A DNA stretch of 34,578 bases from Bacillota bacterium (lineage in GTDB: Bacteria > Bacillota > UBA5301): contig JAAYHC010000042.1 of NCBI GenBank assembly GCA_012735535.1, forward strand, positions 1 to 34,578, in the 5' to 3' direction. The notes beneath the pieces are model-generated. The model saw only the letters and a program-made list of their open reading frames with translations, made no database searches and was not told where the DNA came from. Shown one piece after another: positions 1 to 34,578 of this stretch (within the stretch, counting starts at the first letter, position 1; the number at the start of each line of letters is the position of its first letter). Both the position numbers and the translations under genes were made by a program.

Positions 1-520
1 CACCAAAAGGACTGTAGATGACCAAACCGAGGAGATAATAGTTCTGGCTGCTGCCGTTGGCCAGCGCAAGCTCTCCAAAACACCGCCCTTGCTCCAAACT
101 TGCCGGCGTGTAATAGAGGTGAAAATCAACCGCAAAAGTGGCGGGAAATAAACCGGATTCATATTTAAACTCGAGGAGATTATCGGCGGCATCGATCTTC
201 ACCCAGCGCGACATGAGCTGATAACCATCGGCATCAAGCCGAATCAACCGGTTGCCTAGCGGAATGCGATCAAAGAAAAAAGCGCCGGCCTCATCCGTTA
301 CCGTGTGCTGTTGGGCCAGCGTAACCGAGGCTCCGGCCACCGGGTCGCCAAAGACAGAGCAGACCCGGCCATATACCCGTCCGGAGTCGGGAAAGCGGCG
401 ACCAGGAATGGTCAGATCAACGTGGATCTCCTGCCGCGCCAACGGACCGGATCCCCAGGCGCAAACGGCAATCAGAGCCAACAAGAACAGCCAATGGTGC
501 CAGCGAAACCAGGACGGCAT
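1..520 (-). CDS. secreted protein with carboxypeptidase-regulatory-like domain, 3' end outside window
   Basis: An open frame runs on the minus strand from an ATG at 518-520 off the left edge of the window, giving 173 codons without a stop. A GGGGAGGA ribosome site sits 5 nt upstream of the start. The first ~25 residues are a hydrophobic signal-like segment (LFLLALIAVCAWGSG). Residues ~47-110 look like a carboxypeptidase regulatory-like beta-sandwich: GRVYGRVCSVFGDPVAGASV, a TVTDEAGAFFFDRIPLG turn, then IRLDADGY. This domain occurs in many surface and secreted proteins and does not identify the function. The remainder, up to the window edge, is not recognised. It follows fabI with a 48-nt gap on the same strand and may be co-transcribed with it. 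Export and the domain are fairly clear; the specific role is unknown. Confidence 0.7.
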   Translation of the reverse strand, partial: MPSWFRWHHWLFLLALIAVCAWGSGPLARQEIHVDLTIPGRRFPDSGRVYGRVCSVFGDPVAGASVTLAQQHTVTDEAGAFFFDRIPLGNRLIRLDADGYQLMSRWVKIDAADNLLEFKYESGLFPATFAVDFHLYYTPASLEQGRCFGELALANGSSQNYYLLGLVIYSPFG

Positions 521-568
521 CGGAATCCTCCCCTAAGAAATCCTATGCCGTCCACAAACTGATAGCAC

Positions 569-1345
569 TTACATGCCGAGAATATTGAAACCTGCATCAA
601 CATGAATGATTTCGCCGGTAACCCCGCGTGACAGGTTGCTAAACAAAAACAGCGCCGTATCACCGACTTCTTCCTGGGTCACGGTCCGGCGAAGCGGAGC
701 CTTTTCCTCGATTATTTTTAAGATCTGGTTAAAGTCACTAATCCCCTTGGCAGCCAGCGTCCGAATCGGCCCAGCCGAGATAGCATTGACCCGAATCCCA
801 TCCGGCCCAAGATCGGCTGCCAAATATTTGACGGCAGCATCGAGGGCGGCCTTGGCCACACCCATGACGTTATAGTTTTTGACCACTCGTTCACCGCCTA
901 AATAGGTGAGGGTCACAATGCTGCCACCCTCGGTCATCAATTCGCGCGCCTCGCGTGCAACCGCAACCAAGGAGTACGCGCTAATATCCTGAGCCAAAGC
1001 ATAGCCTGAGCGTGAGGTGTTGACAAACTGGCCCTCCAAATCCTCACTGCGGGCATATGCTATACAGTGGGCCACACCGTGCAAAACACCGATCTCCGCC
1101 TTGATCTGGGCAAAAGCAGCGGCGATCTCTTCGTCACTGCTCACATCACAAGGGACCAACAGACTTTCCTGTCCCTCCAGGGTAGCAACCAGTTTAGCTA
1201 CATTCTCTTTAAGGCGCTCACCCTGATAGGTAAAGACCAGGCGTGCCCCGGCATTGTGCAAAGAACGGGCTATCCCCCAAGCAATACTGCGCTGATTCGC
1301 CACTCCCATGATCAAAATTGTTTTTCCGGCTAATAATTCTTTCAT
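569..1345 (-). CDS. fabI: enoyl-[acyl-carrier-protein] reductase FabI
   Basis: A short-chain dehydrogenase of 258 aa. It reduces trans-2-enoyl-ACP with NAD(P)H in the last step of the type II fatty acid elongation cycle, in the cytoplasm. The N-terminus has the FabI nucleotide-binding signature GVANQRSIAWGIA. The catalytic pair is visible as Tyr158-x6-Lys165 in YNVMGVAKAALD, with the spacing typical of FabI rather than the Y-x3-K of ordinary SDRs. The C-terminus FNILGM is also family-like. An upstream in-frame ATG at 1363 overlaps the previous gene. The ATG at 1345 is preceded by AGGAGG at 6 nt and is preferred. The gene lies 10 nt after the diguanylate cyclase stop, so it is probably in the same transcript, although it has no obvious functional link to the hydrogenase genes upstream. 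Confidence 0.95.
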   Translation of the reverse strand: MKELLAGKTILIMGVANQRSIAWGIARSLHNAGARLVFTYQGERLKENVAKLVATLEGQESLLVPCDVSSDEEIAAAFAQIKAEIGVLHGVAHCIAYARSEDLEGQFVNTSRSGYALAQDISAYSLVAVAREARELMTEGGSIVTLTYLGGERVVKNYNVMGVAKAALDAAVKYLAADLGPDGIRVNAISAGPIRTLAAKGISDFNQILKIIEEKAPLRRTVTQEEVGDTALFLFSNLSRGVTGEIIHVDAGFNILGM

Positions 1346-1355
1346 CTGCCGCCTC

Positions 1356-2849
1356 CTACTCATTATTGACTACATAGCCATCTGTACAGGGATCGTAGCA
1401 ACAGACCCGATTGCGCCCCGTCCGTTTGGCTCGGTACAAGGCGAGGTCGGCTGCTTTAATGAAGCTCTCGGCCGAGTCGATAAATCGACTAGGAATACTA
1501 GCCAAACCCAAGCTGATAGTCACCGGAATTCGGCCGGCGCAAGTGGGGAAGGGGTTATTGGCTACCGCCGCGCGCAGCCTCTCCGCTACTATTTGGGCCC
1601 CTTGCATATTTGTTTCCGGTAAGACGACGATAAACTCCTCTCCCCCATAGCGACCGAGAATATCCGTCGCACGAGTCACGCCCCGGCATACCACCATCAA
1701 ATGTTTGAGAACATCATCGCCGGCCTGATGGCCATAGGTGTCGTTAATCTTCTTGAAAAAATCGACATCCAATATAATTAATGAGAGGTTGGTCTTATGC
1801 CGTTGGCTGAGATTAATCTCCTCACGAATCCGCTCTTCGATATAACGGCGGTTGTAGACCTTCGTCAAACTGTCCATAATTGATAAGCGGCGCACCTGTT
1901 CATATAACCAGGCATTTTCTAAGACCATCGTACCATGGTTGGCAAATAACTCCATAATCTCGCGGTCCGACTTGGCCGGGGTAATACGTTCGACGGCAAT
2001 GGCGAGCATTCCGATGACTTTGCCTTTCGAACGCAAGAACACGGCCTCAACCCGCCCCGGGTCAAAGATCTTTTCCCCGATCTCCGGCACAATTCCGGTT
2101 TTAACTCGGTCAAGTATTTCTAAAGTGAATCCGCCCGGCGGAATACTCTCTGGATGTTCCTTTTTCAGCCGCGCTTCGAGATAATGGCGGAACTGGTCCA
2201 AATAGTCCTTGCCCACGCCCGGGTAAACCTTACTCAAGATCACACCCTGTTCACCGTAGGAAAAGGCGAGCAAGCCGGCTTCATACCCGGTGAGGTTGGC
2301 CAACAAGGCAAATAAAGCGGATGCGGTCTCCTCCAGCGTCCGCAGACTACTGGCCAGCTTGCCGATCTCGTTGATGATAGTCGCTTCAAAGAGCTTGGCA
2401 TCCAAAAGATCATTGGAACGCGCCAAGATATCGAACTCATCCTCGACCAAATTCTCGTGACAGTCGGCGGTCGCTGCAACTTCGTCCCCATTAGGCAGAT
2501 GCCGTCTTACCGCTTCCAGTAAGGGGGTCTGATCAAATCCTTTGGTTACATACTCATCGGCCCCCGTTTGGTAGCCCCAGAACTTTTCCCGGGGTTGATC
2601 TTTGGAGGTAAGGATAATTATTGGGATATGCGCTGTAGCGGGTTGGTTTTTTAAGAGCCGACAGACCTGATACCCGTTCATTTTCGGCATAATTACATCC
2701 AAGAGTATCAGATCGGGTTTGAGGGTTGAAGCCTTAATGGCAGCTTCAACTCCATCTGAGGCGGTGATAACATCGAATCCTTGTTGCCTGAGGAACGAGC
2801 CGACAACCTCCAGGATTGTTAGACTATCATCCGCAAGTAGCAACCGCAT
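1356..2849 (-). CDS. response regulator with GAF-like and GGDEF domains (diguanylate cyclase)
   Basis: A 497-aa cytoplasmic protein. Residues 1-120 are a receiver domain with acidic pocket D7/D8, phospho-acceptor Asp51 (LILLDVIMPKMNG) and Lys103. Residues ~150-315 look like a GAF-type sensor segment. Residues ~322-490 are a GGDEF domain with an intact GGEEF active site (402-406), so it should make c-di-GMP from GTP. An RxxD inhibitory site (R393-D396) lies five residues before GGEEF, implying product feedback. No EAL or HD-GYP domain is present. The start ATG has GGAGG at 7 nt. The gene begins 26 nt after hypE and ends 10 nt before fabI, all on the same strand, so it is probably the tail of the hydrogenase transcript. 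No cognate histidine kinase lies beside it. Catalytic activity is inferred from the motif only. Confidence 0.9.
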   Translation of the reverse strand: MRLLLADDSLTILEVVGSFLRQQGFDVITASDGVEAAIKASTLKPDLILLDVIMPKMNGYQVCRLLKNQPATAHIPIIILTSKDQPREKFWGYQTGADEYVTKGFDQTPLLEAVRRHLPNGDEVAATADCHENLVEDEFDILARSNDLLDAKLFEATIINEIGKLASSLRTLEETASALFALLANLTGYEAGLLAFSYGEQGVILSKVYPGVGKDYLDQFRHYLEARLKKEHPESIPPGGFTLEILDRVKTGIVPEIGEKIFDPGRVEAVFLRSKGKVIGMLAIAVERITPAKSDREIMELFANHGTMVLENAWLYEQVRRLSIMDSLTKVYNRRYIEERIREEINLSQRHKTNLSLIILDVDFFKKINDTYGHQAGDDVLKHLMVVCRGVTRATDILGRYGGEEFIVVLPETNMQGAQIVAERLRAAVANNPFPTCAGRIPVTISLGLASIPSRFIDSAESFIKAADLALYRAKRTGRNRVCCYDPCTDGYVVNNE

Positions 2850-2875
2850 AACCTACCCTCCCAGCATCCAGCCTG

Positions 2876-3886
2876 TCAGCAAATGCGGGGTAACAACTCA
2901 CCCTCCAGCATATCCAAGATCCGCTCTCCCCCGAAGCCGGTGCGCAGTGTGACCAAGCCAGGATGATCAGCGATCACTTCTCCAATAATCACAGCTTGCC
3001 GACCTAGCGGGTGATCATGCATCGCGGAGAGGACTTTCTCTGCTTGGCTTTGTGGAACAATTACTAATACCTTCCCCTCGTTAGCCACATATAAAGGGTC
3101 AAATCCCAGCATCTCGCAGGCCCCGCGCACTCCGTCGGTAATCGGCAAGTCGGTCTCGTTGAGCCGGATACCGACCCCGGACTGCGCAGCTATTTCATTG
3201 AGCGTGGTGGCAACTCCACCCCGCGTTGGATCGCGCATCACATGCACTTCTTCAGTGGCCGTAAGGATCCGTTCGATCAGCCCGTTAAGTGGGGCACAAT
3301 CGCTCATTAGATCCGTTTCCCAGCTAATCCCGGAGCGTTCGGACATGATGGCCATCCCATGTTCGCCGATGGTACCGTTGATAATCACCACATCTCCCGG
3401 CATAGCCAAAGAACCGCTGATATTACGTCCTTCGGGCACCACCCCAATACCGGTGGTATTAATGTAAAGGCCATCGGCCTGTCCTTTATTCACCACTTTG
3501 GTGTCGCCGGCGACAATCTTCACCCCGGCGGCAGCACAGGTTTCAGCGATGCTTTCAACAATTTTCAGCAAATCCGCCATGAGAAAGCCTTCTTCGATAA
3601 TCAAACCTAAAGTCAGATATAAGGGAGTGGCCCCTTGCACGGCCAGATCGTTCACTGTGCCGCAAACAGCCAGTTTACCGATATTACCGCCGCGAAAAAA
3701 GAGCGGTTGCACAACAAAAGAGTCGGTACTTAAAGCAATTCTTCCTTGCACACTCGGCAAAACAACGGCATCATTTTTCTGCAACAAATACTCATTCCCC
3801 AAGATGTGAAAGAATAGTTCATCCAGCAAGCGTTGGCTGGCACCGCCGCCGGCCCCGTGGCTCAACAAAATGCGCTCGTTTAGCAT
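2876..3886 (-). CDS. hypE: hydrogenase maturation protein HypE (carbamoyl dehydratase)
   Basis: A 336-aa member of the PurM/ThiL-like superfamily. HypE accepts a carbamoyl group from HypF on its C-terminal cysteine and dehydrates it with ATP to thiocyanate, which supplies the CN ligands of the Fe in [NiFe]-hydrogenase. The N-terminal LLSHGAGGGASQRLLDELF and the internal ALSTDSFVVQPLFFRGG and RDPTRGGVATTLNEIA motifs are characteristic. The chain ends in PRIC, the essential C-terminal Cys336. Full length compared with typical HypE (~330-340 aa). The ATG has AGGTG at 5 nt. It starts 9 nt after the hypD stop. Function is assigned from family knowledge with high confidence. Confidence 0.97.
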   Translation of the reverse strand: MLNERILLSHGAGGGASQRLLDELFFHILGNEYLLQKNDAVVLPSVQGRIALSTDSFVVQPLFFRGGNIGKLAVCGTVNDLAVQGATPLYLTLGLIIEEGFLMADLLKIVESIAETCAAAGVKIVAGDTKVVNKGQADGLYINTTGIGVVPEGRNISGSLAMPGDVVIINGTIGEHGMAIMSERSGISWETDLMSDCAPLNGLIERILTATEEVHVMRDPTRGGVATTLNEIAAQSGVGIRLNETDLPITDGVRGACEMLGFDPLYVANEGKVLVIVPQSQAEKVLSAMHDHPLGRQAVIIGEVIADHPGLVTLRTGFGGERILDMLEGELLPRIC

Positions 3887-3895
3887 ATCTTCACC

Positions 3896-5035
3896 TCAAA
3901 CCAGCTGTCGATGTCGTTCATATTTGTAGTAAGCCGCGCATGAGCCTTCACTCGAGACCATGCACGGACCGATAGCACGGCTGGGAGTACAGGCCTTACC
4001 GAACAAGGGGCATTCATATGGCAGGATGACCCCTTTGAGTACATCTCCGCACCGACAACCTTTGATCTCGGATTTGAGCCCGACCAGCCTTTGCTCAGCC
4101 TCAGCAATGGCCTCGGTATTGCGGGCGTTGAACGCCGCATAGGCGTCGGCCAACTCAAGACCGCTGCCCGGAATAACCCCAATCCCGCGCCATTCGGCAT
4201 CCACCGGCTGGAAAAACTCGGCCAAAACCTGCTTAGCCACTTGATTGCCCTCCCAATTGCCCGCCCGGGAGTACGCGTTTTCAACTGTCGCTCGACCCTC
4301 GACCAGTTGGGTAACCAATCGCTCAATACCTAGTAGAATGTCCAAGGGTTCAAAACCGGCAATCACCGCCGGAACCCCATATTTTTCGGGCACCGGTCGG
4401 TAGGCCTCTCCGCCGACCACGGTGCTGACGTGGCCGGGCAAAATGAAGCCGTCGATCTTAACTTCGTCTGCACTTAGCAAGCCTTCCAACGCCGGCGGAA
4501 CCAGCTTATGGACCGAATAAATTTTAAAGTTTCTTACACCCTGGGCGGCCGCCAGCTCCAAAGTGGCTGCCGCCATCGGAGCGGTCGTTTCAAAGCCGAC
4601 GGAGTAGAAAATCACGAGCTTATCCGGGTTCTCCGTAGCAACTTTCAGCGCATCCAAGGGGGAATAGACAACTTGGACTGCCCGTCCGAGTGCTTTGGCC
4701 TCTTGAAGGTTCGCAACCGTCCCCGGAACTTTCATCATATCTCCATAAGTGGTAAGAATTACCTGTTCGTTATTTACTACTTCGATAATGATGTCGATAT
4801 CCCTCTGCGCGGTTACACAAACCGGACAACCGGGACCGGATAATAATTTCAGTCCCTCCGGGAGAATCTGGCGAATACCGTTTCGCGAGATGCTGACAGT
4901 ATGGGTGCCGCAGACCTCCATAAGGTTAATGGGACGCTGAAGAGTTTGAACAGCACGCTTGATTCGTTCGAGCAGTTGCTTGGCGAGGCTTGGATCGCGG
5001 AAACGTTCATTAATGTTGGCCATAAATTCGCTCAT
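3896..5035 (-). CDS. hypD: hydrogenase maturation factor HypD
   Basis: A 379-aa scaffold protein. With HypC it binds Fe and assembles the Fe(CN)2CO unit, receiving cyanide from HypE. Visible family features are CGTHT with Cys42, GPGCPVCV with Cys70 and Cys73, GFETTAPM, and a cysteine-rich C-terminus (CRCGDVLKGV, ECPLFGKACTP, GPCMVSSEGSC) that provides the [4Fe-4S] ligands. GAGGAGG lies 7 nt before the ATG. The start overlaps the hypC stop by four bases (ATGA), so translation is probably coupled. Length matches the family. Confidence 0.97.
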   Translation of the reverse strand: MSEFMANINERFRDPSLAKQLLERIKRAVQTLQRPINLMEVCGTHTVSISRNGIRQILPEGLKLLSGPGCPVCVTAQRDIDIIIEVVNNEQVILTTYGDMMKVPGTVANLQEAKALGRAVQVVYSPLDALKVATENPDKLVIFYSVGFETTAPMAAATLELAAAQGVRNFKIYSVHKLVPPALEGLLSADEVKIDGFILPGHVSTVVGGEAYRPVPEKYGVPAVIAGFEPLDILLGIERLVTQLVEGRATVENAYSRAGNWEGNQVAKQVLAEFFQPVDAEWRGIGVIPGSGLELADAYAAFNARNTEAIAEAEQRLVGLKSEIKGCRCGDVLKGVILPYECPLFGKACTPSRAIGPCMVSSEGSCAAYYKYERHRQLV

Positions 5036-5271
5036 GCACCAGCCTCCTCACGCTCAACCAGTTCGGCCATCTCTTCGAGGATCTTCAGGGTCTCGCGCGC
5101 CCGCTCCTCATCGATCTTTTCCAGCGCAAAGCCGGCATGGATTAACACCCAGTCACCAACCTGAACATCGGGAACCAGGCGAATCCCCACTTCACGAGTG
5201 TTGCCGTAAATCTCGACTTTGGCCAGGAAACCGTTAATTTCCGTAACCTTAGCTGGCACTGCCAGGCACAT
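5032..5271 (-). CDS. hypC: HypC/HybG/HupF family hydrogenase formation chaperone
   Basis: A 79-aa protein starting MCLAVPAKV. The N-terminal Cys2, exposed after Met removal, is the conserved residue that binds HypD/iron and later the large-subunit precursor. AGGAGG lies upstream of the ATG at 5271 with normal spacing. A longer in-frame extension upstream (to 5391) runs inside hypF and is rejected. The gene overlaps the end of hypF by 23 nt and the start of hypD by 4 nt. The C-terminal helix (ERARETLKILEEMAELV) is usual for the family. Only one HypC-type chaperone is seen, consistent with service to a single hydrogenase here. Confidence 0.96.
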   Translation of the reverse strand: MCLAVPAKVTEINGFLAKVEIYGNTREVGIRLVPDVQVGDWVLIHAGFALEKIDEERARETLKILEEMAELVEREEAGA

Positions 5272-7579
5272 CAAGCACTCCTCCTTTAAAAACTGTATGG
5301 CCAAGTATGGCTTGGCCGGCCGAAATCCCTCCGTCATTAACCGGTAACACACGCGGGAATAAAACGGTGAACCCTTGGGAGCCCAAAGCATCCAGCAAAT
5401 GTGCAGTTAAATATCGGTTCTGAAAAACCCCGCCGGAAAGAGCTACCGTAGTAATCCCCTCGGCTTCCGCCGCCCGGCAAAGCATTTCGATCATCACGGC
5501 AGCCATGGTATGGTGAAAACGGGCGGCCAACTCACCAGGGTCTTCTTTGCGTTGCCAACGTTGCCACAGGTCAGCCCAGAGGGGAGTCGGATCAATCAAC
5601 AATCCGTGCTGATCTGGCCTAATCTCAAATTCCAGTCTAGTTTCCCAGTTACCTGCTAAAGGTGAGTGAATGGCGGCAACTTCCAATTCAATGGCCGGCT
5701 GGCCTTCATAGGTGCTGCGGCGCGTGATTCCCAGCAAAGCGGAGACCGCATCAAACAACCGGCCGGCACTTGAGGTTGGTGGAGAGTTTAACCCCAGTTC
5801 GAGCTGGCGGCTGACCACCCTCCCCTGACCGGATAGGCCGCAATCTGCGGCAAACCTATCGGCTGCTTCAAGGCCTAGATACGTGTACAAATGACTATAG
5901 GTCATCCGCCATGGTTCCCTAATCGCCACTTCTCCCCCGGGCAAGGCGGTATACGCCAACCGACCAATTCGCTCAAAGTAGGGTAGTTGTCCTTTGAAAA
6001 GTTCAAACCCCCACAATTTGCCGTCACTACCATACCCGGTCCCGTCACAGATTAGCCCCAACACCGGACCGGTCCAATTGTGCTCGAGCAGGCAAGCGGC
6101 CAGATGCGCTTGGTGATGCTGTACGGCAAGCGTCGGAAGATCTCTGCTCTTGGCCCATTTTAGTGCGGTTTTGGTGCTGCGATACTCGGGGTGCAAATCG
6201 TGGACCACCAGCTCCGGTCTGGTCTGGAAGTAATGTTCGTAGCGACTAATCCCCTTTTCCAGATAACTGATTGATTCGAGGTTGTTGATCTCGCCAATAT
6301 GCTGGCTCAGGAAATAGCGCCGGTCCTTGGTCAGACAAAAGGTATTCTTCTCATCGCCGCCAAAGGCGAGCGTATGTCCGGCGCTTAATTGAAAGTCGAT
6401 CGGTCCTGGAGCATAGCCCCTGGCCCGTCTGATCGGCCTGACCGTCCCGGCTGTCATGGCCAGGACGGAATCATCACAACGGTTAAATATTTCCCGGTTA
6501 TGAAAGAGAAATGTATCCACAATCGGCCGTAGTTTTTCCAAAGCCTCTCGGTTATCCATGACCAACGGGTGATCGGAAAAATTTGCACTCGTAGCCACCA
6601 AGCATTCCAGCCCATCCGCAAACAACAACATGTGTAGCGGTGTATAGGCGAGCATTACCCCCAAACGATCCAGGCCTGGAGCTACGGAGGGCGCTAAGTT
6701 AGTGGCGGCCGGATTTTTCGTCAGCAATAAAATTGGCTTACGCCAAGAGGTGAGTTCCTCAACCTCCTCCGGCTCAATCAGACACAACTTGCGAACAACC
6801 TCTAAATCGGGTACCATCACGGCGAATGGCTTGGCCGGACGGCTCTTGCGCTGACGCAACTTCGCCACGGCCTCTTCATTGTAGGCATCGCAGACCAAGT
6901 GAAATCCGCCGAGTCCTTTGACGGCCAGGATTTGCCCGGCGCGCAAACGGCTCCGGGCCTCACGTAAGACCTCAGCGCTAGATGGGAGCTGCTCCGGCGG
7001 CTCGGGTCCATGATCCAGCCAAATAACCGGGCCGCATTTGGGGCAGGCATTCGGCTGAGCATGAAAACGGCGATTGGTCGGATCATCATACTCGGCTTGA
7101 CATTCCGGACACATCACAAACGGGGCCATCGTCGTAAACGGCCGATCATAAGGCAGATTTTTGACGATGGTGAACCGAGGGCCACAGTTGGTGCAATTAA
7201 TGAATGGATAGCCCCAGCGGCGGTCAGCGGGCGAAAAAAGCTCTCTAGTGCAGTCCGCACAGGTACCCACATCCGGAGTTACGAGCACGGTCGTCTCCTG
7301 CGCTCCCTGGCTATGATCAATGGCAAAATCCACATAACCCTTGGGGTCGACCCACTCCACCGACAACTCTCTGATCTCAGCCAGGGGAGGTTTGGCGACC
7401 GGAATTCTTTCCGTAAAAGCCAAAATTGTCGAGCGCTGCCCTTCAACTTCGATCACGACACCTTGAGAGCTGTTGTAGACTCGACCGGCTAACCCAAATT
7501 CGTGGGCTAAGCGGTAAACAAAGGGGCGGAACCCAACACCTTGGACCACCCCATTAATCCGGAGTATTGCCGCTTCCAT
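5249..7579 (-). CDS. hypF: carbamoyltransferase HypF
   Basis: A 776-aa multidomain enzyme. It converts carbamoyl phosphate and ATP to carbamoyl-adenylate and passes the carbamoyl group to HypE. Domains in order are an acylphosphatase-like domain (VVQGVGFRPFVYRLA, residues ~10-90), two C4 zinc modules (CADC...CTNC and CPEC...CPKC, ~105-185), a YrdC-like domain (~205-375), and a Kae1-like domain with the metal-binding HHQAHLAACLLEH motif. Two adjacent ATGs (7582 and 7579) are possible. The second is 7 nt from GGAGG and is used. A longer upstream frame would run into hypB. The gap to hypB is 17 nt, and its 3' end overlaps hypC. Full length for the family, with no missing catalytic block noticed. 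Confidence 0.96.
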   Translation of the reverse strand: MEAAILRINGVVQGVGFRPFVYRLAHEFGLAGRVYNSSQGVVIEVEGQRSTILAFTERIPVAKPPLAEIRELSVEWVDPKGYVDFAIDHSQGAQETTVLVTPDVGTCADCTRELFSPADRRWGYPFINCTNCGPRFTIVKNLPYDRPFTTMAPFVMCPECQAEYDDPTNRRFHAQPNACPKCGPVIWLDHGPEPPEQLPSSAEVLREARSRLRAGQILAVKGLGGFHLVCDAYNEEAVAKLRQRKSRPAKPFAVMVPDLEVVRKLCLIEPEEVEELTSWRKPILLLTKNPAATNLAPSVAPGLDRLGVMLAYTPLHMLLFADGLECLVATSANFSDHPLVMDNREALEKLRPIVDTFLFHNREIFNRCDDSVLAMTAGTVRPIRRARGYAPGPIDFQLSAGHTLAFGGDEKNTFCLTKDRRYFLSQHIGEINNLESISYLEKGISRYEHYFQTRPELVVHDLHPEYRSTKTALKWAKSRDLPTLAVQHHQAHLAACLLEHNWTGPVLGLICDGTGYGSDGKLWGFELFKGQLPYFERIGRLAYTALPGGEVAIREPWRMTYSHLYTYLGLEAADRFAADCGLSGQGRVVSRQLELGLNSPPTSSAGRLFDAVSALLGITRRSTYEGQPAIELEVAAIHSPLAGNWETRLEFEIRPDQHGLLIDPTPLWADLWQRWQRKEDPGELAARFHHTMAAVMIEMLCRAAEAEGITTVALSGGVFQNRYLTAHLLDALGSQGFTVLFPRVLPVNDGGISAGQAILGHTVFKGGVLDVPGSAS

Positions 7580-7596
7580 CATCGATCCTCCAGTAG

Positions 7597-8253
7597 TTAC
7601 CTTTGTTTCGCGGCTACCTGCTCTTTCAGCCAATTACACCAGACATCCATACCATCGCCTCTAGTTGCGGAAGTTTCGAAGACGATCACCTCAGGATTGA
7701 TCTCCCGTAGGTCTCCCAGAGCGCTCTCTTTGTTAAAACCGCTGACCTCTAAAAGATCGATCTTGTTTAACAAGCAAACCTTGGCTCGCTGAAAGATGCC
7801 AGGATATTTCGCCGGTTTGTCGTCTCCTTCGGGAATGCTGAGCACGACGATTTTGGCATCCTCGCCTAAATCGAAGGTAGCCGGACAGACCAAGTTGCCC
7901 ACGTTCTCAATAATCAGCAGATCTAGCTCGTCCAAATTGAAACGGCTCAGCGCCTCCTCCAACATCTTGGCATCCAAGTGGCAGGCGCCATGGGTTTCAA
8001 TTTGATAGACCGGAACCCCATGCCGGGCAATTCGGTCGGCATCGCGGGTTGTCGTGATATCTCCCTCGATCACCGCCAATCTGAGCTCGTCCTTCAACCG
8101 TGTACAGGTAGCCTCCAGTAGGGTAGTTTTTCCGGCCCCGGGAGAGCTGATGAGGTTGATGACAAAGATGCCTTTGTCGGCAAAGATTTGCCGCAAGCCC
8201 GCCGCCAAACGGTCGTTTTTGCCTAAGACATTTTTTCTGACTTCAATTTCCAT
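7597..8253 (-). CDS. hypB: hydrogenase nickel-incorporation GTPase HypB
   Basis: A SIMIBI-class GTPase of 218 aa that works with HypA to insert nickel into the hydrogenase large subunit. The P-loop is SSPGAGKTT (36-44). The inter-subunit metal site is present as Cys91-His92 (GACHLD) and Cys123 (NLVCPATF). The guanine-specificity motif NKID is at ~163-166. The N-terminus is short and lacks both the His-rich stretch and the CxxCGC high-affinity nickel motif found in some HypB proteins, so no nickel-storage role is indicated. The ATG at 8253 has GGAGG at 7 nt. An upstream in-frame start at 8310 would overlap hypA and is less likely. Confidence 0.96.
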   Translation of the reverse strand: MEIEVRKNVLGKNDRLAAGLRQIFADKGIFVINLISSPGAGKTTLLEATCTRLKDELRLAVIEGDITTTRDADRIARHGVPVYQIETHGACHLDAKMLEEALSRFNLDELDLLIIENVGNLVCPATFDLGEDAKIVVLSIPEGDDKPAKYPGIFQRAKVCLLNKIDLLEVSGFNKESALGDLREINPEVIVFETSATRGDGMDVWCNWLKEQVAAKQR

Positions 8254-8272
8254 CACTATACCTCCACTTACC

Positions 8273-8617
8273 CTAATCCGCTGTTTCGAGATAATCGATA
8301 AACAGCTCATCTCCCGCCGAGCGTTTCAGGTCCCGTGATCGACATTGTGGACAACGAAACTTCATGTTTTCTATTATAAACTCCGCACCGCAATCCTGGC
8401 AAACCGCCTGCAAGGGACGGACCTCGACCTCCAACTCGGCTCCTTCAGCTACCGTTCCTTCACTAACCACTTCAAAGCTAAACTTGAGCGCCTCCGGAAC
8501 TACCCCGGCCAGCTCGCCGGCGACGACTTTGATTTTTTTCAAGCGCTCTACACCATGCTTTTGACATTCCTCGGTAATGAGGTCGAGCAGCGACAGCGCA
8601 ATGGATAATTCGTGCAT
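8273..8617 (-). CDS. hypA: hydrogenase nickel metallochaperone HypA
   Basis: A 114-aa protein that binds Ni through its N-terminal Met-His-Glu (His2) and delivers it with HypB. A structural zinc site is visible as Cys73-x2-Cys76 and Cys89-x2-Cys92 (CQDCG and CPQC). The ATG is preceded by GGGGAGGAG. The length is normal. It lies 19 nt before hypB and about 66 nt after the maturation protease, in the order used by many hydrogenase operons. Confidence 0.96.
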   Translation of the reverse strand: MHELSIALSLLDLITEECQKHGVERLKKIKVVAGELAGVVPEALKFSFEVVSEGTVAEGAELEVEVRPLQAVCQDCGAEFIIENMKFRCPQCRSRDLKRSAGDELFIDYLETAD

Positions 8618-8683
8618 GTACTCCTCCCCAAAATGACAAAAATAGACGGGTGATAACCATAATTTATCACACCGTCAGTAAAT

Positions 8684-9196
8684 TTACCCATTCTCAATGG
8701 ATTGTTTTGCTTCTTGAATAACAAGTTCACAGACCTTGTCCAATTTGGCCGCGAGCTCCGGGCTTAACTCCAGGTCCAGCTCGATCGCTTTAGGTTCAAT
8801 ACCATAGACGATCATCTCATCCGGCATATTACCCGTCTGCCTGGCCAGCGCAATGACCTCATGCAAATTAAGCTGGTGCATAGATGTTACTGGCATCCGT
8901 TCGAAAACAACATCATCAGTGGAAAACCGGTATACGGTGGCGGGTTCGCCTCCCCCTTTAACCGCATCAATAACGATAACCTTCTTCGCACGGCTAAACG
9001 GGGTCAAGAGGTCCAGACCGGATGTACCTCCATCCATCACCTCTACGCCCTCGGGCACGCCGAGTTCGTAGATGCGGCGAACCGCGTGAATACCAAACCC
9101 GTCGTCTTTAAGGAGAAGGTTCCCGATCCCCACGATGAGGATCGGGACCTTCTCCTTTGCACCTTCGTTAGGCTTTTTTCCGGATAGGTTGTTCAT
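8684..9196 (-). CDS. hydrogenase maturation protease (HyaD/HybD/HycI family)
   Basis: A 170-aa endopeptidase that removes the C-terminal extension of the hydrogenase large subunit once nickel is in place. The family opening VGIGNLLLKDDGFGIHAVRR contains the Ni-sensing acidic residue. The second acid lies in MDGGTSGLDLL and the metal-binding His in SMHQLNLHEV, the three ligands expected from E. coli HybD/HycI. The only in-frame start before the motif is the ATG at 9196. It lies inside the end of the cytochrome b gene (29-nt overlap) and has a poor ribosome site, suggesting coupled translation. The matching cleavage substrate is the large subunit two genes upstream. Confidence 0.93.
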   Translation of the reverse strand: MNNLSGKKPNEGAKEKVPILIVGIGNLLLKDDGFGIHAVRRIYELGVPEGVEVMDGGTSGLDLLTPFSRAKKVIVIDAVKGGGEPATVYRFSTDDVVFERMPVTSMHQLNLHEVIALARQTGNMPDEMIVYGIEPKAIELDLELSPELAAKLDKVCELVIQEAKQSIENG

Positions 9197-9776
9197 AACC
9201 GGTAATCATGCCCCGCATCAGGTCTAAGCCATGATAGAAGCTCAAGTAGACGTGGATACCGGTCGTGATGATGAAGAGCCAACAACCAAGGAAGTGCCCT
9301 ACCCGCACCCAGTAGAGTGATGCGCCAAATCTCGCCCACTCAAACCCGGGGAGCATATAGAGCGCATAACCAGTAATCGCTTCGAAGATCATGAGGAATA
9401 ACCACATGCTGTAGGTTAGACGCTGACCAGGATTAAGGTGCCCGTCTTTCGGCTCAACATCGCTGAACCACAGGTAATACTTGACCAATGGAACCAGGTC
9501 TTTGGTATGGCGCAGATAGAACCAGATCTGTTTGTAATAGCCTGTTACCAGGGCGTGGTAAACTTTGACGATCAAGTTCATCGTCACCACATACATTGCT
9601 AAGAAATGGACGTATCTGGCGCCATTCATCGCCCCCGGAAACCAGAGGTCACCAGGATAGTGGATATACATTCCTGACCAGGCCAAAAGGACCATACACA
9701 AGGCGTGAATCCAGTGCATTATCCTAATCGCAAGGGGCTGATCAGGCTTTCTTTGCACCACAGCTTTTTCAGCCAT
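9168..9776 (-). CDS. hyaC: Ni/Fe-hydrogenase b-type cytochrome subunit
   Basis: A 202-aa membrane protein with four predicted transmembrane helices. Histidines are suited to bind two b haems: IMHWIHAL near the start, ARYVHFLA and VYHAL in helix 2, and GHFLGCW...GIHVYLSFYHG near the end. It anchors the periplasmic hydrogenase dimer and passes electrons to quinone. GGAGG lies 8 nt before the ATG at 9776. An upstream in-frame start (9806) overlaps the large subunit and is rejected. The small subunit has its own C-terminal hydrophobic anchor, as expected for this type of complex. The name follows E. coli usage and does not assert orthology. Confidence 0.92.
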   Translation of the reverse strand: MAEKAVVQRKPDQPLAIRIMHWIHALCMVLLAWSGMYIHYPGDLWFPGAMNGARYVHFLAMYVVTMNLIVKVYHALVTGYYKQIWFYLRHTKDLVPLVKYYLWFSDVEPKDGHLNPGQRLTYSMWLFLMIFEAITGYALYMLPGFEWARFGASLYWVRVGHFLGCWLFIITTGIHVYLSFYHGLDLMRGMITGYEQPIRKKA

Positions 9777-9799
9777 TAATTTAACCTCCTTCTCCTGGT

Positions 9800-11341
9800 C
9801 TAGCAACCAATAGTGAATTTAGCGGCAATTCGTTCTTTCTCCAAATCGACTACGTGTACAGCACAGGCTATACATGGGTCATAGGAACGAATAATCCGGG
9901 TCAACTCGATCGGTCTCGAGAGGTCCTTGATCTCCGTGCCGATCATCGCGATCTCGTACGGACCAGGCTGCCCGGTGATGTCACGCGGGCTGGCGTTCCA
10001 ACCGGTCGGGATAATCATCTGGTAATTGGTGATACGACCGCCTTCTGCCTCGAGCCAGTGGCCGATCGCCCCGCGCGGAGCCTCGTCCAGACCATAGCCA
10101 CGGCCGCTGCCCGGTTTGTACTGAGCACATGGCACCTTGCCATCCGGTTTCAGCTCGGTGATCCAGTTCAGTATATTGTTGGCAATTAACTGAGCTTCCA
10201 GCGCGCGGGCAGCAATTCTCGCCAGAACCGACGGGCCGATCTTCAGCTTGGCTGCCAGATCGAGTAGGTTCGGATCTTGACGGACCAACATCCGGGCTAG
10301 TGGACCAACCTCCATCGCTTTGGTGTTGTAGCGCGGAGCCTTGAGCCAGGAGTATTTTTCGCCGCGGCGCGGATCGCTCGGTACACCGGTGAACTTCGGC
10401 TCGGTGACTCCGTCGCCGGGATGTCTCGGATTACCATCTTGATAATACGAATAAGCTACATGCTCAACAATCCGGGATTGATCGAATTCCTGGACATTAT
10501 TGATGTCGCCGTCCATGATCACGCCACGCGGCAGGAGGCCGTTGTACGGGTCGCGATCGGCGCCTTCGAACGCACCGTAAGCCAGGAAGTTACCCGGGCC
10601 AACACCGATGTTACCGTAGTCAATGTAGTACGGAGCAACAGCCAAAACATCCGGGACATATTTGGTATCGATGAAGTCTTTGAGTTCTTTAGCATAACCG
10701 ATTAACTCGGTGACCAAGGTCGGAGTGACCTTCGGGGTCATACCACCGGCAACGATACCGACGACATGCGGGAATTTTCCGCCGAGCAGAGCAATGGCTT
10801 CGCCGACCCGCTGGTACATGCGGACAGCTTCGATGTAGTGTTTGGTTGCCACGATGTTGATGTCGGTCGGCAAACGGAAGTCATGATCCCACCGCGGTGT
10901 GAACGGAGCGGTATCACCCGACTGGATCAGGCTCTTCAAGTCGAGCAACTCAGGATCGTTTCCGGTGTATTGGGCAACAGCGGTCGGATCAACATAGTCG
11001 AGTGCGACCAAGTGATAAAAGTGCAAGATATGGGATCCAAGAAATTGGAAGCCATTGATAATGTTGCGGAGGATCCGGGCATTTTCTGGGATGTCAATTC
11101 CGTAAGCCATTTCGATGGCTTTTGAACCCGCCGTTGCGTACGGAATCGGACAAACACCACACGCACGCTGGGAGATCAAAACGGCATCCTCGGCCTTGCG
11201 ACCCCGCAAGATTTGCTCCAGACCACGGTAGAGAGTACCCATAGTCCAAGCATTAACGACTTTATTGTTTTCGACTTCAACTTGAATTTTTAAGTGACCC
11301 TCAATACGGTTTACCGGGTCGACAGTAATAATCTGACTCAT
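9800..11341 (-). CDS. hyaB: [NiFe] hydrogenase large (catalytic) subunit, group 1 type
   Basis: A 513-aa subunit carrying the Ni-Fe(CN)2CO active site. Nickel ligands are visible as Cys61-x2-Cys64 in the N-terminal RACGVC and Cys490-x2-Cys493 in the C-terminal DPCIACAVH. A 17-residue tail after His496 is the expected protease-removed extension, so the subunit needs Ni-dependent processing. Residue 68, normally the conserved His of the CxxCxxxH motif, is Tyr here (CGVCPIPYA; codon TAC at 11138-11140). The N-terminal NRIEGHLKI is typical. The subunit has no signal and should be exported by the Tat system in complex with the small subunit. It lies 24 nt after the small-subunit gene. A group 1 membrane-bound uptake enzyme is inferred from the Tat small subunit and the cytochrome b. 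Confidence 0.96.
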   Translation of the reverse strand: MSQIITVDPVNRIEGHLKIQVEVENNKVVNAWTMGTLYRGLEQILRGRKAEDAVLISQRACGVCPIPYATAGSKAIEMAYGIDIPENARILRNIINGFQFLGSHILHFYHLVALDYVDPTAVAQYTGNDPELLDLKSLIQSGDTAPFTPRWDHDFRLPTDINIVATKHYIEAVRMYQRVGEAIALLGGKFPHVVGIVAGGMTPKVTPTLVTELIGYAKELKDFIDTKYVPDVLAVAPYYIDYGNIGVGPGNFLAYGAFEGADRDPYNGLLPRGVIMDGDINNVQEFDQSRIVEHVAYSYYQDGNPRHPGDGVTEPKFTGVPSDPRRGEKYSWLKAPRYNTKAMEVGPLARMLVRQDPNLLDLAAKLKIGPSVLARIAARALEAQLIANNILNWITELKPDGKVPCAQYKPGSGRGYGLDEAPRGAIGHWLEAEGGRITNYQMIIPTGWNASPRDITGQPGPYEIAMIGTEIKDLSRPIELTRIIRSYDPCIACAVHVVDLEKERIAAKFTIGC

Positions 11342-11365
11342 CTACTCTGCTTCCTCCTTTCGCCC

Positions 11366-12451
11366 TTAAGCCTCAGTTTTCGCCTGTTCCTCATGGGCCG
11401 CACGCTTACCCAGCTTGCCTTTGGCGGCAGCGCCTACAGCGTGTACGCCGATACCAATGGCCGTAGCGGCTCCAAGCACGGTACCGATCAGATCGGCATC
11501 GGCACGTATACCGGCCCAACCAGGTAGCGCCAGATCTGGCAAGCGATCGTGGAACGGCATGAAGGCATCTGGGAAGCTCGGTTCGACACAACCGATGCAA
11601 CCGGCACCGACAGCAACACACCAGCTTTTACTACCATTCCAGCGGATCTGCGGGCAGTTAGAGTGGGTGTTCGGGCCTTTGCACCCTACCTTGACCAAAC
11701 AGTAATCGCGACCGACTTCGGTATCGCCATATTTTTCAACGTACATCCCTTCGTCAAACGAGGCACGACGTTCGCAATTGTCATGGATGCACTGGCCATA
11801 AATGAACTTCGGACGCCCAAAGCTGTCAAGTTCAGGCATACCAAACATCAAGACGTGAACAACAGTTGAAATCAGCCAACTCGGGTTAGCTGCACAACCA
11901 GGGATGTTGATAACTTTCTCTTTTCCGATAATTTCGCTAACCGGTTTAACCTGGCCTGGATTAGGTTTGGCAGCGGGAATGCCACCGTAGGCGGCACAGG
12001 AGCCAAGAGCGATCACCGCTTTTGCCTTAGCCGCAACCTCTTTCAACACGTCATAGAAGTTACGATCAGCAATCATGCCATAACCGTCTAGGGTCGGAAC
12101 GGCTCCTTCGATCACAGCAATGTAGTTACCGGCCTCTTTCTCGATTGTCTCATGCAATACCTCTTCGGTCTGCGCACCTTGTGCGGCCATAATTACTTCG
12201 ATATACCGAACTGAAAGATGGTTGAGGATGACGTCAACCGCATTCGGCGAATCAGCATTTAAGAAAGATGTACTACAACCGGAACATGAACCAAACTCAA
12301 GCCAGACAACAGGTGGTTTCTTTGCACTAGCAGCCAAAACCTCAGCCACTTCCGAAGCAGACATTTCTGAGAGGCCAAGAGCCGCTGCTACCCCGCCGCA
12401 GATTTTCAAGAAGTCTCTACGGCTAACCTCGCGGAACAATTCACGACTCAC
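11366..12451 (-). CDS. hyaA: [NiFe] hydrogenase small subunit with Tat signal
   Basis: A 361-aa electron-transfer subunit. The twin-arginine motif SRRDFLK (10-16) is followed by a hydrophobic segment, so the dimer is exported folded. The proximal cluster site is GSCSGCS with Gly, not Cys, between the ligands. The extra cysteine of O2-tolerant MBH enzymes is therefore absent at this position. The distal site has IHDNC and YCLVKVGC. At the medial site the order is CPQIRWN, SWC (Cys278), GCIGC, where [3Fe-4S] enzymes have Pro instead of Cys278; a [4Fe-4S] cluster is predicted. A C-terminal hydrophobic helix (~320-345) plus a charged tail forms the membrane anchor. The start is GTG at 12451 with AGGAG at 10 nt. 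First gene of the hydrogenase operon. Confidence 0.96.
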   Translation of the reverse strand: MSRELFREVSRRDFLKICGGVAAALGLSEMSASEVAEVLAASAKKPPVVWLEFGSCSGCSTSFLNADSPNAVDVILNHLSVRYIEVIMAAQGAQTEEVLHETIEKEAGNYIAVIEGAVPTLDGYGMIADRNFYDVLKEVAAKAKAVIALGSCAAYGGIPAAKPNPGQVKPVSEIIGKEKVINIPGCAANPSWLISTVVHVLMFGMPELDSFGRPKFIYGQCIHDNCERRASFDEGMYVEKYGDTEVGRDYCLVKVGCKGPNTHSNCPQIRWNGSKSWCVAVGAGCIGCVEPSFPDAFMPFHDRLPDLALPGWAGIRADADLIGTVLGAATAIGIGVHAVGAAAKGKLGKRAAHEEQAKTEA

Positions 12452-12721
12452 TAATCGCCAACTCCTTTCATAATAAAGGTTACATTACAGCCGTTGAAAT
12501 GTTGTGAATACGCTTCCCTTCTTGATTCCCCCCTTTTTGGTATTGCCATGACCCACCCAGGCATAACAACACTTATTCCTTTTAGTTCACCCTTGGAGCA
12601 ACTTTTCCTGCTTTTTTTCACCTTTTCCCCTAGGACAAATGTTAAAACCTTCGCGTTTTCCACTTAACGGAATATTCTGACAATACGTGGTAAGAAGCGG
12701 ACTATGCCGCTCTTCCTAAGA
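12452..12721 (-). promoter_or_regulatory. 270-nt non-coding leader/promoter region upstream of the hydrogenase operon
   Basis: This gap separates the DUF554 gene from the hydrogenase small subunit on the same strand. A 70-codon frame can be opened across most of it (12663 to 12451). It has no family resemblance, no good ribosome site and an odd composition, so it is not called as a gene. No confident -10/-35 pair, sigma-54 site or known riboswitch was found. A single TTGTGAA half-site, resembling half of a Rex operator, lies at 12502-12508. The promoter of the hydrogenase operon is presumably here; this is inferred from position only. Confidence 0.4.
12692..12713 (-). terminator. weak hairpin after the DUF554 gene
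   Basis: AGCGG at 12696-12700 pairs with CCGCT at 12707-12711 around a 6-nt loop, with partly paired flanks. It lies just beyond the stop of the DUF554 gene on the minus strand, but no real T-tract follows. It could be a leaky terminator separating the symporter group from the hydrogenase operon. Confidence 0.3.
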
Positions 12722-13402
12722 TTAGGCCCAAAAAAGTGCCAACAAAACAGCAATAAAGATAGCCGGGAGGAAATTGGCGATCTTGAGGCGTTTTATATCC
12801 AGCATCCCCAAGCCCAGACCGATAATCATCAACCCTCCGGTCGCGGTCATCGCCGCCACCGCCGGCTCGCTTAACAAATTTTTGAGGTAAAAGGCAAGTA
12901 GAGTCAATCCGCTCTGATAAATCAGGATCGTCAGGCCGGAAAAAGCCACCCCCCAGCCCAAGCTGGCGGCCAAAACCGTTGACGTCACCCCGTCGATGAT
13001 CCCTTTGTTGATTAAAATTGTGTAGTCCGCACGCAACCCGGCATCAAATGCACCCATGATCGCCATTGGTCCGACCGCAAAAAGCAGACTGGCAGTGACG
13101 AAACCGCGCGAGAAACCATCGGCGCCGCCGGAAGTAAAGCGCCGCTCGACCCGTTGACTCCAGTTTTGCAAGCGGTCTTCGATCTCGAAATATTCACCGA
13201 TGAGTCCGCCCACAACCAAGCTGGTTAAGACCAAGAGCAGGTTGGTTTCGGTCATCGCCATTTCCAAGCCCAAAAGAATAATGATTAGCGCAACCGCTTC
13301 CATCACGCGGTTAATAAACCGGTCAGGCAATTTACCCCTAAGCAAAAGGCCGGCAAAACTGCCGGCTAAAATTAAGCAGACATTAATGATGGTGCCAAGC
13401 AT
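12722..13402 (-). CDS. DUF554 family integral membrane protein
   Basis: A 226-aa protein with about six to seven hydrophobic segments, matching the DUF554 (YdfK-like) family. It opens with MLGTIINVCLILAGSFAGLLL and has the glycine-rich VVGGLIGEYFEIEDRL and FAVGPMAIMGAFDAGL segments typical of that family. The function of DUF554 proteins is not established; transport is often suspected. It starts 31 nt after the TPR gene on the same strand, so the two are probably co-transcribed. Normal length, no defects noticed. Confidence 0.85.
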   Translation of the reverse strand: MLGTIINVCLILAGSFAGLLLRGKLPDRFINRVMEAVALIIILLGLEMAMTETNLLLVLTSLVVGGLIGEYFEIEDRLQNWSQRVERRFTSGGADGFSRGFVTASLLFAVGPMAIMGAFDAGLRADYTILINKGIIDGVTSTVLAASLGWGVAFSGLTILIYQSGLTLLAFYLKNLLSEPAVAAMTATGGLMIIGLGLGMLDIKRLKIANFLPAIFIAVLLALFWA

Positions 13403-13433
13403 GAATACTCCCCCGTTTTACTCCCCTCGATTG

Positions 13434-13961
13434 TTATTGCAACCGCGCCCTGGCTTCGGGAATCAAGGTGTTGTTGATTTGGTCGCTGTAGGCTTGCGGC
13501 GGATTCAAATCTAACACTTTTTGCCACACCTCAATTGCCTCGGCCGGTTTATTCAACCCGTACAACAACACGATCCCTTTATTGTAATAGGCATTGATAA
13601 ATGTTGGCTCCAGCTCGATCGCACGGTCATAACATTCGATCGCTTTTGTCGGCAGCGGCGGCTGGAGGTACCAATAAGATGTACCCAAATCGGTCCAGAC
13701 GCCGACCAGATTGGGGTTGGCTTCTAGCGCCTTTTCATAATATTTAATGGCATCGGCAAATTTGCCTTCATCATACGCCCAATTCCCCAGATTTACCAGG
13801 TCGGTAACCGAAGTACCGCCAGAAGGGCCGGCCGGTCTGCCGCCTAAACCGGAAAAGACGGCGCCCATACTGATTACCATTGCGATTGCTACAATAATGA
13901 TAATTATTTGGTTGTTGCGCATCTGGCGAGCTTTATTCCCCTTAGCTTGCTTCTTCGCCAC
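13434..13961 (-). CDS. membrane-anchored TPR protein
   Basis: A 175-aa protein with a basic N-terminus (KKQAKGNKARQMRNN), one transmembrane helix at ~17-39, a Gly/Pro-rich linker, then about three tetratricopeptide units (LGNWAYDEGKFADAIKYYEK, a second unit ending in AIECYDRAIELEP, and NKGIVLLYGLNKPAEAIEVW). The TPRs should bind a partner protein, probably outside the membrane; the partner is unknown. The start is GTG at 13961 with AGGAG at 8 nt. A nearby ATG is out of frame. It sits between the Na/Pi symporter (21-nt gap) and the DUF554 gene, suggesting a three-gene operon. Function cannot be assigned further. Confidence 0.85.
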   Translation of the reverse strand: MAKKQAKGNKARQMRNNQIIIIIVAIAMVISMGAVFSGLGGRPAGPSGGTSVTDLVNLGNWAYDEGKFADAIKYYEKALEANPNLVGVWTDLGTSYWYLQPPLPTKAIECYDRAIELEPTFINAYYNKGIVLLYGLNKPAEAIEVWQKVLDLNPPQAYSDQINNTLIPEARARLQ

Positions 13962-13982
13962 CCATAATGCTCCTTTCTAAAC

Positions 13983-15614
13983 TTAGATGAGGACAATTTC
14001 GCCCTCACGGTCGAGAACAGCCTGCGCGATATTGGCTGCATGATCGGAAACACGCTCTAAATTGCTGAGAATGTCAAGATAAATGATCCCCGCCTTGGGG
14101 ATGCATGACCCCTCGTTCAAACGGAAGATGTGGTTATTGCGCAGTTCACGCTCCATCTGGTCGGTCTGGTTCTCCAAGCGTAAAACTTGCCGGGCCAGGG
14201 TATAATCATCGGTTTCCAATGCTCGCAAAGTCCCAGCATAAGTCTCCCTGACCTGAGCAAAAATCGCATTCAGCTCCTGGTAGGCCAGCTCGGAAAACTC
14301 AATCCGCGAATCCTCCCGAAACTCGGCCAGTTCGGCGACGTTTTCGAGATGATCGCCGACCCGTTCAATGTCGTTGACCACATGCATCAAATTGATCAGC
14401 CGATCGGATTGCTCTTCGGACAAAGATTTTTGGGAAAGATCCGCGAGATACTCGGTAATTTCCTTCTGAAAGTGGTTGACCACTTTCTCAATCTCAAAGA
14501 CACGGGCCGCTGCTTTCATGTCTTTCTGAATCACCGCCGCTTTGGCCCGATCGAGCATGTCGATGGTTAAATTACCCATCTGGACCAGTTCCTTGGTGAC
14601 TTGGCCCAAGGCCACTGCGGGAGTATTGAAGAGGTGCCGGTCCAAGAAACGAGGACCGGAGATTTCGTCCTTCTCACCCGGCAGAATCGTCATCACGATT
14701 TTGACCATTACATCAACTAAAAAGACCCAGATTACGGTGTTCAAAATATTAAAAGATGTATGAGCGTTTGCGATCAAGCGATGGATATCCGCATTGCCGG
14801 AAATCGCCAGAACGAAGGCTTTAAACTGAGGTAAGAAAAGAATAAAGATAATTGCCCCGAAGATATTAAAGAGGCCATGAGCCAGGGCCGTTCGTTTTGC
14901 CGCCCGGCTCGTTCCAATACTAGCCAAGGCGGCGGTAATACAGGTGCCGATATTGTCGCCGAAAAGAATCGGCAAGGCGGCATCGAAGGTGATCAAACCT
15001 TGGCTCGCTACGGCCATCAGAATCGCAATCGTGGCACTACTGCTCTGGATGATGCAGGTCATCACCACGCCAATTAAAACACCTAAAACCGGATACCGAC
15101 CAAAAGCCGCCATCAAATGGACAAAAGCTTCATTGTCGCGCAAGGGCTTCATCGCAGAGCTCATCGCGTCTAAGCCCATAAATAAAAGCCCGAGACCCAG
15201 GATCACCAGCCCGACGTACTTCTGACTCTTGCGCTTACAGATCAGATTGATCAAAAACCCAATACCCACCATCGGCAGGGCCAGCGCGGTGATATTAAAA
15301 GCAATTAACTGAGCCGTTATGGTAGTACCGATATTGGCACCCATGATAACGCCGAAAGCCTGGCGCAGAGTCATCAACCCGGCGTTGACAAAACCAACCA
15401 GCATTACGGAGGTAGCACTGCTGCTTTGAATGATCGCAGTCACGACCGCACCGATAATCACCCCGCGCACCGGTGTGGTCGTTAACACCTCGAGCAGCCG
15501 GCGCATCCGATCCCCGGCAGCCTTTTGCAGACCGTCACCCATGATCCCCATGCCGTAGAGGAACATGCCGAGTCCGCCGACAAAATTGAAGAGCATCGTC
15601 ATTGTCGCGTTCAT
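13983..15614 (-). CDS. Na+/phosphate cotransporter family protein with C-terminal PhoU domain
   Basis: A 543-aa protein. Residues ~1-310 are a duplicated NptA/PNaS-type membrane domain with the two signature repeats ending in QSSSAT (AVVTAIIQSSSATSVM and GVVMTCIIQSSSATIA), which form the Na+ and phosphate path. Residues ~340-540 are a PhoU-like helical domain, including HVVNDIERVGDHLENV and LERVSDHAANIA, which bind metals or interact with partners. Likely activity is Na+-coupled phosphate or other anion movement; direction is not clear from sequence. The start ATG is preceded by a GAGGTAGGA site. It is the first gene of the symporter-TPR-DUF554 group. Confidence 0.92.
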   Translation of the reverse strand: MNATMTMLFNFVGGLGMFLYGMGIMGDGLQKAAGDRMRRLLEVLTTTPVRGVIIGAVVTAIIQSSSATSVMLVGFVNAGLMTLRQAFGVIMGANIGTTITAQLIAFNITALALPMVGIGFLINLICKRKSQKYVGLVILGLGLLFMGLDAMSSAMKPLRDNEAFVHLMAAFGRYPVLGVLIGVVMTCIIQSSSATIAILMAVASQGLITFDAALPILFGDNIGTCITAALASIGTSRAAKRTALAHGLFNIFGAIIFILFLPQFKAFVLAISGNADIHRLIANAHTSFNILNTVIWVFLVDVMVKIVMTILPGEKDEISGPRFLDRHLFNTPAVALGQVTKELVQMGNLTIDMLDRAKAAVIQKDMKAAARVFEIEKVVNHFQKEITEYLADLSQKSLSEEQSDRLINLMHVVNDIERVGDHLENVAELAEFREDSRIEFSELAYQELNAIFAQVRETYAGTLRALETDDYTLARQVLRLENQTDQMERELRNNHIFRLNEGSCIPKAGIIYLDILSNLERVSDHAANIAQAVLDREGEIVLI

Positions 15615-15696
15615 GTCCTACCTCTATCGTCAGAATTAGCTAAAGCACACCTTTATTCTGTTTCGGCAGGCCTCTTTATTTTCCTCTACCAATACA

Positions 15697-15728
15697 AACC
15701 ACCCATTGTCAATCGCCAATGGGTGGTT
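15697..15728 (-). terminator. 12-bp hairpin between DUF2680-like and symporter genes
   Basis: AACCACCCATTG (15697-15708) and CAATGGGTGGTT (15717-15728) form a perfect 12-bp stem with an 8-nt loop. It lies 33-64 nt after the stop of the DUF2680-like gene on the minus strand and is followed by a modest T-rich run (TTTGTATT). It is most likely the terminator of that gene. Confidence 0.7.
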
Positions 15729-15760
15729 CTAAGCATAATTAAGTGTAATTCGGATGTTGA

Positions 15761-16141
15761 TTACCGCACACCCCAGCAGGGGCAAGCGCCACACCACCAA
15801 CCGCTACCCATCATCCTACCGCCGAAACGGCCCATTGGTCTACCGAAGTAGCGGACGCCGCGCCGGAAACCCGGCTGGCCCCAGGGACTAATTTTGGACG
15901 GATCGAAATCGTCAGACTTAAGATATTCGATCCGACTATCCAAATTCTGCTTGAGCCGCTCAGCCTGCTCTGGGGTGAGTTTGCCGGCCTCGGCCAAGGC
16001 GTCAAGGTATCTCTTTTCCGCTTCGAGTCTTTGCACGTACGCCTCCGTAAGTGCAGACAAACCGCTGTCCGCGGCCCAAACCGGCAAGACACCGATCAGA
16101 GCCAAGATCGCCGACAAAATGAGAATGGTTGCTTTTTTCAT
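15761..16141 (-). CDS. small secreted DUF2680-like protein with Met/Trp/Cys-rich tail
   Basis: A 126-aa protein with a clear SPase I signal (residues 1-24, ending VWA-AD). A helical segment (~28-78) matches the DUF2680 pattern: AEKRYLDALAEAGKLTPEQAERL. The C-terminal 40 residues are rich in Gly, Arg, Met, Trp and aromatics, and end with Cys117, Cys120 and Cys122 in WWCGACPCWG, plus a GGRMMG motif. Such a tail could bind a soft metal or anchor to the envelope; this is inference. The ATG at 16141 is 8 nt from GGGAGG and is preferred over the ATG at 16147. It has its own promoter with tandem CTTCAT boxes, 84 nt downstream of the kinase gene. The molecular function of DUF2680 is not known to me. 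Confidence 0.75.
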   Translation of the reverse strand: MKKATILILSAILALIGVLPVWAADSGLSALTEAYVQRLEAEKRYLDALAEAGKLTPEQAERLKQNLDSRIEYLKSDDFDPSKISPWGQPGFRRGVRYFGRPMGRFGGRMMGSGWWCGACPCWGVR

Positions 16142-16178
16142 CTTCATTACCTCCCTAGCAAAAGTCTATCTTTAAATA

Positions 16179-16211
16179 AATATAGGCAGAGGTTATGAAG
16201 AGCTGATGAAG
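16179..16211 (-). promoter_or_regulatory. promoter with tandem 11-bp response-regulator boxes upstream of the DUF2680-like gene
   Basis: On the minus strand, CTTCATCAGCT (16201-16211) is followed directly by CTTCATAACCT (16190-16200), identical at 9 of 11 positions and in head-to-tail register. Five nucleotides later comes TATATT (16179-16184), a good -10 box. There is no recognisable -35. The boxes occupy that region, as in promoters activated by OmpR/PhoB-type regulators. The same layout precedes the response-regulator gene at 18357-18389. Confidence 0.7.
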
Positions 16212-16225
16212 TTCCGGTAAATATC

Positions 16226-17647
16226 TTATGAAACATAACGCGGCAGGACAAGGCGAAAAGTACTGCCCTGGTTAACCTGGCTCTCAACGCCAATGCTGCC
16301 CTGATGCGCCTCAACAATTTCTTTAACCAGAGCCAGACCGATCCCGCTTCCCCCGGTACTGCGCGCCCGCGAAGGATCTGCCCGGTAGAAACGATCAAAA
16401 ATATACGGCAAATCAGCCTCGGGAATGCCCTGCCCGGTGTCGGAAACAGTGATGATCAGCTCACTACTTGTAGCCTGGATATCCACTTTGACCGTGCCGC
16501 CGGCTTCGGTGTACTTCAGCGCATTGCTCACCAGGTTGGTTACGGCGCGTAGCAGGAGTTTCCGATCTCCAAAAACCCAGCCGCTCGTGGCCCCGGTGAC
16601 GCTCAATGCGACTCCTTTCTCGGTAAACATGGGAGTCATCCTGGCCAAGAGATTCTTTGTCTCCGCCGCTAGGTCAACGGCAGCGGGCTGGAGCACCGGT
16701 TGCTCACTATCAACCACGGTCAGCATCTGTAAATCGGAAATCAGCTCCGACAACCGGTCGATCTCCTCCGCCAACTCGGTAAAACGCTCGGGGGTAGGCT
16801 CTAATACGCCGTCTTGCAAAGCTTCGATATAGCTTTTCAGCGTAGTCACCGGGGTCCGTAGTTCATGAGCCACATCGGCAGTGAACTTCTTGCGCAATCG
16901 CGCTGCCTGATCGAGGCGCTCGGCCATCGCATTGATGCTGGCAGCCAAGGTAGCCAGCTCATCCGCCCCTTTGACCCGAGCGCGAGCTGATAAGTTTCCG
17001 CTTTTGAGCCTTTCGGCAACTCGCGTCAGTTCGGTAATCGGCTGGGAGATCCGGCGGGCAAAAGCCAAGCTAAGCACCAGTGCCAACATTCCCGCGACCA
17101 GTGATGAATAGAGCACCGCTTCCCGCATGGTCTCGCGATATTCGAGGTCTTCTTGGCGCCACCGGCCAAGTGCTCCGAGTACGGCTATCTCCGCGGTGCC
17201 GACCTGCCGCCCCTCTACGATCAGGGGATAAGTAAAGAGATTGCCCTCGGCAACATATTCGGCGAACGAACGATTCCACGTTTGGCGCATCATCCCCCGT
17301 CCCATCATGCCGCGGCGCAGCATCCACGTATGCATCCGGCCGGTAGTAGTATCCAGCACTACCTGGTTATTAAGGTTCTTGACCCGAACAACCACATTGG
17401 CCAGCGGAGCCACCGTATCAAAATGTTCGGCAACCACCGGCCAACTATTATAAGTTGCATATAATTCCTGAATTATTGCGACGATCCTCAGGTTTTGCTG
17501 CTCAATCGTTTGATCGAGATAAGAAGCAAAGCGTTGGTTGAGAAGAGTATTAATCCGGACAGCGAAGAGTCCGGAAGTCAAGAGCGCGGTCCCCAAGACG
17601 ACCAACAATACTTTTACCCGTAAACTGATCCGGTATCGGTTAAACAT
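16226..17647 (-). CDS. membrane sensor histidine kinase (HAMP-HisKA-HATPase)
   Basis: A 473-aa kinase. TM1 is at ~11-32, an extracytoplasmic loop at ~33-177, TM2 at ~178-196, HAMP at ~197-250, HisKA with phospho-acceptor His261 (VAHELRTPVTTLKSY), and an HATPase domain with N, G1 (VSDTGQGIPEAD), F and G2 (GGSGIGLALVKEIV) boxes. The loop has six methionines between 105 and 120 (MHTWML, GMMGRGMM), a pattern seen in Cu(I)/Ag(I)-binding proteins; the ligand here is unknown. The ATG at 17647 overlaps the response-regulator stop by eight bases, so translation is probably coupled. An upstream in-frame start at 17680 would lie deeper in that gene. The two genes form a cognate pair. Confidence 0.93.
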   Translation of the reverse strand: MFNRYRISLRVKVLLVVLGTALLTSGLFAVRINTLLNQRFASYLDQTIEQQNLRIVAIIQELYATYNSWPVVAEHFDTVAPLANVVVRVKNLNNQVVLDTTTGRMHTWMLRRGMMGRGMMRQTWNRSFAEYVAEGNLFTYPLIVEGRQVGTAEIAVLGALGRWRQEDLEYRETMREAVLYSSLVAGMLALVLSLAFARRISQPITELTRVAERLKSGNLSARARVKGADELATLAASINAMAERLDQAARLRKKFTADVAHELRTPVTTLKSYIEALQDGVLEPTPERFTELAEEIDRLSELISDLQMLTVVDSEQPVLQPAAVDLAAETKNLLARMTPMFTEKGVALSVTGATSGWVFGDRKLLLRAVTNLVSNALKYTEAGGTVKVDIQATSSELIITVSDTGQGIPEADLPYIFDRFYRADPSRARSTGGSGIGLALVKEIVEAHQGSIGVESQVNQGSTFRLVLPRYVS

Positions 17648-18338
17648 CCGGTTCAACCCCAAATTTATACCCAACCCCATATACGGTCAGGATATACTGA
17701 GGATTCTGACTGTCGGTTTCGATCTTTTTGCGGAGGTTCTTAATATGCACATCAATGGTCCGGTCATAACCTCCATAATCGAAACCTTGTAAACGTTCGG
17801 TCAACAGCGAGCGGGTAAAGACCTGGCCAGGGGATTGAGCAAGTAAAGTCAGCAGTTTAAACTCTGTCGGCGTCAAACTTACGGGCTGATCAGCCTTGAA
17901 CACTTCATACCCGTTGAGGTCGATAACCAAGTCCGACCGGTTGAATCGCAAAATCGCATCAGAACATCCAAGCCGGGCCGTTCTGCGCAGCACCGCTTTG
18001 ACCCTCGCCACCAACTCCCGGGGGCTAAACGGCTTGCAAACATAATCATCTGCCCCCAGTTCCAACCCGGCAATCCGGTCGCCTTCCGCAGACTTGGCCG
18101 TCAGCATGATCACCGGGACCTGACTAAACTCCCTAATTTGTCGGCATACTTCTTCGCCGGAAAGTCCTGGGAGCATAAGATCCAGGATAATCAGATCCGG
18201 TTCTTCGGTAATGGTCAAGCGAATGGCTTCCAGTCCGTTATCCGTGGTGAGCACCTTGAAACCGGCCTTGACCAAATAGGCCTTGACAACTTCCCTGATT
18301 TTCGGTTCATCATCAATGACCAGTATCTTACAGCCCAT
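17640..18338 (-). CDS. OmpR/PhoB family response regulator
   Basis: A 232-aa transcription factor. The receiver domain (~1-118) has the acidic pair in VIDDEPK, the phospho-acceptor Asp in LIILDLMLPGLSGEE and Lys in VCKPFSPRE. The winged-helix DNA-binding domain (~130-230) has the usual TPTEFKLLTLLAQSPGQVFTR and YDRTIDVHIKNLRKKI. The ATG at 18338 is 6 nt from GGGAGG and starts MGCKILVIDDE. A longer frame to 18419 would run into nth and adds no domain. Tandem boxes upstream (18368-18389) match those at the DUF2680-like gene, indicating autoregulation. Regulators of this family usually bind such direct repeats as head-to-tail dimers. Confidence 0.95.
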   Translation of the reverse strand: MGCKILVIDDEPKIREVVKAYLVKAGFKVLTTDNGLEAIRLTITEEPDLIILDLMLPGLSGEEVCRQIREFSQVPVIMLTAKSAEGDRIAGLELGADDYVCKPFSPRELVARVKAVLRRTARLGCSDAILRFNRSDLVIDLNGYEVFKADQPVSLTPTEFKLLTLLAQSPGQVFTRSLLTERLQGFDYGGYDRTIDVHIKNLRKKIETDSQNPQYILTVYGVGYKFGVEPDV

Positions 18339-18356
18339 CGTTTCCTCCCTCTCACA

Positions 18357-18389
18357 AGAATAGGATACAATTATGAAGATTTCGCGAAG
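18357..18389 (-). promoter_or_regulatory. autoregulatory promoter of the two-component operon
   Basis: On the minus strand, CTTCGCGAAAT (18379-18389) and CTTCATAATTG (18368-18378) lie in tandem with an 11-bp period. A 5-nt spacer and a -10 box TATTCT (18357-18362) follow. The spacing from the second box to the -10 is identical to that at 16179-16211. The boxes overlap the last codons of nth. The first box is the less conserved copy. Confidence 0.6.
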
Positions 18390-19066
18390 AAAAATGGGCA
18401 CTCTCCACTCAACGGACACTTCTCACATAGTGGGTTCCGCGGTCGGCAGACCGTACGACCGAAATGAATCAGCAACACATGCAGATCACGTTGGATCGCC
18501 GGCGGAGTATGGGTTTCCAGTTCAACTTGGAGTTTTTCCGGTTGTGATTGATTAACGATCTTTAATCGGTTCAGGACGCGGAAAACATGGGTATCAACGG
18601 GTAAAGCAGGCTTGTTAAACCCGAAGGCCCAAACACAAGCCGCCGTTTTCAGTCCCACCCCCGGCAGGGTGGTCAGCCACGCATAGGCCTCCGCCCGCTC
18701 CAGCTCACCCAGCCAATCCAGGGCGTATTCTCCCCTTTCGGCTTTGAGCGCGGCCAGTACTTGCTTAATGCGCGCGGCCTTACTATTGGCCAAGCCGCCG
18801 GCCCGAATCGTCGCCGCTAACTGTGCTTCATCGGCCAGAGCCAACGCTTCCCAACTCGGGTAAGTTTGTCGTAAAGAATTGTAGGCAAGTAGGCAGTTGT
18901 GATCCGAAGTCGCCTGGGAGAGGATCGCAATGATCAGAACTTTTACCGGGTCGCCTGCACCGAGGTGGAGCGGGCTCTGCTGATGTAACAGCGCAGCCGC
19001 AGGCAGCGACGCCGCCAGTATGTCGTGTAGATGCTGAAGTCTCTGCCGAAGTGCACCGATAATCAC
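18371..19066 (-). CDS. nth: endonuclease III family DNA glycosylase/AP lyase
   Basis: A 231-aa base-excision-repair enzyme of the HhH-GPD superfamily. The helix-hairpin-helix LPGVGLKTAACV carries catalytic Lys140, and Asp158 lies in LPVDTHVFRVL. The C-terminal [4Fe-4S] loop is complete (Cys207-x6-Cys214-x2-Cys217-x5-Cys223). It therefore looks like an active bifunctional glycosylase acting on oxidised pyrimidines. The region before the HhH (LIIAILSQATSDHN) varies from the usual LSAQATD, so it may be a divergent paralogue with altered substrate range. The start is GTG at 19066 with a weak AAGG site. It is followed by the two-component operon, whose promoter lies in its 3' end. Confidence 0.88.
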   Translation of the reverse strand: MIIGALRQRLQHLHDILAASLPAAALLHQQSPLHLGAGDPVKVLIIAILSQATSDHNCLLAYNSLRQTYPSWEALALADEAQLAATIRAGGLANSKAARIKQVLAALKAERGEYALDWLGELERAEAYAWLTTLPGVGLKTAACVWAFGFNKPALPVDTHVFRVLNRLKIVNQSQPEKLQVELETHTPPAIQRDLHVLLIHFGRTVCRPRNPLCEKCPLSGECPFFFAKSS

Positions 19067-19127
19067 TCAACTACCTTTATGGTCGGATGAGTTTGCATTC
19101 GGCCTTAGTTACGATAAATCCTGCTTC

Positions 19128-19436
19128 TCAAGGTACTCTGCAGAGCAGCACGCGGTTTAGCCAGAAAAAATGCAGGCCAAATGCCCACAAGTAGATGAGC
19201 AGGCAGATAATCAAGCCAACCATAGCCCAGCGTTTGCCCGCCCCTTTGCGCAGAACAAAAATAACACCCAGCGGAATTAATACTATTTTAGCGATGAATG
19301 TGCCTAGCGGACTAACCGAGTGCAATGCCCTGATCAGCGGATTTAACTCGACGACTACCCCTTGAGAAAGCCCCGCAGTCGTAAAGACAGTATCAAAAAA
19401 GTTGAGAATAATCACGCAAATCCCAACGGCTGTCAC
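19128..19436 (-). CDS. DUF5658 family small membrane protein
   Basis: A 102-aa protein with three hydrophobic helices. The pattern LNFFDTVFTTAGLSQGVVVELNPLIR matches the DUF5658 signature (N-x2-D-x3-T, then E-x-NP). Function is unknown. The start is GTG at 19436 with a GGGGGTAG site. A candidate promoter lies upstream at 19465-19494. It sits alone on the minus strand, divergent from the amino acid transporter operon and 61 nt before nth. Confidence 0.75.
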   Translation of the reverse strand: MTAVGICVIILNFFDTVFTTAGLSQGVVVELNPLIRALHSVSPLGTFIAKIVLIPLGVIFVLRKGAGKRWAMVGLIICLLIYLWAFGLHFFWLNRVLLCRVP

Positions 19437-19464
19437 CGATACTACCCCCGAGTAAAGCGCGTTA

Positions 19465-19494
19465 ATTTTAATATGTGTAAAAATGTATACACAA
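19465..19494 (-). promoter_or_regulatory. candidate promoter for the DUF5658 gene with overlapping inverted repeat
   Basis: On the minus strand TTGTGT (19489-19494) and TAAAAT (19465-19470) are separated by 18 nt. An inverted repeat TGTGTA...TACACA (19474-19493) covers the -35 and spacer and could be an operator. Support is motif resemblance only. Confidence 0.35.
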
Positions 19495-19561
19495 TACTCC
19501 TGGAATTTAGGAAGGAATTTGCCCGTACTTCCAGAAAATAAATAAAACCATAACGTAATTA

Positions 19562-19580
19562 TGAATATTGGGATTATTCA
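19562..19580. repeat. TGAATA-N7-TATTCA inverted repeat upstream of the amino acid ABC operon
   Basis: A perfect 6-bp dyad with a 7-bp spacer, centred about 58 nt before the ATPase start. It has the half-sites but not the spacing of an arginine-repressor box. It could be an operator for the transporter operon; no clear promoter was found beside it. Confidence 0.45.
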
Positions 19581-19628
19581 GCCAATAAAGCCCTCGGTTG
19601 GTGTTTAGAGAAAGGAGTAATCTTATCA

Positions 19629-20489
19629 ATGACCAGCCACCAACAAAGCTATATTTCTGTTTGCCCTCACTGTCGCCAGCCCATCACCCCGAGCGATGAG
19701 AGACCGTCCCTCGAAGTTGTTCAGGCTGATTCGGCACCTGCCAAACCACAGCGCAATGGCGAACCAATTATTAGTTTTCGCCAAGTCAACAAATGGTTTG
19801 GCAAGCTTCATGTGTTGAAAGATATCAACGAAGATATCTATCCCGGCGAAGTGGTTGTGATCATCGGCCCGAGCGGTTCCGGCAAGAGCACCATGCTTCG
19901 CTGTATCAATCGCCTGGAGACCATCCAAAGCGGGCGTCTGGTCGTCGATGGCTATGAAATCTCCAATCCGAAGGTCAACATCACCCCAGTGCGGGCGGAG
20001 ATCGGTATGGTTTTTCAACACTTCCATCTATACCCGCACAAGACCGTGCTCGAAAACATTATGCTGGCTCCGATGAAAGTTCGTAAAATCCCACAAACGG
20101 AGGCCAAATCGATCGCCTTGGAGTTGCTAAAGAAGGTTGGTATCCCAGAAAAAGCCGAGGCCTATCCGGCCCAACTCTCGGGCGGACAACAGCAGCGGGT
20201 AGCCATCGCCCGCGGTTTGGCCATGCGCCCGAAAATTATGCTTTTTGACGAGCCGACCTCAGCGTTGGATCCCGAAATGATCAAAGAGGTTCTCGATGTC
20301 ATGAAGGCTTTGGCCCGCGAAGGCATGACGATGGTTGTGGTTACCCACGAGATGGGCTTTGCTCGGGAAGTCGCCGATCGCGTGCTGTTCATGGATGGCG
20401 GTTCAATCATCGAGCGCGGTACTCCGGAGCATTTCTTTGTCAATCCGGTTGAGGAAAGAACCAAGGCCTTCCTCAGACAAATTCTATAG
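19629..20489 (+). CDS. glnQ: polar amino acid ABC transporter ATP-binding protein (GlnQ type) with N-terminal extension
   Basis: A 286-aa ATPase that energises import of a polar amino acid. Walker A is GPSGSGKST, the signature is LSGGQQQR, Walker B is [12 protein letters not shown] and the switch His is in VVTHEM; all are intact. The first 46 residues precede the normal GlnQ start ([11 protein letters not shown]) and contain VCPHCRQPI, half of a zinc-ribbon-like knuckle (Cys12, Cys15). No alternative start exists at the usual position. An AAAGGAG site precedes the ATG by 11 nt, so the extension seems to be translated. First gene of a four-gene operon. The exact amino acid cannot be told from sequence. 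Confidence 0.92.
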
Positions 20490-20548
20490 CTTTGTGGATG
20501 GCCAAAACATAAAGGTTCTGCAGAGAGGAAAACAGGAGGGAAAAGTAG

Positions 20549-21364
20549 ATGAAGTTCAAGCAGAAAGTAGTTCTTTTCACCTTGGCGCTCGTCTTGGCAT
20601 TGAGCCTCGGCGTTTCCGCCTCAGCCCAATCCACTTTGGATGTCGTTAAGGCCCGTGGCGTGCTCGTGGCCGGAGTCAAGTTCGATGCCCCACCATTTGG
20701 TTTTATTAACGAAAAAGGCGAACCGGTTGGGTTTGACATCGACGTAGCCCGTTACATCGCCGACAAACTCGGAGTCAAACTCCAGCTGAAGCAGGTTACC
20801 TCGCAAACCCGCATCCCCATGCTCCTAGAAGGTCAAGTTGACATGCTGGTCGCGACGATGACTCACCAGAGAGCTCGGGACGAAGCCATCGACTTCAGCA
20901 TCACCTATTTCTTCGCCGACCAGAGGCTGCTCGTGAAAAAAGGCAGCGGCATCAAGAGCGTTGACGACCTTGTCGGCAAGACCGTCGCTACCGTGCAAGG
21001 GTCAACTAGTGAAATCAATATCCGCAAAGCTCAGCCCAAAGCAAATGTGTTAACCTTCCAAGAGTATCCTCAGGCCTTCTTGGCGGTGCAGCAGGGACGC
21101 GCCCATGCGATGACCACTGACGCGAGCATTCTTGTCGGCTTTGCCGGACCGAACCCGGATTATGAGATCGTCGGCCCATCAATCGCCCCCGAACCGTACG
21201 GCATTGGTGTGCGGGAGAATGATTCCAAGTTCCGTGATGCGATCAACTTCGCCATCATGGATATGTGGATCAGCGGCGACTACCATAAGGTCTATGATAA
21301 ATGGTTTGGACCTAACAGTGGATACTATCTCCCGATGACCGGCGCGATCGAAGTCTGGCCGTAA
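20549..21364 (+). CDS. amino acid ABC transporter substrate-binding protein (SBP_bac_3)
   Basis: A 271-aa periplasmic-type binding protein of the family 3 (GlnH/PEB1/FliY) fold. The signal peptide (1-27) ends SASA-QS and has no lipobox Cys. The mature part begins LDVVKARGVLVAGVKFDAPPFGF and includes GFDIDVARYIADKLG and the ligand-arginine region in LVATMTHQRARDEAIDFS, typical of the family. AGGAGG is 9 nt from the ATG. It should bind a glutamine-, glutamate- or aspartate-like ligand; the exact one is uncertain. A terminator hairpin follows, before the permease genes. Confidence 0.92.
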   Translation: MKFKQKVVLFTLALVLALSLGVSASAQSTLDVVKARGVLVAGVKFDAPPFGFINEKGEPVGFDIDVARYIADKLGVKLQLKQVTSQTRIPMLLEGQVDMLVATMTHQRARDEAIDFSITYFFADQRLLVKKGSGIKSVDDLVGKTVATVQGSTSEINIRKAQPKANVLTFQEYPQAFLAVQQGRAHAMTTDASILVGFAGPNPDYEIVGPSIAPEPYGIGVRENDSKFRDAINFAIMDMWISGDYHKVYDKWFGPNSGYYLPMTGAIEVWP

Positions 21365-21389
21365 ACGATTGGCTTTCCGAAATTAGATA

Positions 21390-21420
21390 GGGGCAGCGGA
21401 GCTTTCCCTGCCCCTTCTTG
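21390..21420 (+). terminator. intra-operon attenuator hairpin after the binding-protein gene
   Basis: GGGGCAG (21390-21396) pairs with CTGCCCC (21408-21414) and is followed by TTCTTG. It lies between the binding protein and the first permease on the same strand. Partial termination, or 3'-end stabilisation, would give more binding protein than permease. Confidence 0.6.
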
Positions 21421-21455
21421 CAGCAGACGCAGTATTATTAAGGCAGGTTGAGTCA

Positions 21456-22160
21456 ATGAATCATCAGTTTAATTGGGCAGTACTCTGGGAATATCGCGAA
21501 CTGCTCCTCGCAGGATTAAAGATCACCATCCAACTATCGAGCATCTCAATAGTCATCTGCACGGTCCTGGGCATTATCTTAGGCATCATGCGGCTGGCTA
21601 AAAACGCCTTAGTTCGTTTGTTTGCTTCAGCCTATGTTGAGTTTTTTGTAAATACGCCGCTGATTATCCAAATGTTCTTTTGGTATTTTGCCTTACCAAT
21701 GATGTTGCCGGAGACCCTCCGGTTCTGGTTATGGAGCCACAATTACGAATTTATTGCGAGTGTAATCGGACTTTCCATTTATACCAGCTCATTCATCGCC
21801 GAGGCTGTACGCGCGGGTATCCAAGCCATCGACAAAGGCCAACGGGAAGCAGCCCTCTCCACCGGTTTAAGCGGATTTCAAACCATGTGGTATATCATTT
21901 TGCCGCAGGCGGTGCGGATCGTCATTCCGCCGATTTGCAACCAGTACTTGAATTTGATCAAGAACTCATCCCTAGCCATGACGATCGCCGTTCCCGAAAT
22001 TACCTTCCAAGCGCAGGCTATTGAGTCCTATACCTTCAGAGGTTTTGAAGCATTTACCGCGGCAACTCTGATCTACATTTCGCTGACCTTAACCGTTTCA
22101 TTCTTGATGAGCCGTGTGGAACGCTGGGCCTCCAAGGGACAGCGCGCAGTGGTAGCTTAA
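21456..22160 (+). CDS. amino acid ABC transporter permease
   Basis: A 234-aa HisM/GlnP-type permease with about five transmembrane helices. The cytoplasmic coupling (EAA) loop is visible as EAVRAGIQAIDKGQREAALSTGLSGFQTM followed by ILPQAVRIVIPP. It pairs with the next permease and the GlnQ-type ATPase. The ATG at 21456 has a GGCAGGTTGA site. The stop is 15 nt before the next gene. Confidence 0.93.
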   Translation: MNHQFNWAVLWEYRELLLAGLKITIQLSSISIVICTVLGIILGIMRLAKNALVRLFASAYVEFFVNTPLIIQMFFWYFALPMMLPETLRFWLWSHNYEFIASVIGLSIYTSSFIAEAVRAGIQAIDKGQREAALSTGLSGFQTMWYIILPQAVRIVIPPICNQYLNLIKNSSLAMTIAVPEITFQAQAIESYTFRGFEAFTAATLIYISLTLTVSFLMSRVERWASKGQRAVVA

Positions 22161-22175
22161 GGAGGACGAAATACA

Positions 22176-22868
22176 GTGTCAATCGATGTTATTACCAGAA
22201 ACATTCCTTACCTCTATGAAGGTTTTAAAGTCACGTTGCAGCTCGCCGCAATCTCAATCACGCTGAGCTTCGTCTTCGGTACTATTTTTGGTATGGCCCG
22301 GCTGTCAAAATACCGGATAATCAGCATCCCGGCGACCATATACATTGAAATCGTGCGCGGGACCCCGTTGATTATGGTTATTTTCTGGATCTTCTTCTTA
22401 ATCCCGGTGCTGATTGGTCATCCGATTCAACCTTTCCCAAGCGCGGTAGCTGCGTTCACCGTTTTCACCAGTGCCTACATTGCGGAAATTGTTCGCTCAG
22501 GTATCAAGTCCATACCCGTCGGCCAAGTGGAAGCAGCCCTCTCTTCCGGCTTGACCTATTGGCAGACCATGCGTTATATCGTCCTCCCGCAGGCATTAAC
22601 CAAAATGATTCCGCCGCTGGTAGGCCAGTTTATCTCCTTATTCAAAGATACTTCCTTAGCTTATATCATCGGGGTTATGGAGTTAACCAGGCGGGCAACT
22701 ATTGTAAACAATCGGGAGTATAAATCATTCGAAATCTTCACCTTTGTCGCCCTGGTCTATTTCGTAGTCTGTTTCACCATGTCCAAGTATGCGCGGTATC
22801 TCGAAAAGAAACGCCGGGTCGGCGAAGATCACCGAACCGAAGAAAAGTACACTCCGGCCAACGCGTAA
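22176..22868 (+). CDS. amino acid ABC transporter permease, second subunit
   Basis: A 230-aa permease of the same family as the preceding gene, with the EAA loop IVRSGIKSIPVGQVEAALSSG and VLPQALTKMIPP. Two different permeases next to one ATPase suggests a heterodimeric channel, as in the Glt/Gln/His systems. The start is GTG at 22176 with GGAGG at 10 nt. The last 20 residues are charged. The stop is 24 nt from the convergent ferredoxin gene, with no clear terminator between them. Confidence 0.92.
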   Translation: MSIDVITRNIPYLYEGFKVTLQLAAISITLSFVFGTIFGMARLSKYRIISIPATIYIEIVRGTPLIMVIFWIFFLIPVLIGHPIQPFPSAVAAFTVFTSAYIAEIVRSGIKSIPVGQVEAALSSGLTYWQTMRYIVLPQALTKMIPPLVGQFISLFKDTSLAYIIGVMELTRRATIVNNREYKSFEIFTFVALVYFVVCFTMSKYARYLEKKRRVGEDHRTEEKYTPANA

Positions 22869-22892
22869 TCCGTTTCAGCTGCGTAACCGAAC

Positions 22893-23081
22893 CTATTCTG
22901 CTCTGATTGCTTCCGTAGGACAACTCTCTACGGCCTCGTGGGCGCATTCCTGCTGATCAGCCGGAACCGCGTCCACAATTGCATAGGCCTTGTCATCGTC
23001 ATTCCAGTCAAAAACGTCCGGGCAAAGCGAAATACACAAGCCGCAACTGATGCAGCGCTCGGGGTCTACCGAGACCTTCAT
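22893..23081 (-). CDS. monocluster [4Fe-4S] ferredoxin
   Basis: A 62-aa electron carrier. Cys10, Cys13, Cys16 (CISCGLC) and Cys54 (ESCPTEAI) are the expected ligands of one [4Fe-4S] cluster. Cys20 and Cys46 occupy the positions that form a disulphide in related ferredoxins. The second cluster motif is lost. It could serve the 2-oxoacid oxidoreductase or other anaerobic redox steps. The ATG at 23081 is 6 nt from GGAGG, better than the upstream start at 23096. It is transcribed alone, divergent from the T-box operon. Confidence 0.94.
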   Translation of the reverse strand: MKVSVDPERCISCGLCISLCPDVFDWNDDDKAYAIVDAVPADQQECAHEAVESCPTEAIRAE

Positions 23082-23197
23082 CAAATCCCTCCTCACCTGT
23101 GGTCGAAAAACAGAAATAGTATTCCACTACCGACCAGACCTATTCATATTTTTATAACTGTCGCTTGACTCAAAAGAAATATTCGTAAACAATTTGC

Positions 23198-23226
23198 TTG
23201 ACTTGTGATGAATTCGGTATTAAAAT
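23198..23226 (+). promoter_or_regulatory. sigma-A type promoter of the T-box operon
   Basis: TTGACT (23198-23203), a 17-nt spacer and TAAAAT (23221-23226) make a near-consensus vegetative promoter immediately before the T-box leader. Transcription should begin near 23233. Confidence 0.8.
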
Positions 23227-23232
23227 AGGAAA

Positions 23233-23505
23233 AAATCTTGTTTTACGAAAGCAATGACCGGGATAAGTAACTATTATCGGATGGACCAGAGAGACGACGG
23301 TCGGTGCGAGTCGTACCGGAGGTAGTAGTGAAATACCCCCGCGAGTGCAGCCCGAAAGGTTACCGAGTAGGCGCTGACGGTCCTCCCCCGTTACCGGGAG
23401 ACGGGTATGAACACGTACTCGGCATGAGGTGGGCTGCTTAAAGCCAACAAGGGTGGTACCGCGAAGGACCGGCTTCGTCCCTTACAATGAAGCCGGTCTT
23501 TTAAT
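23233..23505 (+). promoter_or_regulatory. T-box leader, tyrosine-specific (UAC specifier)
   Basis: A tRNA-sensing riboswitch filling the 23082-23522 gap between genes. The invariant T-box AAGGGTGGTACCGCG is at 23449-23463. In stem I, AGAGA (23289-23293) and GGTCGGTGCGA precede the specifier region GAA-A-TAC, with TAC at 23334-23336 reading tyrosine. The UGGU of the T-box bulge would pair with an ACCA acceptor end, as in tRNA-Tyr. GACCGGCTTC (23467-23476) and GAAGCCGGTC (23489-23498), followed by TTTTAATTT, form the terminator. The alternative antiterminator pairs AAGGG (23449-23453) with CCCTT (23479-23483). Uncharged tRNA-Tyr should permit read-through into aroF-tyrA. The T-box identity is certain; the specifier call rests on alignment by eye and on the downstream pathway. 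Confidence 0.93.
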
Positions 23506-23522
23506 TTAAGGAGGGGATGACT

Positions 23523-24572
23523 ATGGTAGTAATCATGAATTCCGGTGCTACCAAAGAAAATATTCTGCAAGTTCAACGCTGGTTGGAAGAAATGGGGTTT
23601 GGCATCCATTGCTCACAAGGAGTGGAACGCACGATCATCGGAGCCATCGGCGGAGACAAATCCAAAGTTGACATTGAACAGTTACTCTCATTGCCGGGGG
23701 TCGAACGGGTCGTCCATGTCGTCGAACCGTACAAACTGGTCAGTCGCAGCTTTCATCCGGAAACCTCGGTGGTCAAAGTCGGCGGGGTGCCGATCGGCCG
23801 AAACAATGTCGTCATCGCCGCCGGCCCCTGCGCAATCGAAGACTACCAGACATTAGTCCAAATTGCGCAAGCAGTTAAAGCCGCCGGAGCTCATATCTTA
23901 CGCGGCGGCAGTTACAAGCCCCGCACTTCGCCATACAGCTTCCAAGGGCACGGAGCCGAGGGACTGCAAATGCTCCATGCCGCCGGTCAAGCGGTCGGTT
24001 TGCCGGTAGTAACCGAAGTAATGGATCCCCGGGATGTGGAACTCGTGGCGGAATACGCCGATATGTTGCAAATCGGCGCTCGGAATGCCCAAAACTATTC
24101 ACTGCTCAAGGAAGTCGGCCAAACCGATCGACCGATCTTGCTCAAGCGCGGAATGCATTGTACGATCGAAGATTGGTTGCTCGCCGCCGAATACATCGCT
24201 GTCCAAGGCAATACCCAGATCGTCCTGGTCGAACGGGGCATTCGCTCTTTTGAAACGTATACCCGCAATACCCTTGATCTTTCCGCGGTGCCGGTCGTGC
24301 ACAAGTTGAGTCACTTGCCGGTAGGGATCGATCCCAGTCACGCCACCGGAATGTCGGAGTTGGTGCCGACAATGGCTAAAGCCGGAGTTGCTGCGGGGGC
24401 AGATTTCTTAATGATCGAAGTGCACCATGATCCGCCCAAAGCCTGGTGTGACGGGCGCCAATCACTCAACTGCGATCAATTCGCCCAACTGATGACAGAA
24501 CTCGCCCAGGTAGCCACAGCTGTCGGCCGTAGTCTGGAGGTGGTTGAGGATGAAGACCACAATCCCCTTTAA
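23523..24572 (+). CDS. aroF: 3-deoxy-7-phosphoheptulonate (DAHP) synthase, type I-beta
   Basis: A 349-aa enzyme that condenses phosphoenolpyruvate with erythrose 4-phosphate, the first step to chorismate. Residues ~1-70 are the ferredoxin-like (ACT-like) regulatory domain known from the Thermotoga enzyme, usually the site of Tyr/Phe feedback. The TIM-barrel motifs GPCAIED, LRGGSYKPRTSPYSFQG, QIGARNAQNYSLL, LLKRGM and PVGIDPSHATG are present. The ATG at 23523 is 8 nt from GGAGG. The ATG at 23517 is only 2 nt away, so the second is preferred. It lies directly behind the tyrosine T-box and overlaps tyrA by 23 nt, so both transcription and probably enzyme activity respond to tyrosine. Confidence 0.95.
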   Translation: MVVIMNSGATKENILQVQRWLEEMGFGIHCSQGVERTIIGAIGGDKSKVDIEQLLSLPGVERVVHVVEPYKLVSRSFHPETSVVKVGGVPIGRNNVVIAAGPCAIEDYQTLVQIAQAVKAAGAHILRGGSYKPRTSPYSFQGHGAEGLQMLHAAGQAVGLPVVTEVMDPRDVELVAEYADMLQIGARNAQNYSLLKEVGQTDRPILLKRGMHCTIEDWLLAAEYIAVQGNTQIVLVERGIRSFETYTRNTLDLSAVPVVHKLSHLPVGIDPSHATGMSELVPTMAKAGVAAGADFLMIEVHHDPPKAWCDGRQSLNCDQFAQLMTELAQVATAVGRSLEVVEDEDHNPL

Positions 24573-25476
24573 TAAGCTTTTGATCATCGGGCTCGGCCTA
24601 ATCGGTGGCTCGCTCGCCAGGGCCCTCAGCAAATACACCGCCGGCTGCGAGATTATCGCTTATGACCTCGACAGTGAGCGGCTAAAGCTGGCCCAGAAGC
24701 AGGGCTATGTACACCGCATTACCACCCGGCTAGCAGAGACCATCCCGGAAGCAGACCTGGTTGTCTGGGCCCTGCCGGTACAGGCTATCTGCAGCGGTTT
24801 GGCCGAGTACGCCGCCTACTTTGTCAAGGACCAGATCGTCACCGACGTCGGTAGTGTAAAACGGATCATCGCAGAGGCTGCTGCAGTTTTGCCCGCAGGA
24901 ACGATCTTTATCGGCGGTCATCCCATGGCCGGTAAAGAAGCTTCCGGCTTGGAGAAGTCCGACCCTAACCTTTTTGCAGGCAAACCATGGGTCCTAGTTC
25001 AAGACGATGACCGCAACCAGGCGGCCGTTGAGAAACTTGCTCAGGTGATTACCGCCATCCGAGCCCGGCCTGTGCAAATGTCCGCCGCCGAACATGACCG
25101 GACCGTCGCCGTCTTAAGCCATCTCCCCCAGTTGGTCTCATCTTGCCTCATGAGCACCGTTGGCGAGCAAGTCGAGGATTTGCCGACCGGCTATCTACTC
25201 GCCGGCCGGGGCCTCGTCGACACTACCCGGATCGCCGGGAGCAACCCCAAGATGTGGCAGGATATTCTCTTGGCGAACCATGACCAACTGCTGCAGTTGC
25301 TTGATCTCGTCACGGCGCGGCTCCAAGACATGCGTAACGCACTCGCGGCCCGTGATCCTGAAGCCATTGTCAAACAGTTGCAGCTAGCCCAAGCCAAAAA
25401 ACAACTCATGCTCGCGGGCAGTTTTCTCGGCACAGCATCCCTTGCGCTTCATAAAATAAAGCAGGCGCCAAATTAA
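24550..25476 (+). CDS. tyrA: prephenate dehydrogenase TyrA
   Basis: A 308-aa NAD(P)-dependent enzyme that oxidatively decarboxylates prephenate to 4-hydroxyphenylpyruvate for tyrosine synthesis. The Rossmann motif IIGLGLIGGSLARAL is at the N-terminus. GGHPMAGKEASG and the helical dimer domain with the catalytic-His region HDRTVAVLSHLPQLVS follow. No C-terminal ACT domain is evident, so direct feedback is unlikely and control is probably through the T-box. The ATG at 24550 has GGAGG at 9 nt and lies inside the end of aroF. An in-frame TTG at 24544 is less likely. The tyrosine-specific product agrees with the UAC specifier. Confidence 0.95.
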   Translation: MKTTIPFNKLLIIGLGLIGGSLARALSKYTAGCEIIAYDLDSERLKLAQKQGYVHRITTRLAETIPEADLVVWALPVQAICSGLAEYAAYFVKDQIVTDVGSVKRIIAEAAAVLPAGTIFIGGHPMAGKEASGLEKSDPNLFAGKPWVLVQDDDRNQAAVEKLAQVITAIRARPVQMSAAEHDRTVAVLSHLPQLVSSCLMSTVGEQVEDLPTGYLLAGRGLVDTTRIAGSNPKMWQDILLANHDQLLQLLDLVTARLQDMRNALAARDPEAIVKQLQLAQAKKQLMLAGSFLGTASLALHKIKQAPN

Positions 25477-25501
25477 GTTTGCAGCTGCAACAGATTGGGG
25501 A

Positions 25502-26614
25502 ATGCTGTACACAATGAAACAAATACAACAAATTAAACGGGTATTTCCCGGCGGGAATACCTCCAAAGGCTTCTATTCCTTTTATGACCACATCATCGGC
25601 GATGATGCCGAGCACATTTATGTTATTAAAGGCGGTCCCGGCGTAGGTAAATCCACCTTCATGCGCACCATCGCCCAAGAGCTGCTCGATCGCGGTTATA
25701 AAGTCGAGTATCACCACTGCTCGTCCGATATTGACTCTTTGGACGGCGTTGTCTTTCACGAACTGCGGGTGGCATTAATAGATGGTACTAGTCCGCACAT
25801 TGTCGATCCCAAGGCCCCTGGTTGTGTTGATGAAATTCTGCACCTAGGGGACTATTGGGATGAACGGAAGTTGCGCGAAAATCGCGCAGAAATCTTACAC
25901 CTTAACGCTCGGATCTCAGAATACTTCCAACGAGCCTACCGTTATCTTGCGGCGGCCGAATCGGTTTACCAAGACTGGGAGGCCACCATCGGCAAGCGCA
26001 TCTCCTCCGGCTATATCAACCAACAAGCGGCCGAACTGATTCAAGAAATCTTCGGCAATCGGCCGGTGGCTTCGGTTGAGGGCCGGATCCGGCGCTTATT
26101 CGCCTCCGCGATTACACCGGACGGCATGATCAATTACTTGGAAACCCTCATCGATCCAATGCCGTGCAAGATCGTCTTGCAAGGCTTACCGGGAACAGGT
26201 CGGTCCAAGCTGCTCAATCTCGTCGCTGAAGCAGCCATCCAGCGCGGTTTTGACCTCGAGATGTTTCATTGCGCCCTCAATCCGGACCGCGTCGAACACT
26301 TAGTCATTCCCGATCTCGGCGTGGCGATCACGACCTCTGAAGAACCACATGCATACAAACGACATAAATCGGATCTCTGGATCAACCTCGATGCGGGGTT
26401 GGCGAAAGATGAGGCTCCTGATGACGGAGAAGTCTTGGCCACGGTGCAGAAGTACTACTGGGAACTGCTCGGAGTCGCAATTACGTATATTCGCAAAGCC
26501 AAAGAAACACACGATGCCATGGAGAAGCTGTACATACCGACGATGGACTTTAAAGCCATAGCCGAACTACGCCAAAAAATCTTAGCTAAGATCTTGGCAT
26601 CACCAAAACATTAA
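25502..26614 (+). CDS. twin P-loop ATPase of the PRK06851-like family
   Basis: A 370-aa protein with two related halves. Half one has Walker A GGPGVGKST (44-52) and a block YHHCSSDIDSLDGVVFHEL. Half two has GLPGTGRSK (228-236) and a parallel block MFHCALNPDRVEHLVIPDL, so it looks like an internal duplication. In the second P-loop the essential Lys is Arg234, suggesting only the first half hydrolyses ATP. A region rich in helix (~120-200) joins them. This family occurs in anaerobic Bacillota; I know of no established function. The ATG at 25502 is used; 25514 is a possible alternative, and neither has a strong ribosome site. It lies 25 nt after tyrA with no terminator between, and a hairpin follows at 26622, so it is probably the third gene of the tyrosine T-box operon. 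Confidence 0.85.
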   Translation: MLYTMKQIQQIKRVFPGGNTSKGFYSFYDHIIGDDAEHIYVIKGGPGVGKSTFMRTIAQELLDRGYKVEYHHCSSDIDSLDGVVFHELRVALIDGTSPHIVDPKAPGCVDEILHLGDYWDERKLRENRAEILHLNARISEYFQRAYRYLAAAESVYQDWEATIGKRISSGYINQQAAELIQEIFGNRPVASVEGRIRRLFASAITPDGMINYLETLIDPMPCKIVLQGLPGTGRSKLLNLVAEAAIQRGFDLEMFHCALNPDRVEHLVIPDLGVAITTSEEPHAYKRHKSDLWINLDAGLAKDEAPDDGEVLATVQKYYWELLGVAITYIRKAKETHDAMEKLYIPTMDFKAIAELRQKILAKILASPKH

Positions 26615-26621
26615 AACAATA

Positions 26622-26642
26622 GGGCCAGGTCAACCCTGGCCC
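26622..26642 (-). terminator. hairpin terminator between convergent ATPase and rex genes
   Basis: GGGCCAGG (26622-26629) and CCTGGCCC (26635-26642) form a strong 8-bp stem with a 5-nt loop. On the minus strand it is followed by TATTGTTTT, so it mainly terminates rex. On the plus strand it probably also stops the aro operon. Confidence 0.75.
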
Positions 26643-26648
26643 CTAATC

Positions 26649-27308
26649 TTAGTCTAGCTCATCTTCGGTGGGTTGGATATATGGACAGCCGGAATTAATC
26701 AAATTCCAGGAAAGGGTCGCCAAACCGATGGCGAGGTCCTCATTTCGAATTGAAATGTTCTCCGGCACTTTGAGGGTCACCGGGGCAAAGTTCCAAATGG
26801 CGCAAATGCCGGCATCCACCATAATATCGGCAACCTGTTGCGCCGAAGCGGCCGGGGCAGTGATAATCCCCAGCGGAACCCGCTTCTGACGAATGAACTC
26901 CCCTAACTGGGCAATATTCATGATGGTTTGACCGCCCAAGTTCAGCCCGACCTTAGTCGGATCGCTGTCAAAGAGGCCGATAATCTCCAGCCCAAACTTG
27001 GCAAAGCCGGAGTAGCTATAAATAGCCATGCCCAAGCGGCCGACACCGACCAGCACAGCCTGTTTCCGTTCGCCAAGCCCTAAAACCGTCTGCAGCTCGT
27101 TCATCAAGCCTTCGACCCGATAACCGATGCGCGGCTTGCCGAACTCGCCGCAATACGTTAAGTCCTTGCGAATCTGTGCCGGATCCAAATCCAGGCGCTT
27201 GCCCATCTCCACCGAAGAAATAATCTTCTCCCCGTTGTTATGGGCGGACAGCAGTAAACGATAGTAAAGAAACAACCGTTCCAATGCCGGCTTCGGAATC
27301 TTTTTCAA
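26649..27308 (-). CDS. rex: redox-sensing transcriptional repressor Rex
   Basis: A 219-aa NADH/NAD+-responsive repressor. The N-terminal winged helix has ALERLFLYYRLL and the recognition region LDPAQIRKDLTYCGEFGKPRIGY. The Rossmann domain has VGVGRLGMAIYSY and the conserved ITAPAASAQQVADIMVDAGICAIWNFAP. In this family NADH binding releases DNA at TTGTGAA-type palindromes, derepressing fermentation and H2-metabolism genes. The start is taken as TTG at 27308 with GGGAG at 7 nt. The frame further upstream is not Rex-like. It is preceded by the ABC ATPase gene with an 85-nt gap. No full Rex palindrome was found in the window. Confidence 0.94.
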   Translation of the reverse strand: MKKIPKPALERLFLYYRLLLSAHNNGEKIISSVEMGKRLDLDPAQIRKDLTYCGEFGKPRIGYRVEGLMNELQTVLGLGERKQAVLVGVGRLGMAIYSYSGFAKFGLEIIGLFDSDPTKVGLNLGGQTIMNIAQLGEFIRQKRVPLGIITAPAASAQQVADIMVDAGICAIWNFAPVTLKVPENISIRNEDLAIGLATLSWNLINSGCPYIQPTEDELD

Positions 27309-27393
27309 GCACCGTCTCCCCCCAACCGTAAACCCAATCGTTACATCTTTTATTATTGAATATATTGGCAAAATCCTGCAATTAAACGAAGAC

Positions 27394-28188
27394 TTATCCG
27401 AGCAACAATCTATCGTCGGCCAAACTCTCACCGCGCAGGCGGCTAAACTCGTTCAAGAGATCGGCAACCGTCATTTTGGCTCGTTTGTCCCCACTAACAT
27501 CAAAGATAATCTGGCCCTCATGCATCATCACCGTGCGCGTCCCGGTGTTTAAGGCGTGCTCCATATTGTGCGTAACCATCAACACGGTCAAGCCGGCGCT
27601 TTTGACGATCTGATTGGTCAACTCGGCCACTTGCTGTGCAGTCTTGGGATCCAGAGCTGCAGTATGTTCATCCAATAATAATAGTTTAGGGCGTGAAATG
27701 GTCGCCATGAGCAGAGTGAGGCTTTGCCGCTGTCCACCTGAGAGCAGTTTCACCTTGTCGGAGAGGCGGTTCTCCAAGCCCAGTCCTAGATCAGCCAACA
27801 TTTCACGAAATCGCGCTCTGGAGTTAACATTAACTCCCCGCGCAAAACCTCGACGTTCTCCACGTTTGGCGGCCATAGCCAAGTTTTCCTCGATCGACAT
27901 CGAGGCAGCCGTACCCATCATCGGATCTTGAAAGACCCGGCCGATCAGGCTCGCACGTTTATGTTCCGGCCAGTTCGTAATGTCCTGCCCATCGACGACA
28001 ATACGCCCGCTGTCGATCGGAAAAACTCCGGCAATGGCATTTAATAAAGTTGACTTGCCCGCGCCATTACTACCGATGATAGTAACAAACTCGCCTGGCT
28101 CCAGGTGCAGATCGATGCCGCGTAAAGCAGGATTTGGCGATGGTGTATCAAGATTAAAGGTCTTGCTAATTCCCGCCAGGCTTAACAC
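27394..28188 (-). CDS. ABC transporter ATP-binding protein (PF04392-associated system)
   Basis: A 264-aa ATPase with Walker A GSNGAGKST, signature LSGGQRQSL, Walker B LLLLDEHTAALD (with His where Pro is common) and VTHNM switch. The start is GTG at 28188 behind AGGGGTGG, overlapping the permease end by 23 nt. It works with the following two genes as an importer. Related systems in Bacillota (TrpXYZ) are linked to aromatic amino acid uptake; the substrate here is not shown by the sequence. Confidence 0.92.
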   Translation of the reverse strand: MLSLAGISKTFNLDTPSPNPALRGIDLHLEPGEFVTIIGSNGAGKSTLLNAIAGVFPIDSGRIVVDGQDITNWPEHKRASLIGRVFQDPMMGTAASMSIEENLAMAAKRGERRGFARGVNVNSRARFREMLADLGLGLENRLSDKVKLLSGGQRQSLTLLMATISRPKLLLLDEHTAALDPKTAQQVAELTNQIVKSAGLTVLMVTHNMEHALNTGTRTVMMHEGQIIFDVSGDKRAKMTVADLLNEFSRLRGESLADDRLLLG

Positions 28189-29098
28189 CGTTAACCACCC
28201 CTTTCCCCAATCTGGCTAAGAGTTTCGACTGACGCCGTGACCGAGACAGGTTCGGCGCAGCCAGGGCAATAATGACTAATACCGCAGTCACCAACTTCAA
28301 ATCGGTCGGCGCAAAGCCGAGGCGCAAGGCCAAAAAGATCGCCAGACGGTAGATCATCGATCCAACGATGACTGACAGCACTTGCATTACCACGCTCTGC
28401 GGATGCAATAACACCTCTCCGATAATCACCGAGGCTAGCCCGGCGACTATCGTCCCGATACCCATGCCGACATCGGCAAAGCCCTGATACTGCGCGACCA
28501 AACCGCCGGAAAGTGCCACCAAACCATTGGCCAAGGCCAGCCCGAGCACTTTCATCGCATCGGTGTTTACCCCCAGACTCCTGATCATCTGGGGGTTATC
28601 ACCGGTAGCCCGTAGGGCGAAGCCTATCTCGGTATGCAAAAACCAGTCTAATACCAGTTTTACGATCAGCACTAAACTGAAGAAAAAGAGTAGTGGTACA
28701 TACTGCTGCGGCAGACCCGTTTCTTCTAAGATTGTGATAAAGGTCGGCTGCCTCAGCAACGGAATATTCGCTCTTCCCATGATGCGCAGATTGACGGAGT
28801 AGAGAGCGGTCATGGTCAAAATACCGGCCAGCAAACTGGAGATCTTGAGTTTGGTGTTGAGCAATCCGGTCAATAGCCCGCCGATTAGACCCGCCGCGAG
28901 TGAAACAATTAGAGCCAGAAACGGATCATAACCGGAAGTGATCATTTTTGCACATACTGCTGCTCCTAATGGAAAAGTTGCATCCACCGACAGATCCGGA
29001 AAAGCCAGAATCCGAAAGGTGATGAATACTCCCAGAGCCATCAACGAGTAGACCAATCCTTGCTCCAACACACCGGCTACCACCGGAAAGGTCAACAT
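28166..29098 (-). CDS. ABC transporter permease (PF04392-associated, branched-chain type fold)
   Basis: A 310-aa membrane protein with about eight to nine hydrophobic helices and the motif FPDLSVDATFPLGAAV early on, characteristic of the permeases paired with PF04392 binding proteins. The second of two ATGs (29098) is better spaced from GAGGTGA than the first (29104) and is used. It lies between the binding protein (19-nt gap) and the ATPase (overlapping). Substrate unassigned. Confidence 0.92.
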   Translation of the reverse strand: MLTFPVVAGVLEQGLVYSLMALGVFITFRILAFPDLSVDATFPLGAAVCAKMITSGYDPFLALIVSLAAGLIGGLLTGLLNTKLKISSLLAGILTMTALYSVNLRIMGRANIPLLRQPTFITILEETGLPQQYVPLLFFFSLVLIVKLVLDWFLHTEIGFALRATGDNPQMIRSLGVNTDAMKVLGLALANGLVALSGGLVAQYQGFADVGMGIGTIVAGLASVIIGEVLLHPQSVVMQVLSVIVGSMIYRLAIFLALRLGFAPTDLKLVTAVLVIIALAAPNLSRSRRQSKLLARLGKGVVNGVKPGGN

Positions 29099-29117
29099 CA
29101 ACATTCACCTCAAAACT

Positions 29118-30071
29118 CTATTTGATTACGTAGTCTGCTTGGTCAATTAGGGCTTGTGGCAGCTTAACACCCTGTTCTGCAGCGGCTTTTAAGTTAACTA
29201 CCAGTCGCACATCCCGTTGGTACTCAATTGGCAATTCTGCCGGCTTTACCTCGCCTTTTAATACCCGGATCGCAATTTCACCGGTTTGGTAACCCAGGCG
29301 ATAGTAGTCAATACCAACCGTTGCCAAGCCGCCCCGCTCGACGCTGTTATCTTCGCCGGTAATGAGCGGCAGGTCATAATCGGCCGCAACTTTGGCCACA
29401 GATTCAAAAGCAGAAACCACAGTGTTATCGGTTGGCACATAAATCCCGTCGACCCGGCCAACCAGCGAAAGCGCAGCCTGATAAACTTCGCTGGAATTAC
29501 TAACTGCTGCCTCTACCAACGTCAAACCCAGTTTTCTCGCCTCTTGTTTGGCCAGCTCCACTTGGACTACAGAGTTGGTCTCACCGGCATTATATAGCAC
29601 GCCGACTCGAGAGATCGGACGACCAAGCTGTTTGAACAAGGCCAACTGCCGGTCAACCGGGTTCATGTCCGAAGTACCGCAGACATTCGTACCGGACAAA
29701 GAGTTTGACTTGACCAGACCCGCGGACTCCGGATCGGTAACCGCAGTGATGAGAATCGGGATATCTTTGATCACATTTGCCGCAGCCTGCGCGGTGGGAG
29801 TAGCTACGGCGAGTACCATATCAACCCGAGAATTGGCAAACTTCTGGGCGATCATCATAGCCGTGGACATGTCACCTTGCGCGTTTTGCCGATCATACCT
29901 GACATCTAGTCCGGCATCGGCAAGTGCCTGCATAAACCCATTAACCGCATTATCTAAGGCTGGATGTTCCACGATCTGGGTAATGCCGATCGTATACGTT
30001 TTCGCCTGTACTCCCAAAGCTGCACCCACAATCACAACCATCATCAGCAAAGCCACTAACAACCGTTTCAA
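29118..30071 (-). CDS. ABC transporter substrate-binding protein, PF04392 (TrpX-like) family
   Basis: A 317-aa binding protein. The signal peptide (1-23) ends VQA-KT and lacks a lipobox Cys. The mature part starts TYTIGITQIVEHPALDNAVNGF, the opening of the ABC_sub_bind family. A two-lobe fold is implied by VDMVLAVATPTAQAA and RVDGIYVPTDNTVVSAFE. The start is TTG at 30071 with AGGAG at 8 nt. It lies 43 nt after the Lrp-like regulator and is probably co-transcribed with it. In some Bacillota this family imports tryptophan or other aromatic compounds; that is a family hint, not a demonstration. Confidence 0.92.
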   Translation of the reverse strand: MKRLLVALLMMVVIVGAALGVQAKTYTIGITQIVEHPALDNAVNGFMQALADAGLDVRYDRQNAQGDMSTAMMIAQKFANSRVDMVLAVATPTAQAAANVIKDIPILITAVTDPESAGLVKSNSLSGTNVCGTSDMNPVDRQLALFKQLGRPISRVGVLYNAGETNSVVQVELAKQEARKLGLTLVEAAVSNSSEVYQAALSLVGRVDGIYVPTDNTVVSAFESVAKVAADYDLPLITGEDNSVERGGLATVGIDYYRLGYQTGEIAIRVLKGEVKPAELPIEYQRDVRLVVNLKAAAEQGVKLPQALIDQADYVIK

Positions 30072-30114
30072 CTTAATCTCTCCTCCTCACTACTCACTAC
30101 TGAAGTTACTTAAA

Positions 30115-30573
30115 TTACTCAGCATTCCACAGATAAGCTTCTTTAGCTGTCTTCATAATCATCGAAGTGTCGCTGGATTTGACCCCTTTGATTTCTCTGA
30201 GCCGTTTGGTCAAAAAGCGGTATAACGCTTCATTGGACGGCACAACAACCTCGATGATCAGATCATGTTCTCCGGCGGCAATCGCAACATAACGGACCTC
30301 CGGCAAACCGGCTAGCTCTCTGGCCACCTCATCCCCTTGCTCACCTTCGACATGAATCCCAACAATAGCTCTCGTACTCAAACCCAACCCCTCAGGATCC
30401 AAGACCGCAACTACCTTAGCTATTCCCTTTTCAATCAGCCGAGCATAACGCTTCCGAATCGTCCCTTCGGCAACTCCTGCAGCTGCCGCGATAGTGGTAA
30501 AGGGCGTTCGCCCATCTTCTTGGAGATACTTAAGAATAAGACGATCAAGTGAATCCAACTCCTGATAATTCAA
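30115..30573 (-). CDS. Lrp/AsnC family transcriptional regulator
   Basis: A 152-aa regulator with an N-terminal winged HTH (ELDSLDRLILKYLQEDGRTPF, then AAAAGVAEGTIRKRYARLIEKGIA) and a C-terminal RAM domain that binds amino acids (GIHVEGEQGDEVARELAGLPEV). A TTG at 30573 has GGGGGAG at 6 nt and gives the standard family length. The ATG at 30588 lies just before that GGGGGAG, so it cannot use it. It heads the operon with the PF04392 transporter and has a strong promoter with an 8-bp direct repeat (30630-30678). It probably senses the transported amino acid and controls its own operon. Confidence 0.9.
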   Translation of the reverse strand: MNYQELDSLDRLILKYLQEDGRTPFTTIAAAAGVAEGTIRKRYARLIEKGIAKVVAVLDPEGLGLSTRAIVGIHVEGEQGDEVARELAGLPEVRYVAIAAGEHDLIIEVVVPSNEALYRFLTKRLREIKGVKSSDTSMIMKTAKEAYLWNAE

Positions 30574-30629
30574 GCAAAACTCCCCCATTCTCGGCAGTTG
30601 CTGTGATGTTCGCAACAAGATTTGAGTAT

Positions 30630-30678
30630 AGTATACGATAATTGACTAGATATCGCAATAAATATTTTATTATCGCAA
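30630..30678 (-). promoter_or_regulatory. promoter and direct-repeat operator of the Lrp-like/ABC operon
   Basis: On the minus strand, TTGCGA (30653-30658), 17 nt, then TATACT (30630-30635) form a strong promoter. The octamer TTGCGATA occurs twice, at 30671-30678 and 30651-30658, exactly 20 bp apart (two helical turns). An AT-rich near-palindrome lies between the copies, and the second copy covers the -35. This fits a site for an Lrp-type regulator, likely autoregulation. Confidence 0.65.
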
Positions 30679-30715
30679 AAAATAGTACGGGGAGAGCTAC
30701 AGCTGGCGTAAGCAA

Positions 30716-30743
30716 CAAAAAACCCCGATCCGGGATCGGGGTT
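30716..30743 (-). terminator. rho-independent terminator of the NADH dehydrogenase gene
   Basis: AACCCCGATCC (30721-30731) pairs with GGATCGGGGTT (30733-30743). On the minus strand the stem is followed by a run of T (TTTTTTGTTGC). It ends the gene at 30777-31994. Confidence 0.88.
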
Positions 30744-30776
30744 GATCGAAGAAGATCAAGGCCGCACTTGGTCAGC

Positions 30777-31994
30777 TTATTTTCGCAAATGTCCGAGTAA
30801 CCTTCTCATCACTAAAGGCACTCCACCAATGGAAAAGACGTATTTCACATTAATCATCTCTTTAAATACGGTGGCCGGGACGCCTTTAAAGCGGAGCTTA
30901 CCCATATCGGCAATGCCTGCGGTGCCGCCCAAAGATGTCGCCGAACCCAGATAAACCTCTTTAAACGGCACCAGTTCCTTGCCATGTTCGAGGTTATAGA
31001 TGTTCTTGGCGCACACGACACCCATGTCGATGGCGTTATGCGCATTGGGCGCCGCCGGCTTTCCGGTCTCCGGATTGATGCAGTACGCACAATCACCGGC
31101 GGCAAAAACATTGGGATATTGTTTGGTGCGGAGATACTGATCGACTACAACCCGCCCCCGACCGGCCGTTTCCAGGGCCGACTCCTCGAGAATCCGATTG
31201 CCCCTGATTCCGGCCGACCAGACAACGGTCATACTCGGGATAATCTCTCCGTCTTTCAAATAGATTTTATTGTCCGCAAACTTGGCTACCGGTCGCCCGG
31301 TTATTATTTCTACGCCCTTTTCTTCCAGCACCTTACGCGCATGAGCGACCAACTCCGGATCGGCTTCACTTAGGATATTAGGCAAGGCCTCAATATTGAT
31401 GATCCGGATTTTCTCGAGCGGTACATCATACTCTTTGGCCAGCCTTGGCTTCATCTCCGCCAATTCACCGGCAAACTCGATGCCCGTCATACCCCCGCCG
31501 ACAATAATTACGGTCCAATACGCCGGCCGCTCCTCCGGCGGCGCCTGTTTACCCTCAGCAAACATCTTTTCGATATGGGCCCGAATCAAACGCGCGGCAT
31601 TGACACTTCGCAGGGTAAGTCGATGCCCCTCCAAACCCGGGATGTTGTAAAACTCGGGGTCAGCACCTAAACCCACGATCAGGTAATCATAACTTTGGGT
31701 GCGGCCATCCTCGAAAAGGATCAAATTCTCCTCCGGCTTGATCTGGGTAACCGTCGCCTTAATAAATTCGACCCGGTCTTCGTCGATCAAGTGGGAGATC
31801 GGTATGCGTGCAAATTCGGCCGGGCACGTCCCCGCTGCCGGCTTGTGAATTTCTGTAATAAATTGGTGGTAATTATGTTTATTTATTAATATCAAGCGGT
31901 ACTCGGGATTGCGCCGAAATAGTTTGGTCAAATCCTGCACTGCCCGAATACCGGCGTAACCTGCACCTAAGATCACAATTTGCTTTTGCGCCAT
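30777..31994 (-). CDS. ndh: type II NADH dehydrogenase / FAD-dependent pyridine nucleotide oxidoreductase
   Basis: A 405-aa flavoprotein with two dinucleotide-binding folds: VILGAGYAGIRAVQDL (FAD, N-terminal) and VIIVGGGMTGIEFAGELAE (NADH, ~165-180). A second FAD motif VFAAGDCAYC follows. The C-terminal ~60 residues, including VFKEMINVKYVFSIGG, are hydrophobic/amphipathic, consistent with peripheral membrane binding in NDH-2. It should oxidise NADH and reduce a quinone without pumping. In an anaerobe it could instead act as a general NADH dehydrogenase. The ATG is preceded by GGAGG at 12 nt. It is a single gene with its own terminator. The name follows the family. Confidence 0.88.
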   Translation of the reverse strand: MAQKQIVILGAGYAGIRAVQDLTKLFRRNPEYRLILINKHNYHQFITEIHKPAAGTCPAEFARIPISHLIDEDRVEFIKATVTQIKPEENLILFEDGRTQSYDYLIVGLGADPEFYNIPGLEGHRLTLRSVNAARLIRAHIEKMFAEGKQAPPEERPAYWTVIIVGGGMTGIEFAGELAEMKPRLAKEYDVPLEKIRIINIEALPNILSEADPELVAHARKVLEEKGVEIITGRPVAKFADNKIYLKDGEIIPSMTVVWSAGIRGNRILEESALETAGRGRVVVDQYLRTKQYPNVFAAGDCAYCINPETGKPAAPNAHNAIDMGVVCAKNIYNLEHGKELVPFKEVYLGSATSLGGTAGIADMGKLRFKGVPATVFKEMINVKYVFSIGGVPLVMRRLLGHLRK

Positions 31995-32160
31995 TGCGGC
32001 TGACCCCCTCCAGATGGTGTCACTTTGTCGGCCGTTCTTCTTCGCCGCTTGTTTCTTTTATTATTACCCTATTATTTATCCTACTCTTAAGCTAGAACTT
32101 TTCCTGCAGTTTTTGTATATTATTTCACGACTTTTTTGGTCTCTTCAGCCGCAAAATTAC

Positions 32161-32181
32161 AGCAGCCCTTGACGGACTGCT
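32161..32181 (-). terminator. hairpin after the GerMN gene
   Basis: AGCAGCCC (32161-32168) and GGACTGCT (32174-32181) form an 8-bp stem with one G-U pair and a 5-nt loop. On the minus strand it is followed by GTAATTTTGC. It lies about 38 nt after the GerMN stop and is a moderate terminator candidate. Confidence 0.5.
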
Positions 32182-32218
32182 CGCTCTTACTCACGCTTTG
32201 CCATAACGCTGCTTTTCG

Positions 32219-32710
32219 TCAGGGTGCGATCAGCTCCGGAGCCCTGCCGATCGGCTCATCGGTAATGCCGTGGCCCCAGATTGACTCGTGCACCTCACCC
32301 TCAACCAGAAATTGCACCGCTTGAATTTGGCTGAACTCGGTCAAGGTATTAACCACCGAGAAGGTTGTCAACCTCTCCCCTGCCGAACCGCCCCAATGAT
32401 TAACCTGAATCTCGCGCGAAAAATTGACCCAGGCAATCCCGTCTTTAATCTCGATCCCCAATAAACGTGTTCCTTCGGGAATCGTACGCGAAAGCCTTGG
32501 GTCTTGCGGGCCGCGGATTAGTTCTTCGATGGCCGCGACGATCGGAGACTGACCTTTGTCTAACATAACCTGCCGCACCTCAGGGCGGAGGAATTCAGCG
32601 TTTTGATCGGAGAAATAGAGGGTCACCTGAACCGGCTCCGGGCGACTGGACAAAAACCAATAACCAATCGCCACTAGGACCAAAATGACCGGTAAGAGCC
32701 ATCTTTTCAT
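32219..32710 (-). CDS. GerMN domain membrane-anchored protein
   Basis: A 163-aa protein with one N-terminal hydrophobic helix (~5-24) and no lipobox. A single GerMN domain (VTLYFSDQNAEFL, then SPIVAAIEELIRGPQDPRLSRTIPEGTRLLGIEIKDGIAWVNFS) follows. GerMN domains occur in sporulation/germination proteins such as GerM and in envelope proteins. This version is short, with one copy instead of the two in GerM. The ATG at 32710 is 8 nt from GGAGG. It is a single gene, divergent from DUF1540. Confidence 0.88.
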   Translation of the reverse strand: MKRWLLPVILVLVAIGYWFLSSRPEPVQVTLYFSDQNAEFLRPEVRQVMLDKGQSPIVAAIEELIRGPQDPRLSRTIPEGTRLLGIEIKDGIAWVNFSREIQVNHWGGSAGERLTTFSVVNTLTEFSQIQAVQFLVEGEVHESIWGHGITDEPIGRAPELIAP

Positions 32711-32724
32711 CCAGATCACCTCCG

Positions 32725-32753
32725 TTGCATATTTCTGTGTTCCATTTAATAAT
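32725..32753 (+). promoter_or_regulatory. candidate promoter for the DUF1540 gene
   Basis: TTGCAT (32725-32730), a 17-nt spacer and AATAAT (32748-32753) lie 67 nt before the GTG start. Motif match only. A sporulation sigma factor is not excluded. Confidence 0.4.
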
Positions 32754-32819
32754 CCCTTTTTGTGCCTCGTGCATACGCAGCCCCTTTTTCTTTCAGACTT
32801 AGTAATGGAGGTGTCTCAT

Positions 32820-33026
32820 GTGGCGAAAAAAACCGGACAAAAGCGAACCGCCGTCAAATGCAGCGTCGACAGCTGTTACTACTGGGGTTCGGGCAACGTC
32901 TGTCAAGCCGATGCCATCATGGTCAAAAACAATGTGGACCAGATCGGATTTGAAATCGGCACCATCGGTGATCTAGAAGCCCGGACATCAGAAGATACTA
33001 TGTGTGCCACTTATAAACCGAAATAG
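32820..33026 (+). CDS. DUF1540 domain protein
   Basis: A 68-aa protein with the DUF1540 cysteine pattern: VKCSVDSCYYWGSGNVCQADAI, then EARTSEDTMCATY. The four cysteines suggest a small zinc- or FeS-binding module. DUF1540 proteins are small Bacillota proteins of unknown function. The start is GTG at 32820 with GGAGG at 8 nt. An ATG at 32805 overlaps that ribosome site and is rejected. A hairpin separates it from the convergent porB. Confidence 0.85.
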   Translation: MAKKTGQKRTAVKCSVDSCYYWGSGNVCQADAIMVKNNVDQIGFEIGTIGDLEARTSEDTMCATYKPK

Positions 33027-33038
33027 ACTGCCTATTTG

Positions 33039-33063
33039 CGGGGCAAAGCCTAGCTTTGCCCCG
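33039..33063. terminator. bidirectional hairpin between DUF1540 and porB
   Basis: CGGGGCAAAGC (33039-33049) and GCTTTGCCCCG (33053-33063) form a perfect 11-bp stem with a 3-nt loop between two convergent genes. T-tracts are weak on both sides, but the position and the stability of the stem support termination in both directions. Confidence 0.7.
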
Positions 33064-33066
33064 AAC

Positions 33067-33990
33067 CTACTCCGCGCAGCGCGCCTGCAATCTGTCCCAG
33101 TTACGCTGTACCTCTGCTTCCAGATCCGCCAGGATTGCTTCAGGATCTTCCCCCCTGAACAAGTGCTTAAAGCGATTTTGTCTCTGTAACCACTCGCGAA
33201 AAGATTTTGGCACCCGGGGACGATAAGTTAACCGCCAAACCCCTTCATCCACTTCGTAGAGCGGCCAGAAGTTACATTCCACCGCATGCCTGGTCACGTC
33301 GATGGTTTCTTCCGGGGGAGTCGCCCAAATCAACCGACACGGCGCCATGACGTTCAGAAAAGTCGGCCCTTCTTTGGACAAGGCTTTTTGCACCTTAGCC
33401 AGCAGATCGTTGTGATGAGAAATTGCGGCCTGCGCCACGTAAGGCAGATTGTGTGCCGCCATAATTGCCGTAAGATCCTTTCTAGCTTGTGGCTTTCCCG
33501 CCAAGCGATGACCGGCCGGTGTGGTCGTAGTGGCCGCCCGGCGTGGGGTAGCACTGGAACGCTGAATACCTGTATTGGCATAGCCGCCATTATCATAACA
33601 GATGTATAACACTCGATGGCCCCGCTCCATCGCCCCCGAGAGCGATTGTAGGCCGATATCATAGGTCCCGCCATCACCACCAAAGGCGATAAAGGTAAAT
33701 CGACGACCCAGCTTCCTCTGTCTCTCCAGTGAGCGGTAAGCCGTCTCCACCCCGCTCAAAGTGGCGGCCGCACTCGCAAAAGCGGTATGAATAAACGAAC
33801 ACTTCCACGCCGTTTCCGGGTAGATGGTCGTGGTAACCTCCATACAGCCGGTTGCACAAGCGACTACTAAAGGCGGTTCACACACCGTCATCACCAGGCG
33901 GATGAGAATTGGAAACCCGCACCCGGCACAGGCGCGGTGTCCTCCGGTAAATAGTGTCTCGCGTTGTGAAAGTTCACGCAGACTGGCCAT
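33067..33990 (-). CDS. porB: 2-oxoacid (pyruvate type):ferredoxin oxidoreductase, beta subunit
   Basis: A 307-aa thiamine pyrophosphate-binding subunit. [4Fe-4S] ligands are Cys21-x2-Cys24 (RACAGCG), Cys49 (CATGCME) and a Cys in MAPCRLIW. The TPP motif is GGDGGTYDIGLQSLSG with YDNGGYANTGIQRS. Complete POR needs alpha, gamma and delta subunits, but none lies on either side; both neighbours are on the opposite strand. The subunit therefore appears to be encoded alone here. The ATG at 33990, one codon after a GTG, is preferred; the GAGGGGGG site is nearby. The length is normal. The exact 2-oxoacid is not certain from sequence. Confidence 0.93.
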   Translation of the reverse strand: MASLRELSQRETLFTGGHRACAGCGFPILIRLVMTVCEPPLVVACATGCMEVTTTIYPETAWKCSFIHTAFASAAATLSGVETAYRSLERQRKLGRRFTFIAFGGDGGTYDIGLQSLSGAMERGHRVLYICYDNGGYANTGIQRSSATPRRAATTTTPAGHRLAGKPQARKDLTAIMAAHNLPYVAQAAISHHNDLLAKVQKALSKEGPTFLNVMAPCRLIWATPPEETIDVTRHAVECNFWPLYEVDEGVWRLTYRPRVPKSFREWLQRQNRFKHLFRGEDPEAILADLEAEVQRNWDRLQARCAE

Positions 33991-34128
33991 CACACACCCC
34001 CCTCAAATTGGGAACCTTTAATCTATATCTGCCCGCCCTCCACCAAAATCATGCAGGACTTTTTTTCGCATTATTTATTCCAGTTCGGTGAAACTAGTTG
34101 CGAAGACAGCCGTTAAGGAGGTGAAAGA

Positions 34129-34371
34129 ATGTCCGATCTCTTGGCATCGTTTAAAAAAACCTTAAAACAACGGATTGAGGACGGCCTGAAACATGGGGTA
34201 TCGCCGGAAGTACAAAAACAAGGGATGGTCAATTTAGCCGATATGATGGTCAACTTCGTCAATCCTGACACCCCCGAGGAAGCTCTGGTCAAAGAGCTCT
34301 GGGAAGTCGCTGATGAAGATGAAAAGAAAACGCTGACCGACCTTGTGTATAAACTGGGGCAGAGCGATTAG
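34129..34371 (+). CDS. DUF3243 family protein
   Basis: An 80-aa cytoplasmic protein with the DUF3243 pattern: a helical N-terminus, then PEEALVKELWEVADEDEKKTLTDLVYKL. Function is unknown; the family is found in Bacillota. The ATG has a strong AAGGAGGTGA site. It lies 3 nt before the next small gene, with which it is probably co-transcribed. The 138 nt upstream must hold its promoter and that of porB. Confidence 0.88.
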   Translation: MSDLLASFKKTLKQRIEDGLKHGVSPEVQKQGMVNLADMMVNFVNPDTPEEALVKELWEVADEDEKKTLTDLVYKLGQSD

Positions 34372-34374
34372 GAT

Positions 34375-34575
34375 ATGGACACGCGGTTTTTCTTAACCAA
34401 GACCATGTTGGAAAAGCAAGAGGCCGTCCGCGACTATCAACGGTTTGCCGACTCCACGTCAATCGCGGAGATTAAAGAAGCGTTTAAATCCTTTGCGGAA
34501 ACGGAGGCGCTCCAATCCGCAAAGATCAAAGAACTGCTCGATAAATATACTTTTGCCGATGATAGCAGCGAATAA
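34375..34575 (+). CDS. small conserved-looking helical protein, unknown function
   Basis: A 66-aa, mostly alpha-helical protein (LEKQEAVRDYQRFADS, IAEIKEAFKSFAETEALQSAKIKELLDKY). The E-A-x-x-Y and E-x-x-x-S-A-K spacing recalls a rubrerythrin/ferritin-like helical hairpin, but no iron-ligand set can be made out and the protein is too short for a four-helix bundle. A TAGGAT site precedes the ATG. The stop is complete, 3 nt before the window end. The 3-nt gap to the DUF3243 gene supports co-expression. Not recognised as a named family. Confidence 0.7.
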   Translation: MDTRFFLTKTMLEKQEAVRDYQRFADSTSIAEIKEAFKSFAETEALQSAKIKELLDKYTFADDSSE

Positions 34576-34578
34576 AGA

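Follow-up and report, generated by a model that had tools for sequence, protein, structure and literature searches.

CopR of Corynebacterium glutamicum occupies a single binding place in the genome, with the operator TGAAGATTTgaTGAAGATTT; binding is lost when three bases are changed inside this operator, and the activation by CopR of copRS, the operon to which it belongs, and of the neighbouring copper genes requires that copper be added (PMC3140484). More generally, regulators of the OmpR/PhoB type occupy direct repeats arranged head-to-tail, on which they sit as strictly spaced tandem dimers, as in the structure of M. tuberculosis PhoP bound to DNA (PMC4832192). The repeats of E. coli PhoB and M. 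tuberculosis PhoP are about 7 bp long with a 4-bp spacer, giving an 11-bp period and tandem binding, which is similar to the sites described below. In promoters activated by PhoB, the operator takes the place of the -35 element and lies about 10 bp from the -10 element.

We analyzed a stretch of 34,578 nucleotides from a Bacillota bacterium (contig JAAYHC010000042.1, hereafter the window), in which two promoters share a tandem operator. An earlier note on this DNA knew of no described regulon of this kind, a statement that has to be withdrawn because the CopR regulon of C. glutamicum had already been described (PMC3140484). The operator of the window is nearly equal to the CopR site (TGAAGATTTnnTGAAGATTT), since the CTTCA core and the 11-bp period match; the reverse complement of the CopR site, AAATCTTCAtcAAATCTTCA, has its core and period as in CTTCATCAGCTCTTCAT here, the comparison being made on these two features alone. 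Both systems use an OmpR-type regulator, and activation of its own operon together with an adjacent secreted-protein gene cluster, as in CopRS, is predicted here. CopRS of C. glutamicum works beside CsoR for cytoplasmic copper, and the genome of the window also encodes CsoR and CopA, close together on one contig elsewhere. The two systems differ in that the extracytoplasmic part of CopS is limited to about 30 residues, whereas the kinase of the window has a much larger Met-rich sensor, and in that CopR targets include a multicopper oxidase and the CopB ATPase, while the target here is a DUF2680 gene. The system of the window is a CopR-like direct-repeat regulator system, of a kind already known. 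As far as our searches show, two things are new, namely a regulon reduced to two promoters for which only one reader is possible, and the link of DUF2680 to such a promoter code across the phylum. The only paper that a literature search for DUF2680, a family without an assigned function, returned concerns toxin-antitoxin networks and mentions it once; nothing useful was found in the literature on the YclJ box of B. subtilis.

Genes and tandem operators of the window

The three genes of the circuit lie on the minus strand. The OmpR/PhoB-type response regulator (17640..18338) is composed of PF00072 and PF00486 domains (110.8 and 96.6 bits, both exceeding the cut-off), its D53 is invariant in 6 of 6 aligned sequences, and its recognition helix reads RTIDVHIKNLR. 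The sensor histidine kinase (16226..17647) contains HAMP, HisKA and HATPase domains and an extracytoplasmic Met/His-rich loop (GRMHTWMLRRGMMGRGMM); its H261 is invariant in the relatives aligned, and residues 101-130 of the sensor loop are too uncertain in the structure model (pLDDT 35-44) for a structure search. The DUF2680 gene (15761..16141) encodes a small secreted protein of 126 aa (PF10925, E=1.4e-8, 35.2 bits, cut-off 25) with a signal peptide, a helical hairpin and a Met/Gly/Cys-rich tail, and DUF2680 tails are generally rich in Gly, Met and Cys. No copper gene was found within the window. Judged from the ORF list alone, a separate cluster on the minus strand (2876-12451) looks like a [NiFe]-hydrogenase that includes a cytochrome b subunit, together with hyp genes for maturation; its last frames resemble HypE and HypD.

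Reading the minus strand directly, we found that the DUF2680 gene is preceded by the boxes CTTCATCAGCT (16211-16201) and CTTCATAACCT (16200-16190), the spacer CTGCC (16189-16185) and the -10 element TATATT (16179..16184), which lies 10 bp past the last CTTCAT. The regulator-kinase operon is preceded by CTTCGCGAAAT (18389-18379) and CTTCATAATTG (18378-18368), the spacer TATCC (18367-18363) and the -10 element TATTCT (18357..18362), and its boxes overlap the final codons, at the 3' end, of an nth-like gene lying upstream (18371-19066, minus strand). Two 11-bp CTTCAT-type boxes therefore stand head-to-tail at both promoters with identical period, orientation and spacing, as the earlier note had read them, and the last hexamer lies exactly 10 bp ahead of a TAnnnT -10 element in each case. 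The consensus it had given, CTTCATNANNT, fared less well at the regulator promoter, where neither box fits it fully on the minus strand and the first one matches CTTC alone. Its claim that the DUF2680 promoter has no -35 element was borne out, as the promoter scan gave no sigma-70 promoter with a -35 element at either site. Two weaker boxes, TTTCATAAGAT (16233-16223, overlapping the kinase stop codon) and ATTTACCGGAA (16222-16212), lie 5' of the DUF2680 pair on the minus strand, and because they share its 11-bp phase, the array at this promoter may comprise four units. Arrays of three to five boxes also occur in the related genomes G002, G005 and G040.

The genome-wide scan that the earlier note had proposed was performed by pattern searches on 1.94 Mb (98% complete) and returned just two clean sites. 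With YTTCAY-N5-YTTCAY-N10-TANNNT and at most one mismatch, three matches were obtained, namely the two promoters and one site inside a long coding frame, while the reversed-pattern control gave 0 matches in the genome. The stricter CTTCAY form with up to two mismatches gave nine matches versus two in its control; at 0-1 mismatch only the two promoters remained (0 mismatches for the DUF2680 operator and 1 for the regulator operator), and the rest of the nine comprised one out-of-register match on the DUF2680 array, five matches in reading frames and an ambiguous one at C60:4898. The two-promoter arrangement is not due to chance. As with CopRS-type regulators, the sites are few and the regulator's own promoter is among them; the regulon in this genome probably consists of these two promoters only.

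Conservation of the boxes in related genomes

The order regulator, kinase, DUF2680 gene is the same in G002, G005 and G040, where the DUF2680 homologue lies directly 3' of the kinase, and G001 retains the kinase-regulator pair with its DUF2680 gene elsewhere. Loss of the boxes in relatives keeping both genes had been named as an outcome that would speak against the shared operator; G002 and G040 carry boxes at both promoters, and G005 carries boxes at the DUF2680 promoter and one good box at the regulator promoter. In the same place as in the window, the regulator promoter of G001 reads CTTCGTAAAATCTTCAT-N10-TATACT and that of G002 CTTCAGAGTATCTTCAC-N10-TAAAGT. Among 31 orthologous or near-orthologous loci, the architecture with period 11 and spacer 10 gave 22 sense matches in 15 loci and one antisense match, alternative periods and spacers gave 0-2 matches in the same loci, and paralogous systems gave two sense and two antisense matches. 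With the thresholds applied, a tandem box could not be recognized clearly in about half of the orthologous loci.

The boxes of several families stand upstream of a small gene that is itself placed ahead of the regulator and that encodes DUF2680 in G235, G370, G140, G193, G283 and G100, a CopZ-like protein in G355 and a Met-rich small protein in G234. The same arrangement of boxes was also found ahead of a Gly/Met-rich SHOCT protein (four boxes; L256, G003:C119 around 42209), a DoxX protein (L064, G003:C67:21045), a YHS-domain protein (L059, G005:C10:2204) and, in G001, a 4Fe-4S-type protein named by eye. These sites suggest that the regulon may be somewhat larger in the relatives than in the genome of the window.

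After a search for DUF2680 in 300 genomes of the phylum, we read the sequence upstream of the gene in 101 cases; 83 of these regions are non-redundant. In these 83 regions, TTCAY pairs occurred 28 times at 11 bp, 9 times at 22 bp and 5 times at 33 bp, versus 0-4 times at every other distance from 5 to 39 bp. TCAY pairs at 11 bp numbered 45, whereas 300 shuffles gave 0.96 on average and 5 at most, and the spacing from TCAY to TAnnnT peaked at 10 bp (32) and 21 bp (29), with 0-10 elsewhere. A strict in-phase TCAY pair was present in 34 of the 83 regions and in two on the antisense strand; the antisense strand and the region farther upstream of the DUF2680 genes held almost nothing of the box pattern. 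A motif-free count gave a similar picture, with identical 4-mers at distance 11 reaching 30.8 per 1000 versus about 4-9 elsewhere, except at 22 bp (16.9). A clear tandem box was likewise missing, with the thresholds applied, from about half of the DUF2680 promoters, and regulators of other types lie near several DUF2680 genes. At the level of sequence, the promoter code kept across the phylum ties the DUF2680 family to OmpR-type signalling.

Some DUF2680 paralogues (L169, L197 and L041, in G010 and G056) lie close behind a small SHOCT-like frame and have no phased boxes, so this control is not common to all members of the family. At DUF2680-RR-HK operons of G235, G140, G193 and G211 (L223, L228, L234, L244), the repeats follow a CTCCAT dialect, and the regulators read RTIDSHIKNLR or near variants (RTVDSH, RAVDSH) instead of RTIDVHIKNLR. 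Covariation of the box dialect (CTTCAY/CTCCAT) with the recognition helix (RTIDVH/RTIDSH) was dropped as evidence, because essentially one clade is concerned and the residue, by alignment to PhoP of M. tuberculosis, is not opposite the changed base.

Copper or another soft metal as the leading candidate signal

We infer copper or a soft metal as the leading, unproven signal of the system. Genes for CopA, CopZ or multicopper oxidase were located within about 10 kb in 12 of 29 orthologous loci versus 2 of 21 control OmpR systems (Fisher p=0.024), and the Met-rich sensor loop of the kinase and the Met/Cys/Gly-rich tails of DUF2680 proteins are sequence features in keeping with a metal. All five plasmid homologues examined (L340, L341, L342, L351, L352) adjoin copper or heavy-metal genes. 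In these plasmid clusters of Bacilli, a homologous kinase and regulator adjoin a small secreted protein or an oxidase, and in three of them, as in the window, a tandem box with 10-bp spacing lies upstream of the target, which is a multicopper oxidase on Carnobacterium pWNCR64 and YdhK on Rossellomorea p25 and a Paenibacillus bovis plasmid (by locus, the oxidase in L341 and YdhK in L342 and L351). The copper lipoprotein CopL of S. aureus is homologous to YdhK (PMC5947656). The plasmid clusters differ from the window in that the target is YdhK (DUF1541) or a multicopper oxidase rather than DUF2680, some stand beside copper or heavy-metal ATPases, and some of their kinases align over the HAMP-kinase half only.

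In the regulator tree, the subclade of the window and the copper-adjacent subclade fall inside one larger, supported clade (99/95) within which their mutual branching is not settled. The nearest relatives have no certain copper gene near the kinase, the matches in G001 and G002 being weak (24-37% identity), and the CopA stretch read in the genome of the window contains no CTTCAY-type operator. With the NCBIfam heavy-metal models TIGR01386 and TIGR01387, the kinase (254.1/292.55 bits) and the regulator (172.9/279.2 bits) remained below the cut-off. A scan of named genomes returned mostly distant kinases, some of which (L087, L089, L090 and L094) lie near CopA or CopZ. A second type of sensor, in L268, L272, L274, L276 and L278, carries the conserved motif W-D-A-x2-H-[ND]-N-x2-C followed by Met/His; these kinases mostly lie near CopA, CopZ or multicopper oxidase, and the motif is a candidate copper site.

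The resemblance to CopR yields a specific and cheap prediction for DUF2680, namely induction by copper or a soft metal and metal binding, and the circuit suggests a metal-defence job for this family. It can be proposed tentatively, at somewhat less than an even chance, that DUF2680 proteins are widespread secreted Cu(I)/soft-metal binding proteins in Bacillota-type bacteria, under phylum-wide control by OmpR-type regulators via phased CTTCAY/TTCACA arrays. If so, the genome of the window would contain a minimal response made of one kinase, one regulator, one effector and two promoters.

The reader of the boxes and the proposed circuit

Exactly one PF00486 (Trans_reg_C) domain was found in the genome of the window, that of the local regulator; in G002 the domain occurs only in the regulator orthologue and in a 61-residue remnant. 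Since it has the only OmpR/PhoB-type DNA-binding domain in the genome, the local regulator is almost certainly the reader of the boxes. The sites have the traits of OmpR/PhoB-family targets (head-to-tail repeats, an 11-bp period and a fixed position relative to the -10 element), and with one such regulator and two operators the genome is an unusually clean case, because no paralogue makes the matching ambiguous. Direct activation by the local regulator, as proposed in the earlier note, is well supported by the sole PF00486 protein and the conserved architecture, binding itself being predicted. That interpretation stands because the boxes are non-random and conserved and have a sole possible OmpR/PhoB-type reader. 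What the DNA itself shows is the presence of the boxes, the fact that they are unique and conserved, and the single candidate reader, and this strongly supports the binding logic.

The following scheme is what we infer for the steps from phosphorylation through binding to activation, as well as for the metal signal and for what DUF2680 does. The kinase would sense an extracytoplasmic signal at its Met/His-rich loop, with Cu(I) or some other thiophilic metal as the likeliest one, and would phosphorylate D53 of the response regulator. Once phosphorylated, regulators would bind the 11-bp CTTCAY repeats head-to-tail, with one monomer per repeat and two to four per promoter, replacing the missing -35 element and recruiting RNA polymerase to the -10 element located 10 bp past the last hexamer. 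Expression of two units would rise as a result, the kinase-regulator operon itself and the gene of the secreted, Met/Gly/Cys-rich DUF2680 protein; the probable role of this protein is to bind metal outside the membrane or to act back on the sensor. We consider it reasonably likely that the locus is such a self-contained, positively autoregulated CopRS-like circuit, metal-sensing, with two output promoters and inducing the secreted DUF2680 protein.

The same two-promoter circuit could instead respond to general envelope stress as BaeSR or CpxAR do, DUF2680 then being a periplasmic helper of the Spy/CpxP kind. BaeS is the best NCBIfam match of the kinase (266.2 bits), and DUF2680 proteins are small, secreted and helical with LTxxQ-like motifs by eye; but the scores for BaeS (266.2/500 bits) and BaeR (233.9/380 bits) are far under the equivalog cut-offs, the Pfam LTXXQ/Spy model matched neither the window protein at E<=1 nor one relative at E<=10, and the operator and the gene neighbourhoods of the homologues point to copper. 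We therefore regard envelope stress as a rather unlikely signal. Kinship of DUF2680 with Spy/CpxP/ZraP was dropped after the two members scanned gave no Pfam match. That the boxes are read by a regulator of another family, or arose by chance, is the least probable reading, and very improbable: binding of the local regulator is a prediction, which leaves room for it, yet the shuffle and reversed-pattern controls argue against chance, and head-to-tail 11-bp repeats fixed to a -10 element are a hallmark of OmpR/PhoB-type regulators (for the repeats, PMC4832192), of which the genome has one.

A phosphate response of the PhoP/PhoB type, with the boxes acting as Pho boxes, is decidedly improbable, if slightly less so than a chance origin or another reader. 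TTCACA-N5 repeats resemble Gram-positive PhoP boxes, the 11-bp architecture is that of PhoB/PhoP, and a gene for an Na/Pi cotransporter with a PhoU-like domain adjoins the system in G000, G001 and G002; in the window it follows the DUF2680 gene (13983-15614, minus strand), with 76-80% identity in G001 and G002. However, no boxes were found upstream of the cotransporter in G001, where the kinase directly precedes it, and it is separated from DUF2680 in G000 and G002 by a hairpin followed by T, terminator-like by eye and absent from the program's list of terminator-like sites. The box core and the recognition helix also differ from those of PhoB/PhoP, the helix here reading HIKNLR, unlike the HIxRLR/HIKRLR of most controls, and the equivalog cut-offs of PhoB (227.5/296.2 bits) and PhoR (209/334.2 bits) were missed. 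A Pho regulon is unlikely because the cotransporter was found in 0 of 27 other orthologous neighbourhoods and the genome contains no operator beyond the two, so that no pst/pho promoter has one. The position of the cotransporter gene suggests family-level synteny without a shared operator.
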